From a virus, in the IMG/VR virus record IMGVR_UViG_3300026488_000019, positions 20,996 through 84,995 of that record: a stretch of DNA of 64,000 bases. One strand, 5' to 3'. Shown piece after piece: positions 1 to 64,000 of this stretch; positions within the stretch are counted from its first letter, which is position 1; each line of letters opens with the position of its first letter. A model generated the notes under the pieces. The model saw nothing but the letters and a program-made list of their open reading frames with translations. It ran no database searches and was not told where the DNA came from. A program made the position numbers and the translations under genes.

Positions 1-754
1 GATTAGGGTTAAATGTAGCATTAGGTATTTCTACTAATCCTGAAACTACTAAAGAATTCCTACTAGGGAAAGCTACTCCTATAACCTTCTCTTTTTCTGA
101 ACCATCAGCTATGGCTGGATAATACTTTCCATCAGAACCTCTGTAAACTAACATTCCATCATTTACAGAAGAGTCAAATACAGCTTTCTCATCCCAATAT
201 TGCCCTACATAGGTAAACTCTGAACCATTACACAAGTCAACAAAAATTCCAGCCTTCTTTAAAGCATTTAGTAAATGAGTATGAGCACAAGGAGCAGAGT
301 TGTGGTCTTCTATATCTGGAACTGCTGTATATACAAATTCAAAAAGGTCTGTTGCATCTATGTTCTGAATTTTAATCTGAATAAGAAGGGTTAAAGTTCC
401 AGCTGGGTCATATTGGATAACAGGATCAGCTTGGTGGATAGCTAATAGGAAGTCTTGTCCTTCAGGATTAGTTCCTACTAAGTAAATCTCTGCTACATCT
501 TTAACTTCAGTAGTAGCTTTATAAGGAATAGTACATCTAAATTGAACTGTGTCGTAAGAGATAATATCTACACCTGATATGTTTTCAAATCCAAACCAAG
601 TAGGATTAATGTCATTAATAGTTCTACTTGAATCTAATTTTCCTTTAGTATCTGATACAGCAAACTTAACAGGTTTAATAAAGAAACCTTCTTTATTAGC
701 TACTTTAATGGAATTGGCTAAACCTTCATTGGTAATGATACCCGTTATGGCCAT
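1..754 (-). CDS. Tail fibre / tail-collar protein, N-terminal part (runs off the left edge)
   Basis: An open frame with no stop runs from an ATG at 754 to the window edge, giving about 251 residues. The start is preceded by an AGGGGGA ribosome site. The product begins MAITGIITNEGL and contains KFAVSDTKG and RTINDINPTWF, then a beta-rich stretch (EIYLVGTNPEGQDFLLAIHQ). This is the style of the phage tail-collar fibre N-terminal domain found at the baseplate-attached end of P2-type fibres. It lies just downstream of the gpI-like gene, where fibre genes normally sit. The receptor-binding end is outside the window, so host range cannot be read. I am fairly sure it is a tail appendage and less sure of the exact family. 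Confidence 0.6.
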   Translation of the reverse strand, partial: MAITGIITNEGLANSIKVANKEGFFIKPVKFAVSDTKGKLDSSRTINDINPTWFGFENISGVDIISYDTVQFRCTIPYKATTEVKDVAEIYLVGTNPEGQDFLLAIHQADPVIQYDPAGTLTLLIQIKIQNIDATDLFEFVYTAVPDIEDHNSAPCAHTHLLNALKKAGIFVDLCNGSEFTYVGQYWDEKAVFDSSVNDGMLVYRGSDGKYYPAIADGSEKEKVIGVAFPSRNSLVVSGLVEIPNATFNPN

Positions 755-807
755 AGTATCCCCCTATATCTACATAACAAAATAACGCCAAAATATAATG
801 CCTTTCA

Positions 808-1503
808 TTATGAATTAAGGTAATACTTACCTATGTAAAATTCACCAACTTTAGTAGCTCCTACTATTGCTCCAGGATCTTGACTTATTATAGGAGCTTG
901 AATCTTCTTTTTAAAGAAAGCTGAAGTCAATATTATTGAGGAAGAGGTAGCAAAACCGTCTTGCTTAACCTTGTTAGTAAAGAAACCAGCAGTTAAAATA
1001 TCTGTATCAATAGAGCCTAAGTTAACTACCCATACCAAATAAATTAGAGGATAAACATAGTTTCTCATAAACCAGAGGATTTGACTCATAGGAGTTTTTC
1101 CTGGTTGAGTATTAACATTGGAAGGGTCAACATATAAAGAAACTTCAGCAGTACAGCAAGGGAGTCTTTCAGGTTCTTCCCACCACTCTTTAATTTCAAA
1201 CTTCCAACCTAGTAAGTTAAACAAAAGCTCCAAACCTGAGCGTTTACCTTTATAAGCTCTTATCAAAGAGAAATAGGCTGAAAGGATTTCTTTGGTTTCC
1301 TCAGTTTTAAGCATATCTATTATGTAGTCAACTCCAAACTCTTTATAAACTTCTTCTATATCTTCAGTATTGGAAGGGTCTAGCTTAGAAAGGAGAGGTT
1401 GAGCTATTTCATTGTCTTTCTCCACTACTTTGTCCAGGAGTTCTGTTATATACTGAAATATCTCCTCATCTCTTAAGTTCTCTGGAATAAATTCAATCTT
1501 CAT
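808..1503 (-). CDS. Baseplate wedge protein, P2 gpI-like
   Basis: 231 residues. The central part (SLIRAYKGKRSGLELLFNL followed by a WEE motif and PCCTAEVSLYVD) resembles the tail protein I family of P2-like baseplates, which sits between gpJ and the fibre. Its ATG overlaps the stop of the baseplate J gene (TAATG), so the two are probably translationally coupled. The gene order J - I - fibre is the same as in P2. The C-terminal third shows no motif I recognise. The role, joining the wedge to the fibre, is inferred from family and order. Confidence 0.6.
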   Translation of the reverse strand: MKIEFIPENLRDEEIFQYITELLDKVVEKDNEIAQPLLSKLDPSNTEDIEEVYKEFGVDYIIDMLKTEETKEILSAYFSLIRAYKGKRSGLELLFNLLGWKFEIKEWWEEPERLPCCTAEVSLYVDPSNVNTQPGKTPMSQILWFMRNYVYPLIYLVWVVNLGSIDTDILTAGFFTNKVKQDGFATSSSIILTSAFFKKKIQAPIISQDPGAIVGATKVGEFYIGKYYLNS

Positions 1504-2807
1504 TAGAAGAACTCCAATGAGTAGTTATTCACTTTTATGTAGGAATTCCAGTTTACAGTATAACCTGAAGTGTTATTGACTACCCTAGCTATTTTAATAA
1601 AGTCGTAATTTTCCTCTAGGTAAAACTCCATTTCATATAAGTCCAAATCTTTACCTAGTTTTTTAGAGAACTTTTCTATGCAGGACTCTACAGCTTCCTT
1701 TATTAGAGAAGTGTCAACAGTTCTGCTTAACCTGATTTTGAAAGTTAAATTTACTTGAATTTCCTCTGGGTCAATTATCTCTGGTAGAGGAATACCCATA
1801 GGTCTTAGTTGGTCAACAAAGTCTAAAAACTCTTGTTTCTCTTCATCAGAAAGTGAAGTTAAGTCTTCTTTTAAGTAGGAAAGCTGAACTATACAGAATT
1901 TATTTTCCTTATCGTGGGAAACTGCATCCCTCAAGTAAGGAAACTTGATTAAGAACAGTTTTTTGTAATCTTCTCTAGCCCTTACTATTAGAGAAGTATC
2001 AGCATAGTAAGGAGCTATTACTTGTATAGATTTAAGGGAATCAGGTTTTATTGGCTTTTCTACTTTAAGAGGAGTAAATCTGTTATCATAGAAGATGATA
2101 TCATTTACTTCAAATGAATCTGTTTTGTAGTCAAAGTAAATCCCTTTTATCTTGGCTTTATCTCCTTCTGAGTATGTATCATTAAGGTTAAGGTAGAAAG
2201 CATCTATTGATAAAGCTTGATTGGTTAGTAATAACCACTTCTCCTTTAGGTCTCTAACCTTTAAAGAGTAATCAGCTTTAGTTCCATTTACCTCAAAGTC
2301 AAATATTTCTGAAACTTGAGTTAAAAACCTTAAGAAGATGTATTTCTGAGTTTCAGAGGTAAAGGAGATGGTTTTCTCTTCCTCAACGTACTTACCTATA
2401 TAAGCATAAAACTTTTTAGTCTCCCCTGCATTAACAACTAAGTCATCTGAAAGAATTATATCGTAATCTCCAACATAGCCTATAACAGAGTATTTATTTA
2501 GTGTAAGTACCTCATCTGAAGAAACTTGGAAAACTACTTTAGGAGGATAACCTCTAAATACTGGATAAGATAAACCTTCAGCAATGGAAATAGCTGAGGA
2601 GGTTATTTTGGCTTGATGGAGGTAAGCTTCTCTTCTAGCAAAGTAAGTCTTAGTTAATAAGAATGAACCAACTCCAGCTAACAGTTCCAAAAGTATTTGA
2701 CCAGTAGAGGTTTCAAAGAAGTCTTTCCAAGATTCTCCTTGTGATTCAACATATTCCTTTAAATCCTGTAATATTTCCTCATAAGAAACTGATTTAGGGT
2801 CTATCAT
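1503..2807 (-). CDS. Baseplate wedge protein, J / T4 gp6-like
   Basis: 434 residues. The N-terminus has the arrangement typical of this family: an acidic helix, then TGQILLELLAGVGSFLLT and RREAYLHQAKITSSAISIAEG, then YPVFRGYPP. The middle is beta-rich, and the C-terminal part (VNLTFKIRLSRTVDTSLIKE) matches the conserved C-terminal half of baseplate J proteins. It forms the wedge arms of the contractile-tail baseplate. It lies 8 bases after the gp25-like gene and overlaps the gpI-like gene by one base, the standard wedge cluster. Confidence 0.8.
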   Translation of the reverse strand: MIDPKSVSYEEILQDLKEYVESQGESWKDFFETSTGQILLELLAGVGSFLLTKTYFARREAYLHQAKITSSAISIAEGLSYPVFRGYPPKVVFQVSSDEVLTLNKYSVIGYVGDYDIILSDDLVVNAGETKKFYAYIGKYVEEEKTISFTSETQKYIFLRFLTQVSEIFDFEVNGTKADYSLKVRDLKEKWLLLTNQALSIDAFYLNLNDTYSEGDKAKIKGIYFDYKTDSFEVNDIIFYDNRFTPLKVEKPIKPDSLKSIQVIAPYYADTSLIVRAREDYKKLFLIKFPYLRDAVSHDKENKFCIVQLSYLKEDLTSLSDEEKQEFLDFVDQLRPMGIPLPEIIDPEEIQVNLTFKIRLSRTVDTSLIKEAVESCIEKFSKKLGKDLDLYEMEFYLEENYDFIKIARVVNNTSGYTVNWNSYIKVNNYSLEFF

Positions 2808-2815
2808 TTCTACCT

Positions 2816-3181
2816 CTACTCAGGTTTTAAAATCTTAGTCCAGTTATAAGTTCCCTCTAACCCTTTGATTTTGAATATCAGGTTTACTACATAAAGGTTA
2901 TCATCAGGATAAGGGATTACAGAAAGGGTTATGAGCTCTACTCTTGGTTCCCATATTTGAATGCTTTCTATGAGCTTGGATTTAATTAAGAAAGCAGTCA
3001 TTTCATCAATAGGTTCAAATAAGAGCTTTCTCAGTTCTGCTCCAAAGTTAGGTAGGAATAACCTCTCTCCTTTCTCAGTAGAAAGAAGATTATCTAAAGC
3101 TTGGTAAACAGCATGTTCATTAATTACTTTTTCAGATTTACTAGGTTTATTACTTACATCCGAGTAAACTATTGGATTCAT
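2816..3181 (-). CDS. Baseplate wedge protein, gp25/GPW family
   Basis: 121 residues. NEHAVYQALDNLLSTEKGER followed by FLPNFGAELRKLLFEP is the hallmark of the T4 gp25 / P2 gpW lysozyme-like wedge family. The later IWEPRVELITLSVIP is also characteristic. Length is normal (T4 gp25 is 132 residues). The ATG overlaps the TGA of the spike-tip gene (GAATGA). Confidence is high from the motif and its place before baseplate J. Confidence 0.85.
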   Translation of the reverse strand: MNPIVYSDVSNKPSKSEKVINEHAVYQALDNLLSTEKGERLFLPNFGAELRKLLFEPIDEMTAFLIKSKLIESIQIWEPRVELITLSVIPYPDDNLYVVNLIFKIKGLEGTYNWTKILKPE

Positions 3182-3468
3182 TCTATCACCCTAAACCAAG
3201 TTTGGTTGGAATTCCTAGTGTGTCCACAGTTATCAGGTTTAGAAGATACATTAACAGGAATGTTATCTATGGTAAACCAACTTAATCCATTATCTGTTTT
3301 ACACCTACCATAGCAATGAATAGGAGGTTTAGGACAAGGAGGGTGGGAAGAAACATTATCTCCATTAGTAGCCACTGGTAAACCATCTACAGTAAACCAG
3401 TTCTGCTTAGTATCTACTACTTTCCCTCCAGCCTCATTAGGGTCTTTAAGCCTGCTTATATACATCAT
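3178..3468 (-). CDS. PAAR-like spike tip protein with Cys/His metal ligands
   Basis: 96 residues. The sequence repeats a beta-strand unit (NWFTVDGLPVATNGDNV ... SWFTIDNIPVNV) and carries SSHPPCPKPPIHC and DNCGHT, several Cys and His residues suited to bind a metal at the tip of a cone. This matches PAAR-repeat tips that cap the spike of contractile injection machines. It starts inside the stop codon of the spike gene (AGATGATG overlap). Which residues bind metal cannot be assigned from sequence alone. Confidence 0.7.
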   Translation of the reverse strand: MMYISRLKDPNEAGGKVVDTKQNWFTVDGLPVATNGDNVSSHPPCPKPPIHCYGRCKTDNGLSWFTIDNIPVNVSSKPDNCGHTRNSNQTWFRVIE

Positions 3469-4013
3469 CTCTTAACCCAAGTAGCTGTAGAAGTTTTAAC
3501 ATAGAAGTCTCCTGCTACATCCCATACAACATCTTTAACTGATTTAATGTAAATAGTTCCATCCTTCTCAATCCTAATTTTTGAACCAGATGAATGATGG
3601 AACTCTACATACTCCTTAGCTTTATTTATCTTAAACCAATTATTCTTCTTATCCCTAAACCCATAAGTTTCAGGGTAGTCTTCATCAAATAAATGTTGAT
3701 GGGTAGGAGTTGACTGGATTTCCCCTATGTAGTAAGGGTTATAAATAGAATCTTCAAACTTAACTATTACATAAGAACCTTTCTCTGGAACTGAAAAGTT
3801 AGAGGAATCAGACCTAGCTCCTAACAGGTTTGGTCTAATAGGATGAACAAAAGGTAAGTGTTTAGCTGGGATACCTTTCCATAAAGGTTTTATCATTACC
3901 TTTATCCTCCCCAACTGGAGAGGGTCTGCGTTTCAGATAACCTCGCCTACCCACAACTTACTTGTTATGTCAAATTTTTCATCTTTCAAAGTATCAGCTA
4001 ATGCTATTATCAT
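3465..4013 (-). CDS. Baseplate central spike, gp5 OB-fold type, with in-frame UGA
   Basis: The ATG at 4013 overlaps the end of the hub gene. The frame reads MIIALADTLKDEKF ... LWVGEVI, meets TGA at 3935-3933 (codon 27), and continues in the same frame as NADPLQLGRIKVMI to the stop at 3465. Both sides of the TGA belong to one domain: gp5/gpV spikes have a G-x-V-x(3-4)-DPL-x-LGR-x-x-V block, so the conserved block spans the stop codon. After the OB fold comes a beta region (EFHHSSGSKIRIEKDGTIYI), the start of a spike helix. Full length would be 182 residues. A fallback is initiation at TTG 3914 or ATG 3896, but that would cut into the OB fold. Confidence 0.7.
3906..3935 (-). promoter_or_regulatory. 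UGA codon with downstream hairpin in the spike gene
   Basis: TGA occupies 3935-3933. After nine bases, CCTCTCC (3923-3917) can pair with GGGGAGG (3912-3906), one G-U pair included, closing an AGTT loop. The loop begins 16 bases after the UGA and has G as its second base. The 3' arm also contains a GGAGG ribosome site, so the same bases could serve reinitiation at ATG 3896. Confidence 0.5.
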
Positions 4014-5178
4014 TTTTCTTCCTCCACTTGGGGAAGGTTATATTAAGAGCTTCCCTATTCAGAGTTAAATCTGTTACAATGGATTTAGCTGTAAAATACC
4101 TACAAATCTTAGTTATGATGTAGCTTCCTGTATATAGGTCGTAAAAGTGCTTTTGTTTAGAGTCTATGTCAAACAACTTCAAGTGGTCTAAAACTTGATG
4201 TTTTATAAACCTACCAGTATATCTTATGTTTACTTCCAGTCTTGAAAAGTGCATTAAGTTAGAAAGATTCTTAGATTTAGCATAAACCCAATGCTTATGA
4301 ACATTGGAAAAATCTACTTTTACATAATCCTTTAATCTCAGATGTTCTATATCGTAAATGGTTTTATTATCAGGAACTAATGAGTAGGAAAGTTTATTAC
4401 TGGGTACAATAGGTTTACAGCAGAGCTTATTTTCAGTCTCATTATAACCAGCTATCTTCTTGGTTGATAACTTATTGATAAAACCAGTCCTTGAGGTTAC
4501 TTTTATGTCTCCTTCAAAAATGAAATCCCTAGAGCCTAACTTTTCCTTTCTAGGGAAAGCATTCCAAGGTTCTTGTCCTACTATATAAGGTAAGGATAAA
4601 CATCTAAATCTTCCAAAACTCGTAATTCCTATTAAGTAAAACTCTTCTTCAGATATATAAGAGTTGAGCCAAAGTTCATTTATAAACTTTCTGTTAGGAA
4701 TGTTATACTGAATCCAAGTCATTTTATCCCTAGAACTAGGGAGGACTTGAACTCAGGCAAAATCTTCTTTGGCTACCCTTTCTATAACATAGGAGGAAGG
4801 TTTATCTTCAAAATACCTTATTTTGGATTTATATAGGTAATCAGGCTTTCGTAAAATACCTGATAAAACTACTTCAAAGGTTTCACCAGTTTTGGAATAC
4901 TCCTTTTCTAAAACTAACAGTTTAGTAGTAATAGATTTGGTTTCAGTTTGACCTACTGTTACTATTATTTCAGTTTCCTCAGCTAACCACTTCAACAACT
5001 TTAAGTCGTCTGTTACAAACCTTAACTGAAACTCAGGTAAGTGGTTACCTGTTTTCTCTATTAGTAAGAAGTCTATAAAATTTTCTCTGTTTATAAAGTC
5101 GTGTTTTTCTATCGTTCCATCTTTCCTTCTTATTACAATAGTAAAAAGTAAATACTGCTGGTTTTCATACTTTACCAT
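3994..5178 (-). CDS. Baseplate hub protein, T4 gp27-like, with in-frame UGA
   Basis: Two open frames are in the same phase: residues 1-141 (5178-4756), then TGA at 4755-4753, then VQVLPSSRDK and MTWIQYNIPNRKF to the stop at 3994. Read through, the product is 394 residues, almost exactly T4 gp27 (391). SSRDKMTWIQ-NI-FI-ELW-SYI looks like the hub's conserved block and straddles the downstream ATG at 4722, so translation of the codons before that ATG seems needed. The gene lies between gp53-like and spike genes, the right place for the hub that holds the spike. Alternatives are two separate polypeptides or a nonsense mutation. Confidence 0.65.
4728..4755 (-). promoter_or_regulatory. UGA codon with downstream hairpin in the hub gene
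   Basis: TGA is at 4755-4753. Eleven bases later CCCTA (4741-4737) pairs with TAGGG (4732-4728) around a GTTC loop. The loop starts 16 bases after the UGA, the same distance as in the spike gene, and its first base is G. The stem is only 5 bp, so on its own this would be weak evidence. Confidence 0.45.
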
Positions 5179-5182
5179 TTCT

Positions 5183-5518
5183 TTACCCTTGAGGTATTAA
5201 GGATTGATAGAGAATTTCTAAGTCTTCTAGTGAGAAGAGTTTTAGTTTTATTCCTGCTACAAAATTATCAATGTCTATTATGTTGTTGTAAACCATTATT
5301 AAATACCAATACTGGGTATCTCCATACTCATCGTAGGAAAGTAAGTCTGGACGATGTTCATATTTGGCGTCTAAAGTTATAAACTTAGATGGAGGTAAAG
5401 TAGAGAGTTGTTCAAAGAACAAACTTGTTACTACATCATAGATGCCTTCCTGATATTCGCAAAACCTACCTAACGAATACTTAGGAAAGCCTTGGTAAGT
5501 TAGGTTTATCTTATACAT
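5183..5518 (-). CDS. Baseplate wedge protein, T4 gp53-like
   Basis: 111 residues. The block YEHRPDLLSYDEYGDTQYWY then LIMVYNNIIDIDNFVAG is the characteristic RPD-x-(I/L)-S-x(3)-YG-x(2)-x-W-x-(I/L)-x(3)-N-x-I pattern of gp53-type wedge proteins and their LysM-linked relatives. Gene order (gp53-like, hub, spike, tip, gp25, gp6/J) supports a baseplate role. It is shorter than T4 gp53 (196), apparently lacking the C-terminal part. Confidence 0.6.
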   Translation of the reverse strand: MYKINLTYQGFPKYSLGRFCEYQEGIYDVVTSLFFEQLSTLPPSKFITLDAKYEHRPDLLSYDEYGDTQYWYLIMVYNNIIDIDNFVAGIKLKLFSLEDLEILYQSLIPQG

Positions 5519-5528
5519 TATTTACCTC

Positions 5529-6209
5529 TTATTCAAACTTGAACCAAGAGAGAACATCTTTATATGATGGAAGTTTATAAGGTTCAAATGTAACTTGAGC
5601 TGTTCCATAGAGAGGAAACCCTGTATCAGTAGTTTCGTTAGAAAAACTTAATTGAACATCTCTTATTATCATCCAGTTGTGAGCTTCAAAGAACCTAGCT
5701 ATTCTTACTGATACTGCATTTTCAGCAAATATTTCTCCACCTGAAATTCTTGTTGTATAGTTAAAAGGTTTTGATACTGTTACAGAGGTTGCTACTTCAG
5801 GAAAAACAGCTTTAAGGAGAGGAGTTAATCTCTTTATAGGATTCATATTAGGTTTGTAAGCTATATCTACTAGGACTACTGTAAAGACTGGTTTTTTATA
5901 ACCAGAGAACATAGCTACAGTTTGGTTTACTGAAGTAAGAACTCCTTTATTAACATACTCACTTAGCTTTTGGAGTTTGTCTCCTCCTACTGCTGAAGCT
6001 ACTTCAGAGAATATTTCTGAAGCCATTACTGAGAATTCTTTTAGCTTTTGAGCTCTTACAGAATCATAAGGGGTAGTAAACTCAGCACTACCCCCTATTG
6101 AAAATTGCCCAGTCCATAAGAAAACTGTATCTCTACTATTACTTAAATGGGGTAATCCTATCTGAATAGTAGTTTCAGGTCTAGAGTAAAGCTTTTCTAT
6201 CTCTAACAT
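5529..6209 (-). CDS. Baseplate / tail-tube junction protein candidate
   Basis: 226 residues, starting with a clean ATG after the tape measure gene. It alternates beta segments with a helical middle (KLKEFSVMASEIFSEVASAV). The C-terminus (DVQLSFSNETTDTGFPLYG then AQVTFEPYKLPSYKDVLSWF) is suggestive of tube-initiator proteins, gp48/gp54 in T4, encoded next to the tape measure. The call rests mainly on position and general fold impression, and no catalytic motif is visible. Confidence 0.4.
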   Translation of the reverse strand: MLEIEKLYSRPETTIQIGLPHLSNSRDTVFLWTGQFSIGGSAEFTTPYDSVRAQKLKEFSVMASEIFSEVASAVGGDKLQKLSEYVNKGVLTSVNQTVAMFSGYKKPVFTVVLVDIAYKPNMNPIKRLTPLLKAVFPEVATSVTVSKPFNYTTRISGGEIFAENAVSVRIARFFEAHNWMIIRDVQLSFSNETTDTGFPLYGTAQVTFEPYKLPSYKDVLSWFKFE

Positions 6210-6212
6210 TGG

Positions 6213-8144
6213 TTAATCCCAGATTAAGTGATTTGCTAGTAGTACTCCATAGGAATCAATTTCTCTCTTAGGTAATACTGTAGGATTAACAGTAGGAGAA
6301 GATTCCTTAACTGGTTCAGGAGGGTTGTAAATCTTTTTCTCTTGAGTTCTATAAACTGTAGCTAAAGAAACTTCAGACTTATCCATCTTGGAAGCTATGT
6401 TGGTAATCCTCTTAACATAAGACTGGGTTTCTTTAGGTAGGTAAGAATAAGCTTTAGAAAAGTCTCCTCCTACCCTCTTGTAAAGCTTTTTAGCATTACC
6501 TATTCCCCAGTTATATGCTACCAGAGCCCAGTTTACATTCCTTTTAAACTCTGAGAGCAACCATTTCATATATGCCTTCTGTGCTTCAATCTGGGCTTCA
6601 GGATTGGTTATATCAGGAATTCTTTTGAACTTAGATAGGTTGGGATTAAACTTAGTGAAGAACTTTCTTCTCTTTTCCCAAACATCCTTCCAAGTGGAGG
6701 GAAGGAATTGAGCTAATCCTACTGCTCCTGCTTTAGATACTGCTCTAGGATTGAAGTTGGATTCAACTTTAATCTGAGCTAAAAGGAGTTTTTCTAAATT
6801 AAATTGGTCTGAAAACTCCTTCTGAGATTTATCTATTGCTTCTTTATGGGAAGTTTTACCTTTACTAAAGGGTTTGGTATTTAGAAGGTTATAAAGCAGT
6901 CCAAATGGCGTATATTTTAAAACTTTCCTGTTTAACCAATCTAAACCTTTAGCAACTTTCTCTTGGGATACTAAATCAAAGGTAAAGTCTGATACTACCT
7001 TAGCTCCTGCTGACTCTAACTTTTGTGCTAAAGTAGCATCTTCACCAAATATCTTTTCAGCATTCCTAAACCCTTTATAAGCTGAGTAAGTTCCTAAAGC
7101 TACTGTTAAAGGTAAAGCTAACTTACCAAGTAAACCTTTCCCAATATTGAAAACAGTTCCAAGTTTACCTACTTCAGCTACACTACTAACTTTAGATAAA
7201 GAAGTTCCAACTTTCCCTATTAATTGAAACTTCTTTAATAAGGAAAACCCTTTAGTAAAGACTTTAAAACCTTTCCCTATTGATTTAAGCTTACCTAGTA
7301 GAGGCAAGAAGAATAAAAGATCACTTCCACCTTCAATTAAGTCCCCTAGAAAATTACCTAATCCAGGCATTCCAATAGAGGAAAAGAAAAGCTCTACTGC
7401 TGAAGAAATGATGCCTCTTCCTCTACTAACAGAACTTGGAGCTGAAAGGAATAGTTCCTTGAGGGAAAGTTTCTTCTTTTTATCTACTTCTTTTTCTAAT
7501 CTGGAAATGTCTAGTGTTTTGTTGAGTTTAACTAAAAGTTCTTTTAGCTCTTCTTTTTCCTTAAAGGACTCTAGTTTAGATGAGGATAAGACTTCAATAA
7601 TCTTTTCCTTCTGCTCTTTAAACTCTTCTAGGGTTAGGTTAGTATATTCTCTTAACTCATCTGGTAATTTTCCTAACTCAGAAAGCTCTGATACAACTGT
7701 ATTAAAAGTTTGATACTTTACTAAATCTGGAGCTGAGCTAGAGAGGAAATCTTTTAAGTTTTGAAGAATTGGAGATAGGGAAACTTTTATCTTATCTGGT
7801 AAATCTTGAACAATCTCATTTAGCTTATTAATCGCTTCTACAAACTTTTCAGCTTCTTTAGTTGAAACAGGTTGTCTTGAGTAAACTTTTTCTACAACAG
7901 GATATATGGCTTGAGTTATCTTATCTAAACTCTTCTTTTCCTCAATAGAAAGTTCTGAATTAATTTGGGTTAGTAATTGGGTTACTGAACTAGTAGAGTA
8001 GGAAAGTTTGGCTAATTCTCTGTAAGCTTTCTCAGTAGTAGAAATAGAACCAGATATCTTTTCAGATAAGGTTTCCAGCTTAGACTTCAACTCTTTTAAA
8101 GGAATAGGGAGAGAGAAGTTAATCTTGAGATTTATACTTTTCAT
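6213..8144 (-). CDS. Tape measure protein with C-terminal lytic transglycosylase domain
   Basis: 643 residues. Residues 1-230 are helical and coiled-coil rich; 240-420 contain Gly/Leu-rich hydrophobic stretches (GIISSAVELFFSSIGMPGL, LPLTVALGTYSAY) typical of tape measures that may enter the membrane. Residues about 455-570 form a soluble lytic transglycosylase fold: LLAQIKVESNFNPRAVS with catalytic Glu in VES, AGAVGLAQFLPSTW, and NWALVAYNWGIGNAKKL. The protein sets tail length and probably opens the cell wall during DNA entry. Length resembles T4 gp29 (590). It follows the tail chaperone gene and overlaps its frame-shifted extension by 26 bases. Confidence 0.8.
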   Translation of the reverse strand: MKSINLKINFSLPIPLKELKSKLETLSEKISGSISTTEKAYRELAKLSYSTSSVTQLLTQINSELSIEEKKSLDKITQAIYPVVEKVYSRQPVSTKEAEKFVEAINKLNEIVQDLPDKIKVSLSPILQNLKDFLSSSAPDLVKYQTFNTVVSELSELGKLPDELREYTNLTLEEFKEQKEKIIEVLSSSKLESFKEKEELKELLVKLNKTLDISRLEKEVDKKKKLSLKELFLSAPSSVSRGRGIISSAVELFFSSIGMPGLGNFLGDLIEGGSDLLFFLPLLGKLKSIGKGFKVFTKGFSLLKKFQLIGKVGTSLSKVSSVAEVGKLGTVFNIGKGLLGKLALPLTVALGTYSAYKGFRNAEKIFGEDATLAQKLESAGAKVVSDFTFDLVSQEKVAKGLDWLNRKVLKYTPFGLLYNLLNTKPFSKGKTSHKEAIDKSQKEFSDQFNLEKLLLAQIKVESNFNPRAVSKAGAVGLAQFLPSTWKDVWEKRRKFFTKFNPNLSKFKRIPDITNPEAQIEAQKAYMKWLLSEFKRNVNWALVAYNWGIGNAKKLYKRVGGDFSKAYSYLPKETQSYVKRITNIASKMDKSEVSLATVYRTQEKKIYNPPEPVKESSPTVNPTVLPKREIDSYGVLLANHLIWD

Positions 8145-8271
8145 AATATTCCTTCTCCAAATCCATTAAGTAAAGGAAAGTTCCAAAATCAACAAAGTGT
8201 ATATGATAAACATCTACAAAGTGAAACTTACTTGCTAAGAATTTCAAACGCTGAAGTTCTTTTGGGTTCAC
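8119..8271 (-). CDS. Frame-shifted extension of the tail assembly chaperone
   Basis: An open frame in the +1 (or -2) phase relative to the chaperone gene begins after a TAA at about 8289 and ends at TAA 8121-8119. From GTG 8271 it reads MNPKELQRLKFLASK followed by FHFVDVYHIHFVDFG and a charged tail ending KYKSQD, 50 residues with protein-like composition. It overlaps the end of the chaperone and the start of the tape measure, exactly where lambda-type G-T extensions lie. No good ribosome site fits GTG 8271 (a GGAGG is 18 bases away), so frameshifting near CCC-AAA (about 8267-8262) is more likely than independent initiation. Confidence 0.5.
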   Translation of the reverse strand: MNPKELQRLKFLASKFHFVDVYHIHFVDFGTFLYLMDLEKEYYEKYKSQD

Positions 8272-8953
8272 GAAAAGGTTTTACTATTTCCTCCAAATCA
8301 CTAGCTAAATCTATCTCTCTTATCTTACCACAGTTAGGACATTTCACGATAATAGGTTTAAAGCTGTGGTAAAACTGAGTTATGATAGACTCTAACTCTT
8401 GAACTTCGTTGAAAGGTAGGTTAGTAATAAAATCATAGGCTTCTTGGTAGGGCATAGAGTAAATATGTAGAGCTAATAATTGACTCTCTTTCAAGTCAAA
8501 GGTATTTATTCCTGAACTTAAGAACCTTTCTAAGGTAACAGGTTTAATTAGAAGCTCTAAAGAACCTTTGTAAGAGAGTTCTATTTTCTGAGGTACTTGA
8601 CCTAAGTCCTCAAACTCTATATCAGAGATATGGAAAGTAGAACTAACTAAGTTTCCACACTCACAGGTATATTCAATAGTGTATTTCTCTTCTCCTAAAG
8701 TGTAGAGCTTCCTTAGTATTGATAGGAAAAAGAAATCAAATAGAGTTAAAAGTTTCTTATTGAAGCTACATTCAATCCCCTGTAGTATATACTCTACATA
8801 ATCTTTTACATGCAAATCAGATTGGGATAGATATTCTACCTCTCCAAATGTGTAAGGACGAATATAGAGGGAAAATCCTTCTGGGTAGAACTTACCTTGG
8901 GAGGGTAGGGAGTGGGGTTCTACTTTATACTTAGGTAGAGTTAACTTATTCAT
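8228..8953 (-). CDS. Tail assembly chaperone / T4 gp26-gp51-like protein with zinc finger
   Basis: 241 residues. The N-terminus (LPSQGKFYPEGFSLYIRPY then TFGEVEYLSQ) fits the T4 baseplate-assembly family (gp26/gp51): LPS-x-G-x-x-Y followed by an RP-(F/Y)-T-x-x-E motif. Two CxCxxC/CxxC pairs (YTCECGN and VKCPNCGK) could bind zinc. It sits between the tube genes and the tape measure, the position of tail assembly chaperones, and is followed by a shifted-frame extension. Role in tail assembly is inferred from family and position. Confidence 0.6.
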   Translation of the reverse strand: MNKLTLPKYKVEPHSLPSQGKFYPEGFSLYIRPYTFGEVEYLSQSDLHVKDYVEYILQGIECSFNKKLLTLFDFFFLSILRKLYTLGEEKYTIEYTCECGNLVSSTFHISDIEFEDLGQVPQKIELSYKGSLELLIKPVTLERFLSSGINTFDLKESQLLALHIYSMPYQEAYDFITNLPFNEVQELESIITQFYHSFKPIIVKCPNCGKIREIDLASDLEEIVKPFREPKRTSAFEILSK

Positions 8954-9440
8954 TTATAACTCCTACTATTCTGTATAGTAGATTAACAGACTCTATTTCG
9001 CTATTAGAGTTCCAAGCTCTCTTAAATGAAGATGATAAAAACCCAATTACAGACTTATTCCATATAAGCTGATTTTGTCTGCTGTACTTCTTAATGTGGA
9101 ATAGCAGTGTAATAGAGAGCAAAGGTTTTCTTTTGTATCTTAATTCTTCTTGTAAGGTTAACCACTTTGCTAATCTTCCCTCATCGTCTAATAATAATGT
9201 AAAGGAAAGTTCTCCTAAAGTTACTCCAGTTGGGTAAGAAGCTGTAATTCCTGCTGTAGTAACAGAGGATTCAGTTGGGGAGTAAAGCTCTAGGTTTACA
9301 TCTGTAATAGGTAGAAACTTGTCAAAAGGAGAAGGAGGAGGGGGAATTTCACTCCCCCTATAAGGCTCTACTGTTATATCCCACTTATAAGTAGTTGAAA
9401 AATCCCATTTTTTGTATAGTAGGTCTGATAACTTTATCAT
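8946..9440 (-). CDS. Second tail tube-like / tube-associated protein
   Basis: About 164 residues. The composition resembles the preceding tube gene: KWDITVEPY, TDVNLELYSP, GVTLGELSFTLLLDDEG-x-LAKWL, then a beta strand with a hydrophobic C-terminus. This is the beta-barrel layout of gp19-like tube proteins, so it may be a tube initiator, terminator or minor tube subunit. I chose ATG 9440 over the in-frame GTG at 9443. It overlaps the next gene (chaperone) by 8 bases. Confidence 0.45.
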   Translation of the reverse strand: MIKLSDLLYKKWDFSTTYKWDITVEPYRGSEIPPPPSPFDKFLPITDVNLELYSPTESSVTTAGITASYPTGVTLGELSFTLLLDDEGRLAKWLTLQEELRYKRKPLLSITLLFHIKKYSRQNQLIWNKSVIGFLSSSFKRAWNSNSEIESVNLLYRIVGVINE

Positions 9441-9445
9441 CACTC

Positions 9446-9964
9446 TTACTCATCATAGTAGTCTACATAAGTGATGGTGAGAGTAGGTTTAGCTATGTCT
9501 GAATCAGAACCTAAATCCCCTCCTACTGGATCATAATCAGAAAGGAAGCAACCTACTAAATGGTATCTCCAGATAACTTTATCTTGCCTATCCAACCTTT
9601 CTAGAACTATTTCAGCTTCTACATCAGAAGTTTTCTTGTGGGTTTGAGTATTGTATTCAGCACAGGCTTCTCTCCAATCCCTAATCCACTTCTGAACTAG
9701 AGCATCAACAGTATCTACTAAGGTAACTGTAATCTCTCCAGATGACTCATTAACTCCAGGTTGGAAAAGTCTGTGTCCTCTAATTCTATACTCAATCTTC
9801 TGGTTAGTTTTCTTAGGAACTCCACTAGTAAGAACTCTTAAGTTAATTTCGTTAGAAGAAGGGAAAGGGACTGCTGGAGGAGCTTTTACTACTATAAAGT
9901 TCCATTGATAAAGAGTTGCTTTATCAGGTAAAGTTCTAAGTTCACTAAGGGTAGGCCTAACCAT
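9446..9964 (-). CDS. Tail tube protein, T4 gp19-like
   Basis: 172 residues from ATG 9964, preceded by GGAGGTTAAT that overlaps the sheath stop; an in-frame TTG further upstream is unlikely. The sequence has the tube fold order: helix, YQWNFIVVKAPP, beta hairpins, SGEITVTLVDTVDALVQKW, IRDWREACAEYN, then KPTLTITYVDYYD. It forms the inner tube for DNA passage. It follows the sheath gene directly, as in T4 (18-19). Confidence 0.75.
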   Translation of the reverse strand: MVRPTLSELRTLPDKATLYQWNFIVVKAPPAVPFPSSNEINLRVLTSGVPKKTNQKIEYRIRGHRLFQPGVNESSGEITVTLVDTVDALVQKWIRDWREACAEYNTQTHKKTSDVEAEIVLERLDRQDKVIWRYHLVGCFLSDYDPVGGDLGSDSDIAKPTLTITYVDYYDE

Positions 9965-9965
9965 A

Positions 9966-11546
9966 TTAACCTCCAATAGTTATTTCACCAAAGTTAACTC
10001 CAGTAGAGCTAAGCGTAAGAGGTACTTTAATGTATTCAACTACTCTCATAGGTTTAATGAAAATCCAAACTTCTAGTTCATTGTTATCTATTACTTGAGG
10101 AGTGTTATTCTCCTCATCACACTTTACATAGTAGTCGTAGATACCTCTTTTAGCTTTTACTTCCTCTAGGTAAGAAGAAAGGATAGTTCTAACACGATAC
10201 CTAGTTTCTTCATCGTTAAACTCAAAGAAGAAGGATTCAAGCATACGCTTAATAGCAGGTTTGAGAGCTACAAGGAGAAGTCTAACATTTAGCCTATCTA
10301 AGGCTGAAGGAATTCTTTGGAGTGTCTTTTGACCAAAGATAGCTATTCCCATTCCTGGTTTAAACTTGATGAAGTTAACATTATTATCATAGAGGTAATC
10401 TTGTTCTGCTTTAGTAAACCTCTTATAAACATCTAAAACATTGAGTTTACCCCTATTCCAACCAGCAGGAGCATACCAAATCTCTTGGTTAGTAGCAGTT
10501 TGGGAGATAACAGCTCCTACAAAACCAGTAGGGTCTACATATATTTCCCTGTTGTTAAACCTATCTAAAACTTTGACATGGGAAACATATACAGCTCCAT
10601 AGGAAGAAGGGTTGTTAAGTTCTTTAGTTACATAATCAACTATATCATTTACTGAATTTTGCTTATCAATAGGAACTGATAGAATAGCTACACAGTCCTC
10701 TCTTTCTTCAGCAATGGAGATAAGTTCTCTTTGATAAGCTGGAGTTGACCAACCTCCATCCATTAAAACTGTAACAGGGTAGGAATCAGCATCTTTAAAC
10801 TCTTGGAGAGCTTGAACCATTTGAGCATCAGTTACAGGATTTCCATCATCTCCACCTGAAAGGGAAACTGGAGTAGTTATATCTTCAGGGTTAATTGAGC
10901 TATCTACAGCTATATTATCTACAATCTGGATATACCTAGACTTTCCATTTACTGATTCTACATAGATGTTATTACCATAACCATCTTTAGCTTCAGGATT
11001 TCTAGAAAGAACCCAAGACTCTACAGGTTTTCCATCTAGGAGAACCTCTAAGAGGAAAGCATTAGGAAGTTTTACTAGGTCTGGATTAGTAGAGTAGTTA
11101 GTAATCTTAATGCTTAACCTGTTGTTCCAAGCTCCTCTATTAGAACCTAATACTGCAAATACATGATCGTTTCCAAATGATACATCAGTAGGAGAAGAGA
11201 CTCCAGAAGTTAGTCCTTTAGTAGAATCTACTGAACCGTCTCCATCAATATCTTGACCTGAAGATACTAATACCCCTCCATAAAGAGCTCCATTAGTTAC
11301 TCTCTTTACCCAGAGCTTATTTGATTTCTCTAGAAAAGCTAAAGCTGAAAAGTGAGTAAGAGTTTCTCCTATGTGAACCTTACCATCTAGAGTAAACTTG
11401 TTTAGGTAATCTGTTTGAGAAGATACTAGAGTAGGTTCCTCTGAACCAAACTTAGAAGGAACTAACATTAAACCATATACTCCAGGAAATCCTGGAACCG
11501 TTTGGGAAAGGTCTTTTTCTGTTATCACAATGGTAGGAGCAGACAT
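9966..11546 (-). CDS. Contractile tail sheath protein
   Basis: 526 residues. The N-terminus SAPTIVITEKDLSQTVPG is the strand that links neighbouring sheath subunits. The C-terminal sheath domain is clear: DYLYDNNVNFIKFKPGMG, IFGQKTLQRIPSALDRLNVR, LLLVALKPAIKRMLESFFFE, RYRVRTILSSYLEEVKAKRG, EVWIFIKPMRVVEYI. The central part (residues 90-330) contains inserted domains, as in many myovirus sheaths. A sheath gene implies a contractile tail, hence a myovirus. Somewhat shorter than T4 gp18 (659). Confidence 0.9.
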   Translation of the reverse strand: MSAPTIVITEKDLSQTVPGFPGVYGLMLVPSKFGSEEPTLVSSQTDYLNKFTLDGKVHIGETLTHFSALAFLEKSNKLWVKRVTNGALYGGVLVSSGQDIDGDGSVDSTKGLTSGVSSPTDVSFGNDHVFAVLGSNRGAWNNRLSIKITNYSTNPDLVKLPNAFLLEVLLDGKPVESWVLSRNPEAKDGYGNNIYVESVNGKSRYIQIVDNIAVDSSINPEDITTPVSLSGGDDGNPVTDAQMVQALQEFKDADSYPVTVLMDGGWSTPAYQRELISIAEEREDCVAILSVPIDKQNSVNDIVDYVTKELNNPSSYGAVYVSHVKVLDRFNNREIYVDPTGFVGAVISQTATNQEIWYAPAGWNRGKLNVLDVYKRFTKAEQDYLYDNNVNFIKFKPGMGIAIFGQKTLQRIPSALDRLNVRLLLVALKPAIKRMLESFFFEFNDEETRYRVRTILSSYLEEVKAKRGIYDYYVKCDEENNTPQVIDNNELEVWIFIKPMRVVEYIKVPLTLSSTGVNFGEITIGG

Positions 11547-11548
11547 TA

Positions 11549-11767
11549 CTACTTAACCTCCATAATAGAGTGGTTTCCAAAAGTTTGAATTTGAGAGTTA
11601 GAGTTAACTTCTATTATTCCTTTAGGAGGAAGGATTAGAACTTGTCCATCTACTCTAATACGAATATCAAAAGGATTAGGGTTTAGCAGTTTTTTAGTTG
11701 TTTTAGTAGGAATTGTAGGCTTTTCTTTAATGGAAAGTTCTTTAGGTTCTTTTCGTTTTTTAGCCAT
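11549..11767 (-). CDS. Small basic protein before the sheath gene
   Basis: 72 residues: a Lys-rich N-terminal tail (KKRKEPKELSIKEK) followed by a small beta domain (NPFDIRIRVDGQVLILPPKG). The second part resembles short connector or adaptor proteins encoded between neck and sheath genes in other myoviruses, but no family can be named. Start ATG 11767 has a GAGGTTAG ribosome site. Function unknown; probably structural by position. Confidence 0.6.
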   Translation of the reverse strand: MAKKRKEPKELSIKEKPTIPTKTTKKLLNPNPFDIRIRVDGQVLILPPKGIIEVNSNSQIQTFGNHSIMEVK

Positions 11768-11782
11768 ATTTCTAACCTCACT

Positions 11783-12472
11783 TTAAGGAGTTAAAGTTTC
11801 TTTATCCAAAGTTGATGAATCATCCCAGTCATAGATAATATCTCTAATTGTCTTGATAATACCTATCTTCTCCTTGTTTAAGGAGAGAATTGGAACTTCA
11901 AAAGTTATTTCAAAAGTACCTGAGAAAAGTTTCTTATCTGGGTACTCTTTTACTATCTCTAGGAAAGGTTCACACTTGATACCAATCTTAGTATCAAAAG
12001 TTATTTCATCAGTTAAAGGAACTGATATATCTAAAGAACCGTGTCCAACCCAATCTAAAAAGAACATTTCCTCAAATTCATACTGATACCTAAACACATT
12101 AGTGAGAGGTTTAAGTCTTAAAGTTATCTCAGCTAAACGATACCTTCCTTTGTAATTGTAAGGTATTAATCCTGCTTCAACTAAACTTTTTAAATACTCT
12201 CTAGAATAAGCTTGAATGTCAAACCTTCTGTAGTTTTGAATTTGAAAGGAGCTTCTGTTATATAAGAGGAGGAAGAACTTAGATTGCTTACTTAAACCTA
12301 CCCTCTTTAATCCATCTGGAACAGTTTGTAAATCAGGAGAGAAGTAAAAGCTTTTTTGGAAAGTAAAGTGGGGGGTTGAATAGGGAGTTTTCACTAAAGG
12401 GAAATCAAAAGTATCTTCTAGGTAGTCTTGGAGGGATTTAAGAACTCCAAAGATATAGAAATCGGATAGCAT
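11783..12472 (-). CDS. Neck / tail completion protein candidate (gp15 or gp3-like)
   Basis: 229 residues, mixed alpha/beta. The N-terminal helix (FGVLKSLQDYLEDTF) and beta-rich remainder (FEITFEVPILSLNKEKIG) are compatible with tail terminator/sheath stabiliser proteins encoded upstream of the sheath gene. T4 has gp15 in this area. No diagnostic motif is visible, so the call is positional. Confidence 0.4.
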   Translation of the reverse strand: MLSDFYIFGVLKSLQDYLEDTFDFPLVKTPYSTPHFTFQKSFYFSPDLQTVPDGLKRVGLSKQSKFFLLLYNRSSFQIQNYRRFDIQAYSREYLKSLVEAGLIPYNYKGRYRLAEITLRLKPLTNVFRYQYEFEEMFFLDWVGHGSLDISVPLTDEITFDTKIGIKCEPFLEIVKEYPDKKLFSGTFEITFEVPILSLNKEKIGIIKTIRDIIYDWDDSSTLDKETLTP

Positions 12473-12474
12473 TA

Positions 12475-12897
12475 TTACCTCATACTAGTAAGGTAAATTT
12501 CATAGTAAGCTCCAGCTCTAGTAGGATCTTCTTTTATATGAGAGACTTGGAAAGCTAAAGTTTTGTTATTAATAGTAATTTCAACCTTAGAATTAAGAGG
12601 GGGAGGTTCTTTCTTACCTGAAAGAAACCAAACTACCTCATCTTGAGAGAAAGCTTCCTCTAAAGATGAATCAGTAGGAGATAAGAAAGCTGAATTGTAT
12701 ATGCTAGCTAAAAGTATATTTGCTTCTAGATCTGGAGTGTTGTTATAAGTAATCTCAGCATCTTGATCTAGCAAAGAACCATATTGAACTGGATAATAAA
12801 TCTTAGCTGGAAAACCTAAGATGTTTTCCAGAACTGAAAGTTGAGTAGAGGTTGTTTTAGCTATTACTCTAGTTATCTGTTCTAATACAGTTGCCAT
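12475..12897 (-). CDS. Head-tail connector candidate
   Basis: 140 residues. A helical N-terminus is followed by a beta-barrel-like pattern (FPAKIYYPV, SKVEITINNKTLAFQVSH, AYYEIYLTSM) reminiscent of head-closure proteins of siphoviruses and myoviruses. It lies between capsid and sheath genes. No motif is decisive. Likely a virion neck component. Confidence 0.4.
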   Translation of the reverse strand: MATVLEQITRVIAKTTSTQLSVLENILGFPAKIYYPVQYGSLLDQDAEITYNNTPDLEANILLASIYNSAFLSPTDSSLEEAFSQDEVVWFLSGKKEPPPLNSKVEITINNKTLAFQVSHIKEDPTRAGAYYEIYLTSMR

Positions 12898-12915
12898 TGT
12901 ATATCCTTAATGGAG

Positions 12916-13098
12916 TTAGGATTCTTTGTCTAGTGAAATAAGCTTTAAAGCTCTACTGTAAAGTAGAGTAGAAAGGGTCTTATCTTCATCATAAAGAAGT
13001 AAAGCAGTATTAAGCAATTGGATAGCTTCTATAATGTAGAGTGTAGGTTCTTTACTGCTTAACCTGATTATTAACCTTACTATGGCTTGCTTGTCCAT
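12916..13098 (-). CDS. Small helical protein, unknown
   Basis: 60 residues, almost entirely alpha-helical by composition (IIEAIQLLNTALLLYDEDK, LSTLLYSRALKLISL). It resembles a short TPR-like or helical-hairpin protein. The gene is the first after a 122-base non-coding stretch that holds the dyad element at 13131-13196, so it may start a transcript. Function unknown. Confidence 0.5.
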   Translation of the reverse strand: MDKQAIVRLIIRLSSKEPTLYIIEAIQLLNTALLLYDEDKTLSTLLYSRALKLISLDKES

Positions 13099-13130
13099 TT
13101 GAACTCTCTAGTATTACGATTAGTTGGATT

Positions 13131-13196
13131 AGTATTACTTAATAATACTAAATTTTATTGACCCTAGGAAATTTTGAATAGCAGTAATACTAAGTA
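13131..13196. repeat. 66-bp dyad element, copy 1
   Basis: Matches 42513-42578 at 63 of 66 positions in the same genome orientation. It contains repeated AGTATTAC/GTAATACT sites flanking a core with CCTAGG between two AAATTTT blocks. Extra AGTATTAC-type sites lie on both sides (13110-13118 and about 13211-13219). It lies in the only gap of this part of the late operon. It is probably a protein-binding site (operator, origin-like or partition-like) or a bidirectional signal. Confidence 0.75.
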
Positions 13197-13220
13197 AGAT
13201 GAATTAGTTAAAAAGTATTA

Positions 13221-13976
13221 CTAACCTAGTACAGCCTCTATATAACCTGCATCCTTAACCCAATCTACTAACTGCTGGTCTGTTATCCCGTTCTTACCTT
13301 TAATCCTCTTATCTCTTGCAAACTGAAGGAAAGAAGTTTCATCAGAAAAACTCTCTACACTACCACTAGGATAAACTACATCAAAAGTATCTCCATCATA
13401 AGTAATTATCACTTTAGTAGCCTCTTCCTCAGTTTTCTTAAATATCTTTCTTAAGAGCTGAAGTACTTTAGTCCTCTTCTTACAGATTGGATCTCCTTTC
13501 CTATCTCCTGAACAACCATACCTGTTGTAGAAAAAGTTTACCCTAGCAACAGCTTGCTTATAATCCTTAGAAGCCTTAGCTACTGTTTTAGCTATTGTTT
13601 CAGGGTCTTTAGTAAACAAACCTTCAGGAGGATGCCACTTAGGTTTAACTTTGTTTACCCAGTTAGCTTCATCTATCTCTAGGAGTAAGTTGTTAAGTCT
13701 TTCTATTAACCTCATCTCATTAACTCCACAAACCTTTTTAAGCTTTTGTATTAGTGAAAGCGTTTTAGAGCTGAATTTTCTTTCCTTAGCTAGTTTTATT
13801 ACTCTGCAAACAAAGATTCTCTGGTAGTTAGATTTACAACCAAACTTAAGTATTTCCTCCAACCTTCTCTGAAGAGAGTCCTCTGGAAGTAAGTGGAGAT
13901 GGTTGATTAGGAAAAGGAAGGAGGCTTGGTCTATGAAGAACTTAGGGAGTTGCTCTTTAACCTTCCTCTCCTCCAC
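13221..13976 (-). CDS. DUF3175-like protein near the capsid gene
   Basis: About 251 residues. I favour GTG 13976, which has AAGGAG seven bases upstream, over the TTG at 14003. Residues about 115-185 carry WHPPEGLFTKDPETIAKTV, ASKDYKQAVARVNFFYNRYG and a basic helix, much like the DUF3175 pattern (EG-x-FT ... IA-x-(S/T) ... A-x-x-x-L-x-FY-x-NRAG). The N-terminal half is helical and Lys/Leu rich; the end is a small acidic beta domain. Placement suggests a virion or head-assembly role; function unknown. Confidence 0.5.
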   Translation of the reverse strand: MEERKVKEQLPKFFIDQASFLFLINHLHLLPEDSLQRRLEEILKFGCKSNYQRIFVCRVIKLAKERKFSSKTLSLIQKLKKVCGVNEMRLIERLNNLLLEIDEANWVNKVKPKWHPPEGLFTKDPETIAKTVAKASKDYKQAVARVNFFYNRYGCSGDRKGDPICKKRTKVLQLLRKIFKKTEEEATKVIITYDGDTFDVVYPSGSVESFSDETSFLQFARDKRIKGKNGITDQQLVDWVKDAGYIEAVLG

Positions 13977-14295
13977 TTTGAAGCTCCTTAGCCTTATTCT
14001 CAATAAACTCTACCATAGCTTTAAGTCCACCTTCATCTACCTCATAGGAATCAAAGACAATGTTACCATTTTCATCTAGCTTAGTATTTACTTGGATGAT
14101 TTCCTTACCTGCTACATTAATAGCTACCATGTAAGTACCCTGCTCTTCATCAATAGGGTCAAAGTCAAAGTAAGAGGACTCCCTAAGGATAATTCCCATT
14201 TTATCGTAAAGGTCAGATGTAAGAGCTTCCTTAACCTTTTTCTTCTTAGATTTACACCTCTCTACTAAAGCTAAAAGTCTTTTAGCGTTAGCCAT
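13957..14295 (-). CDS. Unknown protein in capsid-ferredoxin operon
   Basis: 112 residues. A basic helical start (CKSKKKKVKEALTSDLYDK) leads to an acidic beta-rich part (GTYMVAINVAGKEIIQVNT, ENGNIVFDSYEVDEGG). The C-terminal end overlaps the next gene. Composition resembles small decoration or scaffold-like proteins, but nothing is recognisable. It follows the ferredoxin gene by eight bases and is probably co-expressed with the capsid gene. Confidence 0.5.
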   Translation of the reverse strand: MANAKRLLALVERCKSKKKKVKEALTSDLYDKMGIILRESSYFDFDPIDEEQGTYMVAINVAGKEIIQVNTKLDENGNIVFDSYEVDEGGLKAMVEFIENKAKELQSGGEEG

Positions 14296-14308
14296 AACTT
14301 AACCTCCT

Positions 14309-14500
14309 CTACATAACTGAATCTTTCCAATCTATTGCTAGTGTAGGGCAATTTTGGATACATAACCCACAATTTAAACAAGAGGATTCACTTGAACTAG
14401 AAAAGTGAGGGTAATCGTTAAGAATTTGAAAACAACCCATAGGACATTCATCTACACAGATATAGCATTGGATACACAACTCGTAATCTATTTTCACCAT
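14309..14500 (-). CDS. Ferredoxin with two [4Fe-4S] clusters
   Basis: 63 residues with two complete cluster motifs: CIQCYICVDECP (residues about 9-20) and CLNCGLCIQNCP (about 41-52), each CxxCxxCxxxCP. Eight Cys of the bacterial 2[4Fe-4S] type in a minimal protein imply electron transfer. It lies inside the head gene cluster, two bases after the zinc-ribbon gene and 13 bases before the next gene, so it is part of the operon rather than a cargo island. A ferredoxin in a capsid operon is unusual. Its partner is unknown; candidates are a host enzyme, the iron-sulfur glycosylase module of the phage polymerase, or an assembled virion. Confidence 0.85.
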   Translation of the reverse strand: MVKIDYELCIQCYICVDECPMGCFQILNDYPHFSSSSESSCLNCGLCIQNCPTLAIDWKDSVM

Positions 14501-14502
14501 TC

Positions 14503-14943
14503 CTATCCCTCTACCTCAACTTCTATTTCACACTCTCCATCTTCCATAGCACAAAGAACTGCATCTTCAGCAGTAGGATTGGACTTAAGTTGAAGGAGTT
14601 TAGCTATTGCATCTACTTTATTAAGAGCTGAAAAGATAGGATTACCTTGCTCATCTATTAAATCAAAAGTAGGAGCATCTGAACCATTAAAGATAAGTTT
14701 AGCTTTTATAACTTTAGTTTCATTTTTCTTAGACTCTTCAGGCTCTTCATCAGGTTGTTCTGGTTCTTGATTATCTACTTTCCTAGTCATAGGAGTACCA
14801 CACTTAGGACAATCATAGTTAGAACAAGGTACTCCCATAGGAGCTTCCATCTCATAACCACAGTTAGGACATACACAGGTTTTAGTAGGAATTTCTATAT
14901 CTAAGTCCTCTAGCAAGGAAATTATTTCATGTATCTTTGCCAT
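14503..14943 (-). CDS. Zinc-ribbon protein with acidic linker
   Basis: 146 residues. Residues 22-54 hold a four-Cys metal site (CVCPNCGYEMEAP ... PCSNYDCPKCGTPMTR), a rubredoxin/zinc-ribbon style knuckle pair. A Glu/Pro-rich linker (QEPEQPDEEPEESK) follows, then a small alpha/beta domain with an acidic end. The gene is the first after the capsid terminator hairpin and is followed by the ferredoxin. The pair could act together, but this is inference from adjacency. Confidence 0.6.
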   Translation of the reverse strand: MAKIHEIISLLEDLDIEIPTKTCVCPNCGYEMEAPMGVPCSNYDCPKCGTPMTRKVDNQEPEQPDEEPEESKKNETKVIKAKLIFNGSDAPTFDLIDEQGNPIFSALNKVDAIAKLLQLKSNPTAEDAVLCAMEDGECEIEVEVEG

Positions 14944-14970
14944 AACCTAACCTCCTTTATTACTGAAAAT

Positions 14971-14994
14971 GGGAGAGGGTTAGTACCCTCTCCC
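14971..14994 (-). terminator. Hairpin terminator after the major capsid gene
   Basis: GGGAGAGGGT pairs perfectly with ACCCTCTCCC around a 4-base loop, and on the minus strand is followed by ATTTTC. It begins nine bases after the capsid stop. A strong hairpin with a short U-rich tail here would end or attenuate capsid transcripts, leaving less message for the downstream operon. Confidence 0.65.
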
Positions 14995-15002
14995 TATATC
15001 AA

Positions 15003-17680
15003 TTAAGCATTCTTAACTTCAAGCTTACCTACAAACTGAGGAACAATTACCTCTACTCCAGCCCATACAGCAACAGCCCTCTGGTTTGTTAGTGGGTTAG
15101 GGGAAAGTGGAATGAGGTCTGTAGTGGTGAGAGGCATATAAGGAGCATAAACTGCAGCACCTTCAAATGGATTATCAGGATTATAAATTCCTAATGCTAC
15201 ATTAGCAGGTAGTGCATTAGCATCATTAACCCTAATAACAGTTACTCCATCAAGAGTACCAAATACATGAGCACCCATTGCCTTACCATCAGCTATCTTC
15301 TCAAATCCAGGGAGAGTTGAAAGGATGGATGCTACCTTAGCACCTGCTATGATAACATTAATAACTCCTCTACCTGCATTCTGAACAATAGAACCTTCAA
15401 GGTCTGCAAGTGCGTCCTTAACTGTTTGCTTCATCACCTTCAGCAGGGATCGCTACTCCCCACCCGTCTTACCAGGAGGTTCTATGTAATCTTTATACTT
15501 TCTAAGATAAGTTTTCCAAGTAGGATAAGAATTGGGATAATATTCTTTCCTCACTCTTTCATAATTTTCTTCAGTACAGGGAAGAGAAAGTTCATTAAGC
15601 TTATCCAGAATCTTAACTATCATTCTAATGGTTCTTTGTCTCAGACCTTCTTCAGTATGAACTTTCATTCCTTTAGTAATTCTTATTAAACCTTTAGCTA
15701 ACTTCTCCTTTCTAGTTTTAACTCTCTTCTCAATTGCCTCTTTAGGCATCTTCCTACCTTTAAGCTTCTCACTAATCTTCCTCTTGGTCTCCTCGCTATG
15801 TCTCCTTCCTCTGGACTTTTCACCTATTTTTCTCCTAGTTTCCTCGCTCCACTTTCTACCCCAATTAGGATGCTCAGGCCCTCTTGGGTAATACCTACTT
15901 CCTATCTTCTTTCTAGTTTCTTCATCAAATTTTCTTCCAAATCTCTTCTTCCTTATTTCAGAGGGTAACCCTTCTCCTGAAACTCCATCACCACCAGGAG
16001 TAAGGTTATGTAGAGGGCCTTGCCCTAACTCATACCTTCCTATGGTAGCTATTAGTTCTTTTTCTTTCTCTAACGCTTCCTCTTCTGTTAAACCTGAAAA
16101 TACTTCCAAAATAATAGGTTCAAGTCCAGCATTCCAAATAGCTTTAATTTGGTTATTTTTAGGGTGCTTAATACCCTTCCTCGCTTCATCCAAATGAGCA
16201 AACTTTCTCTTCCCTGTACCCTTACCTACATAGAAAGGTTCATAATCAAACTCATACTTACCATACTTGAACTTTCCAGGATAACGAGGGTCTAGGTAAA
16301 CATATACATAGAACCTTCTGGCAGACCGCCCAGAGGTTTCCCTCTGGGATGGGACTATATCACCACTCTGGGGCATTTTATTAACCTCCTAAAGCAGGAT
16401 ATATGATTATTATAACCTATAACCCCAGAGTGCCCCCCATTTCGTCCTCGCTTGAGGACTACTCCAGGGCAGGAATCCAAAATAGGATTCCTGTTTATCC
16501 CCTTGGATAGTCTCTGAACCTTCCCCATAGGTATCATAAGATACCTTTAGGGGCTTGGCTGCGGGTTGCCCATTTCAGGAGTTTTACTCCCTCATCCCTT
16601 AGCTTTTTACCATACCCACAGGCTTGCGACCTGTGGCCCTCACTAAGGTTTCCCTTAGTGAGTTGGTACTAAGGGCTTTAGGGCTTTCCCGCAATTAGGG
16701 GGGTTTAACGAGCACTAGCAAAACTAATGCTCAAAATAGCTTACTCCATCTGGAGGAGTTTTGTCCCAATTAATAGTTCCACCAGCAGGATTAGCATTCA
16801 TCTTCCTGATAAGGTCACCACCAATCTCATTGTTAATAGCTACAACCAGGTCTTTAGCTAGTTCATCTTCAGCTACAATTCCAAACCTTTGCCTGAGAGC
16901 ATAAGATTGGAGAAGTCCTACTACTCCTTTAAGAGCATAAATCCTAGCTGTAACAGGTACAGATTCAAATACAGAACCAATGCTAGGTAGGTCTGCTTGA
17001 GCTTCTACATCAAGCTGATATCCAACTACAATAGGAGTTCCATTAGCAGGAGCATCAGCAAAGTGGAGTTCTACTGTACCAGTTTTGTAGTCAATAGAAC
17101 CCCAAACTCCTACTCCAAGGATTACTCCATTACCATCATCCTTACCGTAAACCTTTCCAGCTTTAACTTGGAAAGTTTCAGGTCTTACAGGAACAGGTTC
17201 AATTGTTACTGTGAAGTCTTTAGTAGTACCGTCTCCAGTAGCTACTTCTTTATCTGAAACTACATTAGAAGCAAGTCCACTAGGAAGAACTGCTCCAGTT
17301 CTAGGGTCAATAATAGTATCTCCTGTGTCTTGCCTCTTGATTACTTTGAAGTAAACATTTCCACGCTCTTCTTCAATGTTCTGTACACTAGCTATGAAAG
17401 GAATAACAGAGTTACCATAAGCTACTGTGATAACATCAAAAGCTACTTTGGGAAGAGCTCCTAGTGAGCTAAGTCCATCTTCCTTAACAGTAGCTTCTAG
17501 CATTTCCCACTTTTCAAGCTCTTTCCCAAGCTGAACTACATCCCAAGCTTGTACTCCTTTAAGCTTACCAAGAATAGTATGATCTTCAAGAGTTTCTACC
17601 TGCTCACGATATCTTTTAAAGTAGTTCTCTGCCTGTGCTTCTACTTCCCTAAGCTTCTTTTCAATAATGAGTTCGCTCAT
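15003..17680 (-). CDS. Major capsid protein, T4 gp23-like, split by a group I intron
   Basis: Exon 1 is 17680-16727 (318 codons, ends GVSYFEH) and exon 2 is 15431-15003 (142 residues, begins KQTVKDALADLEGS). Joined, they give about 460 residues. Exon 2 has the gp23 C-terminal signature: GRGVINVIIAGAKVASIL, DGVTVIRVNDA, AAVYAPYMPLTTTDL. Exon 1 carries the N-terminal arm and beta domain (SELIIEKKLREVEAQAENYF, GVWGSIDYKTGTVEL). The splice points are my prediction: 5' exon ends in U after CAT, and the 3' exon follows the G of ATG at 15434-15432. The gene has AAGGAGG upstream and follows protease-scaffold, as in T4 (21-22-23). Confidence 0.85.
15432..16726 (-). ncRNA. Group I self-splicing intron in the capsid gene
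   Basis: Conserved core elements are readable on the minus strand in the expected order: AATTGCGGGAAA (16696-16685), GGCAACCCGCAGCCAAG (complement of about 16570-16554), GTTCAGAGACTATCC (about 16519-16505) and GATATAGTCC (16361-16352), corresponding to the P, Q, R and S core elements. GACTA of R can pair with TAGTC of S as P7. The stem CCAGAGG/CCTCTGG follows at 16330-16349. The intron is 1295 bases and carries a GIY-YIG endonuclease gene. Exact ends are inferred from the protein alignment pattern. Confidence 0.85.
15453..16376 (-). CDS. GIY-YIG homing endonuclease inside the capsid intron
   Basis: 307 residues. The catalytic domain starts at about residue 21: FYVYVYLDPRYPG (GIY strand), PFYVGKGTGKRKFAHLDE (YIG strand with Arg), and LTEEEALEKEKELIATIGRY holding the catalytic Glu. 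After HNLTPGGDG come three NUMOD3-type DNA-binding repeats ending EETRKKIG, EETRRKIGEKS and EETKRKISEKLKG, then a basic C-terminal domain. The first ~20 codons overlap the S strand of intron P7 and the next stem, so expression may be tied to intron folding. It promotes spread of the intron into intronless capsid genes. Confidence 0.85.
   Translation of the reverse strand: MPQSGDIVPSQRETSGRSARRFYVYVYLDPRYPGKFKYGKYEFDYEPFYVGKGTGKRKFAHLDEARKGIKHPKNNQIKAIWNAGLEPIILEVFSGLTEEEALEKEKELIATIGRYELGQGPLHNLTPGGDGVSGEGLPSEIRKKRFGRKFDEETRKKIGSRYYPRGPEHPNWGRKWSEETRRKIGEKSRGRRHSEETKRKISEKLKGRKMPKEAIEKRVKTRKEKLAKGLIRITKGMKVHTEEGLRQRTIRMIVKILDKLNELSLPCTEENYERVRKEYYPNSYPTWKTYLRKYKDYIEPPGKTGGE
16727..17680 (-). 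other. Exon 1 of the major capsid gene
   Basis: 318 codons encoding the N-terminal two thirds of the capsid protein. If unspliced, translation ends at TAG 16726-16724, the first codon of the intron, giving a truncated subunit. Exon 2 is 15431-15003. Confidence 0.75.
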
Positions 17681-17724
17681 ATTAATCCTCCTTTGTGTAA
17701 TTTAATTTGAGTTGAAGTGAGTTT

Positions 17725-17750
17725 AACTAACCTGATAGTGCAGGTTAGTT
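17725..17750 (-). promoter_or_regulatory. Perfect 10-bp hairpin between protease-scaffold and capsid genes
   Basis: AACTAACCTG pairs with CAGGTTAGTT around a 6-base loop, starting at the protease stop codon. No U-tract follows on the minus strand, so it is more likely an RNA processing, stability or attenuation element than a simple terminator. It lies 45 bases upstream of the capsid ATG. Confidence 0.55.
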
Positions 17751-18495
17751 ACTTGAGGAATGATTCAGCTATCCTTACTGTTCTGGGTTTAAGGAATTTA
17801 GGAGAATCCTCTTTGGTTTCATTTACCTTAGACGAGGAAACTTTATATTTGTTAACATACTTAGCTGATTCAGTCATCTTAGAAAGAACTTCTTTAGCTT
17901 CCTCTACTCCTAACTTAGAAACTAACCTTTCTACAACTTCCTTGTCTGCTTTAAACTCTTTAGCGAGTTCCTCTACTTGCTTGTTGAGTTTTTCTTCCTT
18001 AAGCTTAAGGAGAACTTGTTCTATACCTTTAAGGAATTCTTCAACCTCTTCTAATGAACCTACCCTAGACTGAAAGTCTGCTAGTTTTTCTAGTGTGGAT
18101 TTAGCTTTTTCTAATGTTTCCTTAATTTCTTCAGGAGTACCTAGCTCAAGGTACTTTTCAAGAGTTTCTTTAGACTTGAGGAGAGACTTTTCAACTTCTT
18201 CAGGAGAACCTATTTTGAGGTAAGCTTTGAGGATTTCCTCAGACTCTTTTAGAGCCTCTTTAATCTCTTCAGGAGTACCTAATACTTCATACTTAGCAAG
18301 AGTTTCTTTGAGAGATTTGAGCTCCTCTTCTACCTTAGTGAGGGATTCCTTTACAGATTTAGCTTCCTCTTGATTCTTTTGGAGCTCTTCAAGTTGTCTT
18401 TTGAGTTCTTCGTTTTCCTTAAGAACCTTGTCTAGTTCCTTTTCCAATTCTACTTTCTCTTTAGTAAGTTGTTCAAGGACTTGCTCCATAGCCAT
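17749..18495 (-). CDS. Scaffold protein from internal start within the protease gene
   Basis: ATG at 18495 starts MAMEQVLEQLTKEK and is preceded by a perfect AAGGAGGA seven bases upstream (18510-18503), much stronger than expected by chance inside a gene. It yields 248 residues of pure coiled coil, the scaffold part without the protease. This is the same economy as lambda C/Nu3, where the scaffold is made from the 3' end of the protease gene in the same frame. Confidence 0.75.
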   Translation of the reverse strand: MAMEQVLEQLTKEKVELEKELDKVLKENEELKRQLEELQKNQEEAKSVKESLTKVEEELKSLKETLAKYEVLGTPEEIKEALKESEEILKAYLKIGSPEEVEKSLLKSKETLEKYLELGTPEEIKETLEKAKSTLEKLADFQSRVGSLEEVEEFLKGIEQVLLKLKEEKLNKQVEELAKEFKADKEVVERLVSKLGVEEAKEVLSKMTESAKYVNKYKVSSSKVNETKEDSPKFLKPRTVRIAESFLK

Positions 18496-19137
18496 ATTTT
18501 TATCCTCCTTAACCTGAATTTGATTAAAGTTAGCTTGGTTGTCTGATATACTACATATACCTCCTATACACTCTTTTAAGTCTTGCTTTATGGATTCAAC
18601 TAGTTCAGGGTTGGCTTGTAAGAATCCTGGATCATAAACGAAGTCAAATCCTATTAGTTCATACTTATCAGGGTTTAAAGCTGGAACTTTACCAGTAGGG
18701 TCTTTACCTTCGTATTCTCCAAATGCTCTAGAAGATACATAGAGTTTAGCTCCTGCTCTTAAGAGAGTATTAAGAACCCTACCAGCAGGAGTGTTAAGGA
18801 TTAAAGCTTCTCCTATACCTCTACCTTGTTCATCTATGTAAAGGTTAGTTACTATGTGAGAAATCTTACCTTCTGCTATTGTGTTGTCGTTTATAGGGGT
18901 ATCGTGACCAATAGTACCAAACATTCGTCTTTCTTTAAGTTTCTTTTTGATGTTTGGGTTGGATATTACCTTTTCCCAGAGCTTACGAGGGTAAAAGCGA
19001 TTATTTCTAGAGTAGCCATCTGGTACAAAGAATTGGCCTTTTACCTTACCTAAGATGTGAATACCATCTACTTCGTTAGACTCTTGCAGTGTGAACTGAA
19101 TTTGTGGTTCTATGAGGTCAACTAACCTTTCCATCAT
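17749..19137 (-). CDS. Prohead protease fused to scaffold (T4 gp21-gp22 like)
   Basis: 462 residues. Residues 1-190 are a gp21-type prohead protease: GYSRNNRFYPRKLWEKV, MFGTIGHDTP with likely catalytic His78, and AGAKLYVSSRAFGEYEG with likely nucleophile Ser135, followed by YELIGFDFVYDPGF. From residue 215 on the chain is a long Lys/Glu/Leu coiled coil with repeats of (L/V)GTPEEIKE, typical of a scaffold core. A strong internal start at 18495 would make the scaffold separately. The protease part would clip head proteins during maturation. The fusion is read from a single uninterrupted frame. Confidence 0.8.
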   Translation of the reverse strand: MMERLVDLIEPQIQFTLQESNEVDGIHILGKVKGQFFVPDGYSRNNRFYPRKLWEKVISNPNIKKKLKERRMFGTIGHDTPINDNTIAEGKISHIVTNLYIDEQGRGIGEALILNTPAGRVLNTLLRAGAKLYVSSRAFGEYEGKDPTGKVPALNPDKYELIGFDFVYDPGFLQANPELVESIKQDLKECIGGICSISDNQANFNQIQVKEDKNMAMEQVLEQLTKEKVELEKELDKVLKENEELKRQLEELQKNQEEAKSVKESLTKVEEELKSLKETLAKYEVLGTPEEIKEALKESEEILKAYLKIGSPEEVEKSLLKSKETLEKYLELGTPEEIKETLEKAKSTLEKLADFQSRVGSLEEVEEFLKGIEQVLLKLKEEKLNKQVEELAKEFKADKEVVERLVSKLGVEEAKEVLSKMTESAKYVNKYKVSSSKVNETKEDSPKFLKPRTVRIAESFLK

Positions 19138-20059
19138 ATTTCCTCACTAATTCAAGGAATAGTGAAACTGGGATTGTTTTTATGATTTGGCACTGAGAAC
19201 CTTTTATGTTAGAGTAGCTAATACTAGGGTAGTCGTAAGCAACTCTATTTTTCTCTAATGAGTCAAATAGTACCTTAGACTTATCTCCTGATATTATCAA
19301 TGCATGGTTTACTTTAGGTTCGCCTTGCTGTGATAAGGTTACAGAAGGATTACTACCACAAGATACTAAAGCTATTAAGTGAGAGTGGTACTTATCAGGG
19401 TTGTTATAAACCTGCTTTGCTACCTGAGCATAGCAGGAAGAGTTAGCAGGGTTGTTAGAGAGGGAGAAAAGTAGCATTTTCTTTAACACATCTTTTACTG
19501 TAAACAAGTCCTCTCCTATTATGTCTAGGAGGAACTCTACATCCTCTTTATCAAGCTTATTCTCTATAAGAACCTTCTTTTCAATTTCATCTATTAGAGG
19601 TAATACTTCTTCAGTAAAGAGTTCATACTCAACTTCTTCTAGGAGAGGCTTGTAGTAAACTCCTTCTATATACCAATGGGTTTTAAGACTGGAAAGTAGC
19701 TTGAGGAATTCGTATCTTTCTAATGGAGATAAGTAAGATTCGCTCCTGAATAACCTAGTAGCTAAGAATCTACCTAGTGCTCTGTGAAACCTTTTACCAG
19801 ATATAGATTTGTGCCACTTTCTTAGAGCTAAGAGGTATTTAGTTCTGTACCTTTTCCAGTTTTGCTTTTGAATTAAAGAACGCTTCCTATCCTTTAACCT
19901 CTTCTTTAGAGGTTTACGACGCTTAATAATACCTTGCCAGATTTCTTCAATGGCTTCCTGTGAGAGTTTCTCTACATCACTAAGGGTTTCATATTGGTTT
20001 AACAAACCTGCTTCAGAAAGAAGCAATATTTTGTCGTTTGGGTCTCTAAACTTTATCAT
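19118..20059 (-). CDS. Basic protein of the head gene cluster, unknown
   Basis: 313 residues. Residues 45-115 are strongly basic and helical (KRRKPLKKRLKDRKRSLI, KYLLALRKWHKSISGKRFHR, ALGRFLATRLF), as in DNA- or RNA-binding head proteins. The C-terminal 110 residues contain a Ser/Cys-rich stretch (NNPANSSCYAQVAKQVYNN) and a beta region around VNHALIISGD. The start (NDKILLLSEAGL) resembles the leader-like start of other head genes here. It overlaps the protease gene by 20 bases. Function unknown; probably a virion protein. Confidence 0.55.
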   Translation of the reverse strand: MIKFRDPNDKILLLSEAGLLNQYETLSDVEKLSQEAIEEIWQGIIKRRKPLKKRLKDRKRSLIQKQNWKRYRTKYLLALRKWHKSISGKRFHRALGRFLATRLFRSESYLSPLERYEFLKLLSSLKTHWYIEGVYYKPLLEEVEYELFTEEVLPLIDEIEKKVLIENKLDKEDVEFLLDIIGEDLFTVKDVLKKMLLFSLSNNPANSSCYAQVAKQVYNNPDKYHSHLIALVSCGSNPSVTLSQQGEPKVNHALIISGDKSKVLFDSLEKNRVAYDYPSISYSNIKGSQCQIIKTIPVSLFLELVRKYDGKVS

Positions 20060-20095
20060 TGGGTTGCCCTTTAGCGTATTCTTCTAAAATTTAAC

Positions 20096-21355
20096 TTATA
20101 GGTTAGTCAATCCCCACTTATAACCATAGTCTTGTTTAATTGGTTTTGGACAAGAGCCTACAAAATCAAAGAAGTCCTGAGTTGATTTTACTGATAAAGC
20201 TATGTAAGGGAATTTCTTTTTGGTTTTGTATTCAGTTCCAGTTCTTAAATATGCTTTTAATCCAAGTTTATTAAGTTGTTCTACCAAAAAGTTAACCTCT
20301 TCAAAAGTAAAACAATTGGTAGCAAAATGGATGAAAGGTTTACCTTTTGATGGTTTAATTAGACTCCCATCACCAATATACCAATGAAGAACAACTGTTG
20401 GAGTAAGTTTTAAATCTTTTGGTATTATCTTCTTTCCATTCCGATACCATCTATGATATTGCTCTGTTAAACAAGGATATTTTCTTGTAGAAAAATAAAA
20501 TGCTATACTACCAGGTTTAAATCCTTTTTCATTGACCTTTTCATAAATTTTACCACACTCCAAACCTTCATCAATAAACTGTTGTCTTAGCCACTCTATA
20601 TAATTCTTGTGTTTATCAGTATGCTGATAACAAGAATTAGAGTTTAAAGATTTTGGTTTAGCTAAAGACCCATCTCCAAGTAATAACCCATCCAAAACTT
20701 GCTTAAAATAATCTGAAAGTTGGTGATAAAAGTTAGAAACGGAAGAATTAGCTTCATTTACATTCCTTATAGGAATATTATACTTCTTTAATAAATTAGA
20801 AACAGTTTTATAATGAATTCCTAACTCCTTTGCAATTTCTTTTATTGACTTCTTTTTAATTACATATTCTTGATATAACCACTCTCTTCCAATAGCGGGT
20901 TTAAACTTTTCTCTTGATACAAAACCAAATTTATCAAACCAATATTTAACTGAAGAAGGATCTACATCACATTCTTCAGCAATTTGTTTTATAGATTTTT
21001 CTTTAACATAATACTCATTATAAAGCCATTCTTTATTAGTGTACTTTCCTTTCTTATGCCATCTTCTTATTGGTATTCCAAATTTCTTTAACCACTTTAA
21101 TATAACAGTTTCAGAAACCCCTAATTCTTCTGCTATCTGAATAGTTGATTTTCCTAACTTTACATATTGTTCCTCTAACCATTCTTTGTTTTGATAAAGT
21201 TTCTCTGGATAACCTAATCCAAATTTTCTTGCCCACTTCTCAATAGTATCTCTATTAACTCCTAACTCTTTCGCCACTTGAATTCTTGATTTACCTTTTA
21301 CAATTAATTCATTATACAACCAATCTCTATTCCTGTAAGGTTTATTCTTAAACAT
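20096..21355 (-). CDS. Free-standing LAGLIDADG homing endonuclease with four HTH repeats
   Basis: 419 residues. Four tandem units of about 45 residues, each like WL-x-x-x-(Y/L)-(I/V)-K-x-KS-x-x-(Q/E)-(I/V)-A-x-E-L-G-V, form helix-turn-helix modules (residues 7-195). The C-terminal half carries two LAGLIDADG-type motifs, LDGLLLGDGSLAKP and LHWYIGDGSLIKP, spaced as in a single-chain enzyme. The ATG overlaps the stop of the SWIM-like gene (TAATG). There is no sign of an intron around it. It probably cuts a nearby site in related phages lacking it. Codon use is more A-rich than neighbours, suggesting separate origin. Confidence 0.85.
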   Translation of the reverse strand: MFKNKPYRNRDWLYNELIVKGKSRIQVAKELGVNRDTIEKWARKFGLGYPEKLYQNKEWLEEQYVKLGKSTIQIAEELGVSETVILKWLKKFGIPIRRWHKKGKYTNKEWLYNEYYVKEKSIKQIAEECDVDPSSVKYWFDKFGFVSREKFKPAIGREWLYQEYVIKKKSIKEIAKELGIHYKTVSNLLKKYNIPIRNVNEANSSVSNFYHQLSDYFKQVLDGLLLGDGSLAKPKSLNSNSCYQHTDKHKNYIEWLRQQFIDEGLECGKIYEKVNEKGFKPGSIAFYFSTRKYPCLTEQYHRWYRNGKKIIPKDLKLTPTVVLHWYIGDGSLIKPSKGKPFIHFATNCFTFEEVNFLVEQLNKLGLKAYLRTGTEYKTKKKFPYIALSVKSTQDFFDFVGSCPKPIKQDYGYKWGLTNL

Positions 21356-21930
21356 TACTTTTTCCTACCACCATCTTTATACTTCATAACATTCCAAACA
21401 ATTTTCCCTTTAATTATTCTATGTTTAATTAAATATTCTGTCAATAAACATAGATGTTTTCCGATTTGGGGAATGTTCATAGGATTACGGATTTTAGCAG
21501 GTACTTTATTCCAGAGAGAAGGTCTACCAAATAAAGCTCCATGAGAATAAAGAGCATAAGCCAGGAAATATCTAAAAGACTCACAAGAACACCTTACTGC
21601 TACTGGTAAATCCCAACTCCAATCTATATTAGTATTAGGTCTCGCTAACTGTAAGACACAGCTATGATATTTCCCTGGTCTTGAAACCGATTTAACATAA
21701 GCATGGACAGTCATTACCAACTCATCTTCAGTTAACTCTATCCTTCTAATCTTCACAGGTTGAGGAGGAATGGGATCGTACTTATAGACAGAGTAGGGGA
21801 AGTTCAAATAAATCTGTTTTAATGTTACCCTACTCTTTCTCCTTAACCTTTTTGGAACTTCTACTATCTGAGATGGGTCAGGTTTATTAGACTTTTCTAG
21901 CAATCTTAAAACCTCTTGAGATAGGTTCAT
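21355..21930 (-). CDS. Head protein with SWIM-like Cys/His motif
   Basis: 191 residues. VRCSCESFRYFLAYALYSH followed by NIPQIGKHLCLLTEYL resembles a SWIM zinc module (CxC ... CxH), with Gly in place of the third Cys (IGKH instead of CKH) but a Cys two residues after the His. Phage genes of this type lie among portal/capsid genes. It may be a zinc-containing virion or nucleic-acid-binding protein. The substitution raises doubt about metal binding. Confidence 0.5.
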   Translation of the reverse strand: MNLSQEVLRLLEKSNKPDPSQIVEVPKRLRRKSRVTLKQIYLNFPYSVYKYDPIPPQPVKIRRIELTEDELVMTVHAYVKSVSRPGKYHSCVLQLARPNTNIDWSWDLPVAVRCSCESFRYFLAYALYSHGALFGRPSLWNKVPAKIRNPMNIPQIGKHLCLLTEYLIKHRIIKGKIVWNVMKYKDGGRKK

Positions 21931-21932
21931 TA

Positions 21933-22436
21933 CTACTTACCTTTAGAAAGCTTTTTGAGTTCTGTGAAGAGGGTTATAAAGGCTTCTCTCATACCCTTTA
22001 ATACTGAGTCCTGTTCAAACTTCTTTACTGATGATAAAGTATCTTGAGAAAGCTCTTCTTTAGATATTACTAGTTTAGTTTGTAATCTTTGAGGTAGTCC
22101 TGGAACATATTCTCTAGCTTTGGAAAAGCCTGCTGAAACTTGAAGAACCACTCTATCAGAAAGCTCATTAGCTAAAACCTGAAGAGAGGCTACTGAGTAT
22201 CTAACATCAGGCTTCTTAGAAAAGTCTAACCAGATTCCATCTTTCTTAGTAAACTTTACTTTTACTATTGCCTCATAGGTAAAGGATCTTCCAGGAAAGA
22301 TAGCATCTTGAGGGTCAGTAGGCCACTCTGGTATTAGGTACATTAAAAGTTCTCTTATTAACCATCTTAAATTTAGGTCTTGCTTATCAGTTAGCTCTTC
22401 TAACAAGAGGTTGAGGTTATCTATTAACCTTCCCAT
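21933..22436 (-). CDS. Head-region protein, unknown
   Basis: 167 residues. It begins MGRLIDNLNLLLEELTDK, a leader similar to those of other head proteins in this cluster. The rest is mixed beta/alpha (YEAIVKVKFTKKDGIWLDF, LANELSDRVVLQVSAGF) with a helical, basic end. No family recognised. Tight spacing (2 and 12 bases) shows it is within the head operon. Confidence 0.5.
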   Translation of the reverse strand: MGRLIDNLNLLLEELTDKQDLNLRWLIRELLMYLIPEWPTDPQDAIFPGRSFTYEAIVKVKFTKKDGIWLDFSKKPDVRYSVASLQVLANELSDRVVLQVSAGFSKAREYVPGLPQRLQTKLVISKEELSQDTLSSVKKFEQDSVLKGMREAFITLFTELKKLSKGK

Positions 22437-22448
22437 TTACTACTCCTC

Positions 22449-23045
22449 TTAGATTAATATTGAAGATTGTTGAAGCTTCTCTATTGTGTCTTCATAAAGT
22501 TTTTGTCCTTCAGATGCAAGTATTTCGGAATCATTGGTAATTGGAAGATCACCAAGATGGAACGCTCTCCTACTCCTAGCTAATCCCACTAAGAACTCTG
22601 CTGTTATTAAGTCTAGGTAAAGCTCATCCTCAAGTTCTATAAACTTTTTACCTGAATCATCAGTTTTGACTTCCCACTCAAACCAAGCTATAACTTCTGC
22701 TTTACCATTAAAGTTAGTATAAAGAGTAGGTTTCCTATACTCCCACTCTACGAATGGAATATTACCAGATTGAGTAGCTATCTGTAACAGTGGATTGAAT
22801 ACAGTAGAATAACAAGGTGTTACATCTGATATATAGTGAGGAATGTTTTCAGTAAAAGTGTACTGGTAGTTAGTTAGGGTTATAAAGAGCTTTTCCCTAA
22901 TAGGCTTATACTTAGAGTAGGTTTTGAGGGTCTTTTTAACTAAAGTTTCAAACTTATCGTAGTCTAGTTCTACATCATCTTTACCTATTAAAAATTGACC
23001 TGAGCGAATAAGGATTAGATTAAAGAGCTCTTCTAAGGTTAACAT
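22449..23045 (-). CDS. Neck or adaptor protein candidate
   Basis: 198 residues. Starts with helices (LTLEELFNLILIRSGQFLIG, DKFETLVKKTLKTYSKYKP), then a beta segment (EKLFITLTNYQYTFTENIP) and helical C-terminus. This order resembles portal-proximal adaptor/neck proteins (T4 gp13-like), but evidence is only by pattern and position between portal and capsid genes. Confidence 0.4.
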   Translation of the reverse strand: MLTLEELFNLILIRSGQFLIGKDDVELDYDKFETLVKKTLKTYSKYKPIREKLFITLTNYQYTFTENIPHYISDVTPCYSTVFNPLLQIATQSGNIPFVEWEYRKPTLYTNFNGKAEVIAWFEWEVKTDDSGKKFIELEDELYLDLITAEFLVGLARSRRAFHLGDLPITNDSEILASEGQKLYEDTIEKLQQSSILI

Positions 23046-23048
23046 TGA

Positions 23049-23297
23049 TTAATCCTCTTTCTTAGGTTTCCTACCTCTCTTAGGTTTAGAATCTTGCTTT
23101 ACCTCTTTAGGAGAATCTTCTTTAATAGGTTGAGGTTTAGGTTCTTTAGTTACTACTTTTAGTAAACCTTTAGTGAGGAGTAGTTTTACTGGAGGTAAAT
23201 TGGCTAATTCCTCAGAATACTGAGTAGGAAATTCGTATCTTTTGCCTTTGTAGTTTACTATGACTTTACCTTTAGCAGTAGGTTTTATGATTTTCAT
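23049..23297 (-). CDS. Small basic protein with Lys-rich tail
   Basis: 82 residues: a short beta domain (KGKVIVNYKGKRYEFPTQYS) followed by a Lys/Pro-rich low-complexity tail ending KPKRGRKPKKED, an AT-hook-like RGRKP motif. A DNA-contacting head or connector role is plausible. Function unknown. Confidence 0.5.
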   Translation of the reverse strand: MKIIKPTAKGKVIVNYKGKRYEFPTQYSEELANLPPVKLLLTKGLLKVVTKEPKPQPIKEDSPKEVKQDSKPKRGRKPKKED

Positions 23298-23309
23298 TAG
23301 TAGTCCTCC

Positions 23310-23915
23310 TTAACTTACCTTACACTTTTTAAGCTTAAACTTAGGTTGTAGTGGTTGAGCTTTTACTCTTTTAAGATTAGCTTTAACTATCTCAGGTAGT
23401 TTTCCTTTCCTTACTAGAGGTAATCTCTCTCTACGATTACCTCTTATAACATGGTAAGATTCAGGTATTAACTTACCAGCTAAGAGTAGAGCTGATACTA
23501 CAGACTTCTTAAGCCAAGTTAGAGGTTCATCCCAATCTATTCCTGCTGATATAGTGTAGTAAGCTAGTGGAACTTCTAGGTTAGTTAAATTTACTTCTAT
23601 TGGTTCATCATCTGGACTAACTACTACTGCTAATACTTCATTATCTACTACTGTAAAGAATACATCTACCTCTTCCTTAGTTTCAGGGTTAGTAAACCTG
23701 ATTAAAAGTTCTCCAGTGTTAGGGTCAAAGGAAAGGATTCTAGGTTCTATGTTAGAGTAGCCTAAGTAGTTGAGATACTCCTTAAACCTGTTTTCTAACT
23801 CCTGTATGTCTAACTCTACTTCATCATAGGTTATTAAAGCTAGAGGGTTACTAGGAATAACTCCTAAAGTTGATAAATCTTCTAGCATTAAGTTAAGTTG
23901 TTGGATTAGCTTCAT
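23310..23915 (-). CDS. Head-region protein, unknown
   Basis: 201 residues starting MKLIQQLNLMLEDL, close in style to the start of the 21933 gene (LNLLLEEL). The middle is beta-rich and acidic (FDPNTGELLIRFTNPETKEE, NEVLAVVVSPDD). The C-terminus is basic (ANLKRVKAQPLQPKFKLKK). The start overlaps the portal gene's 3' end. Possibly a head protein with a cleavable leader. Confidence 0.5.
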   Translation of the reverse strand: MKLIQQLNLMLEDLSTLGVIPSNPLALITYDEVELDIQELENRFKEYLNYLGYSNIEPRILSFDPNTGELLIRFTNPETKEEVDVFFTVVDNEVLAVVVSPDDEPIEVNLTNLEVPLAYYTISAGIDWDEPLTWLKKSVVSALLLAGKLIPESYHVIRGNRRERLPLVRKGKLPEIVKANLKRVKAQPLQPKFKLKKCKVS

Positions 23916-25386
23916 AGTCTTGTTCCTCTCCAGGAAGTTGAATTAAGGAGTCTAAACCTATCTTACTGAGTTCATTGTTAAGATATTCAGCAAAGCCTTC
24001 TGTGTTTACATATTGAGAAAGGTTTTCATCACTCTGTAAATCATTAACGAACCTGTGGATGTCTGAAAGGTTTTGAGTTATGGTTACTGTGTACTCAATC
24101 TTATCTAAGTCGTCTATGTTGATAATAGAGTTAGTAAACCTGATTGAGAAGTCTTCAGGAGTCACTGATATACCTTTGTTGATAAGATGGATAAGAGTAA
24201 GCTCTCTTAACCCATCTACAATAGCTTTCTGTATGTACTTAAGCTTACGATAGTACCTAGAGTACCTCTTTAAGATTTCGTTCTTAGTACTATCTCCTGA
24301 GTTGAAAATAAGTTCAGGAGGAATACCTACACTGGTTAATATAACTTGCCTTAAGTCTTGAATTGAATCTAAAAGGTTGGAAGACTCTTCAGGTTTGTAG
24401 TCCAGTTTAGTAATTTGACCTTTCTCTGAGGTAACAGGTATTACTTTTACCCTACCAGCTCCTTTTAGGATTTCTACTATTGAGAGCTGGTCTAGGTCTT
24501 TATCTACTGATATGCCTAAAGAGTTAAGCTTCCTCTCTAGTTGTTTAGCAAAGTTTAAAGCTTCTTCAGGGGACATAGAAGGAGGTACATATACTCCTAC
24601 TACATTACCTTTAGAGAGGAGTTGGATTTGAGAAGCAGGTATTAGCTTTTCTAGTAAGTCAAGTTCTTTAATCTTCTTAATAACTCCTGATGTAAAGAGA
24701 GGAGTTCCTATCTTGAGGAAGGAGGGTAGCTTCTTCCTCTCTTCCTCACTAAAGTAAGATAAGAACCCTTTACCTAACTTTAACCTGATTCTTCTAGCAT
24801 TAACAAAGAATACTATGAAGTCTGTTGGATTGTAGTAGAAATTAGGTTTACCTTTGTCATCTAACTTGAGGTAGAACTCTAAATCAGTACCTTTATAGAA
24901 AGGTATTACTTCATAAGGTAAGTAGTCATCTTTGATTTCTACTATACCTTGACCTTCCTCTATTATTGGCTTAAGAGTGTAAGAACCAAAAGCTATTAGG
25001 TCTGGAGTTATGTCTTGTACTAACCTATCTATATCAAACCTGAGTTGGAAGTCCTCTAAAGCTTTAGCTAATTCTGAGTTATCAATATTAGGAGTTATCT
25101 CTATAATGTTATCTGATGATACATCAGGAGTTAACGTATCAAAGGTAAATTGGTCTAGGATTACTTCTGCTATATAGGTTTCCCTTACCCTTTCTATTTC
25201 CTTATAGAACTTTTGATAATCCCTAGAAACCTCTAGGTACTTAGAAACTACCTCTGTTATTACTTTGTAGTCCTTTTGGGTAAACTGAATAGGAGAGTTA
25301 GTTGAATTGGTTTGAGTTGGTTTGTAGTTTTCAGGTAAGTTTAGCTCTAACCCTAAACCTGAAAGTATTTTAGATAGCAATCCCAT
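23893..25386 (-). CDS. Portal protein, T4 gp20-like
   Basis: 497 residues from ATG 25386 (an upstream in-frame start at 25407 lacks support). Typical portal order: helical start, TYIAEVILDQFTFDTL, beta wing with DDYLPYEVIPFYKGTD, LIPASQIQLLSKGNVVGVYV, and the stem segment QVILTSVGIPPELIFNSGDST then RYSRYYRKLKYIQKAIVDGL. The SVGIPPELI block followed by an Arg/Tyr-rich helix is characteristic. Located after terminase and metallophosphoesterase. Forms the dodecameric DNA gate. Confidence 0.8.
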   Translation of the reverse strand: MGLLSKILSGLGLELNLPENYKPTQTNSTNSPIQFTQKDYKVITEVVSKYLEVSRDYQKFYKEIERVRETYIAEVILDQFTFDTLTPDVSSDNIIEITPNIDNSELAKALEDFQLRFDIDRLVQDITPDLIAFGSYTLKPIIEEGQGIVEIKDDYLPYEVIPFYKGTDLEFYLKLDDKGKPNFYYNPTDFIVFFVNARRIRLKLGKGFLSYFSEEERKKLPSFLKIGTPLFTSGVIKKIKELDLLEKLIPASQIQLLSKGNVVGVYVPPSMSPEEALNFAKQLERKLNSLGISVDKDLDQLSIVEILKGAGRVKVIPVTSEKGQITKLDYKPEESSNLLDSIQDLRQVILTSVGIPPELIFNSGDSTKNEILKRYSRYYRKLKYIQKAIVDGLRELTLIHLINKGISVTPEDFSIRFTNSIINIDDLDKIEYTVTITQNLSDIHRFVNDLQSDENLSQYVNTEGFAEYLNNELSKIGLDSLIQLPGEEQDYEANPTT

Positions 25387-25399
25387 TTTAGTTTCCTTG

Positions 25400-26173
25400 T
25401 CATTCAAAGGTTAAGTGTTCTATCTTTAGGTTAAAACTTCTTTTAGTAGCATTAGGTATATTAGGTAGTTCTATCTTTACAGTACCATTTACACTGGGAG
25501 GATAGGCCTGAGCTGAACCATATCCTCCATACTCCATAGAAAAGGAAGGTACATTTATGTAGTAAGTTTTGTGGAATCTAATCCTAGAGTGTTTTCTATC
25601 TATTATGTACTTTTGGTCTGCTGTTACTATGAAGTCATGAGTGTGACCTGTTAGGATTATATCTGCATTAGGGAAAATATTACCAAACCTGTGCAGATTG
25701 TTTATCTTACCTCCCTTTAACCTACCTCCTCCTATTCCATGATGCAGTACCAAGTACCAAGCTGTTTTAGGTAGAGAAACTTTTAAGACTAGGAAGTCTG
25801 GAGAATAGAACCTTTCTAAAGTTAGCTTTCTCATTAAGAGAGATAGGATATCTAGTCCTACTGATTTGGATATACGGTTTTCGTGGTTTCCACTTACTAC
25901 TCCTATTATCCTATCTCTAATAGGTTTTAAGACTGAAACTGCTAACCTGATTTCTTCATCAATTGATTTGGCTTTATAAGGATTACCTTTACTACCTATG
26001 ATAGCTGACTCTAGCAAGTCTCCTAATAATACTACCCTAACATTAGGATTAGATGTTATATAGTTAAGAGCTGAGTGGATTTTGCGTAGGTTACAAGTTT
26101 CTGAACCTAAGTGTAAGTCTGAGAGTGGTATTAACTCAATTGAGTCTTGTTCTTTTACTGTTATGAACTTCAC
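25400..26173 (-). CDS. Calcineurin-like metallophosphoesterase
   Basis: 257 residues with a full set of metal-binding motifs: LIPLSDLHLGSE, VVLLGDLLES, GVVSGNHENR and ILTGHTHD. The His-rich loop VLHHGIGGG is also typical. It lies between large terminase and portal genes, sharing four bases with the portal's upstream region. Substrate cannot be told; it could act on DNA ends, a nucleotide or a phosphoprotein. Unusual place for this family, so possibly linked to packaging. Confidence 0.8.
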   Translation of the reverse strand: MKFITVKEQDSIELIPLSDLHLGSETCNLRKIHSALNYITSNPNVRVVLLGDLLESAIIGSKGNPYKAKSIDEEIRLAVSVLKPIRDRIIGVVSGNHENRISKSVGLDILSLLMRKLTLERFYSPDFLVLKVSLPKTAWYLVLHHGIGGGRLKGGKINNLHRFGNIFPNADIILTGHTHDFIVTADQKYIIDRKHSRIRFHKTYYINVPSFSMEYGGYGSAQAYPPSVNGTVKIELPNIPNATKRSFNLKIEHLTFE

Positions 26174-26190
26174 ATTCAGAAACCTCTTAG

Positions 26191-28056
26191 TTAGTCAAGA
26201 TAACTACCCCAAAACAGTTGAGTTAGAGTTTGGTTTTGTTGAGAGGTATTACCTACTTCTGCTTTATGAATCCTTTGGAAAGCTAACTGTTTGATTAAAT
26301 CTTTATTAGTTACTAAATTCCAGTAAACTCCTACTACTGCATCAGCACCATCCTTACTACCTTTAGTTCCATCAGGAAACTCTTGAGGGTGGTCTATCTT
26401 CTTACCTACATCCTCTACATGCAATAGCTCTTTAATCAGTAAGTCGTGTTTAGGTATCCAAACTCTTTCTTCATATATAGCATCTCTGAAGGAGAGGTAA
26501 GGATCTTTAGTTCTATCTACTGATAAAAGAGCTGTTTTATAACCCATCTGGGTTAACTGTTGCCTCATATCCTCAGACTGGAATCCATCAGTGGTCACCA
26601 TTGCTATTGGGTAACCTAATCTAGAAAGATCTACTATAAACTGCCTTATCTTATAGAATGGGATCCTCTCCCCTGGAAGAGGTTCTAGGTAGGCTACGAA
26701 GTCTATAACTACTTCTGGTTCAGAAAAGGTATGCTTTTCTAAGGTTAGTGGATCAACTCTTTCTATTGTTTTGTAGCCTTTTATGTAACCTGAAGCTATA
26801 CCTGTTCTGTCTCCTGTTATGGAAAGGTCTATATGGATAACTCTAGGAGACTCTTTAAAGAGTGGGTTCTTTAGGTAGTTTATGTTGAAGTAGTTAATTA
26901 AGACATCTGATTTGTCGTTAAAGGAAAGTCTAATTATCTGTTGGTTAACAGGGTTAGTAACAGAGGCTTGTTTTATGAGTATGTTTTTAGTTTTGAATAT
27001 CCTGTGGGTTGAACCTACTGAATAACCAGCTAAATCTCTTATGGCATTGTGTAAGTCTAACTCAAATTTATCCTTTAGCTCTATTGGAACATCTATTACC
27101 TTAGACTCATCTATGTATTGTAGCTGGGATTCATCTTCTATTATGAATGGATCAGTAGTTTCATCTCCTATGAATACTTTGAAAGTTTTACCTGAGTAGA
27201 TGCCTAAGTGCTTTTTAACTTCCCATATAGGGTATTGGAAGATTATTACTCCTTGCTTACCTCTTACCTTTTCTGCATGCTGGGAAACGAAATCAGTAGG
27301 AGATTTCTCTGAAGAAACTAAGCAAAGGTGTCCTGGAAGCTTACCTCCAGCTTGAGCAAATCTAGATTCCATTCTTCTTAGGAGTGCATTGTAAGACTCT
27401 TGAGCTTGGTTAGATATTACATCAAAGTTAGCTTCGTCTAGTATTCCGCCAAATACAGCCATACCAAGGGTATGAGTAAATCTTGAACCTGCTACTATAC
27501 CTATGTTGTTAACAAACCTGATTTCTGATGTTTTCTTGTTCTCAGCATCTAAGTGTTCTTGGAAGAACTCTGAGTTAGCTATTAAGTTTTTGAAAGGCTC
27601 ATATAAAACCTGATCAGCTAGTCCTAGTGTAGCGTTGAAGAGAGCTATTACTATTCTATCAGTAGGAATTAAGTTAAACTTTTTATGAGGGTTTTCCAAT
27701 AGGAGAAGTTTGTAAAGGTCGTAAAGTGTTATAACCCTTGCTATTGAACTCTTACCAACCCCTATCGCACCTCGCAAGATGCACTCATAATAAGGAGAAT
27801 AAAATGGGTTAGGAAAGATTGTTTTTAGAGCTTCTTTCCATACTGGGTATATCTTACCTCCTAAAGAAAGGCCTAAATACTTAGGATGTTCTATAAATGT
27901 TATTATGTCAACTGGAACTTCTTTATAACCTTCTAATTCAGCATATAGTTGGAATAAAGATTGAGGGTCATTTTGGAACTTCTCTATTAGCTTCTTTAGT
28001 ATAGACCTCTCTTTAGGAGGTAAGGTTTTTAGTTTATTGATTAGTTGGTTTAGCAT
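26191..28056 (-). CDS. terL: Terminase large subunit (packaging ATPase/nuclease)
   Basis: 621 residues. ATPase: Walker A ILRGAIGVGKSS (residues about 93-104), Walker B VFGGILDEANF (about 201-211), and motif III-like CLVSSEKSPTD. Nuclease half: VIHIDLSITGDRTGIA, MVTTDGFQSEDMRQQL and KDGADAVVGVYWN contain the RNase H-like acidic residues. Length equals T4 gp17 (610). It is preceded by a structured element and a candidate small subunit. Pumps DNA into proheads through the portal. Confidence 0.9.
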   Translation of the reverse strand: MLNQLINKLKTLPPKERSILKKLIEKFQNDPQSLFQLYAELEGYKEVPVDIITFIEHPKYLGLSLGGKIYPVWKEALKTIFPNPFYSPYYECILRGAIGVGKSSIARVITLYDLYKLLLLENPHKKFNLIPTDRIVIALFNATLGLADQVLYEPFKNLIANSEFFQEHLDAENKKTSEIRFVNNIGIVAGSRFTHTLGMAVFGGILDEANFDVISNQAQESYNALLRRMESRFAQAGGKLPGHLCLVSSEKSPTDFVSQHAEKVRGKQGVIIFQYPIWEVKKHLGIYSGKTFKVFIGDETTDPFIIEDESQLQYIDESKVIDVPIELKDKFELDLHNAIRDLAGYSVGSTHRIFKTKNILIKQASVTNPVNQQIIRLSFNDKSDVLINYFNINYLKNPLFKESPRVIHIDLSITGDRTGIASGYIKGYKTIERVDPLTLEKHTFSEPEVVIDFVAYLEPLPGERIPFYKIRQFIVDLSRLGYPIAMVTTDGFQSEDMRQQLTQMGYKTALLSVDRTKDPYLSFRDAIYEERVWIPKHDLLIKELLHVEDVGKKIDHPQEFPDGTKGSKDGADAVVGVYWNLVTNKDLIKQLAFQRIHKAEVGNTSQQNQTLTQLFWGSYLD

Positions 28057-28087
28057 TATTGAACTCTTTTTAGAGTGTTATGGATTT

Positions 28088-28164
28088 GCAAGGTAGGAGA
28101 AGGGAGGACTGGGACTCCCTTTAACCTGAGTGGCCAACTCAGGCTCTCCTACCTTGCCCCAGTC
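28088..28164 (-). ncRNA. Three-way junction with pseudoknot upstream of terL
   Basis: Perfect 13-bp outer stem: 28088-28100 with 28145-28157. Inside are two 6-bp hairpins, 28101-28120 (8-base loop) and 28125-28143 (7-base loop). Bases 28107-28113 of the first loop (GACTGGG) are the exact complement of 28158-28164 (CCCAGTC) just outside the outer stem, allowing a 7-bp pseudoknot. The second loop contains the self-complementary TGGCCA, able to kiss a second copy. Both strands can form it; leftward transcription favours the minus strand. It sits 32 bases before the terL ATG. Could be a packaging RNA, a pac-type DNA site, or a cis mRNA element. Confidence 0.65.
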
Positions 28165-28207
28165 TGATAAATGGGTTGTAACGAATAATGTTTTGTGGTT
28201 ATATTAA

Positions 28208-28687
28208 CTATACTTCCAAGTGTTCTACTACTGAACTTAGTATTTCCTTTAAGGTGTTTCTAGTTTCTTGGTTTATTTCTAGTTGCTCTAGTATAGAAGA
28301 GTCTTCTTCAGTTTCTACTACTCTTAATTCTACTGATTGGGATAGCTTGGAAAGTTCTTTTAAGATTGGTACTAAGGATTTAAGATTATTGAATACTGAA
28401 TTATAGGCTTGAACTAATCCATTGTAGAACTCTACCTGTTCTATAAAGTTAGAGAAGTTAGCATTGGAAAGTAATTCATCCTCTAAGGTTTCTAATTTTT
28501 CTCCTAGTTTTATTAGACGAGACATATACTTTTTTATCATTAACCTTGTAAAAGAAGCTACTTCTAGTTTTAAAGAGTCTAAGTCTGGGTCTAATTTAAA
28601 GTCCTTAGAGTTACCTTCTAGGTAGTCTCTTAGAGAGGTTAGTTGTTTATCTAGTTCTGATTGAACCTTTATGTTAGGTTTTTTCAT
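28208..28687 (-). CDS. Small terminase subunit candidate
   Basis: 159 residues, nearly all helical with heptad-like spacing (SRLIKLGEKLETLEDELL, FNNLKSLVPILKELSKLS). Size and coiled-coil character match T4 gp16 (164), and it is directly upstream of terL. No HTH is obvious at the N-terminus. Candidate for the ring that recognises the packaging site; the structured element at 28088-28164 lies between the two genes. Confidence 0.4.
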   Translation of the reverse strand: MKKPNIKVQSELDKQLTSLRDYLEGNSKDFKLDPDLDSLKLEVASFTRLMIKKYMSRLIKLGEKLETLEDELLSNANFSNFIEQVEFYNGLVQAYNSVFNNLKSLVPILKELSKLSQSVELRVVETEEDSSILEQLEINQETRNTLKEILSSVVEHLEV

Positions 28688-28714
28688 TAGTTACCTCTTT
28701 AAGATTAGAAAGAG

Positions 28715-28741
28715 AGGGTAGAGGGTTGTTTCCTCTACCCT
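28715..28741 (-). terminator. Hairpin terminator upstream of the terminase unit
   Basis: AGGGTAGAGG pairs with CCTCTACCCT (10 bp) around a 7-base loop. On the minus strand it is followed by a CT-rich tail (CTCTTTC). It would end leftward transcripts coming from the nrd/nuclease unit before the terminase genes. Confidence 0.5.
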
Positions 28742-28787
28742 TAACTCCCCTGGTCAGGGAGGAAGAGATGGAGGGAAGGACTTTAGA

Positions 28788-28865
28788 ATGGAGTATAAAG
28801 TAAAGAGGATGGTTCAGGTTAGTAGGTATTATTTAGCCTTAGCTAACCTAGTTAAGGCTGGTTAA
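28788..28865 (+). CDS. Mini-ORF repeating the start of the AEP-like primase gene
   Basis: 25 codons, MEYKVKRMVQVSRYY followed by LALANLVKAG. Its first 14 codons match those of the primase gene at 40256 in 38 of 42 bases, and all four differences are at third codon positions (one changes Met/Ile). It is on the plus strand in a gap of a minus-strand cluster. It ends in an inverted repeat AGCCTTA/TAAGGCT. It may be a duplicated 5' fragment under coding constraint or a recent partial duplication. Confidence 0.4.
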   Translation: MEYKVKRMVQVSRYYLALANLVKAG

Positions 28866-28887
28866 CTCTATTATAATAACCTGATAA

Positions 28888-29322
28888 TTATAATGGTACT
28901 TGATTAGGTAAATTAGAAATTAAAGTTTGGATTGGGTTGTTTATGTAGGAATAGGATTTAACTATACTTTGGATTAGATTAGCTAATGAACAGTCTTGGT
29001 CAAACTGGTAGTTTATTTCATATTTCTCATTAAATTTGGACTCGTCTATTAATAAGGAAAACTTTAAGTCTTTAGCTTTTATATGGGTTAGAATTAGTTC
29101 TAATAAGGTAAGCATAAAGCTTCTACTTACTTTAAGTCTTAACTCTTTATCAAATTGATAGTACTTAAGAGGAATGGTTAGTATTAGTCCTGAATAAATA
29201 TCATTGGCTGTAAAGTGGTATTTAGGATAGCGTAATGTAGAAGAGTAGGTTAGGTTTAGTAAGTAGGTCTTCCTTTTACCTTTCTTTAGTCTTCTTATGA
29301 AATCTCTTTCTATAATCAACAT
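28888..29322 (-). CDS. Unknown protein
   Basis: 144 residues. Basic N-terminus (RRLKKGKRKTYLLNLTYSS), beta middle, helical stretch (RSFMLTLLELILTHIKAKDL) and acidic/aromatic end. Not recognised. Preceded by GGAGAG ribosome site 14 bases from the nuclease gene stop. Belongs to the nuclease-nrd transcript. Confidence 0.5.
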   Translation of the reverse strand: MLIIERDFIRRLKKGKRKTYLLNLTYSSTLRYPKYHFTANDIYSGLILTIPLKYYQFDKELRLKVSRSFMLTLLELILTHIKAKDLKFSLLIDESKFNEKYEINYQFDQDCSLANLIQSIVKSYSYINNPIQTLISNLPNQVPL

Positions 29323-29335
29323 AATTAGCTCTCCT

Positions 29336-29860
29336 TTATATGTAAACTGGAGATAAACAGTAGTTAAGGAAGAGGTCTAACCAAGTTCCTATGTAATCAT
29401 TATTAACAATGTAGAAAGGTAAGGATTCAGGTCTCTTAGGCAAGTAAAGGTTTAAGAGGTTGGAGAAGTCTGGTATTCTGTTTAGCTGAGCTGTGTTTAC
29501 TATTGCTAGAGGTCGCATATTATTAGTAGCGAATACTATCATTGGGAAAGGGAATACTCCAAAATGTTCATAATACTTTTGAGAAGATACTTCTAACTGG
29601 TTAACCCAATCCTTTAGTTCTGATGTAAAAGTTAGGAGCTGGTTGGCTGAGACTCTAGAACGCTTTTTACACTCTACTATTAAGTGAGGTCTTTTTATTG
29701 TATCAGGAGAAAATACTATATCTGAATAGTCAACTTGGTAAGTACCTGAAGATAAGGCTCTGTGGCATTCATGTTTTTTGAGATTCCAACACTCTCTAAA
29801 GATTTTAGCTACCCTCTCTTCAAACTGCTTTCCCTTGTTCTTAGACCTATTCCTACCCAT
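29336..29860 (-). CDS. PD-(D/E)XK nuclease, Holliday-junction-resolvase-like
   Basis: 174 residues. N-terminal KNKGKQFEERVAKIFRE (catalytic Glu), then HRALSSGTYQVDYSDIVF (Asp) and PHLIVECKKRSR (ExK) form the PD-(D/E)XK core in the order of Hjc-type resolvases. Likely cuts branched DNA before packaging or during recombination, or degrades host DNA. Overlaps the upstream zinc-finger gene by eight bases. Fold assignment is firm; precise substrate is not. Confidence 0.65.
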   Translation of the reverse strand: MGRNRSKNKGKQFEERVAKIFRECWNLKKHECHRALSSGTYQVDYSDIVFSPDTIKRPHLIVECKKRSRVSANQLLTFTSELKDWVNQLEVSSQKYYEHFGVFPFPMIVFATNNMRPLAIVNTAQLNRIPDFSNLLNLYLPKRPESLPFYIVNNDYIGTWLDLFLNYCLSPVYI

Positions 29861-30032
29861 ACTTGCTTCTCCTTATTAGTTTCTTTAGAACCTTTACCAG
29901 TTTAATTTTCTCTGAATCAGTTAGGAGTCTCCAACCTAGCCTACTATCATAGACTTGAACCTTAAAACAGTTTTGACAAAATCTGTAATACTTTGACTTA
30001 ACTTTAACCTCCTCCCATTGATGATTACACAC
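29853..30032 (-). CDS. Small zinc-finger-like protein
   Basis: 59 residues starting at GTG 30032 with GGAG six bases upstream. CNHQWEEVKVKSKYYRFCQNC has Cys-x-His and CxxC, a likely zinc site, followed by a basic helix (KIKLVKVLKKLIRRSKYG). It fills the gap between nrdB and the nuclease, overlapping the latter, so it is probably real and coupled. Function unknown. Confidence 0.5.
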   Translation of the reverse strand: MCNHQWEEVKVKSKYYRFCQNCFKVQVYDSRLGWRLLTDSEKIKLVKVLKKLIRRSKYG

Positions 30033-30043
30033 AACTCACTCCA

Positions 30044-31150
30044 CTAATCAAAGTTAATCTTGTCTATATCTTCCTCACTTACAGGTATGTGAGCATAATC
30101 AATAGCTCCAGTTTCAAAGAAAGAGGTTTTGTCTTGAGTTAAGAGTTTCTCTATATCCTCAAATGGATTTCTGTTAACATCAAATATCGGAGATATACCT
30201 AATAAGGCTAACCTTTGGTTGGTTAAAGTTTGAATGTAATCTTTTATGTTCTGTTCAGTCATTAATGGAACTTCTCCTGCTATTGAATTAGTGTAAAACT
30301 CAATATCTGCTTCTGCACTCCTACCAAATATCTCTTTAATTTCTTCTTCGTTGTAGTAATATCCTCTATCCCTCCACTCTTTTAGAATGTAAGTGAATAG
30401 AGGAATGTGGAGAACTTCATCCTTTCTGATCTGGGTTATCTGTTGGTTAGAACCTTGAAGAATACCTAACTTATAGGCAAATATGTGGAAAGTGTTAAAT
30501 CCTGTAAAGAAGACTACTCCTTCAATAGCTAAATCGTTTATCATAGCTCTAAAGATAGCTCTTTGGAGAGTTTCTTGCCTATAAGAAAGTTGGTTTAGAT
30601 TATTCTCATCTACTATTCCTCTGTTAACTAAATCATTAAGAGCCTGAAAATCCCTAGTTATAGCATAATTCCTCTTAAGGAGAGGTTCAAAATGCTTGAA
30701 CTTGTAGTAAACCTCATTAATCTTCTTGTCATCTTCCCCAAACACTGATTTAAGTATATACTGGTAAGACTCTCTGTGGAGGGACTCAATAGCTGTATGC
30801 CAATAGAGAGCTGTTTTTATTTCCTCATCAGCCATTACTCTTAACAATGTTGAAGTGTTATTAGGAACTATTGAGTCTAAGAGAATTAGGAAAGATATAA
30901 CATACTCAAAGGTATCCTTTATACCTTTAGGTAAGTCTTCAAATTGTTTTTTATCCTCAGACATAGATATTTCCTCTGGTCTCCAGAGAATAGACATAGC
31001 TTGCTTAATCCACTCTATTGCATAAGAGTGTTTGTTCAAGTTGAGGTTGGCTAGTCCTGAAGATTTTTCTACCACTTCATCAGTCCAGATTAATTCACTG
31101 AAGTTGTCATTACCACTTGGATTAAACACTTGAGGAAACCTACTTACCAT
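30044..31150 (-). CDS. nrdB: Ribonucleotide reductase small subunit (class I beta)
   Basis: 368 residues. Di-iron ligands are readable: LLDSIVPNN (Asp), ADEEIKTALYWHTAIESLH with Glu and His ligands, and later AIEGVVFFTGF and RKDEVLHIPLF (Glu/His). The Tyr in HRESYQYIL fits the radical tyrosine position. The C-terminal tail (PVSEEDIDKINFD) is the type that docks into the large subunit. It makes deoxynucleotides with nrdA upstream, separated only by a methyltransferase gene that overlaps its start. Confidence 0.9.
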   Translation of the reverse strand: MVSRFPQVFNPSGNDNFSELIWTDEVVEKSSGLANLNLNKHSYAIEWIKQAMSILWRPEEISMSEDKKQFEDLPKGIKDTFEYVISFLILLDSIVPNNTSTLLRVMADEEIKTALYWHTAIESLHRESYQYILKSVFGEDDKKINEVYYKFKHFEPLLKRNYAITRDFQALNDLVNRGIVDENNLNQLSYRQETLQRAIFRAMINDLAIEGVVFFTGFNTFHIFAYKLGILQGSNQQITQIRKDEVLHIPLFTYILKEWRDRGYYYNEEEIKEIFGRSAEADIEFYTNSIAGEVPLMTEQNIKDYIQTLTNQRLALLGISPIFDVNRNPFEDIEKLLTQDKTSFFETGAIDYAHIPVSEEDIDKINFD

Positions 31151-31837
31151 CTTTCCTAACCTCCTTTATCCTTTTCTTAGCTATTTCACAATATTTCTCA
31201 TTAATTTCTATTCCTATCCATCTTCTATTCAGCTTTTCACAAGCTACTAAAGTAGTTCCTGAACCTATAAAAGGATCTAAAATTAAATCACCTCTATTAG
31301 AATAAAAATAAATTAAATCTTCCATTAAACCTAATGGTTTAGTTGTAGGATGATTGTATTTCTTTTTTGGAACAGTCCTGTAATTAAAACAAGCATATCC
31401 ATATCTCTTTTCTTTGTTAGTTTTCGGAACAGTTTTAGCAAAAACTAATATCGGCTCAATAGAATACCAAATATTAGTATGCATTGCTCCTGCAAACTGA
31501 CTTCCTGGAGGTTTATTCCAAATAAGTAATCTATGGAATATCTCTTCTTTACCTTTTAAAATGTAAGGCATCATTTTCCCTGCACAAAACCATAAAACTA
31601 CAGTTTTTGTGATTTTATAACAAAGATTTATCCATCTATCTACCATATCTAAAAAATTTTCTTTATTATCCCATTCTTCTTTTTTTCTCTCACTCCATAA
31701 GGAGGATCAGTCAAAACTAAATCTACACTCTCTTCAGGAAATTTCTTCATTATTTCTAAACAGTCCCCACAATAGAGAATACCATTCTCAGTCTCAAAAT
31801 ATCTGTTTTCTTTAGGAAATATGTCTTTCCAAGACAT
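31140..31837 (-). CDS. DNA methyltransferase (beta class), interrupted by -1 frameshift
   Basis: Frame 1 starts MSWKDIFPKENRYFETENG and holds LYCGDCLEIMKKFPEE and VDLVLTDPPYGVRE (catalytic DPPY), then stops at 31651-31649. The -1 frame continues EEWDNKENFLDMVDRW and ends with the SAM-binding DPFIGSGTTLVACE and WIGIEINEKYCEIAKKR. Order DPPY before FxGxG is beta class. The join lies at A-AAA-AAG (31685-31679), exactly in phase for a -1 slip. Product after slip about 231 residues. It could be programmed frameshifting, a homopolymer mutation or a sequence error. The gene is AT-richer than its neighbours. It overlaps nrdB by 11 bases. Confidence 0.75.
31679..31685 (-). promoter_or_regulatory. Slippery heptamer A-AAA-AAG in the methyltransferase gene
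   Basis: The zero-frame codons are GAA-AAA-AAG, so the heptamer fits the X-XXY-YYZ rule used in bacterial -1 frameshifting. After slipping, the next codons are GAA GAA TGG, opening the frame that encodes the rest of the enzyme. Confidence 0.5.
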
Positions 31838-31864
31838 TAGACACCTCCTTAGTAGAGTAGTATG

Positions 31865-34800
31865 TTAATTAGCACAACTTACACACTCTTCTTTAGTTTG
31901 TTTTCCCTCTGCTTTAGCTACTATTCTAGCGTAATAAAGAGCTTTTATTTTACTCTTCCAAGCTTTATAAATAAATTGACCTAATATCCTACCTACTTCT
32001 TCTTTTGGAATAAAGCCATCTCTTATGTTAACTGGGTAATCAAAGGAAATCCCTGAGTCTATATACTTTTGGATAAACGAAACTATCTCTATTACATCGT
32101 ATAAGTCCTGCTCAGTAAACTTTGAGTACTCATCATAATAGAACCAACCTTCTGTGATATATCTAGGGAATACTACATAAACTCCAGTAGACTGCTTTTC
32201 AGTCTGAATAAGGTTGAATGGAGGGGAAATGCTCGCAGTAGTTCCTGCGTAGATAGATGTAGAAGTATTAGGAGGAGCATTTAACAGCATTGTATTCCTG
32301 ATACCATATTTCTGAATATCTTCTATCAACTCATCAACTTCACCCCTATCTACATCAAATTCAACAGTAGTAGAAACTTCAAAACCTTCTCCATAAGGAA
32401 TTTGACCTAAGAATACTTCATCCCACTTGGTTTCACTATACTTATTTGCCCTACCTCTCTCTTTAGCTAAATCTACGCTAGCTCTTATAGAATAAAATGC
32501 TATCCTACCAAATATCTGCTTAAGCAAGTTGAACAACTCATCTTTGTTAACATTTCTACTAGTTAACCTGTAAGCGTATAACTTACCATTATCTATTGAC
32601 TTCCTAACGAGCAAATCTGCTAGTCCCACAAAACCTATTCCTAAAGTTCTGTAATCCTGATTGTGCTTTTTAATCTCATAGATAGGATGACCTGCTATAT
32701 CAAGAATGTTGTCCATATACCTAACTACTAACCTCATCAAAGAACTTAATTTCTGATTATCCTGTAAATAACCTAGCTCATACAAAACTGGTAAATTAAG
32801 GGAAAGAAGATTGCAAGAATGTACATAACCTAAATCTTCTATCTTTTCATCAGGTTTCTTACCTTCAGGGTTTGAGTTAGAAAATGGGGAATAAGACTCA
32901 ACACAATTACCAGTCAGAACTCCATTTAAAATACCTCTATTTAATTTCGGCTCAAAAAAGCAATAACTATCAGAAACAAAACCATCAAGTTTTCTTATTG
33001 ACTTAACTCTTACAAATTGGCTTGCCTCTCTATTTGGAACTTTTCTACCTTTCAAATCTAATCTCTTAGGATTGAAACCAAGCTCAATTAACTTTGCTAA
33101 GTTATACGCTGAAATTAATATACGCTTTGTCTCTTTACAATAATAATCTTTATAACCACCTTTACCATCTGGCATACTACGATAACCAGCTTCACAACCA
33201 TCAACTATCTTAGATTGAATACCTAATGTATCTAACATTCTTTTTACATTTAGCAAGAATTCAAAATTAATAGAAGACAATTGGAGTGTGTAAGTATTAC
33301 CATTCCTCACTACTGTACCATCACCATCAAATAATCCCTCAAGCCATCTTATCCTACTCTCAACAGTATAACTGCTATCAGGAACAAAAAACTTATCTTT
33401 CAGTACCCCTTTCTTATAATAGACATCTATGCGATTAATTTTCTTATTACTGTATGTTCTATAATATCCACTCAAATAATCAATTAACTTTCGCTTCTTA
33501 TCGTATAAGTAAATACAATCTACACCATCATAAGCAGTACCTTCTGCTGTAAATAATCCATTTTCATATGCATACTCAAGTATTTTATAACCTTCTATAA
33601 CAGGCAAATTCCATTTTTCTAAAACATCTCCTTCAGAGAGCTCAAAAGTTCTTTTAACTTTCGTTTTACTATGATAAGGTCTTGCTTTATCTCCTCTAAC
33701 ATACCACCTATGATAGTCTGTTACAATAATTTTTTCACCGTTAGTAAATTCTATCTCATACCAATCACTATAATTATCCCCTGTCTTAAATATTGCTGAT
33801 TTACTCCATTCTACACCATTCCAAACTTCAAGAATCTGCCCTGCCACTTTTTTTATCTCAATATAACCGTATTCTTTGGTAAGGATTCTGGTATCAGGAG
33901 CTACACAAAGGTTCCCACACTTAATTTGCTCCTTAAAAGGAGAATACTGATTTACTGTGTCTACAAAGAAGAGATAAGGCATTCCTGATGCCAATATGTT
34001 CTTTATCAGTTGCCTATAAATCTCCCTAGCTTTATAAACTTTACCTCTTACCTTTCCTTGCTTAACTAACTCTTCTGCTTTCATATAATTTTCTTCAAAC
34101 TCCTCCCCCCAACAGTTTACCAAGTCAATACCATACTTCATCTTCAACTCATAGTGATCTATAAGTGTCCAATCTTTATTTTCTTTAACTTTTTCCATAA
34201 ATAAGTCTGGAATTACTACTTGAGGATATAAAGAAAACATTTTCATACGAATTTCACCGATAGGATTACGCATAGCCATAAAGTCCAATATATCCATATG
34301 CCATATAGGGAGGGCTACTGTCCCAGCTCCTTTGCGTTTTCCAAGCTGATCTACTGTATCTAACATATCGTCAAGTATTTTACACCACTTTAATATTGAT
34401 ACTGATTTACCTTTATTTCCTTGTATATAACTTCCATTAGGCCTTATCTCTCCAAGATAAATACCTAACCCTCCTCCTCTTTTACTAATCTCTGCAACTT
34501 GCCAAAATGAATACATAATACTTTCAAGGTTATCGTGAATATCAAGGATATTACAAGATGATAAATTACCTTTAGCTCTTCTAAGGTTAGAAAGTTGAGG
34601 GGTAGCTGGAATTATTGTTCTATCAAGTAATAGCTTGTAAAACTTTTTAACATTATCTATAAATAGCTCTTTATTCTGTTTATAGTCTGGAAGAAAACCA
34701 AGAATGGAAATCAAAAGGAGAGCTTCGGCAAAAGTTTCTATTGGTCTATTATTGTAAGTCAAAATATATGATTTTGAAAATTTTACTACCTGATAGTAAA

Positions 34801-35305
34801 AGTCATTCCACATAAAATAAGGAAAGTTATAATTATAATCTAACTGAACCTTTTTAGCATACTCATAGAGTTCTTCAAGAATGTCATTAGAGATTTTGAG
34901 TATTCTCTCATCATAAATACCTAATTCTATATACTTTTTTAAGTGAAAAATCCAATCGTTAGCATTTTGAAAAAACCCATAATCATCAGTAAAAGTGTCA
35001 TACTCCCTTTCTCTATGTAATCTTATGTCTTTTATCCAATCTAATAAATAAAACCTACCTGCTAGAATAGAATAGTCCTTAATTCTACCTTTATCTGATA
35101 TTGAAAGCTTATTAGCAGTAGCTATTAAATTCTGTTGAATTTCTTTGGTAGTAATACCAGACTTAAGAGTAAAGCGAAATTCTTTCCAAAATTGCTCATC
35201 ATCTATATTTAGACCTTGCCTGCAAAAGTTATACATCTTAATAATCTTATCCATACTGAAAGGTTCTTTATGACCGTCTCTCTTTACAACTTCAATTCCT
35301 ATCAT
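31865..35305 (-). CDS. nrdA: Ribonucleotide reductase large subunit (class I alpha) with intein
   Basis: 1146 residues before splicing, about 812 after. N-terminal ATP-cone (VVKRDGHKEPFSMDKIIKMY). Active-site Cys: CNILDIHDN (Cys251), the thiyl-radical Cys801 in NL-CVES, and Cys in SCNLLSLNLPVL. C-terminal ECVSCAN supplies the CxxC thiols that re-reduce the enzyme. The intein (residues 467-800) sits directly before the catalytic radical Cys. Reduces ribonucleotides with the nrdB product. The start overlaps thyX by 4 bases, forming a thymidylate/dNTP operon. Confidence 0.9.
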   Translation of the reverse strand: MIGIEVVKRDGHKEPFSMDKIIKMYNFCRQGLNIDDEQFWKEFRFTLKSGITTKEIQQNLIATANKLSISDKGRIKDYSILAGRFYLLDWIKDIRLHREREYDTFTDDYGFFQNANDWIFHLKKYIELGIYDERILKISNDILEELYEYAKKVQLDYNYNFPYFMWNDFYYQVVKFSKSYILTYNNRPIETFAEALLLISILGFLPDYKQNKELFIDNVKKFYKLLLDRTIIPATPQLSNLRRAKGNLSSCNILDIHDNLESIMYSFWQVAEISKRGGGLGIYLGEIRPNGSYIQGNKGKSVSILKWCKILDDMLDTVDQLGKRKGAGTVALPIWHMDILDFMAMRNPIGEIRMKMFSLYPQVVIPDLFMEKVKENKDWTLIDHYELKMKYGIDLVNCWGEEFEENYMKAEELVKQGKVRGKVYKAREIYRQLIKNILASGMPYLFFVDTVNQYSPFKEQIKCGNLCVAPDTRILTKEYGYIEIKKVAGQILEVWNGVEWSKSAIFKTGDNYSDWYEIEFTNGEKIIVTDYHRWYVRGDKARPYHSKTKVKRTFELSEGDVLEKWNLPVIEGYKILEYAYENGLFTAEGTAYDGVDCIYLYDKKRKLIDYLSGYYRTYSNKKINRIDVYYKKGVLKDKFFVPDSSYTVESRIRWLEGLFDGDGTVVRNGNTYTLQLSSINFEFLLNVKRMLDTLGIQSKIVDGCEAGYRSMPDGKGGYKDYYCKETKRILISAYNLAKLIELGFNPKRLDLKGRKVPNREASQFVRVKSIRKLDGFVSDSYCFFEPKLNRGILNGVLTGNCVESYSPFSNSNPEGKKPDEKIEDLGYVHSCNLLSLNLPVLYELGYLQDNQKLSSLMRLVVRYMDNILDIAGHPIYEIKKHNQDYRTLGIGFVGLADLLVRKSIDNGKLYAYRLTSRNVNKDELFNLLKQIFGRIAFYSIRASVDLAKERGRANKYSETKWDEVFLGQIPYGEGFEVSTTVEFDVDRGEVDELIEDIQKYGIRNTMLLNAPPNTSTSIYAGTTASISPPFNLIQTEKQSTGVYVVFPRYITEGWFYYDEYSKFTEQDLYDVIEIVSFIQKYIDSGISFDYPVNIRDGFIPKEEVGRILGQFIYKAWKSKIKALYYARIVAKAEGKQTKEECVSCAN
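32906..33907 (-). mobile_element. Intein with LAGLIDADG endonuclease in NrdA
   Basis: 334 residues, Cys467 to Asn800. Block A CVAPDTRILTKEYGYIEI, block B-like YEIEFTNGEKIIVTDYHRWY, two LAGLIDADG motifs (ENGLFTAEGT and WLEGLFDGDGTVVR), block F SVSDSYCFFEP-type region and block G GILNGVLTGN followed by extein Cys801. All splice residues are present (Cys1, penultimate Gly in GN, Cys+1). In block G the residue before Asn is Gly rather than His, a known variant that can slow splicing. It probably still homes. Confidence 0.85.
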
Positions 35306-36333
35306 CTATTAACCTCCTCCTTAAGAATTTTCTCATCAAATAATCCAATTTCTAAATTAAACCTAGCATAATAATCTTTATCTCCGTACTCTACATAAAC
35401 ACATCTGGCATCCTTATTCCAACCATTACTTTGCATTTGTTTATATTTATCTTGAATATCTAAAATCCTAATAGTAAATCCACCTTTGTCATATAAACCT
35501 AATTTATCATCTCCTACAACTTTAACATATTGGCCTAAAAATTCAGGTTGATATTTGTATAAAAGTTCAAGTTCTGCTTTAGCTACTTCTCTTATTTGTT
35601 CTTGAGCTTGTTTTGAATATCTTTCTACAAAGAAATTCCTTGCACATTTGTAATCTTTCATAGTCCAAAATATAGTGTAGAGAGATTGAGGCAATACAGA
35701 ACGGGCTACTTCAGGTTTATAGCCTATTTTAAGCAAAATCTTATACATACTTTCAAGTTCTTGATAAAAATAACTAAGCTCTTGGAATGTTAAACCTGTT
35801 GCTTCATTAAGCAACCCATCTGGATACCAAAACTCAAATTCTACTTTATCAGGTTTTACATACCTACGAGAAAGTTCTAAAAATGAACAACATCTGTGAC
35901 GATGATATTGACTTCTTACAAAGAGAGGAATTTTAATTTTAAAGGTAGCTATCGTTTGCTTGTGTATCCTAACTAGATCCTCTAAACTAATTAAAGAGTT
36001 AAGTTCCAAAAACTCTTTGTATGTCATAAAATAATTATTCCTCAAACTTCCACTTATACTACAATCTTCAAACCCTCCTAAATCTTCTTCAGGAAATCTG
36101 ATAAATTCAAAAACACTACTATGTCCTCTTTTAGTAAGAAAATCCCAAAGTTTCTTAGGATTTTTAGCCATTTCATTACCATAACTAATTGATGCTACTA
36201 CTGATACAGCTTCCTCTCTTGATTCTTGGTTAAGATTGGATAAAGAAAAATCCCATAGTTCCACAAATCCTTTTACAGGAGAGTAATCATAAATCTCCTT
36301 TTTAGCTATTTTCTTTACATATTTCAACTCCAT
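35302..36333 (-). CDS. thyX: Flavin-dependent thymidylate synthase
   Basis: 343 residues. The ThyX signature is complete: YHRHRCCSFLELSRRYVKP (residues 143-161) with RHR and the later Ser and Arg. GHSSVFEFIRF and SVLPQSLYTIFWTMKDY also match the family, including the C-terminal substrate-binding helix. It is longer than most ThyX (220-260) with an N-terminal 30-residue and a 70-residue C-terminal addition. Makes dTMP with FAD and methylene-THF. Located upstream of nrdA. Confidence 0.85.
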   Translation of the reverse strand: MELKYVKKIAKKEIYDYSPVKGFVELWDFSLSNLNQESREEAVSVVASISYGNEMAKNPKKLWDFLTKRGHSSVFEFIRFPEEDLGGFEDCSISGSLRNNYFMTYKEFLELNSLISLEDLVRIHKQTIATFKIKIPLFVRSQYHRHRCCSFLELSRRYVKPDKVEFEFWYPDGLLNEATGLTFQELSYFYQELESMYKILLKIGYKPEVARSVLPQSLYTIFWTMKDYKCARNFFVERYSKQAQEQIREVAKAELELLYKYQPEFLGQYVKVVGDDKLGLYDKGGFTIRILDIQDKYKQMQSNGWNKDARCVYVEYGDKDYYARFNLEIGLFDEKILKEEVNR

Positions 36334-36344
36334 CTTAACCCTCC

Positions 36345-36779
36345 TTAATAACCTTCTACAGGTTCAATTACAAAACTAACTTCATCCTCTTCTTTAGTTA
36401 AAGTCCAAAATACTGGATAAGACTCACCAAACCTGATAGTATATAGGCGTGAAATCAAGTCTTCCAAAATCTTTACCAGTTCAGCATTCTTAATAGAGGT
36501 TTTAACTTCAGTAGGCGAAACCAAATGTTCAATTGCTGATACTATCACTTTGTAAAAGTGATAAAAGTTCAGAACATCATCCTCTAACAAGGAGATAAGT
36601 TCCATATAATCAGAATTATCCATTATGTTATCTATAAAGCTAATAAACTTGGTTGGAGTTAAAACCAAATTCAAATCTGCATCCTCATAAAGAACAGACA
36701 CCCTAAACTTCCCTATCTTCTCATCAAAGGTAATTTGAATTTCTTGTATATCTCCTGTAAAAAGTTCTAGCAGTCTCAT
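36345..36779 (-). CDS. Unknown acidic protein
   Basis: About 144 residues from ATG 36779 with GGTGGAG upstream; an earlier in-frame ATG at 36797 is less likely. N-terminal beta strands (EIQITFDEKIGKFRVSVLYE) and a helical Asp/Glu-rich remainder. No recognised motif. Part of the leftward early operon with thyX. Confidence 0.5.
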   Translation of the reverse strand: MRLLELFTGDIQEIQITFDEKIGKFRVSVLYEDADLNLVLTPTKFISFIDNIMDNSDYMELISLLEDDVLNFYHFYKVIVSAIEHLVSPTEVKTSIKNAELVKILEDLISRLYTIRFGESYPVFWTLTKEEDEVSFVIEPVEGY

Positions 36780-36801
36780 TACTCCACCTCTATACATTTA
36801 G

Positions 36802-37026
36802 TTAAATTGATCTTGTATTGTCAATACAAATCAAATTATCCTTTTTAGCTAACTCCTTTGCACATTTCTCACATAAATATTTAAGAAGAGTTCCAAAGCC
36901 TTTCTTAAGACTAGAAAGGCTTTTACCCTCTTTAAGAGAGTAACAATACCTTGTCATAATAAAACCACACTTATTACACCTTAATGCAGTTCCTTCATAA
37001 AGTTTATATTTACACAATGCTTTCAT
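36802..37026 (-). CDS. Small zinc-finger-like protein
   Basis: 74 residues. CNKCGFIMTRYC and LCEKCAKEL give four or more Cys in two pairs, a likely treble-clef or zinc-ribbon site. A basic helix links them. Start overlaps the preceding gene's stop by four bases. Function unknown; small zinc proteins of phage early operons often bind nucleic acid or host polymerase, which is only analogy. Confidence 0.5.
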   Translation of the reverse strand: MKALCKYKLYEGTALRCNKCGFIMTRYCYSLKEGKSLSSLKKGFGTLLKYLCEKCAKELAKKDNLICIDNTRSI

Positions 37027-37430
37027 CTCACTTCCTCCTCTTCCTCAATTGAAAGAACATTCCTCAAGTTTATAAGAGCTGGAACATCCTTGGCCTGTTC
37101 AAACTCTAGCATTAGTCCAGCATCCTTAAACTTCTCCCAAAATCTATTCATGTATTGAACTCCAACTATTGGAATATTCAAAACTAGTCCATCAAAAGTT
37201 TCTACTTTTAGTCTTAACTTAAAGTCGTATAATTGGGTCTCCTCTACGAAAACTGATTCAGCTCCACTTAAACTTATCCAATTCCTCTTACCCTTGCTTT
37301 CGTAGTAGTAACTATCCTTACAGTTCAAAACAGCTTCAAACAACCTTCTGTAATCCTTCCAAGATTCCAGCTCAACAGTTTTAACTAAATTGCTGTAAAC
37401 TACCTTTGCTTTAATGTAAGTTTTAGCCAT
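37023..37430 (-). CDS. Unknown protein
   Basis: About 135 residues from ATG 37430, preceded by AGGAGGTTAAAG; the in-frame ATG at 37448 overlaps the upstream gene. Mixed beta/alpha (IKAKVVYSNLVKTVELES, RNWISLSGAESVFVEE, LKVETFDGLVLNIPIVG). Not recognised. Leftward early operon. Confidence 0.5.
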   Translation of the reverse strand: MAKTYIKAKVVYSNLVKTVELESWKDYRRLFEAVLNCKDSYYYESKGKRNWISLSGAESVFVEETQLYDFKLRLKVETFDGLVLNIPIVGVQYMNRFWEKFKDAGLMLEFEQAKDVPALINLRNVLSIEEEEEVR

Positions 37431-37440
37431 CTTTAACCTC

Positions 37441-37917
37441 CTATTCATTTATAAATTTATAAATTGTCTTTACAACATCTCCTATAAATTTCTTCAACAT
37501 TACTTCTACAAACTCTTCTAAATAGAACATCTGTTCTGCTACATATTTAGCTTCATCATAAATCTCTTCAGTAGTCCACCTCTTTAACCTCCGTCCAAGG
37601 AATTCGCTTGACCCCTCAAAATATCCTTTCCAATCTCCACTGTGAGCATAATCCCAACCGTACCACCAATACCCTTTTGGTAAATAATTCCCATCCCCTC
37701 TCTCTGAATAGGTAAAACCTCCATGAACATTAATGAAAGCTAAATCAAAATAATCAAAACCTGCAAAGATATGATTCTCAGGAAGTCCCACATAAGCTAC
37801 TGGGTGAGTTCCTAAAGACATTCCTATAATCCTAAAACCAAGATACTCTTCATCAAAGAGTACTTCTGGTTTGTCTAACCTCTCCTTCTGATAAACCATC
37901 TCCTTAAACCTTCTCAT
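37441..37917 (-). CDS. First gene of the leftward operon, unknown
   Basis: 158 residues. Aromatic-rich middle (GYWWYGWDYAHSGDWKGYFE) between a beta N-terminus and a helical C-terminus. This Trp/Tyr/Gly stretch recalls phage proteins of unknown role that are common in early regions. AAGGAGG upstream, and a promoter motif (37940-37972) ends 23 bases before the ATG, so this is the promoter-proximal gene of the thyX-nrd unit. Confidence 0.55.
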   Translation of the reverse strand: MRRFKEMVYQKERLDKPEVLFDEEYLGFRIIGMSLGTHPVAYVGLPENHIFAGFDYFDLAFINVHGGFTYSERGDGNYLPKGYWWYGWDYAHSGDWKGYFEGSSEFLGRRLKRWTTEEIYDEAKYVAEQMFYLEEFVEVMLKKFIGDVVKTIYKFINE

Positions 37918-37939
37918 CCTGTCCTCCTTAATTCGTTTA

Positions 37940-37972
37940 CTAAACTAAACCCAAATCAGGGAGAATTTCAGG
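37940..37972 (-). promoter_or_regulatory. Phage promoter motif, leftward copy 1
   Basis: CCTGAAATTC (37972-37963), 13 bases, TTTAGTTTAG (37949-37940). Identical to the consensus at both boxes. Ends 23 bases before the ATG at 37917. The proximal element for the leftward thyX-nrd unit. Confidence 0.75.
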
Positions 37973-37999
37973 CTGGTTAACCTAAACTTTCTATCCATA

Positions 38000-38032
38000 A
38001 CTAACTAAACCAACCTAACCTAGAATTTCAGG
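38000..38032 (-). promoter_or_regulatory. Phage promoter motif, leftward copy 2
   Basis: CCTGAAATTC (38032-38023), 13-base spacer, then TTTAGTTAGT (38009-38000), which deviates in the last bases. Lies 60 bp upstream of copy 1, so it may be a tandem start or a regulatory site. Confidence 0.6.
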
Positions 38033-38056
38033 TTAAAACTATCCAACTATCCCATC

Positions 38057-38089
38057 TTAAACTAAACTCTCTTACCATCAAATTTCAGG
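38057..38089 (-). promoter_or_regulatory. Phage promoter motif, leftward copy 3
   Basis: CCTGAAATTT (38089-38080), 13-base spacer, TTTAGTTTAA (38066-38057): one mismatch in each box. It lies back to back with the rightward copy at 38100, so the two upstream boxes are only 10 bases apart. Confidence 0.6.
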
Positions 38090-38099
38090 TTGGTAGTAG

Positions 38100-38132
38100 C
38101 CTGAAATTCTAATCCAATCCAGTTTAGTTTAG
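38100..38132 (+). promoter_or_regulatory. Phage promoter motif, rightward copy for the 38158 gene
   Basis: CCTGAAATTC (38100-38109), 13 bases, TTTAGTTTAG (38123-38132), an exact consensus match ending 26 bases before the ATG at 38158. Starts the rightward early unit. Confidence 0.75.
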
Positions 38133-38157
38133 TAGATACCAATTAAAGGAGGTTAAC

Positions 38158-38367
38158 ATGAGTAAGAAAACTTACCAATCCTTACAAGAGTGGTTATCTA
38201 CTACTAATCCTATGAACAAACATTACCTAGCTCAGATTATTTCCCTAATAACTATGTTAGAAGTAGGAGATGAAATTAGCTTAGGTTTAGTTAAGGTTAA
38301 GAAAGAGTCTCATACTAATAATGGTTATACTTTCTCAGTTAGTATAGATAGTTCTCTATTAGAGTAA
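38158..38367 (+). CDS. Small early protein, unknown
   Basis: 69 residues, AAAGGAGGTTAAC upstream. Helical N-terminus (YQSLQEWLSTTNPMNKHYLA) and a beta C-terminus (VKVKKESHTNNGYTFSVSI). First gene under the rightward promoter, followed by a repeat copy at 38369. Promoter-proximal early phage proteins are often host-takeover factors, but no motif supports that here. Confidence 0.5.
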   Translation: MSKKTYQSLQEWLSTTNPMNKHYLAQIISLITMLEVGDEISLGLVKVKKESHTNNGYTFSVSIDSSLLE

Positions 38368-38368
38368 T

Positions 38369-38390
38369 CCCCCTATTTTCAGTAGGTATT
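38369..38390. repeat. CCCCCTATTTTCAGTAGGTATT repeat, copy A
   Basis: A 22-bp element with the core TATTTTCAGTAGGT that recurs at 39691, 39824 and 39981. It has a short dyad, CCTA/TAGG, separated by seven bases. Here it lies between the two first rightward genes. Confidence 0.65.
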
Positions 38391-38439
38391 CTAAGTAATA
38401 CAACAACTTTCCCAACCTAGTAAACTAATAGGAGGAGTT

Positions 38440-39513
38440 ATGATTAAGTTTGAGGAGTATGAAGAGGTATTAGTAGAGTTACAAGATAAGCTAAATGATG
38501 AAAATAGTACTCTAACTTTCCTAGATGTATTAACTAAGTTGATAAGGGATTTATTGGGTACTCATTACAGTAAGTACAGCTGGGTAAAAGGACTTAACTT
38601 TGATGAGATAGCTCCTCAGATAGCTTTAGACTACTACCTTAAGGTAAAGTCTGGGTTAAGGATTAACAAGTGGGGGATTTACCTGAGGAAAAGCTTAGCT
38701 AGTGATTTGGTAAAGTTTGCTCATCCTAAAGATGTGAGCTATGACGACCTGCTTAAAACTCCTTACACTAAAGATGAGGAAGATGATAAGGACTACCTAA
38801 TAGAAATCCAAGAACTGTGGAAAACCCTCTTCCCTCACTTAACTAAATCTGAAATCTTAATCTTGGTAGAACTCTCTACTGAGTATAAACTCTCTCCCTA
38901 CGACAAGGTAAGAGGATTAGCTAAGTACTCTTACAGGAAGAGAATAGAACTAGCTAAAATCTTAATGAAGTTAACTCACTATTACAGAACTAAGGAGGTA
39001 AGCATGAACAGGGTAACATCCAACTCACTGGTAAGAACCTTAGCTGGGATTATGATTTCTCCTTTATTCTTAGTTCTAGACTTAGAAGACATGGCTAAGG
39101 TAATAGCTACTCTAGGAGGTCAAACTGTTCGCATTCCTACCTACACAGAACTCCAAAAGCTAATCCCACTCATCATCCTCTTCTACGAACACAAGATTAA
39201 CAACAAGTCCCTCTCAGAACTCTCTAAAAAATTCAACCTAGACCGTAAAGACCTTTCCCTAATCCTAGACATCTTAAACCAAGTAAAGCTCTCAGACTAC
39301 GAAAAGAAGAACCTAATCATTACCCTTTCCAAACTTACCCAACTGGTAAATACTCAAGACTCCTTCATATCTCAAAGATTACAGGAGATAGAAGATAAGC
39401 TCAGAAAGAACTCCAAAACAGCTCTAGAACTCTACAAATCCCTCTCCAAGGAAGAAGCTAAAGGATTAGAAGACCTAATCAAACTAACTACTGAGATAGT
39501 TAAACTACTCTAA
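38440..39513 (+). CDS. Putative transcription regulator: sigma-like plus Mor-like HTH
   Basis: 357 residues. Residues about 45-170 have a sigma-70 group flavour (DEIAPQIALDYYLKVKSGLR, KWGIYLRKSLASDLVKFA, VSYDDLL and ELWKTLFPHLTKSEILILVE). Residues about 218-285 match Mor/C activators of Mu: LGGQTVRIPTYTELQK, LIILFYEHKINNKSLSELS, KKFNLDRKDLSLILDIL. The combination suggests a DNA-binding transcription factor that may direct later transcription or recognise the phage promoter. Weak similarity by eye, so function is a hypothesis. GGAGGAG ribosome site. Confidence 0.4.
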   Translation: MIKFEEYEEVLVELQDKLNDENSTLTFLDVLTKLIRDLLGTHYSKYSWVKGLNFDEIAPQIALDYYLKVKSGLRINKWGIYLRKSLASDLVKFAHPKDVSYDDLLKTPYTKDEEDDKDYLIEIQELWKTLFPHLTKSEILILVELSTEYKLSPYDKVRGLAKYSYRKRIELAKILMKLTHYYRTKEVSMNRVTSNSLVRTLAGIMISPLFLVLDLEDMAKVIATLGGQTVRIPTYTELQKLIPLIILFYEHKINNKSLSELSKKFNLDRKDLSLILDILNQVKLSDYEKKNLIITLSKLTQLVNTQDSFISQRLQEIEDKLRKNSKTALELYKSLSKEEAKGLEDLIKLTTEIVKLL

Positions 39514-39690
39514 CTTACTTACTTATCCTATACTCTCAACACTGTTATACTACTAACTCATATTAACCTAGTTACCCTAACTAACCCTATTAGCTAGCTT
39601 ACTATTCCAGTACTCTAGTTTTGAGTTGGATAGTTAGCTATGTTACATTGTTATATACCCCCTTCTGATATTGTTATAGTTATACTGATA

Positions 39691-39712
39691 TCCTCTATTT
39701 TCAGTAGGTATT
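39691..39712. repeat. CAGTAGGT repeat, copy B
   Basis: TCCTCTATTTTCAGTAGGTATT, sharing TATTTTCAGTAGGTATT with copy A. It is followed by ACTTGATTTACAATAG, similar in form to the sequence after copy D (AGTATTACAATATC). Confidence 0.6.
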
Positions 39713-39823
39713 ACTTGATTTACAATAGCTTTCTAGTATTACTTATTCAGGTAAAGTTATATCTCTATACCTTACATATTCAGTTAGTTAATATCTGATT
39801 AGTAGTATAGTTACTATATAGAT

Positions 39824-39844
39824 CCCCCATTTTCAGTAGGTTTT
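39824..39844. repeat. CAGTAGGT repeat, copy C
   Basis: CCCCCATTTTCAGTAGGTTTT, one or two bases different from copies A and D. Confidence 0.6.
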
Positions 39845-39980
39845 CCTTGTATTCCATAGGTTATTTCACTATTCATAGAATACTAATTTGATAGAGATAT
39901 ACTGGTAATGGTATAGGTAATAGGTATAGAGTTAGGTAAGTAGGTTAGATAGTTCTCTTATAGTAGTATAAGTATAGATA

Positions 39981-40005
39981 CCCCCTCCTATTTTCAGTAG
40001 GTTTC
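39981..40005. repeat. CAGTAGGT repeat, copy D
   Basis: CCCCCTCCTATTTTCAGTAG followed by GTTTC. Copies C and D are 157 bp apart and B and C 133 bp, so spacing is irregular, unlike CRISPR repeats. Confidence 0.6.
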
Positions 40006-40140
40006 TTAAGTATTACAATATCTATCTCAGGATTAGTAATAGAAAACTTATGAATTACAATAATTAAGAGAAATAGAGATATGGGAAAACTAAGTAACTC
40101 AAGGAGTTATACATATTAGGGAAAATATCTAACTAACCTA

Positions 40141-40173
40141 CCTGAAATTCTAACTCAGACTAGTTTAGTTATG
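40141..40173 (+). promoter_or_regulatory. Phage promoter motif, distal copy before the AEP-like primase
   Basis: CCTGAAATTC, 13 bases, TTTAGTTATG: upstream box exact, downstream box imperfect. Lies 59 bp upstream of the second copy. Confidence 0.6.
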
Positions 40174-40199
40174 TAGAGTGGGAAAAGTTATATACTCAG

Positions 40200-40232
40200 C
40201 CTGAAATTCTTAACCAAATCAGTTTAGTTTAG
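40200..40232 (+). promoter_or_regulatory. Phage promoter motif, proximal copy before the AEP-like primase
   Basis: CCTGAAATTC (40200-40209), 13 bases, TTTAGTTTAG (40223-40232), exact match ending 24 bases before the ATG at 40256. Confidence 0.75.
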
Positions 40233-40255
40233 TAGAATAGCAGGAGGTTGTAAGT

Positions 40256-42490
40256 ATGGAATATAAAGTAAAGAGAATAGTTCAGGTTAGTAGATATAAG
40301 AAGTTGGGAGAAGAGGTAGATAAGACTACTGGTATAATCTTCGTTAAGTATTACGATAGACATAAGAAAACTGAGTTTTCAGCTTTCAAGAGTAAGGAAG
40401 ATGCTAGGAAGTACTGGGAATATTGGATTGGACACGACCCAGAGGCTTTAAAGTTCTACATAAGCAGTGCTACGATAGAAGGGGAGTTTTCAGACTTTAC
40501 CAGAGATGTAATTGAGTTTGAAACTCCCAATGGTAATAGATATCTCTCCTACTACAAAACAGACTTCTCCTTTGGTAAGGATTCTAACTTTACCTTTGGA
40601 GTTCATGTTCCTAAAGGTACTACTCCTTACTATCCTACTGGTTGGTGGAATCTAAATGTACCTATGAAACCTGATGACAAGCTAATAGTAGGAGTAGGTT
40701 CTCAGGTTAACATGGGTAAAGCTTTTACTAAGGAGCTAACCATAGATGAGTTCATAAAGCTTATGGAAGCTAAAGGTAAGTTCTACACTCCCTTTGTCTT
40801 TGAGAATAACAAGAGGAATAAAGCTAATGCTTACAGGCCTGATAACACTTTAACGATGATTTGTATTGATGTGGATGACGACCTGAACCTGATAGATGTT
40901 CTGAAAGAAAAAGATAAAAATGGGTTTGTTAATTCTTTTCTTAATAAAGTTACCTACTACCTAGAGCAAGTTAGTAAGAGTGGAGAAGGTTATCACTTCT
41001 TTGTACCTGTAAAGGTAAAAGACACTCAGCAACTCTTAAAAATTCTCAACTACCTTCAGTTAGAGTACAAAGGAATAGCAGACATCTCAGTATTTGAACC
41101 AGCTAGGCTAATCTTCTCCTCTCCTTACAGGATAAAAGAGGTTTCTAGGATAGCAGTTACTAGGAACTTCTATGCTGATGTAGAGCTTACCCAACTAGAA
41201 CCAGCTTCAGAGAGGTTAGAAAGAATTAAATCCCATCAGCTAACTATTGAGGGTCATAAGAACTATGTGAGGAATGATGGAGCTCTCTACATAAGAACCT
41301 ATGTAGATGGAGATAGGTTAGTTAAGTGGTTTGAGGAAAAGCACGGAAAACTAACTAGCAAAAAGCTTTTCTCAGTTCAGATTACTTCTAATCGCCAATC
41401 TATTTCCTCTATAAGCAACGAAAATGGTGAGGTAAATACCCAACCTTTAGGTAAGGGTAAAAAGTCCGATAATGGCCAAATAGATAAACGAGAGAGCAAA
41501 TTTAGGGAAGAGTTAAAAACTAGTACCATAGCAACTGTGAAAGGAGACCTGAACCCAGTTTCAGATAAGAGTAAGGTAAGGGAATACCAGAGTGGGTTAA
41601 TAGGTTTGATTAAAGAGCTTTCCAAGTTAGCAGGATTTAAGCTCTATGAGTTTAATAGATATGATAAAGATGGAAATGTAGTAGGTAAGTATTACCAAAT
41701 TTCAGTATCTCCTGATGAGAAATCTCCTATGGACATATTTCTGTATGATAACAATCCTGAGTTTTTCTACTTTCAATCTCAAAACGCTTTAAGACACTTC
41801 CCTAAGATATTTGAAGAGATAGTTAGTTATACTACTGATGGAAGACCTTGCTTACACATATCTTGGCTAATTAAACTATTAAGCTTTATTTCCAAGAACT
41901 TCAAACCAGACTTTAATACAGCTAAGATTAGGGATTTGATTAAAAAGTATGGAATACATGAGAAGTACCTCTACTCTCACTTTGAGGAAGTAGAAGGATA
42001 TGTAGTAGAGCTAATCAAAGCTCTTATCAAGAAGAAAGGTAAGCCTGTAAGGGTATCTAAATACATTCCTAAAGAGATTATTAGTAAGTCTAAAGTGTGG
42101 AGAAGTTTTAGGAAAGAGTTGGAAAACTTAGGCTTTGTGTTTGAAAGGAAAAGAGGGGGGTTAATAGTATATTGGGATGAAGAAAAGAGGAGTAATATTG
42201 ATTACCTGAAGTATAACTCCAAAGGGCTTTCTCCTAAACTGAGGGAAATTCTTAAGAAGTTCTTTGCAGTAGTAAATCAGGAAACTTGGTTTGAAGAGGT
42301 AGTAGTAATACTAGAAGAAAACTGGGTTAAGCATATGGTTTATTGGGTTAGGAAGATGGTAGGAGAGGAGTTGAGAAAGTGGGAAATGATGTTTAAACGA
42401 AAATTGCGAAGTGGAGAAATGTTGTGGTATGAGGATAAACAAAAGCCTATCAGTGCTTTGTCTTATGTAATCACTAGGATGGTAGCTTAA
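40256..42490 (+). CDS. AEP-like primase / replication protein
   Basis: 744 residues. MICIDVDDDL (about residues 201-210) gives the DxD pair, SGEGYHFFVPV (242-252) the sGxxH motif, and EPARLIFSSP (281-290) the third conserved block of archaeo-eukaryotic primase-type domains. The C-terminal 420 residues are basic and helical without a visible Walker motif. Its first 14 codons are duplicated at 28788. It follows a repeat-rich non-coding region and two promoter motifs, fitting a replication initiator or primase-polymerase. The phage also encodes a DnaG-type primase (49608). Confidence 0.6.
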   Translation: MEYKVKRIVQVSRYKKLGEEVDKTTGIIFVKYYDRHKKTEFSAFKSKEDARKYWEYWIGHDPEALKFYISSATIEGEFSDFTRDVIEFETPNGNRYLSYYKTDFSFGKDSNFTFGVHVPKGTTPYYPTGWWNLNVPMKPDDKLIVGVGSQVNMGKAFTKELTIDEFIKLMEAKGKFYTPFVFENNKRNKANAYRPDNTLTMICIDVDDDLNLIDVLKEKDKNGFVNSFLNKVTYYLEQVSKSGEGYHFFVPVKVKDTQQLLKILNYLQLEYKGIADISVFEPARLIFSSPYRIKEVSRIAVTRNFYADVELTQLEPASERLERIKSHQLTIEGHKNYVRNDGALYIRTYVDGDRLVKWFEEKHGKLTSKKLFSVQITSNRQSISSISNENGEVNTQPLGKGKKSDNGQIDKRESKFREELKTSTIATVKGDLNPVSDKSKVREYQSGLIGLIKELSKLAGFKLYEFNRYDKDGNVVGKYYQISVSPDEKSPMDIFLYDNNPEFFYFQSQNALRHFPKIFEEIVSYTTDGRPCLHISWLIKLLSFISKNFKPDFNTAKIRDLIKKYGIHEKYLYSHFEEVEGYVVELIKALIKKKGKPVRVSKYIPKEIISKSKVWRSFRKELENLGFVFERKRGGLIVYWDEEKRSNIDYLKYNSKGLSPKLREILKKFFAVVNQETWFEEVVVILEENWVKHMVYWVRKMVGEELRKWEMMFKRKLRSGEMLWYEDKQKPISALSYVITRMVA

Positions 42491-42512
42491 CCAGTATCAC
42501 GAATTACTCAAA

Positions 42513-42578
42513 AGTATTACTTAGTAATACTAAATTTTATTGATCCTAGGAAATTTTGAATAGCAGTATTACTAAGTA
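42513..42578. repeat. 66-bp dyad element, copy 2
   Basis: Same orientation and 63/66 identical to 13131-13196. Contains AGTATTACTTAGTAATACT, then AAATTTT, CCTAGG, AAATTTT and AGTATTACTAAGTA. Further AGTATTACT (42577-) and CGTAATACT (42596-) sites follow. Lies between the primase gene and the promoter at 42626, so it could act as an operator for that promoter. Confidence 0.75.
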
Positions 42579-42625
42579 TTACTAATTTCACAAATCGTAA
42601 TACTACCAAAGTTGGATAATTTTAA

Positions 42626-42658
42626 CCTGAAATTCTAGGTTAGGTTGGTTTAGTTTAG
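42626..42658 (+). promoter_or_regulatory. Phage promoter motif before the recombination/replication operon
   Basis: CCTGAAATTC (42626-42635), 13 bases, TTTAGTTTAG (42649-42658), exact, ending 25 bases before ATG 42683. Upstream is the 66-bp dyad element, 48 bases away. Confidence 0.75.
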
Positions 42659-42682
42659 CAAATAGGTTTTAGAGGTTAAGGT

Positions 42683-42892
42683 ATGACAAAAGTCCTAAAC
42701 ATTTCAGGAAATTGGGATGATAAGGATGTAGTAGGTCGCTTTGACTTTAATACAGAAGAATACTGGTTGGTTATAAGTCAGAATGGTAGAGTAGTAGAGA
42801 TTAATGAAGGAGAGTTTGCGTTGTTCAAATTTCTCCAACTTCTCTTAGATGAAGTTGGGAGTGAAGCTTTAACTAAGCTTAAAGGAGGTTAA
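42683..42892 (+). CDS. Small protein, unknown
   Basis: 69 residues: beta strands (NISGNWDDKDVVGRFDF, EYWLVISQNGRVVEI) and a helical end (LFKFLQLLLDEVGSEA). First gene after the 42626 promoter. Not recognised. Confidence 0.5.
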   Translation: MTKVLNISGNWDDKDVVGRFDFNTEEYWLVISQNGRVVEINEGEFALFKFLQLLLDEVGSEALTKLKGG

Positions 42893-42895
42893 GCT

Positions 42896-43075
42896 ATGGA
42901 AACTAAGTGGAGAATTTTGTTACGCTCTCATCAAATTCCAATCATAATGGAAATTGATTACTGTATAGGTAGATGTAGTCAAAAGTTAACTTGGGATTTA
43001 AAACAGAGATGCATCCTTAAGTGTCTTGACCTAGCTGAATACTTAGTTCGTTTAGCTACAGGAAAATCTTTATAG
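42896..43075 (+). CDS. Small Cys-containing protein, unknown
   Basis: 59 residues beginning METKWRILLRSHQIP, with AAAGGAGG ten bases upstream. Contains Cys at YCIGRC and KQRCILKC, possibly a metal site. It fills the space before the SSB gene and its stop overlaps that gene's ribosome site (TATAGGAGGA). Too short to classify. Confidence 0.5.
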   Translation: METKWRILLRSHQIPIIMEIDYCIGRCSQKLTWDLKQRCILKCLDLAEYLVRLATGKSL

Positions 43076-43085
43076 GAGGATAGTT

Positions 43086-44024
43086 ATGGGATTCAAGAAA
43101 CCAGACCTAAATGCTATTAGGCAAATGCAAGAGCAGTTCCAATCTTCAAAATCTAACCAAACTGATTACAGGTGGGCTAGCTTACCTGAAAAAGGTGAAA
43201 CCATCAAAGTAAGATTTCTTCCTCCAGTAGGAGAAATGAACCTACCTTTCTTCAAGCTCTATAAACATTACCAAGTACCTAATCCAGAGGGAGAGGGTAC
43301 TCTTAATTTTACTTGTCTTAGAACTTGGAATATGGAATGTCCTATATGTTCTAAGATAGAACATCTAAAGAGAAAATTTGGAGATGACTTTGTTAATCAG
43401 TGGTATGCTAGTATGAGAGGCTTCTTTAACGTACTTATCAAAGACGATGATCCTAGCTATGTATCAGGATTACCTTACATTTTAGGTATGCCTAAATCAG
43501 GATTAATCTGGTTCTTAGGAATAATGGGGGATGAGGACTATGGAGACATAACTGATCCTTATACAGGCTTTTGGGTTAAGATTAGTAGAATGGATAACAA
43601 CCAGCTTAGGTTTGACATAGTTCCTAAACCTAGTCCAATAGCTTCTACTGATGAGGAAATCAACCAAATAGCAGAGCAGTGTTTTGACCTTACTAAGATT
43701 TGGAGAAGTCCTGATGATGAATACATTATAACAGCTAACAAGATAGCTAATAGGATTGAAGCAATAGTTAAAGAGAAAGCAGGATTACTAGAAACAGGTA
43801 AGAGTGTAGTAGAGACTCCTAGCCAAGTCAAACCTAATCCTGTTAACATTGCTAAACCTACTTCAGCTTCTCAACCAGTTCAACCTAAAGTTGAACCTAA
43901 CCAATCTTCTGTTCAAAAGCCTCCAGGAGCTCCAGACTGCTTTGGTAACTTCAATGAAAGTGACACTAGATGTTTAATCTGCATACACGAAATAGAATGT
44001 AGGCAAGCTACTCAAGGAGGGTAA
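43086..44024 (+). CDS. Single-stranded DNA-binding protein, T4 gp32-like
   Basis: 312 residues. The zinc segment LYKHYQVPNPEGEGTLNFTC then LRTWNMECPICSKIE carries the His and three Cys expected of gp32-type zinc binding. KIRFLPP-like strand (TIKVRFLPPVG) and the core KFGDDFVNQWYASMRGFFNV, LGIMGDEDYGDITDPYTGFW follow the gp32 order. A linker rich in Pro/Gln/Ser leads to a second Cys cluster near the end (RCLICIHEIECRQA). Coats ssDNA for RecA and polymerase. Preceded by AGGAGGA. Confidence 0.75.
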   Translation: MGFKKPDLNAIRQMQEQFQSSKSNQTDYRWASLPEKGETIKVRFLPPVGEMNLPFFKLYKHYQVPNPEGEGTLNFTCLRTWNMECPICSKIEHLKRKFGDDFVNQWYASMRGFFNVLIKDDDPSYVSGLPYILGMPKSGLIWFLGIMGDEDYGDITDPYTGFWVKISRMDNNQLRFDIVPKPSPIASTDEEINQIAEQCFDLTKIWRSPDDEYIITANKIANRIEAIVKEKAGLLETGKSVVETPSQVKPNPVNIAKPTSASQPVQPKVEPNQSSVQKPPGAPDCFGNFNESDTRCLICIHEIECRQATQGG

Positions 44025-44025
44025 A

Positions 44026-44310
44026 ATGTTTAAAATACTTTACATCAATCCTGAACTAGAACCTAGTATTCAAGCTTCAATTAGGAAAAGGTATCAAGAC
44101 TATTTAACAGACAACCCATTATTAGCGATAGTAGAAGTTTCTAATGTAGAAGCTCCTAAGATTGTTAATGAAACAACTGAGGGGGAGAGGTTGGTTATCC
44201 CTCCCTCTCTTTTGGATTCAGTTATGGAAGAAGTTTTATATGCTTTAGAGAATCAAGATGGTAAATATTTGATTTCTTTTATGGAAGGTTTAGTTAAGCA
44301 AAACAACTAG
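44026..44310 (+). CDS. Unknown protein between SSB and RecA
   Basis: 94 residues, helical N-terminus (EPSIQASIRKRYQDYLTD), a central beta segment and helical C-terminus. Two-base gap from the SSB gene means translational coupling. No motif; possible accessory to recombination by position only. Confidence 0.5.
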   Translation: MFKILYINPELEPSIQASIRKRYQDYLTDNPLLAIVEVSNVEAPKIVNETTEGERLVIPPSLLDSVMEEVLYALENQDGKYLISFMEGLVKQNN

Positions 44311-44322
44311 GAGAGGTTGAGA

Positions 44323-45459
44323 ATGGCTAAAAAGGATGTTGACATCTTTGAAACTGGTTCTGCTTTAGATAAGATTAAAGAGTTAGCTAGTACTTCTTCT
44401 CTTACTTACGAGACTGGTATATATCCTCTAGATGCTTTGCTATCAGGAGGAATACACTCAGGTAAGATTTATGAGGTATTCGGTAAGGAAAGTTCTGGTA
44501 AATCTACTTTAGCTCTACACTTAGCTAAAGCATATTTAGACTTTTGGAAAGATGAAGGTAATGTTCTTTGGATAGAGAGTGAGTCTGCTTTTGATGTTCA
44601 AAGGGCTGTTGCATTTGGAATAGACTTATCTAAAGTGTTAGTTCAAGAGGTAGAGATAGTTGAAGATGGATTTGAGCTAATAGAGAAGGTTCTAAAGAAG
44701 GCTGAGCAAGTAGGTAGAAAAGTGTTTATAGTGTGGGACACTATTGCCTCTTGTTCAACCAAGAAAGAAAAGGATGATGGTCAATTTGGAGGAGGAATTT
44801 CTGAGAAAGCTAGGATGATAAGAAGCCTCTTAAGGAGAATTACTATTCCTCTAGGTAAAACTGATTCAGTATTACTCTTCGTTAACCAAGTATATGATGT
44901 TATAGGTAGCTATACCAATGAGGTAGAAAGTCCTGGAGGTAGAGGAATCAAATTCCATGCTTCTACCAGAATTCTAATAGAACAGAAAGCTCAGATTAAG
45001 AAAATAGTTAACAATGTAGAAATTCCTATTGGGATTAAGTCCAAGCTCACCCTTAAGAAGAACAAGTTAGGATTACCAGGACTTTCAACTATGCTAATTA
45101 TATATGGAGAGAAAGGGATAGATAAATGGGCTACTATAACAGATTTCCTCAAGCAACTGCCTGAAGTTAAGAAGAGTGGAGCTTGGTTTACATTAGAATT
45201 ACCAGATGGAAATTCTATTAAATTTCAAAATGAAAAGCTTTTAAAACAGAAGGTAGAGGAAAATCCTGAGTTAGAGGAATTTATCAAATATCTTATTTAC
45301 AGGTATTATGCTGAACTTTCAATGTTTATGAAAATTAAGTTTTATGATTGGCTTGTTGAAGTAGAAACTAAGTGGTATGGTAAGCCTATTACTCAACTAA
45401 ACGAGGAGGAAGAAAAGCTGTACCAAATCTTTAAAGAGGTAAAGAATGAAGTTGGTTGA
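44323..45459 (+). CDS. RecA/UvsX recombinase
   Basis: 378 residues from ATG 44323 with GGAGAGG upstream; the in-frame TTG at 44317 is less likely. Walker A VFGKESSGKST (residues about 52-62), Glu-containing switch NVLWIESESAFD, Walker B VFIVWDTIASCS, L1-L2 region DGQFGGGISEKARMI, and SVLLFVNQVYDVIG. Region VESPGGRGIKFHASTRI is also RecA-like. Catalyses strand exchange and recombination-dependent replication with the gp32-like SSB and UvsW-like helicase. Confidence 0.9.
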   Translation: MAKKDVDIFETGSALDKIKELASTSSLTYETGIYPLDALLSGGIHSGKIYEVFGKESSGKSTLALHLAKAYLDFWKDEGNVLWIESESAFDVQRAVAFGIDLSKVLVQEVEIVEDGFELIEKVLKKAEQVGRKVFIVWDTIASCSTKKEKDDGQFGGGISEKARMIRSLLRRITIPLGKTDSVLLFVNQVYDVIGSYTNEVESPGGRGIKFHASTRILIEQKAQIKKIVNNVEIPIGIKSKLTLKKNKLGLPGLSTMLIIYGEKGIDKWATITDFLKQLPEVKKSGAWFTLELPDGNSIKFQNEKLLKQKVEENPELEEFIKYLIYRYYAELSMFMKIKFYDWLVEVETKWYGKPITQLNEEEEKLYQIFKEVKNEVG

Positions 45460-45919
45460 AGAGCTTAAAGCTTTGTTAGATTTGCTATATGAAAAAGCGA
45501 GGAAGGTTTCTGATGTAGAGAATAAAGTTACAGGTTTGTGGTATCAAGTAATTAAGCACTTGATTAAACTATACCAGTATCAAGATCCTTACGATAGAGA
45601 TAAACATATAAGAGATTTAGCAACCTATGTGTATGATATACTGGAGTACTTAGACTCTTCCAAATCTCCAGTTTCAGAAAGAAAGCTAAGGAAGTGGTTC
45701 AATTGGGATAACATAGATAGGAGTATAAAGATAAAAATCAGGCAAGTACATAACAGATACACAGCTATTAGACCTAAGTTGTCTGATGAAGAAACTATTA
45801 AGATTGTCAAAGACAAGCTGTCTCAACTTTTACCCTACTTATCTAACATAGACATTGATTGTGTAGAGGGTTGGATTAATCAGATTAGAGTTGAGGTTCA
45901 AAATGAGGATAACTCTTAA
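45446..45919 (+). CDS. Unknown helical protein, paralogue of 56594 gene
   Basis: 157 residues. Shares with 56594-57043 a pattern ELL-LLxxL ... GLWxQ(V/I) ... KLYxx ... (R/D)KHI(R/K)D ... DIL ... KLxxW(F/Y) ... I(I/V)xxK(L/M)(S/T)xLL. It overlaps the RecA end and the helicase start, and the paralogue also precedes a helicase gene. Perhaps a helicase partner; no motif tells function. Confidence 0.6.
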   Translation: MKLVEELKALLDLLYEKARKVSDVENKVTGLWYQVIKHLIKLYQYQDPYDRDKHIRDLATYVYDILEYLDSSKSPVSERKLRKWFNWDNIDRSIKIKIRQVHNRYTAIRPKLSDEETIKIVKDKLSQLLPYLSNIDIDCVEGWINQIRVEVQNEDNS

Positions 45920-47408
45920 AGATAAGATGTGTTACATTGAAGGCTCTCCTTGGGAAATAAGGAGAGCCAAATCTATTTTAACTTGGAAGGATAAGAATAC
46001 AGGGTTTTCTTACTACCTATTTAGAGAGTTAGAGAAAAATAAGCTATTGGAAACTTACTGGGGAATTTACTTTTACTTAAAAGATTGGGTTAAACATGAG
46101 TTAGTTTTAGAGACTGATTACTACCCAATCTTGCTTAGATTAGGTAAAGTTCAACCTAAGTTAGTTAAGGAAATTGATTCCAATCTCCTTCCAGGAATTA
46201 CTTTATTCCCTCATCAAGTGGTAGGGGTTAGGAAAGCTCTTCTTTATAAAGTTGGTGTTTTGGAAATGGCAACTTCTTCAGGAAAAACTTTTACATTTAT
46301 AGCTACTATTAAATGGATTTTGGAAAATGAAAAACCTGATGCTAAATTTTTGGTAGTTGTTCCTTCTGAGTTTCTACTTGAACAAACTTATAAGAATTTT
46401 TTAAAAGTAGGTTTTAATGAGGATCAGATTGGATTATTCTATGGTAAACGAAAAGAATTAAAACAAATAACAATAGGGGTAATAAATTCTATTAATCTTG
46501 CGTTTAAGAGAGAAGATTTGAATTTCCTTAATTGGCATAGGGATTTATATGGGTTAATTTTGGATGAATTTCACAGAGGGCGTTCTGATTCTTATAAGAA
46601 ACTTGTTTTGAATTCTATGCATGCTGAATATATTTTGGGCTATACAGGTTCTCCTTTTAAAGAATCAGTTGAGACTAATTTTGGTGATGCTATTATTCAG
46701 GCTATTTCAGGAGGAATAATTTATAGAGTAACTTTTCCTTATCTTGCTAAAGCTGGATTAATATCACGAATGTATGTTTATTTTGAAAAGCTTTCTGGTC
46801 AATTTAGTCAATTTCCTACTAATTGGAATTCTGTTTATGAGAAATATATAGTAGAGAACAAAGAGCGTAATGAGAAGATTATTGAATGGATTAGGTTTTT
46901 CCAAGAGTGGAGAGTTCCAACTTTAGTATTGGTTCAAAGGTTAGCTCATGGTAAAAAACTACTTAACATGCTTAATGATGACAAATCAGTTTGTATATTT
47001 GGAGGAGGAGAGTGTTATATCTGTGAGCATAGAGGACTGGTTAACATAGGAGAGATAGATTACTCAGAGCTAAAAAGGAAAGTAGAGAATGGAGAAATTT
47101 TAACGATTATAGCTTCCCAAGTTATGGATGAAGGAGTTGACTTGCCTGAAGTTGGAGCAGTTATAATGGCTGGAGCAGGCAAGTCTTCTATCAAGCTGAA
47201 ACAAAGAATAGGTAGAGGAGCTAGGAAAGGTTCTACAGGAGTTAGCTTTCTAGTTGACTTCAAAGATATTGGTCATGTTTACCTTTATGCTCAGTATAAG
47301 AAAAGGAAGAAACTTTACCAAGAACAAGCTATTGAAGAGATAGATAATTCAGTTGAATTTAAGAAGAAGGTAATAGAAGTTTATGGAGAGGTAAACAAAG
47401 ATGTTTAG
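45903..47408 (+). CDS. SF2 helicase, UvsW-like
   Basis: 501 residues from ATG 45903 (the TTG at 45891 is an unlikely start). Motif I EMATSSGKTF (about 121-130), motif II LILDEFHRG (about 218-226), motif III LGYTGSPF, and C-terminal IIASQVMDEGVDLPEVGAV and QRIGRGARKG (motifs V-VI). PHQ-x-x-G at LFPHQVVGV is the Q-like motif. N-terminal 100 residues give a small DNA-binding domain as in UvsW. Expected to unwind branched DNA and R-loops. Confidence 0.85.
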   Translation: MRITLKDKMCYIEGSPWEIRRAKSILTWKDKNTGFSYYLFRELEKNKLLETYWGIYFYLKDWVKHELVLETDYYPILLRLGKVQPKLVKEIDSNLLPGITLFPHQVVGVRKALLYKVGVLEMATSSGKTFTFIATIKWILENEKPDAKFLVVVPSEFLLEQTYKNFLKVGFNEDQIGLFYGKRKELKQITIGVINSINLAFKREDLNFLNWHRDLYGLILDEFHRGRSDSYKKLVLNSMHAEYILGYTGSPFKESVETNFGDAIIQAISGGIIYRVTFPYLAKAGLISRMYVYFEKLSGQFSQFPTNWNSVYEKYIVENKERNEKIIEWIRFFQEWRVPTLVLVQRLAHGKKLLNMLNDDKSVCIFGGGECYICEHRGLVNIGEIDYSELKRKVENGEILTIIASQVMDEGVDLPEVGAVIMAGAGKSSIKLKQRIGRGARKGSTGVSFLVDFKDIGHVYLYAQYKKRKKLYQEQAIEEIDNSVEFKKKVIEVYGEVNKDV

Positions 47409-47877
47409 CTTACTAGAGCTAATTCCTAAAAGTGTAGCAGAAAAGCTTAAAACTCTTCAAGTTGAGGAACTTAACAGGTATGTTCAATATCTAAAGGAAA
47501 CTGTTAAGGAAAGGGTAATAACTCTTTTGCATTACAGAAACCATAACTTGGAAGCTCTATCTTCTATACCTGAATTTCCTTACCAAGTAGGTTTATTTTG
47601 GGTAGGACAGTTAGATTCTAGAAGGAGGTTAGAACAAGATAGAGATGATCCTTTAATTGTTCAAACCATTTGGAATAAGGACATTTTCCTATTCCCTACT
47701 CTAGTGTTCCAATCTCAACAAGATTTAGAAAATTGGTTAGATAACCAAATCTGGGATAATCAACCTTTTTTGTATAGGGAGGGTAAGGTTTACTACTACG
47801 AAAACTTCTTACCTTTGGGAGATAAAAGGTATTCTTCAATATCAATATTTTACAATAAGTTATATCCTCTTTTGTGA
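47401..47877 (+). CDS. Unknown protein
   Basis: 158 residues with an overlapping start in the helicase 3' end. Helical N-terminus (LLELIPKSVAEKLKTLQVEE), and an aromatic/beta C-terminal part (PYQVGLFWVGQLDSRRRLEQ, FLYREGKVYYYENFLPLG). No recognised family. Probably part of the early DNA metabolism operon. Confidence 0.5.
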   Translation: MFSLLELIPKSVAEKLKTLQVEELNRYVQYLKETVKERVITLLHYRNHNLEALSSIPEFPYQVGLFWVGQLDSRRRLEQDRDDPLIVQTIWNKDIFLFPTLVFQSQQDLENWLDNQIWDNQPFLYREGKVYYYENFLPLGDKRYSSISIFYNKLYPLL

Positions 47878-47885
47878 GGTGGGTT

Positions 47886-48074
47886 ATGCCATGTATCCCT
47901 TACTGGGAATTGATAAGAGGAAAGTGGGTGTTCAAAATTCTAATAGTAAGTGATAGGGATAAGGTTATTTACGATGGTGAATTTAACAAGAAGGATCAAG
48001 AGCTACTTAAACTAATTGAAGAGTATTCAGATGATTTTGAAAGGTTTAAACAAAGATATCTAAAGGAGGGTTAG
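47886..48074 (+). CDS. Small unknown protein
   Basis: 62 residues from ATG 47886 with GAGGTGGG upstream (the GTG at 47874 overlaps the previous stop). PCIPYWELIRGKWVFKILIV then helical, acidic end. Not recognised. Confidence 0.45.
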   Translation: MPCIPYWELIRGKWVFKILIVSDRDKVIYDGEFNKKDQELLKLIEEYSDDFERFKQRYLKEG

Positions 48075-48076
48075 AT

Positions 48077-48664
48077 ATGTTAGTTCCAGTACTTACTACC
48101 AACATGGTTTATATCCCTGATTTTTGTCCTCAGTGTGGTAATTCTTTATCAGTTAAGTTTTCATTTGAAAATGGTATGCCTTTCATAGCTTGTGATAATT
48201 GTGACTACAAGAGAGAGTTCATTCTCTTTAAAGAATGTCCTAAGTGTGGAGGTAAAATGAAGTACATTCATAAACACAACAAGTTTAAATGTGATGGTTG
48301 TAATACTTGGTATGAAGTAGAGTTGAAAGAGTCTGATTCTTCTAGAGGAGGAAATTTCCAAATATTGGAAACTCTTTTAAATAAGGAAAATTTTAAGGGG
48401 GTTGATTCAGCAGAATACTCAAAAGATTTAATCGTCTCTCTTCCAGATTCTAATAGTCAAACAGAAATACGAAATGTTTGGAAAGAAGTATTTAGTGAAC
48501 CCTTACAAAAGGGAATAATTGATCACATTCTGAATTCAGAACAATTTGAGAAAGGAATAGAGAAAAAGATAACAGAATATGTTACTGAGAAATTGAAAGA
48601 ACAAATTAGCATACAAGTAATTGATGATATAGTTAGTGCTCTTGAGACTTATAAAAGAATTTAA
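48077..48664 (+). CDS. Double zinc-ribbon protein
   Basis: 195 residues. Residues about 13-85 hold CPQCGNSLSVK with ACDNCDYKR, then CPKCGGKMKYIHKH with CDGCNTWY: two CxxC-x(n)-CxxC zinc ribbons. The remaining 100 residues are acidic and helical with a coiled-coil-like tail. Could bind nucleic acid or RNA polymerase. One of several small zinc proteins here. Confidence 0.55.
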   Translation: MLVPVLTTNMVYIPDFCPQCGNSLSVKFSFENGMPFIACDNCDYKREFILFKECPKCGGKMKYIHKHNKFKCDGCNTWYEVELKESDSSRGGNFQILETLLNKENFKGVDSAEYSKDLIVSLPDSNSQTEIRNVWKEVFSEPLQKGIIDHILNSEQFEKGIEKKITEYVTEKLKEQISIQVIDDIVSALETYKRI

Positions 48665-48674
48665 GGAGGTTGTA

Positions 48675-48872
48675 ATGGAGACAAGAGTCAAAGCTTGGGT
48701 AGGAAAAGAATGTCACTGTAGTTATTGTGGGAGTTCTGTAATATTTACTAATGATAGTTCTAAAGGTAGAGATTATTTTCTTTATTGTTGTAACAAAGAT
48801 TGTCCTTACCATAAAGGTCAACCTGTTTATGATGACGAATTTCCTGAATGGCTCTGCTTAGAAGATGATTAA
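48675..48872 (+). CDS. Small zinc-finger protein
   Basis: 65 residues from ATG 48675 with AAGGAGG upstream. CHCSYCGS and YCCNKDCPYH give two Cys pairs with a nearby His. Acidic end. Function unknown. Overlaps the next gene slightly. Confidence 0.5.
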   Translation: METRVKAWVGKECHCSYCGSSVIFTNDSSKGRDYFLYCCNKDCPYHKGQPVYDDEFPEWLCLEDD

Positions 48873-48882
48873 AGAGGTTAAA

Positions 48883-49128
48883 ATGAGATCAATTTACAAA
48901 GTTGATTGGCTTGTTACAGTAGAGTCAGATGAATCATTAGAATCTGCGGATAATTACTTTTGTTGTCCAATCTGTAAAGGAAGATGGGTCTACACTTTCT
49001 ACGGTGATCCAGAATACGAAATAGGAGAAATATTTAGATGTCTTTGTTGCTTTTCAATATTTAGATTGTTAGGAGTGGAGAACAATGAAGTAGCAACCAT
49101 TGAACTAGTTAGAAGAGGTAAGAGATGA
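48883..49128 (+). CDS. Small zinc-finger protein
   Basis: 81 residues from ATG 48883 (GAGGTTAAA upstream; alternative ATG 48865). CCPICKGRWVYTFYG and FRCLCCFSIFRL place four Cys like a zinc ribbon. Ends with overlapping stop/start (AGATGA) for the next gene. Function unknown. Confidence 0.5.
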   Translation: MRSIYKVDWLVTVESDESLESADNYFCCPICKGRWVYTFYGDPEYEIGEIFRCLCCFSIFRLLGVENNEVATIELVRRGKR

Positions 49129-49409
49129 AGGGTTGTGGTAAAATAATCAAAGCAGGAAGGTTTATCAAGTTTGCTGAGTTTAGATTTTGCAATGATTGTT
49201 CTTGTAAAGATAATCCAGAAGATTGCAAGGAACATAGAGATTACTATGATGCTGTGAAAGTAGAGTTTGATGGTTTTGGAGAACATATTTACCTTGAAGT
49301 AAGAGGATTGTTAATAGACAAGTTAGGAGAAGTGGAATTTGATAAAGAAAGGAAAACTCCGAATGTGGAAGTTAAGGAAGTAGATCACTCTCTTATTGGA
49401 GGAAGGTAA
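49125..49409 (+). CDS. Small Cys-rich protein
   Basis: 94 residues. RFCNDCSCKDNPEDCKEHRD near residues 20-40 is Cys-rich with a His, a plausible metal site. The rest is beta-rich (DGFGEHIYLEVRGLLID). Function unknown. Confidence 0.5.
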   Translation: MKGCGKIIKAGRFIKFAEFRFCNDCSCKDNPEDCKEHRDYYDAVKVEFDGFGEHIYLEVRGLLIDKLGEVEFDKERKTPNVEVKEVDHSLIGGR

Positions 49410-49414
49410 AGACG

Positions 49415-49618
49415 ATGTTAAGAAGACTAATTGATAGGATTAAAACCTTTCTAAATAAAGAAGAAAAGAATGAATTTAAGAGTGAGATAAGAGATTTTGA
49501 CTCAGAACGAGATGATTACATACAAAGATTAGAAACTTTTGAAATGTTAATTCATCTTAGGATGTTAAAATACCTTTTAGATGACTCTTTTAGAGAAGAG
49601 GGTGGTAATGATTCTTAA
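49415..49618 (+). CDS. Small charged protein
   Basis: 67 residues, helical and highly charged (RLIDRIKTFLNKEEKNEFKS, RLETFEMLIHLRMLKYLL). Its stop overlaps the primase start. Unknown. Confidence 0.45.
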   Translation: MLRRLIDRIKTFLNKEEKNEFKSEIRDFDSERDDYIQRLETFEMLIHLRMLKYLLDDSFREEGGNDS

Positions 49619-50600
49619 GAACTTCCCATTTGACTACAAAGTTAAACCCTCTGACCCAAACGAAATCCAAATTTGTTGTCCTTTCTGTGAGAAGTTAGGT
49701 AAAACTCCTGATACTAAGTACCACTTATACATTCACTTAAAGAAGAAGGTGTTCCATTGCTTTAGATGTGGTAAATCTGGTAAGTTTAGAACCTTAACTC
49801 AACTTATAAGAATCTTAACAGGTAAAAGTCCTAATCTACTTGAGAGCGATTGGGATGAGATTATAAAGGAAGCTTTAAGCTACTTTGACAAACCTTTCCA
49901 TTTACCTGAAACATCTCAAGTTCAGGAAGTATTAGACCTGGATATTATCTCCTACCCAGTTAGTAAAACTCTTACTCCAATAGCTTACAACTACCTTAAG
50001 AGTAGAAATCTAAATGACTCTGAGATAGAGGAGTATCAGATAAGAGTAGGTAAGTCTTATCAAGTTGATAACAGAACTATAAGGAAGTGGAAGGGTAGGG
50101 TTTTATTTCCATTCTTTGAGAATGGTCAAGTTATTTACTTAGTAGGTAGGACTTATACCAACCAAGAGCCTAAATATCTCAACTCTAAAGGTAATCGTAG
50201 AGATAAGCTGTTTCCTAGTAAAACTTTCAAAACTTCTGAAATTATAGTTTGTGAAGGTATATTTGATGTAATCAATGCTAAAAGGACTACTGGAATATAC
50301 AGCGTAGCTACTTTAGGCAAAGAAATAACAGAAGAGCAAGTTAACATTATGGTAGAAAATGGAGTTAAAACAGTTTACCTAGCACTAGACCCTGATTTAA
50401 CTGTTAAGGAGTGGCAAAAGAACATTTGGAAATTCCTAGTTAAGGGTTGTAAGGTTTATCCAGTATTACTCCCACAAGGTTATGATGTAGACTCTATTGG
50501 AAGTAGGTTCCCCTATTACCTAGAATTAGCTCTGAAGAAGGATTATTTATCAACTCTCTTATTCCAGCCTGAATTTCTAACTCAAACCTGTTTAGTTTAG
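49608..50600 (+). CDS. DNA primase, DnaG type (zinc finger plus Toprim)
   Basis: 330 residues from ATG 49608, which overlaps the previous stop. CHC2-like zinc finger IQICCPFCEKLG and HCFRCGKSGK near the N-terminus, then a Toprim fold: WKGRVLFPFFENGQVIYLVG, EIIVCEGIFDVINA (Glu) and VYLALDPDLT (DPD). Makes RNA primers for lagging-strand synthesis with the DnaB-like helicase. Shorter than bacterial DnaG and lacks a helicase-binding domain, as in T4 gp61 or T7-like primases. The last codons overlap a promoter motif. Confidence 0.85.
   Translation: MILKNFPFDYKVKPSDPNEIQICCPFCEKLGKTPDTKYHLYIHLKKKVFHCFRCGKSGKFRTLTQLIRILTGKSPNLLESDWDEIIKEALSYFDKPFHLPETSQVQEVLDLDIISYPVSKTLTPIAYNYLKSRNLNDSEIEEYQIRVGKSYQVDNRTIRKWKGRVLFPFFENGQVIYLVGRTYTNQEPKYLNSKGNRRDKLFPSKTFKTSEIIVCEGIFDVINAKRTTGIYSVATLGKEITEEQVNIMVENGVKTVYLALDPDLTVKEWQKNIWKFLVKGCKVYPVLLPQGYDVDSIGSRFPYYLELALKKDYLSTLLFQPEFLTQTCLV
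50568..50600 (+). promoter_or_regulatory. Phage promoter motif at the end of the primase gene
   Basis: CCTGAATTTC (50568-50577, one mismatch), 13 bases, TTTAGTTTAG (50591-50600). It overlaps the primase stop codon and ends 27 bases before the ATG at 50627, so it probably starts a separate transcript for the following genes. Confidence 0.7.
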
Positions 50601-50626
50601 TAGAAAGGTAAGTTAGGAGGGTTGAT

Positions 50627-50938
50627 ATGTATGGAGTATATCCTTTTCCTTTAAGGAATAAAGGGGTAGCTAATGCTTTAAAGCTTCTCTTAGAAGCTTA
50701 TAAGAAAGGTTCTACTTACTGTCCTGTTTGTGGAGGGTATGGGTTTATAGTTCATGGATTTGATTCAATTGGGAATCCTCTTAGCGAAACTAAGTGTAAC
50801 TACTGTAATGGTAGTGGAAGAGTAACTTTTGATAAGTTTGTTGAGGTTTTAGAAAAGGATTTAGAGTTAGTTAAGGAGTTGGATCAAGAAGGTAACCTAA
50901 AAAATGAAGAAGATGAAATAGATGATATTGAATTCTAA
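50627..50938 (+). CDS. DnaJ-type zinc finger protein
   Basis: 103 residues. CPVCGGYGFIVHGFD and CNYCNGSGRV match the CxxCxGxG knuckles of the DnaJ central domain, but only one pair is present and there is no J domain. Acidic C-terminus (EGNLKNEEDEIDDIEF). First gene after the 50568 promoter. Possibly a chaperone-like or RNA-binding small protein. Confidence 0.55.
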   Translation: MYGVYPFPLRNKGVANALKLLLEAYKKGSTYCPVCGGYGFIVHGFDSIGNPLSETKCNYCNGSGRVTFDKFVEVLEKDLELVKELDQEGNLKNEEDEIDDIEF

Positions 50939-50957
50939 TCAAATCAGGAGGATAACG

Positions 50958-51035
50958 ATGAGTATTATGGATAAGTTTTATCTTCATACATTAGTATCAA
51001 AGCTGTTAAAACCCTTCCTCAGGAGGTCAATATGA
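50958..51035 (+). CDS. Very short ORF between two early genes
   Basis: 25 codons, MSIMDKFYLHTLVSKLLK then PFLRRSI, with AGGAGGATAACG upstream. It overlaps the next start (ATATGA). Ribosome site and coupling suggest it is translated, but the length makes this uncertain. Confidence 0.35.
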   Translation: MSIMDKFYLHTLVSKLLKPFLRRSI

Positions 51036-51217
51036 GTACTAGGAAAAAGGTTTTAGTAAAGACTAATCAACCTTTGTTAGACTTAGGGAAGATTAAGAAA
51101 AATGTTTACCAAGTATTAGAGAGCACTCCTAATGGAGTTGTGGTAGAAGCTTCCCAATTTCAGATTGAAATGCTGAAAGCAGAAGGATTTGAAGTTTTAG
51201 AGGAATTAAACGAATAA
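51032..51217 (+). CDS. Small unknown protein at the edge of a TnpB element
   Basis: 61 residues, basic then mixed (TRKKVLVKTNQPLLDLGKIK, GVVVEASQFQIEMLKAEGFE). Its stop codon abuts the inverted repeat at 51217. It could be an intact gene or a gene shortened by insertion of the neighbouring element. AGGAGG upstream. Confidence 0.45.
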   Translation: MSTRKKVLVKTNQPLLDLGKIKKNVYQVLESTPNGVVVEASQFQIEMLKAEGFEVLEELNE

Positions 51218-51269
51218 AGGACATCTGCTAACAGTTAGTTTTTATTAGTAATAGTTAGCAGATGTCCTT
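51217..51269. repeat. 16-bp inverted repeat at the 3' end of tnpB
   Basis: AAGGACATCTGCTAAC (51217-51232) and GTTAGCAGATGTCCTT (51254-51269) are perfect complements with a 21-base loop that includes the tnpB stop. On the tnpB strand it is a strong hairpin at the end of the message, where TnpB guide RNA scaffolds and IS200/IS605 right ends lie. It may also end the rightward transcript. Confidence 0.6.
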
Positions 51270-52671
51270 CGCTACTACCATTTAGGTAGTAAGACTTACT
51301 ATCCCTTATTCCCTTTAAAAGGGAACTCAGGGAATACTTTCTAAACAAGTTTATCCTGACTGGGTTACAAAGTTTACTTAACCAGTTTCTTAACTTTAGG
51401 AAACTTTTTCTAACATTTTTACCTAATGCTTTGATAGCAATGTTTAAAGCTCCATTTAAGTCAGCATTAAAGACCTTATTGAGTTTCAGGTCTTTGAAAA
51501 GACCTCTTTTGATTCGTTTACCGTTGAGTTGTAATCCCTTTAAATCTTGCTCAGTAATCTTATCTTTAGCTTTATCTTTTATAATCTCTATGTTACCAGA
51601 GATTGAAGATGTCTTGGAAGTATAACTTTCGTCAACTATCTTAAACTTGATACCTGCTAATTCACATTTGTATTTCAAGGTATTAATTAGCTTACCAAAA
51701 GGGATACTTCTAAAAGTTTGATTGAACTTTTTACCTTTATTCCCTTTTCTCTGATACTCTTCAGTCAGAGATTTTGATATTACTATTGTTCCTATTCCTT
51801 CTTGTAAACATAGGCTAATGAGGAAGTTAGCTACTGAGCTGAAGAAATGCTTTAATCGTTTATTCCTGTAATTCCACAATAACTTATGCTCTCTTTCTTT
51901 TCCTTCTGATTGTAATTTGGCTGAGAGCTTGTTTACCCATTGGTTAAAGGATTTGACTGGGTTACCATCAATTATGAAAGATCTAATGTTTTCTTTGTTG
52001 GAAATAACTGTTAGTAAGTTCTTGATTCCTAAGTCAATTGATAGGAAGTAGCTTTTATTGAGGTTAACCTTTTCAACATCAACTTCATAGTTGATTAGAA
52101 ACTCTACATCCTGATCTTTATTCCATCTGATTTTGAGATGTCCACTAAAGTTTAAGGATTTAGGAATTTTGATTCTAACTGCACCAAAAGCTTTTCCAAT
52201 TCTTACTACTATGTGATTGGACTTCTTTTTGCTTTTAAGTTTTCTCTTATCAACTACCATATTTGGATTGGTTTCAATGGTAAAGGAGTAAAGAGAGTCT
52301 AATTTCTTAGGAGTTGGTAAATTGGCTTTCTGGTTTAATTTCCATAAAGAAAGAACTGCCTTATACTCCCTTGCTATTACATTGATTAGCATTTTAACAG
52401 TATCACTCCCTATTTTCTCTTGCCATAGTTGTCTAAGTTCTTCTTTCCATTTCTTGATGGATTCATTCTCGTAAGGTAGTTCAACTTCACATTTAACAAA
52501 CTTCCCAAGGAAACTAACTTGGGTAAAAGGTTTAATATCTCTGGTATTAGCAAAATATTCAATAGCACAAAGGTAGAGGAGGTTCTTGAAATGTTGAAAT
52601 GTTTTGGAAGCCTTTTCCAGTTTATTTATAACACTTCTTTTCTTTGACTTAATGCTTAGTGTTAGTAACAA
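51235..52671 (-). CDS. tnpB: TnpB-like RNA-guided nuclease (IS605 OrfB family), zinc-less
   Basis: 478 residues from TTG 52671 with GAGGTG five bases upstream; the longer frame to 52749 lacks support. RuvC motifs: FLSIDLGIKNLLTVI (Asp), VDESYTSKTSS (Glu), and FNADLNGALNIA (Asp). The usual CxxC...CxxC zinc finger between the last two is absent (SSISGN in place of the Cys pair). Upstream TTGGAA-17-TATAAC looks like a host-type promoter. No tnpA is nearby, so it is a TnpB-only element on the strand opposite to the surrounding genes. Confidence 0.8.
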   Translation of the reverse strand: MLLTLSIKSKKRSVINKLEKASKTFQHFKNLLYLCAIEYFANTRDIKPFTQVSFLGKFVKCEVELPYENESIKKWKEELRQLWQEKIGSDTVKMLINVIAREYKAVLSLWKLNQKANLPTPKKLDSLYSFTIETNPNMVVDKRKLKSKKKSNHIVVRIGKAFGAVRIKIPKSLNFSGHLKIRWNKDQDVEFLINYEVDVEKVNLNKSYFLSIDLGIKNLLTVISNKENIRSFIIDGNPVKSFNQWVNKLSAKLQSEGKEREHKLLWNYRNKRLKHFFSSVANFLISLCLQEGIGTIVISKSLTEEYQRKGNKGKKFNQTFRSIPFGKLINTLKYKCELAGIKFKIVDESYTSKTSSISGNIEIIKDKAKDKITEQDLKGLQLNGKRIKRGLFKDLKLNKVFNADLNGALNIAIKALGKNVRKSFLKLRNWLSKLCNPVRINLFRKYSLSSLLKGIRDSKSYYLNGSSEGHLLTITNKN

Positions 52672-52788
52672 TCTTTCACCTCTATATGAGGTTATAATAT
52701 ATTGTAGTTCTAATTCCAAGAAAAGGCAAGTATTAAAGGAATATATCAAAATGTTTTAAAAGTTAAAACAGTTGAAGAGGAGGATTAG

Positions 52789-53178
52789 ATGAAAGAACTA
52801 CATATAGGAGTGTCTGAAAGAGGATGTTGTTGGGGTATTATTGAAGATGGTAAGGTGTTGGAAAAGGGTGAACTTGAACTAGAAGGTAAACAATTAAGAG
52901 AAGATCGTTGGGCTAGGTGGGATAAAGAAAAGGGAGTTGTTGTTAAAGGTGAGAATGGAGATGAAGTTATTTATGATGGGTTTATCTTAATAGTTCGTGA
53001 AAATAAAACAGGTAAAATCCTTACCAATGTTTTTGGTAGGGCTCAGATATACCCTGTTAAGTATTTTCCTATTCTTATTGCTCTTTTACCTCTTTTAACC
53101 AAAGAGAAAGAGGTTTTGAGCTTTAAAGTTGACAGTTTAATAACTTCTTTTATAGAAAAGTACATAAAGGAGGGTTAG
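52789..53178 (+). CDS. Unknown protein
   Basis: 129 residues with GAGGAGGATTAG upstream. N-terminal hydrophobic beta segment with CCW (GVSERGCCWGIIEDGKV), central charged region (KQLREDRWARWDKEKGV), and helical C-terminus (KVDSLITSFIEKYIKEG). Not recognised. Follows the TnpB element. Confidence 0.5.
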   Translation: MKELHIGVSERGCCWGIIEDGKVLEKGELELEGKQLREDRWARWDKEKGVVVKGENGDEVIYDGFILIVRENKTGKILTNVFGRAQIYPVKYFPILIALLPLLTKEKEVLSFKVDSLITSFIEKYIKEG

Positions 53179-53383
53179 GTATGAATTGGAAGTACTTTGC
53201 TATGGTAGGAGTAGAGAAAGGGTTTGATTCACTTGATAACCAAGTTGTTTATCGTATTTTTGTTAGCAACGATTTTGAAAAAAGTTCTGAAGTAGTTGGA
53301 GTAGGAGATGGTTATGATGTTATTAATGAAGTTTCTTTTGTTCCAAGATCAGTAGGAAAGATTAAAGGGAAAGAGTTTATCTT

Positions 53384-54900
53384 TTGCGGGTGGGAAGACC
53401 CCTTCCGTAAGGGAGGGGATGAAAGCCCGCAGGTAAATACCTTGAAATTAAATAATTATAGGTATAAATTATAACTATGGAGATGAAAAGAGCAATAGTT
53501 TTTGAATTAAACAATTTAACAGAAGAACAGCAGATAATACTTGGACACCTCACCTACCATGCTGGAAAGCTCTGGAATCAAGCAAACTACCTCGTAAAGA
53601 ACAGATTAGCAAAACCAGATTACAGAGACCTATACAACAAACTCAAAGACATATCCTTGCACCTACGCTCCTTACAGTCCCGCTCTGCTCAGATAGTCCT
53701 TGACGAACTGTCAAGAGGATGGAAGAACTTTTTCAAGTTTTTAGAAAGTCCTGAAAAATTCAAAAAGAAAGGAGTAAAAACGGTTAAACCACCAAACTAT
53801 GTAAGTTCTAAAATTCCTCACAGAGTAGTAACTTGGGACAAAACAGGATTCAAGGTTGAAGGAAGTAGGATAAGACTCTCACTTTCAAAGAGCTTGAAAG
53901 AGTATTTACTCAAAAAGTTTGGATTTTCCCCTAAATACCTGTGGATAGAAACGAGGTATAAAGGTTTAGAAAAGTTTAAAGTTCTCAATGTTCAAGTAGT
54001 TCCATATAAAGCCTACGGTCATATAAGCTTTAAGCTAGTAGTAGTGTATGAGAAAGAAGTTCCTAAAGTTGAAGCTAAAGGAGACAAGGTATTAGCGATA
54101 GACTACGGAATTTCAAACTTTGCGACCTGTGTAATAGAAGGGAATCCAATTTCCTACATCATAGATGGAAGAGGATTAAAGACTTTACTCAGGAGGAAGC
54201 TCAAAAAGATAGCTAACCTGCAAAGAAGGCTGGACAATCTTAAGAATAAAGGGCTACCAACTGTTCAAGTAGAAAAGAAGCTCCACAGGCTTTGGAAGAG
54301 CGTAAAGAACTTATTGAGGGACTACGCTCACAAAGTTAGCAACCTAATAAAAGAACTTGCACTCAGGAACAAAGTAAAGACGGTAGTAATAGGAAATGTC
54401 CAAGAGTCAAAGAACAAAGAGAGCAACTTACCTGACCTTGTGAATCAGATGTTCAAGCTATTACCTCATGGGAAAGTAACAGAATTCCTAACCTACAAGC
54501 TCAGAGAAGTGGGAATAGAGGTTAAGCTGATAGACGAGAGCTATACTTCCGTTACTGACTCTTGTGACAGTAAAGCAGGAGTAACAAAAGAAAGCAAAGG
54601 TAACGGAAGGAGGGTAAAGAGAGGACTATTCCTATCCCCATTTAAAGGATTCATCAATGCAGATGTCAATGGGGCGAGGAATATTTTAAGGAAGTTCAAG
54701 AAGAAGTGGTTTGACCTTGTAACGGGACTCAAAAAAGTGGTCAAGATAAGAATCTACAAGTTAAGCAAAGGTATCTCCGAGTCCCTGCTTTTTGCAGGGA
54801 TAGGAGTAGAGGGTGGCGTGAACCCGCCCAGAGGGATAAGGGTAGGGATAACCTACCAAACTCCCTCAGAAGCTCCGTCCGTAAGGGCGGAGTAGTTCAC
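53384..54900 (+). mobile_element. TnpB-only IS200/IS605-type (IS1341-like) element
   Basis: 1517 bp. The left end (from TTGCGGGTGGG) holds an imperfect GCGGG...CCCGC stem enclosing CCCCTTCCGTAAGGGAGGGG. The right end has the hairpin CTCCGTCCGTAAGGGCGGAG followed by TAGTTCAC, a typical IS605-family right end. One tnpB, no transposase. No target duplication is expected in this family. Ends inferred from restoring the interrupted frame; the left end could be off by a base or two. Confidence 0.8.
53477..54895 (+). CDS. tnpB: TnpB-like RNA-guided nuclease in the insertion element
   Basis: 472 residues. RuvC motifs: VLAIDYGISNFATCVIEG (Asp), LIDESYTSVTDSCDS (Glu), and INADVNGARNILRKF (Asp). As in the other copy, a complete zinc finger is missing (only one Cys pair region, DSCDSKAG). 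The two TnpB proteins share the motif plan but little else, so they belong to distinct lineages. The last ~30 codons run into the right-end hairpin. A TTGAAA/TATAAA promoter-like pair lies just upstream. The guide RNA would start in the 3' end, with the guide from 54901 onward. Confidence 0.85.
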   Translation: MEMKRAIVFELNNLTEEQQIILGHLTYHAGKLWNQANYLVKNRLAKPDYRDLYNKLKDISLHLRSLQSRSAQIVLDELSRGWKNFFKFLESPEKFKKKGVKTVKPPNYVSSKIPHRVVTWDKTGFKVEGSRIRLSLSKSLKEYLLKKFGFSPKYLWIETRYKGLEKFKVLNVQVVPYKAYGHISFKLVVVYEKEVPKVEAKGDKVLAIDYGISNFATCVIEGNPISYIIDGRGLKTLLRRKLKKIANLQRRLDNLKNKGLPTVQVEKKLHRLWKSVKNLLRDYAHKVSNLIKELALRNKVKTVVIGNVQESKNKESNLPDLVNQMFKLLPHGKVTEFLTYKLREVGIEVKLIDESYTSVTDSCDSKAGVTKESKGNGRRVKRGLFLSPFKGFINADVNGARNILRKFKKKWFDLVTGLKKVVKIRIYKLSKGISESLLFAGIGVEGGVNPPRGIRVGITYQTPSEAPSVRAE

Positions 54901-55028
54901 TGTTCAGATTCTAATTCCTACATTAAAGAACTTTCAAGTTGAAAAGGTTAAGATGACATCATGGTTATCTGATCAAACTACTGAACTCTTTACTTCTGCT
55001 GGGTTAAAAGTTGAATAGGAGGTAAACA

Positions 55029-55718
55029 ATGGTAAAACTATTTAAGGAAGCAATAGAATTACAAGATAAGCTCAATTCCAATATTGATCCTAACTGGAAA
55101 ACTAACAGGGTTTTGGAAGATTGGGTAATAGCTACTAATCAAGAGTTTGCTGAGCTTATGGATAGCCTTCCTTGGGCTTGGTGGAAAAAGCAATCCGAAA
55201 TAGACATAAATAATGTTAGGTTGGAGTTAGTTGATATTTTCCACTTTCTCCTTTCCTTTGCTATACAAGGAGCATATTTAGTAGGAGTGGATAAGGAAGA
55301 TTTAGCTCATTACATTCACTTCCAAGCTACCAAAGAACCTACTACCTATTCCCTTAATCCCAGAACTCTAATGAAGCTTTATAGAGAAATGTTATTTGAA
55401 ATAGGACTCTTTACAACTCATAAAGACAAAGTCTATTTAGACCTGTATTTTGGAACTTTCTTTGAGATGGTTAGGACTGCTGGTATGTCTATTGAAATGT
55501 TATTGAAGCTTTACTTAGGTAAGAATGCTTTAAATCAACTCAGGAAGGATTTTGGCTATAAGGAAGGTAAGTATATTAAGGATTGGAATGGTAAAGAAGA
55601 CAATGAAATTATGATGGAGTTGTTAGATAACTTAGAACCTTCCTTTGAAACTATTTACAAAACTTTAAAAGAATACTATGAAACCAATGTTTTAAAGGAG
55701 GAAGTCATAAATGAATAA
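55029..55718 (+). CDS. dUTP diphosphatase, all-alpha (MazG-like) type
   Basis: 229 residues. IELQDKLNSNIDPNWKT, VIATNQEFAELMDSLPWAWW and NVRLELVDIFHFLLSFAI give the helical dUTPase pattern: paired Glu/Asp metal ligands in E-x-x-E-L and E-L-V-D-I-x-H-F. It removes dUTP, lowering uracil in DNA, which fits the UDG-polymerase fusion downstream. Starts after AGGAGG and overlaps the next gene by eight bases. Confidence 0.8.
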   Translation: MVKLFKEAIELQDKLNSNIDPNWKTNRVLEDWVIATNQEFAELMDSLPWAWWKKQSEIDINNVRLELVDIFHFLLSFAIQGAYLVGVDKEDLAHYIHFQATKEPTTYSLNPRTLMKLYREMLFEIGLFTTHKDKVYLDLYFGTFFEMVRTAGMSIEMLLKLYLGKNALNQLRKDFGYKEGKYIKDWNGKEDNEIMMELLDNLEPSFETIYKTLKEYYETNVLKEEVINE

Positions 55719-56571
55719 CCATTACCACTTTATAGACGGTAACTACCTTATGCATCGTTCTATTCATAAAGGTCAAGGATTAACTTACAACAACATTTTT
55801 ACAGGAGGAGCTTACATCTTTCTTAGAACTCTCTTTTCTATTGGAAATTTATCTAATATGGTAGTAGTTTTTGATGGAGGTCATTCTAAGAGGAGAAAGC
55901 TACTACTAGAAACCTATAAAGTTAAGGAAAAGCACGACGATGAGTTTAGACAACAGTTTTCTACTACTCAGAAAATTCTAAAAGAGATTTTACCTGCTTT
56001 AGGTATAGCTGTGGTTCAAATTTCAGAACAAGAGGCTGATGATATTATCTATTGGCTTACTACTAAGTTCTATCAGAGTAAGTCAACAGTCCATACTGAT
56101 GATGAGGATTATCTTCAATTATTACAATGGTCTGTTAAAGTTCACAGGCCTATGAAAGGAGAGTACTATACATCTGAGCAGGACTTTATAGAAAAATATG
56201 GTTATCATCCTAAATACCTAGCTTTAAAAAAAGCTCTAATGGGAGACTCTTCAGACAACATTCCTGGAGTTAGAGGAATAGGAGATAAGAGGGCTACCCA
56301 GATTGTTAAGGAGATGTTTAAGCTAAACTTGGAGCCTGAAATTTCCAACTTGGAGAGTTTAGTTAAACAGAGGAAGGAAACTTGGGCTAGGAGGGTATTA
56401 GATAGTTTAGACATAGTAGAAAGAAACCTAAAGCTGATTGACTTCAGGTATGTTGACTTAGCTGATATTGATACTCAGTTAGACTTCACTAAGAAAGACT
56501 TAATGTTAGCTACTAAGTTATTTGGTAAATATGGGTTCAAGAGTTTATTATCCAAGTTAGTGGATTTGTAG
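55711..56571 (+). CDS. 5'-3' exonuclease / flap endonuclease (RNase H-like role)
   Basis: 286 residues. YHFIDGNYLMHRSIH (Asp), NMVVVFDGGHSKRRKLLLE, SEQEADDIIYWLTTKF (Glu/Asp), STVHTDDEDYLQLL and MGDSSDNIPGVRGIGDKRA (Asp with helix-hairpin-helix) are the family motifs in order. Removes RNA primers and flaps during replication, as T4 Rnh or the N-terminal domain of Pol I, which the phage polymerase lacks. Confidence 0.85.
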   Translation: MNNHYHFIDGNYLMHRSIHKGQGLTYNNIFTGGAYIFLRTLFSIGNLSNMVVVFDGGHSKRRKLLLETYKVKEKHDDEFRQQFSTTQKILKEILPALGIAVVQISEQEADDIIYWLTTKFYQSKSTVHTDDEDYLQLLQWSVKVHRPMKGEYYTSEQDFIEKYGYHPKYLALKKALMGDSSDNIPGVRGIGDKRATQIVKEMFKLNLEPEISNLESLVKQRKETWARRVLDSLDIVERNLKLIDFRYVDLADIDTQLDFTKKDLMLATKLFGKYGFKSLLSKLVDL

Positions 56572-56593
56572 TAATTGTTGGAAGGAGGTATAG

Positions 56594-57043
56594 ATGGAAC
56601 TAATAAGAGAGCTGTTAGATTTGTTAGACCAGTTAGAAGAAGCTAATCAGATTAAAAAGCAAACTCAAGGGTTATGGGATCAGATATTAAGCCATACGGT
56701 TAAGTTGTACCTCTTTGAGAAAGATGATGATAAGAGAAAACACATCAAAGATATTACAGTTTGGGCTAAAGACATTTTGAAGAAACTTAAAAGGAGTAGC
56801 TCTAATATCTCTTATGGAAAATTGTACGATTGGTATGGTTTAGATAGAATTGAGGAGGATATTAAGGAAGAAATTTTCTACTGGAAGTCTGAATATCCAA
56901 TTGAACCAGTTAGGAGTGATAATGAAGTTATTAACATCGTTAAGACTAAGATGACGAAGTTATTGAGATGTTTAAGCGATAAAAATTTAACCTGTATTCT
57001 CAGTTGGAGAGACCAGATAAAAGATGATTTAAAGGTTTGGTAA
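56594..57043 (+). CDS. Unknown helical protein, paralogue of 45446 gene
   Basis: 149 residues. Helical throughout, with (K/R)KHIKD and GLWDQILSHTVKLY like the 45446 product. Each paralogue precedes a helicase gene (UvsW-like there, DnaB-like here), suggesting a shared helicase-linked job. No motif allows naming. Confidence 0.6.
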   Translation: MELIRELLDLLDQLEEANQIKKQTQGLWDQILSHTVKLYLFEKDDDKRKHIKDITVWAKDILKKLKRSSSNISYGKLYDWYGLDRIEEDIKEEIFYWKSEYPIEPVRSDNEVINIVKTKMTKLLRCLSDKNLTCILSWRDQIKDDLKVW

Positions 57044-57068
57044 TAAACAACCAACAAAGAGGTTCAGG

Positions 57069-58358
57069 ATGAATGAAAAACCCAAGCTTTATTCTAAGGA
57101 GTTCCAATTTCAGGTTCTTTGTGCTTTAGTTCAAGACCCTCTCTTTAGGCTAGACTTTTTAATGCTCTTAAGCCAAGAAATGTTTGAGCCTCCTTACAAC
57201 TTGTTCTTCCAAGTTCTTCAAAGTTTATCTCCTGATGAGAACTTCCAACCTAAGCAATATCTGTTAGAGATAACTAACTACTTAGTTCAAGTTGGATTAG
57301 ATGATGAAAAGCAGAGAGAAATTATTTTAGAGGCTAAAAGACTCTTCAAAGAGTCTGTAGATGTTTCCTATGTAAAGGAAAGGGTAATCTACTTCCTTAA
57401 AGAAGTAGAAGTAAAAAGTTTTCTATCTGATATTCCAAGATTGGTTATGGAAGGAAAAGTAGGTTTTGTATTAGAAAAATTTGAATATATAAGCAGTATA
57501 GGAGCCTCTACTAGTAATGCTGTCAATTTGGGAGATTTAGATTTAGTTAGAGAGGAGCTAATAAAAAGGTATTCTCCTAGTGTACTAGTTTCAACAGGTT
57601 TTCCCACCTTAGACAACATTTTTTATGGAGGGTTTGCTCCAGGAGAGATACATGTAGTTCAAGCTCCTCCTAAGGCTGGTAAATCTGCTCTAGGAGTTAA
57701 TGTAGGAGCTATTAATGTTTTATTAGGTAAGAGGGTTTTACATGTTACTCTAGAGCTAACCCACTATGAAGTACTTATGAGGTATGTTCAAAGAATAGCT
57801 AGTATTAGCTATACAGATATACTTAAAATGGAAGAGGATGAGTGGAACTTGCTTAAGGAAAGGATTTATAATCAAGTTTTGAAAGATTATCTCTTTGTGC
57901 TCTACTATCCTGAAAAGTCTGCTTCAGCTATGGAAATTCACAGTTGGTTAACTAGGCAAAAGGTAGTAAGAGAATGGAAACCTGACTTCATAATTATAGA
58001 CTACGACGATTGTTTACTACCTTCATCAGGTAGTAAAGATAGCTTATATGAGGACTCAGGAGATATTTACTCAGATTTAATCAGATTAGCTGTAAAGTGG
58101 GATGTTCCCATCCTAACTTTCTCCCAACCAGTGAGAGATGCTTGGTCTAAACCTGATAAAGGAGAGGCAATAGAGCCTAACGACCTTGCACACTCAGCAA
58201 GGAAAGCTCACAGAAGTTGGAGTATTAGTTCATTAAACTTTAAAACTGGTTCTGAGGAAGGTTTCTTCTATCTTGGATTTAACAGGAGAGGTAAGAGTGG
58301 AGTAAGAATTCCACTAAAAAGGAAGCTAGAAATTATGTACATGGGGGAGGTTCAATGA
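57069..58358 (+). CDS. Replicative DNA helicase, DnaB / T4 gp41-like
   Basis: 429 residues. N-terminal helical domain (residues 1-160) then RecA-like motor: FPTLDNIFYGGFAPGEIHVV, Walker A QAPPKAGKSALG, HVTLELTHYEVLMRYVQR, Walker B DFIIIDYDDCL, ILTFSQPVRDAW and NFKTGSEEGFFYLGFNRRG. Hexameric fork helicase that should work with the DnaG-type primase. GAGGTTCAGG precedes the start. Confidence 0.85.
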   Translation: MNEKPKLYSKEFQFQVLCALVQDPLFRLDFLMLLSQEMFEPPYNLFFQVLQSLSPDENFQPKQYLLEITNYLVQVGLDDEKQREIILEAKRLFKESVDVSYVKERVIYFLKEVEVKSFLSDIPRLVMEGKVGFVLEKFEYISSIGASTSNAVNLGDLDLVREELIKRYSPSVLVSTGFPTLDNIFYGGFAPGEIHVVQAPPKAGKSALGVNVGAINVLLGKRVLHVTLELTHYEVLMRYVQRIASISYTDILKMEEDEWNLLKERIYNQVLKDYLFVLYYPEKSASAMEIHSWLTRQKVVREWKPDFIIIDYDDCLLPSSGSKDSLYEDSGDIYSDLIRLAVKWDVPILTFSQPVRDAWSKPDKGEAIEPNDLAHSARKAHRSWSISSLNFKTGSEEGFFYLGFNRRGKSGVRIPLKRKLEIMYMGEVQ

Positions 58359-58618
58359 GAAAGATTGTACAAATTTTACCTGCTGAGAAAGTGCTTTCTA
58401 CTATTATGCAAGGATATAGAGCTATTACAGGGAATCCTCTAGTAATAGCTAAGTATTTCTCTAACATTGAGGTTTGGATTGCTAATTCCTTGAAGGAAGG
58501 GTTGAAAGAGGTTGAAATTAATTTACCTCTTAATGAGAAGTGGAAGTTTGGTATGTATGATGACAGAAGGTTTTATGTTAAGAATGGTGAAAAGAGTTAT
58601 TTAGTTGAACTTAAGTAA
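58355..58618 (+). CDS. Small unknown protein
   Basis: 87 residues, overlapping the helicase stop (ATGA). Helical N-terminus with a short C-terminal beta region (EINLPLNEKWKFGMYDDRRF). Not recognised. Coupled with the helicase. Confidence 0.5.
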   Translation: MRKIVQILPAEKVLSTIMQGYRAITGNPLVIAKYFSNIEVWIANSLKEGLKEVEINLPLNEKWKFGMYDDRRFYVKNGEKSYLVELK

Positions 58619-58690
58619 AGTGAAGTTTGTTAACAAAAGTAATATAGTAATATTAGGAATAAAGCATGATGAAATTTAGGAGGGTATAGA

Positions 58691-58993
58691 ATGAGGAAAT
58701 ATCTTTTGGTATTCCTAACCCTAATAGGGGTAGCAACTTCTTACTCTTGTTCATGTGTTCCAAAGTCTTGTTCTAATCGCTTTGCTGATATTAGTAGAAA
58801 TATTGGTAACTCTTGTTTTAGAGTAAGATTATACTCTGGAGGAAAAGTTGTGGCTGAGTATTATACAGAGTACCCTAATACAATGCAGAATAGTGATGGT
58901 TGGCAGTTTGAAGATGTTGAAGGAAAATTTATAAGACTTTCTAGAAATGTTGAAATAGTAGAAGTTTCAAGAAGGTATTGCTTTAAGCAATAA
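58691..58993 (+). CDS. Secreted Cys-rich small protein
   Basis: 100 residues. MRKYLLVFLTLIGVATSYS is a textbook signal peptide (positive n-region, hydrophobic core, small residues) followed by CSCVPKSCSNR and a further Cys-rich beta domain. It would be exported from the infected cell or anchored in the envelope. A phage early gene for an exported protein could act in superinfection exclusion or cell-envelope change, which is inference. GGAGGG ribosome site. Confidence 0.65.
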   Translation: MRKYLLVFLTLIGVATSYSCSCVPKSCSNRFADISRNIGNSCFRVRLYSGGKVVAEYYTEYPNTMQNSDGWQFEDVEGKFIRLSRNVEIVEVSRRYCFKQ

Positions 58994-59032
58994 TTATCTA
59001 TCTGATAAATTGTAAGTAAAGTGAGGGATAAG

Positions 59033-61720
59033 ATGAACTCCAGATGCGAAACTTGTAAGCTTTATAAACAATGTAAATCTCATTTTGTTAAACCAAGAGG
59101 TAATTTAGAAAATCCTAATATTATAATACTAGGAGAAGCCCCTGGAAAAACAGAAGACCTTGAAGGGAAACCTTTTGTAGGTAAGTCAGGTAAATTATTG
59201 GAAGAGGTATTTAGGCTCTTCAATAAGAAGTTTGAGGAAGTTTGCTACATAACTAATGTAGTTAAGTGTTGTCCTTATGTTGATCCTTTTAACCATAGTA
59301 AGGGAGTTAGACCTCCTACTGATAAGGAAATTGAGTGCTGTTTACCCTACTTGTTGGAAGAGCTTGAAAAGTTTAAAGGCAAAGATGTAGTTATAATGCC
59401 TTTAGGTAACACTGCTTTGAAAGGATTAGGTATAAAAGGTAAGATTTCTGAGTTAGCTGGTAAAGAACTAGAGTGGAAAGGATTTAAGGTTATACCTAAC
59501 TTCCATCCTGCTTCTATCTTGAGGAATCCTAAGTGGAAGCAGAAGTTTATATCAGTATTTGGTAAGGTACTAGACAATAGACAAGTGGAGTGGGAAAACT
59601 TAATCAAAGTTCTAGTTAACCAAGAAGTTGTTAACCTCTTACAAAGCAAATTAGAAGAAAATCCTGAGTGGTTCTGTTTTGACATAGAAACTACTGGATT
59701 TGATCCTTTCAAGAATGATGTTATTATGTTAACCTTCTCCTTCCCCAATGACCCTTATGGATATGTAATACCTCTTTACAATAAAGACCCTCTTCCAGGA
59801 GACAAGTATGAGAAGTTGGAAGTTTTACCTAATCCCTCCTACTCAGCTAAGATTCTTAAGCTTACTAAAGAGCTTCTTGAGAAAATTCCTGTAATAGGAC
59901 ACAACATAAAGTTTGACTTAAAGTTTATGGTAACTAAAGCAGGAGTAGATTTAACTAAAGTTAAGGTGAAAGATGATACTCTGTTCTTAGCTCATTTTGT
60001 ATTTAACAAGGTTCAACTTGGAGAGACTTTACAACTTAAAGACATAGCTGTTAAGGTATTAGGTTTAGATGGTAGATGGGATGAAGAAGTTAAGGAATAT
60101 TTAAAGTCAAGGTATCGTCTAAGGAAAGATAGACATTATGGAAATATTCCAACTTCTTTACTAATTAAGTATGCTGGATTTGATATTCTCTTTACTAAAG
60201 AGATTTATTTAGTGCTTTCTGAGAGAGTTAAAGTATTTAACTGTGACGAGATTAGGGGAGCTCTTAATAAGGCTACAATTATGATAGCTGAATCTGAAAT
60301 AAAAGGAGTTAAGGTAGATAAACAAGTTAGAGATTTTCTTGACTATAAATATCAGTCTGAAATAGAAAGAGCTGAAAAAGAGTTACAGGAATTACCCAAA
60401 ATTAAGGAATGGAAAGAACTAAGAAAAGTATCTTGGTTTAATCCTTCTTCTCAAAAACATCAAAAGGAGGTAGCATTTAAAGTCTACCAATTACCTGTAG
60501 TAGAAACAACTCAAAAAGGACAGCCTTCTTTAGGTAAGAATGCTATTAACATATATCTCTCCTCTCTTCCAGAAGGTTCAGAAGAAAAACGATTTATAGA
60601 ATTGTTTTACAGAATAAAACTTTTTAAAAAATTAAAGTCAACCTACATAGATGGATTTATAAGTAGTATAGACGACCTAGGGATGTATCATCCTGAATTC
60701 AACATAGCAGGAACAATAACAGGTAGATGGTCATCAGGATGGCATACTGTTGCATCAAAGTCCGACATTAAGAGAATGTTTGTTAGTAGATGGAAAGATA
60801 AAGGAGGACTTATAGTTAGCTTTGACTATTCTCAGTTAGAGGTTAGAATTGCCTCAAGTCTTTCCAATGAAACTAAACTCATAGAGGCTTATAAGCAAGG
60901 GGTAGATGTTCATAAAAGAACTGCTTCTATGATATTTAATAAGCCTATGGAAGAGATTACTAAGCAAGAAAGGAAGATTGCTAAAACTGTTGTGTTTGGA
61001 ATCCTTTATGGTAAAACAGCTAAGTCCTTAGCTGAGGATTTCAACATTAGCTTAGAGGAAGCTCAGCAATGGATGGATAATCTATTTGGAGGTTACTCCA
61101 ATCTTAGAAAATGGATAGAGAATCAGCACAGGTTTGTCTTACAAAATGGTTTTGTTGTAACAGCATTCAATAGAATTATTCCAGTTCCAATGGCTTTTGA
61201 ATCTGATAAGTGGAAGAAAGAGGAAGCCAAGCGTAAAGCTGTTAACTATCCTGTTCAATCCTCAGCTTCTGATTTAACTACTACTAGTGCAGTTAGACTC
61301 TGGGAGAATATGAAAAAATTAAATCTGAAGTCTGTTCTTATAGGAACTGTTCACGATGCTATTGTTATAGATGTTTATCCTGGAGAGTTAATTACAGTTT
61401 TTAACCTTGTGATTAAAAATGCTGAAATAATACCTATGAAAAAATATGAGTGGTTAACTTGTCCTATTAGGATAGATGCTACTATGGGAGATGGAAGCTG
61501 GTTTGGAGGAATAGAATGGGAGAGGAAAGTAGTTACTCCAGATTACCTTGAACTAGAAGGAACAGGGTTTGTAAGAGATTTATTGATGTTTAAACAGTTA
61601 ATGAAAATGAATTATAATTTTGAATATGAAAAGATAGGTGAAGAAGAATTTAATGAACCCAGTCTTGATCAGTTTATTTACTCCCCTAAGAAAGAAGTAT
61701 GGAGGGTTAAAATTTGGTAG
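59033..61720 (+). CDS. polA: Uracil-DNA glycosylase fused to DNA polymerase I
   Basis: 895 residues from ATG 59033 (GTG 59021 unlikely). Residues 1-190: 4Fe-4S-type UDG, with Cys5, Cys8, Cys14, GEAPGKTED (34-42), CC at 79-80 and PNFHPASILRNP (155-166). Residues about 210-400: 3'-5' exonuclease, CFDIETTGFD, IGHNIKFDLKFM, YAGFDILFTKE. Rest: polymerase A with VSFDYSQLEVR (motif A), RKIAKTVVFGILYG (motif B) and TVHDAIVID (motif C, HDA). No 5' nuclease domain; that is a separate gene. SPO1-type phages also carry a UDG-like domain on Pol. Replicates the genome, perhaps stalling at or repairing uracil. Confidence 0.85.
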   Translation: MNSRCETCKLYKQCKSHFVKPRGNLENPNIIILGEAPGKTEDLEGKPFVGKSGKLLEEVFRLFNKKFEEVCYITNVVKCCPYVDPFNHSKGVRPPTDKEIECCLPYLLEELEKFKGKDVVIMPLGNTALKGLGIKGKISELAGKELEWKGFKVIPNFHPASILRNPKWKQKFISVFGKVLDNRQVEWENLIKVLVNQEVVNLLQSKLEENPEWFCFDIETTGFDPFKNDVIMLTFSFPNDPYGYVIPLYNKDPLPGDKYEKLEVLPNPSYSAKILKLTKELLEKIPVIGHNIKFDLKFMVTKAGVDLTKVKVKDDTLFLAHFVFNKVQLGETLQLKDIAVKVLGLDGRWDEEVKEYLKSRYRLRKDRHYGNIPTSLLIKYAGFDILFTKEIYLVLSERVKVFNCDEIRGALNKATIMIAESEIKGVKVDKQVRDFLDYKYQSEIERAEKELQELPKIKEWKELRKVSWFNPSSQKHQKEVAFKVYQLPVVETTQKGQPSLGKNAINIYLSSLPEGSEEKRFIELFYRIKLFKKLKSTYIDGFISSIDDLGMYHPEFNIAGTITGRWSSGWHTVASKSDIKRMFVSRWKDKGGLIVSFDYSQLEVRIASSLSNETKLIEAYKQGVDVHKRTASMIFNKPMEEITKQERKIAKTVVFGILYGKTAKSLAEDFNISLEEAQQWMDNLFGGYSNLRKWIENQHRFVLQNGFVVTAFNRIIPVPMAFESDKWKKEEAKRKAVNYPVQSSASDLTTTSAVRLWENMKKLNLKSVLIGTVHDAIVIDVYPGELITVFNLVIKNAEIIPMKKYEWLTCPIRIDATMGDGSWFGGIEWERKVVTPDYLELEGTGFVRDLLMFKQLMKMNYNFEYEKIGEEEFNEPSLDQFIYSPKKEVWRVKIW

Positions 61721-61741
61721 TAGGTAGGAAATTTACCTACT
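61719..61741 (+). terminator. Weak hairpin terminator after the polymerase gene
   Basis: AGTAGGTA pairs with TACCTACT (8 bp) around a 7-base loop, followed by TTTG. The U-tract is short. Confidence 0.4.
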
Positions 61742-61756
61742 TTGTAAGAAAACCAC

Positions 61757-61784
61757 TTGCCTTCTCTTGAAAAAGGCCTATAAT
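61757..61784 (+). promoter_or_regulatory. Host-type sigma-70 promoter before the 61822 gene
   Basis: TTGCCT (61757-61762), 16 bases, TATAAT (61779-61784), lying within the palindrome CCTATAATTATAGG. It is unlike the phage motif, so the following genes may be read by host polymerase at once after entry. Confidence 0.55.
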
Positions 61785-61821
61785 TATAGGTAAGGAAACA
61801 AAACTGGTTAGGGAGGAAGAG

Positions 61822-62532
61822 ATGAAAGAGGTAATCCTCAGCACAGTAAAAAATATGTATGGGGAAGAAGTCGTTGACAAAGCTCTCTACATTTACCCTG
61901 AAGAAGGTAAAATTTTGGTTGAAGAGCTGAACTGTTATTCATCAATTGATTTAGGAATGGGAACTTGTAGGTGTGTATCTCATCCGTTATGGAACGACTA
62001 CGAAATTTCCCCTGATGGAGCAAGGGAGTTAGTTAAAAAGGCTTATCAAGATGGTTATATTGATGAAAGAGAGCTTCAAAAAGTTTTAGGTCTTATTGAT
62101 AAAACAGAAGTGATAGCTAAAGAGTTAGAAAAGCAGAAAGAAGATTTTTATCACAAGAATCCAATTCAATTACTTCTTGACCATTTTGGTATTAAAAGTA
62201 AAGAAGAACTTGAAAATTACATTCTTGGCTGTTATAAACTTGGTATCAATCCTCTTCCTCCTCTTCGCAAAGTACTAAAAGAATATGGTTGGGATATATT
62301 CTATTTCCATCGTGGAAGGGATCTGAATGGTGATCCTGAACCGCTTGTTGGTGTTTCTGGAAAGACAATAGGTTGTTTTGTTTGGTGGGATGGTGAATGG
62401 GGAGAAGAACAACCTGTTGAAGTTATTTTAGAAGTTGGAGATGGGTTGGATTATGATAGATCTGAATCTGAAAATGAAGATATTGAGTGTGAAGACCCAA
62501 CAGCAGAAGTAGATTTCATTCCTGAAGAATGA
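61822..62532 (+). CDS. Unknown protein
   Basis: 236 residues with GGGAGGAAGAG upstream. N-terminal region CYSSIDLGMGTCRCVSH, helical centre (KKAYQDGYIDERELQKVLGL, LDHFGIKSKEELENYIL), beta/Trp-rich part (GCFVWWDGEWGEEQPVEVIL) and an acidic tail. Not recognised. First gene after the sigma-70-like promoter. Confidence 0.5.
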   Translation: MKEVILSTVKNMYGEEVVDKALYIYPEEGKILVEELNCYSSIDLGMGTCRCVSHPLWNDYEISPDGARELVKKAYQDGYIDERELQKVLGLIDKTEVIAKELEKQKEDFYHKNPIQLLLDHFGIKSKEELENYILGCYKLGINPLPPLRKVLKEYGWDIFYFHRGRDLNGDPEPLVGVSGKTIGCFVWWDGEWGEEQPVEVILEVGDGLDYDRSESENEDIECEDPTAEVDFIPEE

Positions 62533-62600
62533 AAAATTCATTTCTCAACCTCACAACTAGTTGTAAGGGTTTGTTCTAATTGACTTAGGAGGAGGTTAGG

Positions 62601-63425
62601 ATGATTAAAGTTCAAAAAAGAGGAGTAAGAAGAGGAAAGCAAAGAATTGTTATTTGCTTCTCAAATAATTTCAAAAAATGGTTATCAGTTCCAATATCAA
62701 TATCTGAAAAAGTTGTTCAGCATATCAAACAATGCAATAATATTAGTGAAGTTAACGATGTTTTAAAGTCTTTTGGACTCCCTGAAATATCAGAACAAGA
62801 AGTTTATGCTGTATCTCTTGAGAGCCATGTTCATAAATTTTTGCAGAAAAAGCCTAAAGAATTAGACTATGATGAACTTTATCAAGAATTATTTTTAAAA
62901 GGTTTGGAACTTCTTAACTCTCCACAAGTTAGAATTTTACCTGAATCCCAGAGATGGAAGTATATCAAAACTGCTTTACACAACCATATAAAAGACTTAC
63001 TAAATTCTCAACCTAAAGAAGTACCTCTTTCAGAAGTGGTAGAACCTGAAAGTCAACTTTCCTTTATAGAACAAGTATTATCGCCCTATACTAATGTTAG
63101 CAAGTCTCCAATTCCAGTGGTTAAATTTATTAATCCAGAAACCTATGCTATTGGTAAGGAATTGATTGATAAAATAATGGCTTGGGCTGAAACTCAAGAT
63201 GAAGGGACAAGAATTTTCTTTGAAGAATATTTTAATCCAAGTCCTGAAGTGTTAGAGTATATGGAAAAACAAACTAATAAGGGGACTTGGAAGAATAGGA
63301 AGTTTGAACCTCTATTCTTAGCAAAGGTGTTAACTGAAATAGGTAAGTGGAAGTATAAAGATGGTAGAGATAAGTGGTTGAAGATTAGGAAAAAGTTAAC
63401 TAAAGATTTAGGATTGGCTCTTTAG
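62601..63425 (+). CDS. Putative sigma-like factor
   Basis: 274 residues. Basic N-terminus (KRGVRRGKQRIVICF), then LDYDELYQELFLKGLELL and SQRWKYIKTALHNHIKDLLN, which resemble sigma-70 region 2 (a helical pair followed by W-x-x-I-x-x-x-x-x-N-x-I-x-D-x-L). The C-terminal region shows a helical, basic stretch but no clear region 4. It could be a middle or late sigma, like T4 gp55. Weak by eye, and the gene could also be a DNA-binding protein of another kind. Confidence 0.35.
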   Translation: MIKVQKRGVRRGKQRIVICFSNNFKKWLSVPISISEKVVQHIKQCNNISEVNDVLKSFGLPEISEQEVYAVSLESHVHKFLQKKPKELDYDELYQELFLKGLELLNSPQVRILPESQRWKYIKTALHNHIKDLLNSQPKEVPLSEVVEPESQLSFIEQVLSPYTNVSKSPIPVVKFINPETYAIGKELIDKIMAWAETQDEGTRIFFEEYFNPSPEVLEYMEKQTNKGTWKNRKFEPLFLAKVLTEIGKWKYKDGRDKWLKIRKKLTKDLGLAL

Positions 63426-63467
63426 AGCCAATCCGATTTTTTACTTTTTAATTTGAAAGGGGTGGTT

Positions 63468-63806
63468 ATGAAGAAAATTAAATGTCTAATCAAGATTCTC
63501 CTTACTCCTAGCATTTGGATAAGGAATTTTCCTTCTTCTAAATTTATGGATGGTTTAGTTGATCTTCTAATTAAAGCAGATCCTGAAATAGAGTTTTATG
63601 ATGGATATAAGGTTAAGTTTAAAGGGTTTGATTTTATCTTATGGGTGGCTAATAGACCTTATGCTTCTCCTCATTTACATAAAGATCCTTACTTAGAGTT
63701 TCTCCCTTCTAGATGTAAAGCTTTGGAGTTCTTTGAGTGGTTTGACAAGAAGGTAGTTGATTATTTAGCTAAAAAGTTTCAAGAATTAGCAATGGAGGGA
63801 GAATAA
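63468..63806 (+). CDS. Unknown protein
   Basis: About 112 residues from ATG 63468 with AAGGGGTGG upstream. Basic N-terminus (KIKCLIKILLTPSIWIRNF), then mixed beta (YDGYKVKFKGFDFILWVANR) and helical end. Overlaps the next gene by one base (TAATG). Unknown. Confidence 0.45.
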   Translation: MKKIKCLIKILLTPSIWIRNFPSSKFMDGLVDLLIKADPEIEFYDGYKVKFKGFDFILWVANRPYASPHLHKDPYLEFLPSRCKALEFFEWFDKKVVDYLAKKFQELAMEGE

Positions 63807-64000
63807 TGAAAGTTCTTTATTATTCTGATATTCATTTTAGGGAGAAAGGGTCATTTATTCCTTGGAATAGGCTAGAGAATCGCTTCACAAAGGAGTTAAA
63901 TCGTATCTTAAATTCAATGTACTGGTTATCAGAGATTGTAGAGGTTGAAAAACCTGATTTATTACTTTGCTTAGGAGATATATTCAACAATTTGGTAATC
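63806..64000 (+). CDS. SbcD / T4 gp47-like recombination nuclease (partial, runs off the right edge)
   Basis: 65 residues visible from ATG 63806. KVLYYSDIHF and DLLLCLGDIFNNL carry the first two metallophosphoesterase motifs (SDIH, GD) as in SbcD/Mre11/gp47. Directly downstream one would expect an SbcC/gp46 ATPase. Phage use: processing DNA ends for recombination-dependent replication. Confidence 0.6.
   Translation, partial: MKVLYYSDIHFREKGSFIPWNRLENRFTKELNRILNSMYWLSEIVEVEKPDLLLCLGDIFNNLVI

What the first reader, a model, noticed from the sequence alone, without database searches (positions are those of the whole stretch)
28088..28164. Three-way-junction RNA with a pseudoknot just before the large terminase
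A 13-bp perfect stem encloses two 6-bp hairpins. The loop of one (GACTGGG) is the exact complement of the seven bases right outside the stem, and the other loop carries self-complementary TGGCCA that could join two copies. Multiple independent perfect complementarities in 77 bases are far beyond chance. Phi29-type pRNA is a three-way junction that assembles by loop-loop contacts, so a packaging RNA is an attractive analogy. A pac-type DNA cruciform, a processing site or a cis mRNA element would also fit.
Basis: partly seen in the sequence, partly recalled or inferred. Interest (0 to 1): 0.85.

Follow-up and report, generated by a model that had tools for sequence, protein, structure and literature searches.

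The report
Conserved pseudoknotted RNA before phage terminase
Between two genes of a heat-loving bacterial virus's DNA-packaging machine lies a 77-letter stretch whose RNA folds into a compact three-armed shape kept in three related viruses by matched mutations; it is most likely a control element of the messenger RNA, not a copy of the famous phi29 packaging RNA.

Summary
At 28088-28164 a 13-bp stem encloses a 7-bp and a 6-bp hairpin, and one loop is exactly complementary to the 7 nt outside the stem. It is the most stable 77-nt fold of the window. No comparable arrangement arose in 40 simulated windows. Genes here run on the minus strand, so the RNA is read there, ending 31 nt before the terL start codon.

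Two related phage contigs carry it at the same place. Changes keep it paired: P1 A-U, G.U, G-C across the three; P3 G-C to U.G; pseudoknot A-U to G-C, gap-placement dependent (joint chance 6e-5). It diverges 3-10 times less than four-fold sites. L003 (86% TerL) and several distant relatives lack it; in most, terS abuts terL. So it was probably gained within this clade.

Rfam has no match. Two phi29-pRNA hallmarks fail: the loop pair and a gp16-type ATPase beside it. Best reading: a cis-acting intercistronic leader that uncouples terL from terS and shapes its translation or mRNA stability. Mechanism is inferred. Only three members are known, and an in-trans or dimeric RNA is not excluded.

The parts
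28088..28164 (-). whole structured RNA element (77 nt): three-way junction plus pseudoknot
   Evidence: conserved in L002 4895-4970 and L005 3164-3239
28158..28164 (-). PK 5' strand GACUGGG, pairs with the P3 loop; AGCUGGG in L005
   Evidence: exact complement of 28107-28113; L005 keeps 6 pairs with a change on each side
28145..28157 (-). P1 5' strand GCAAGGUAGGAGA
   Evidence: 13 bp perfect with 28088-28100; pair 11-74 A-U/G.U/G-C in window/L002/L005
28125..28143 (-). P2 hairpin CCUGAGU-UGGCC-ACUCAGG with palindromic UGGCCA in the loop region
   Evidence: fold; UGGCCA unchanged in all three, closing U-A lost in L005
28101..28120 (-). P3 hairpin AGGGAG-UCCCAGUC-CUCCCU
   Evidence: fold; closing pair G-C to U.G in L005
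28107..28113 (-). PK 3' strand CCCAGUC inside the P3 loop
28088..28100 (-). P1 3' strand UCUCCUACCUUGC
28057..28087 (-). 31-nt unstructured A-rich leader with weak Shine-Dalgarno-like AAGAG, up to the terL ATG
   Evidence: 30/30 aligned positions identical (plus one 1-nt gap) to L002, and 29/31 to L005
26191..28056 (-). terL, large terminase (621 aa)
   Evidence: PHROG 9 and 17415 terminase large subunit; ~40% identical to annotated phage TerL
28208..28687 (-). 159-aa helical protein in the terS position (putative small terminase)
   Evidence: no family match; same place next to terL in Rhizobium, Maribacter and Acinetobacter phages; low-confidence all-helical model

Best explanation
It is a cis-acting structured RNA in the late polycistronic mRNA (minus strand), inserted between terS and terL in one clade of thermophilic myophages. 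The RNA folds into P1 (13 bp) carrying P2 and P3, and the P3 loop pairs with the 7 nt just 5' of P1. In the relatives without it the terS stop touches the terL start, so terL is probably read by translational coupling. Here the folded block followed by a 31-nt open leader with its own weak ribosome-binding site breaks that coupling, so TerL output is set separately, most likely through access of ribosomes to the leader and protection or processing of the terL mRNA 5' end. Shown: the element, its conservation, matched changes in P1 and P3 and (with one gap placement) the pseudoknot, its fixed distance to terL (30-31 nt), and its absence in the outgroup. Inferred: that it is transcribed with the operon, that it acts in cis, and every step of the mechanism.
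For: Location on the coding strand, with spacing to terL fixed at 31/30/31 nt while the distance to the upstream stop varies (43/43/28 nt). Compensated changes in P1 and P3, plus a pseudoknot restored after change on both sides: joint chance 6e-5 under random placement; sliding the partners abolishes pairing and covariation. Divergence 1/77 (L002) and 7-8/77 (L005) against 14% and 25% at four-fold sites in terS. TerL adjacency without element: L003 (3 bp), L199 8 bp, L200 overlap, L201 2 bp, L207 and L211. The leader downstream is as conserved as the element. It stays folded to 85-90 C in the nearest-neighbour model. Other gaps ahead of genes in this operon also hold a hairpin just 5' of a ribosome-binding site (terS, capsid-region genes).
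Against: No expression or probing data. Three sequences only; the column-shuffle control on them is not significant (114/500) because n = 3. The pseudoknot's double change depends on where a one-base gap is placed in L005. Strand choice rests on gene direction and one mid-helix G.U. No ligand, protein or alternative fold that would make it a switch was found.
Confidence: 0.45

Rival explanations
1. RNA-processing or stability site: the RNA is cut by RNase III (P1 and P2 could stack to about 20 bp) or blocks an exonuclease, so that terL and downstream genes travel on a message with a protected structured 5' end.
For: Long near-continuous helix; intercistronic place like the T7 RNase III sites (own knowledge); hairpins 5' of other genes of this operon. 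Overlaps with the best explanation.
Against: An RNase III site needs no pseudoknot and no conserved loops, yet loop and flank changes are matched.
Confidence: 0.2
2. Trans-acting small RNA that serves DNA packaging (works like phi29 pRNA), multimerising through UGGCCA and/or the pseudoknot strands in trans.
For: Three-way junction next to a terminase; self-complementary UGGCCA loop unchanged in all three; with zero-length linkers the pseudoknot might form between molecules rather than within one.
Against: Not an Rfam pRNA; standard TerL; relatives with 86% identical TerL lack it anywhere in the 58.8 kb held; no conserved promoter-length stretch 5' of it, where only 28 nt separate it from the terS stop in L005.
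Confidence: 0.1
3. Processive antitermination RNA (works like HK022 put or the Bacillus EAR element) near the start of the structural-gene operon.
For: Size (~77 nt; put is ~70 nt, PMC9378689), compact fold, near the start of a long late operon, with a terminator-like hairpin just 5' of terS (28741-28715).
Against: No Rfam EAR/put similarity; it lies after, not before, that hairpin; terminator-like sites downstream are not above chance; lineage-specific although the operon is shared.
Confidence: 0.1
4. DNA packaging signal (pac/cos-like) or cruciform at the terS-terL border, with the RNA fold a by-product.
For: pac sites often lie in or near terS (own knowledge); dyad symmetry.
Against: L002 keeps the stem by a G.U that is a mismatch in the other DNA strand; P1 and P3 changes keep pairing; the pseudoknot has no use in a duplex.
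Confidence: 0.1
5. Remnant of a mobile element (IS200/IS605-type hairpins) or chance structure.
For: Two TnpB genes in the genome; absence in the outgroup.
Against: Single copy per genome, same site in three phages, slow divergence with matched changes.
Confidence: 0.05

Closest known systems
phi29-type prohead/packaging RNA (Rfam Bacteriophage_pRNA)
   Same: three-way junction RNA encoded by a tailed phage; possible loop-based multimerisation
   Different: no model match; perfect 13-bp stem without the CCA bulge; loops not a left/right complementary pair; sits between terS and a large-terminase gene, with no gp16-type ATPase gene beside it; has a loop-to-5'-flank pseudoknot
HK022 putRNA / EAR processive antitermination RNAs
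   Same: compact ~70-nt structured RNA in a phage (put) or between early genes of a long operon (EAR, own knowledge)
   Different: no sequence or model similarity; put has two stem-loops and no enclosing P1; sits after the terminator-like hairpin
Three-way-junction pseudoknotted riboswitch-like leaders (for example THF or glutamine-type; own knowledge)
   Same: a junction with a loop-to-flank pseudoknot upstream of a start codon
   Different: no Rfam match; no expression platform or ligand; the target gene is a phage terminase
T7 intercistronic RNase III sites (own knowledge)
   Same: structured RNA between phage late genes
   Different: those are single imperfect hairpins; this is a junction with a pseudoknot

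Membership tests
phi29-type pRNA | matches the family covariance model | tested here: not met
   no hit at gathering score nor at E <= 10
phi29-type pRNA | three-way junction | tested here: met
phi29-type pRNA | complementary left and right loops for intermolecular pairing (all 12 new pRNAs, PMC12670572) | tested here: not met
   loops UGGCC(A) and UCCCAGUC share only UGG/CCA; the second loop pairs with the 5' flank instead
phi29-type pRNA | CCA-type bulge and ATP-binding G bulge in the stem (PMC12670572) | tested here: not met
   P1 is 13 bp with no bulge
phi29-type pRNA | gp16-like ATPase and gp10-like connector in the genome | tested here: inconclusive
   the adjacent motor gene is a PHROG large terminase; I did not scan every ORF of the record for gp16/gp10 homologues
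phi29-type pRNA | binds the packaging motor and is needed for packaging | not testable with these tools
   needs an experiment
putRNA / EAR antiterminators | family sequence and structure | tested here: not met
   put architecture from PMC9378689: two stem-loops, no enclosing stem
putRNA / EAR antiterminators | suppresses downstream termination in cis | not testable with these tools
   -
any Rfam family, including known riboswitches and self-cleaving ribozymes | score above the family's gathering threshold | tested here: not met
   the only Rfam hit in the window is a group I intron at 16330-16752
evolutionarily conserved structured RNA | matched substitutions that keep pairs | tested here: met
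   P1 and P3 double changes, pseudoknot restored, but only three sequences, and the shuffle control is not significant at this n
protein-coding ORF | open frame kept across relatives | tested here: not met
   a TTG frame after AGGAGAG is broken by a 1-nt deletion in L002 and TTG to CTG in L005

The most novel reading that the evidence does not exclude
A phage RNA, unrelated to phi29 pRNA, that serves a conventional ATPase-nuclease terminase: transcribed from the terS-terL border, folded into a heat-stable pseudoknotted junction, and bound by the terminase either as feedback control of TerL synthesis or as a multimeric part of the packaging complex.
Probability: 0.12. Interest if true: 0.9.

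Novelty: new variant of a known kind. Interest (0 to 1): 0.5.

Why it matters
Terminases other than phi29's are generally thought to work without RNA, and few structured RNAs are known in phages of thermophiles. A conserved pseudoknotted RNA fixed 31 nt upstream of terL gives a small, testable candidate for control of terminase levels at high temperature. If it binds the terminase it would open the question of RNA in ordinary packaging motors. It also shows an RNA element appearing at a tightly coupled gene border.

Tried and rejected
Rfam at gathering and at E <= 10: only chance-level hits. Pattern scans of IMG/VR with the PK+P1, P2, P3 and P3-P1 segments: apart from the two relatives, the other hits of the first three scans lack the structure; the fourth scan's four other hits were not screened. 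TerL and terS protein scans: only L002-L005 are close. blastn of the element in named phages and plasmids: none. CM search of the contigs of the window, L002-L005, of the distant TerL relatives, and of 136 genomes of the phylum of a Hydrogenothermaceae MAG: only the three known copies (no positive control in the last set). TerL in those genomes only 31-36% identical, in 6 of 136. TerL profile against the PDB: none. Coding explanation rejected (frameshift). Intrinsic terminator rejected (no T-run on either side). AlphaFold model of the terS-position protein: low confidence (pLDDT 63, pTM 0.25), so no fold search was made. Papers: no report of an RNA at terS-terL in the library searched. A ruler argument (P1 13 bp equals P3 6 + PK 7 bp, zero linkers) is compatible in length with a cis pseudoknot as two side-by-side stacks, but helical phase is not ideal, so cis or trans is left open.

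Full report
What is there. The window is part of an 84,995-bp IMG/VR virus record of a contractile-tailed phage (sheath protein). All structural genes near the element run on the minus strand. The 77-nt element 28088-28164 lies in the 151-nt gap between a 159-aa ORF (28208-28687) and terL (26191-28056). Read on the minus strand it is 5'-GACUGGG | GCAAGGUAGGAGA | G | CCUGAGU-UGGCC-ACUCAGG | UUAA | AGGGAG-U-CCCAGUC-CUCCCU | UCUCCUACCUUGC: pseudoknot strand, P1, P2 hairpin, P3 hairpin whose loop holds the pseudoknot partner, then P1 again. The fold has z = -5.0, is the most stable 77-nt window of the 64 kb at 75 C, and stays folded to about 85-90 C in the nearest-neighbour model. A descriptor of this arrangement occurs nowhere else in the window and 0 times in 40 simulated windows.

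Relatives. Scans with TerL found four close relatives. L002 (TerL 98%) and L005 (93%, with an intein) carry the element at the same place. L003 (86%) has 3 bp between the two genes and no copy in the 58.8 kb held. L004 starts inside terL. Distant relatives with 27-41% identical TerL, including named phages of Rhizobium, Maribacter, Acinetobacter, have no copy in the stretches searched; most have the small gene abutting or overlapping terL, a few have longer gaps. The element was therefore probably gained in the ancestor of window/L002/L005, between two genes whose protein ends did not change.

Covariation. Aligned, P1 pair 11-74 is A-U in the window, G.U in L002 and G-C in L005; P3 pair 50-59 is G-C and becomes U.G in L005; the pseudoknot GACUGGG/CCCAGUC becomes AGCUGGG/CCCAGC, i.e. 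A-U to G-C with the outermost pair lost. The last depends on the placement of a one-base gap; MAFFT's own placement reads it as a deletion plus a substitution that re-registers the pairing. With that stricter reading, two nested double-compensated pairs have chance 0.002, and jointly with a pseudoknot hit on both sides yet keeping at least 6 pairs 6e-5. With the other placement, three compensated pairs have chance 8.5e-5. Sliding the partners by 1-3 columns drops pairing from 98% to 41-56% and double changes to 0, but the column-shuffle control is not significant with three rows (114/500). So the structure is well supported for so few sequences, not proven. Pairs formed: 26/26+7/7 (window), 26/26+7/7 (L002), 25/26+6/7 (L005). 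The opposite strand does about as well in number (25 and 25 of 26); the one informative mid-helix case, the G.U of L002, favours the minus strand, in agreement with gene direction.

Constraint. Against L002 the element has 1 substitution and 1 indel in 77; against L005 7-8 substitutions and 1 indel. Four-fold sites in terS differ by 14% and 25%. The 31 nt between element and ATG are equally conserved (30/30 aligned positions plus a 1-nt gap, and 29/31); the 5' side is not (L005 19/28 with a 15-nt gap). Spacing to terL is 31/30/31 nt. Only the downstream side is fixed, which points to terL.

Host and setting. The best relatives found for a window TnpB are 58-61% identical proteins in Hydrogenothermaceae and Persephonella MAGs, so an Aquificota host is a reasonable guess. 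No RNA copy was found in 136 genomes of that phylum. No CRISPR spacer match was identified; one 20-kb piece was compared and its weak matches were not examined.

What it most likely does. The common arrangement is a terS stop touching the terL start (L003: GAGG just ahead of the stop and GTG), which suggests translational coupling. In this clade coupling is replaced by a stable folded block, a 31-nt open leader and a weak AAGAG ribosome site. The simplest account is a cis-acting intercistronic element that makes terL translation and/or the terL mRNA 5' end independent of terS. Other genes in this operon have simple hairpins just 5' of their ribosome-binding sites (28715-28741 before terS, 14964-15001, 17681-17748), so structured leaders seem to be a habit of this genome; the terL one is far more elaborate. 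Processing, antitermination, packaging-RNA and DNA-signal readings are listed as rivals.

What it is not. Rfam gives no family, including pRNA, riboswitches and ribozymes. Of the pRNA features in PMC12670572, the three-way junction is met, but the paired left/right loops and the stem bulges are not; gp16/gp10 partners were not exhaustively sought, but the adjacent motor gene is a conventional large terminase. It is not coding (a 1-nt deletion in L002 breaks the only plausible frame) and not a terminator (no U-run). In the library searched I found no paper describing an RNA at the terS-terL border.

Limits. Three sequences; IMG/VR and genome scans are spent; no RNA data. Whether the pseudoknot closes within one molecule is open: lengths match (P1 13 bp; P3 6 + PK 7 bp) but linkers are zero and helical phase is not ideal, so a domain-swapped dimer, perhaps helped by the UGGCCA loop, is a live alternative.

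Noticed in passing
window 28715-28741 (-); L002, L005, L003 upstream of the terS-position gene: A GC-rich hairpin sits just 5' of the terS-position ribosome-binding site in all four phages, with a different sequence in window/L002, L005 and L003 but the same position; it may be a terminator or a leader hairpin.
   Followed up: partly
window 17681-17748 (-): 68-nt leader of the 16724-17680 gene (capsid region) keeps 85-90% identity in all three relatives, higher than most intergenic DNA, and holds a 10-11-bp hairpin.
   Followed up: partly
window 16330-16752 (-): Group I intron (Rfam, 106 bits) in a capsid-region gene, with a GIY-YIG/NUMOD3 endonuclease ORF at 15453-16376.
   Followed up: no
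window 31865-35305 (-) and 20096-21355 (-): LAGLIDADG domain inside the ribonucleotide reductase large subunit (probable intein) and a free LAGLIDADG protein with repeated HTH-like motifs.
   Followed up: no
L005 3271-6557: terL of L005 is interrupted after residue ~102 (Walker A region) by an insert that looks like an intein and has its own ORF (3668-4642) inside.
   Followed up: no
window 51235-52749 (-) and 53477-54895 (+): Two different TnpB-type (OrfB_IS605) genes; very stable folds at about 53355-53460 and 54797-54900 flank the second, as expected for element ends or a guide RNA.
   Followed up: no
window 63924-64000; L267 1-77; L271 8679-8755: The last 77 nt of the window's record are identical to both ends of IMGVR_UViG_3300026488_000001, which suggests that contig is a circular assembly with a 77-nt overlap and that both contigs break at a shared k-mer inside an SbcD-like gene.
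   Followed up: partly
L107 4001-5776 and L111 4001-5803: Large terminase genes of two distant relatives are read through by 10 in-frame TAG and 3 in-frame TGA codons respectively, consistent with stop-codon recoding.
   Followed up: no
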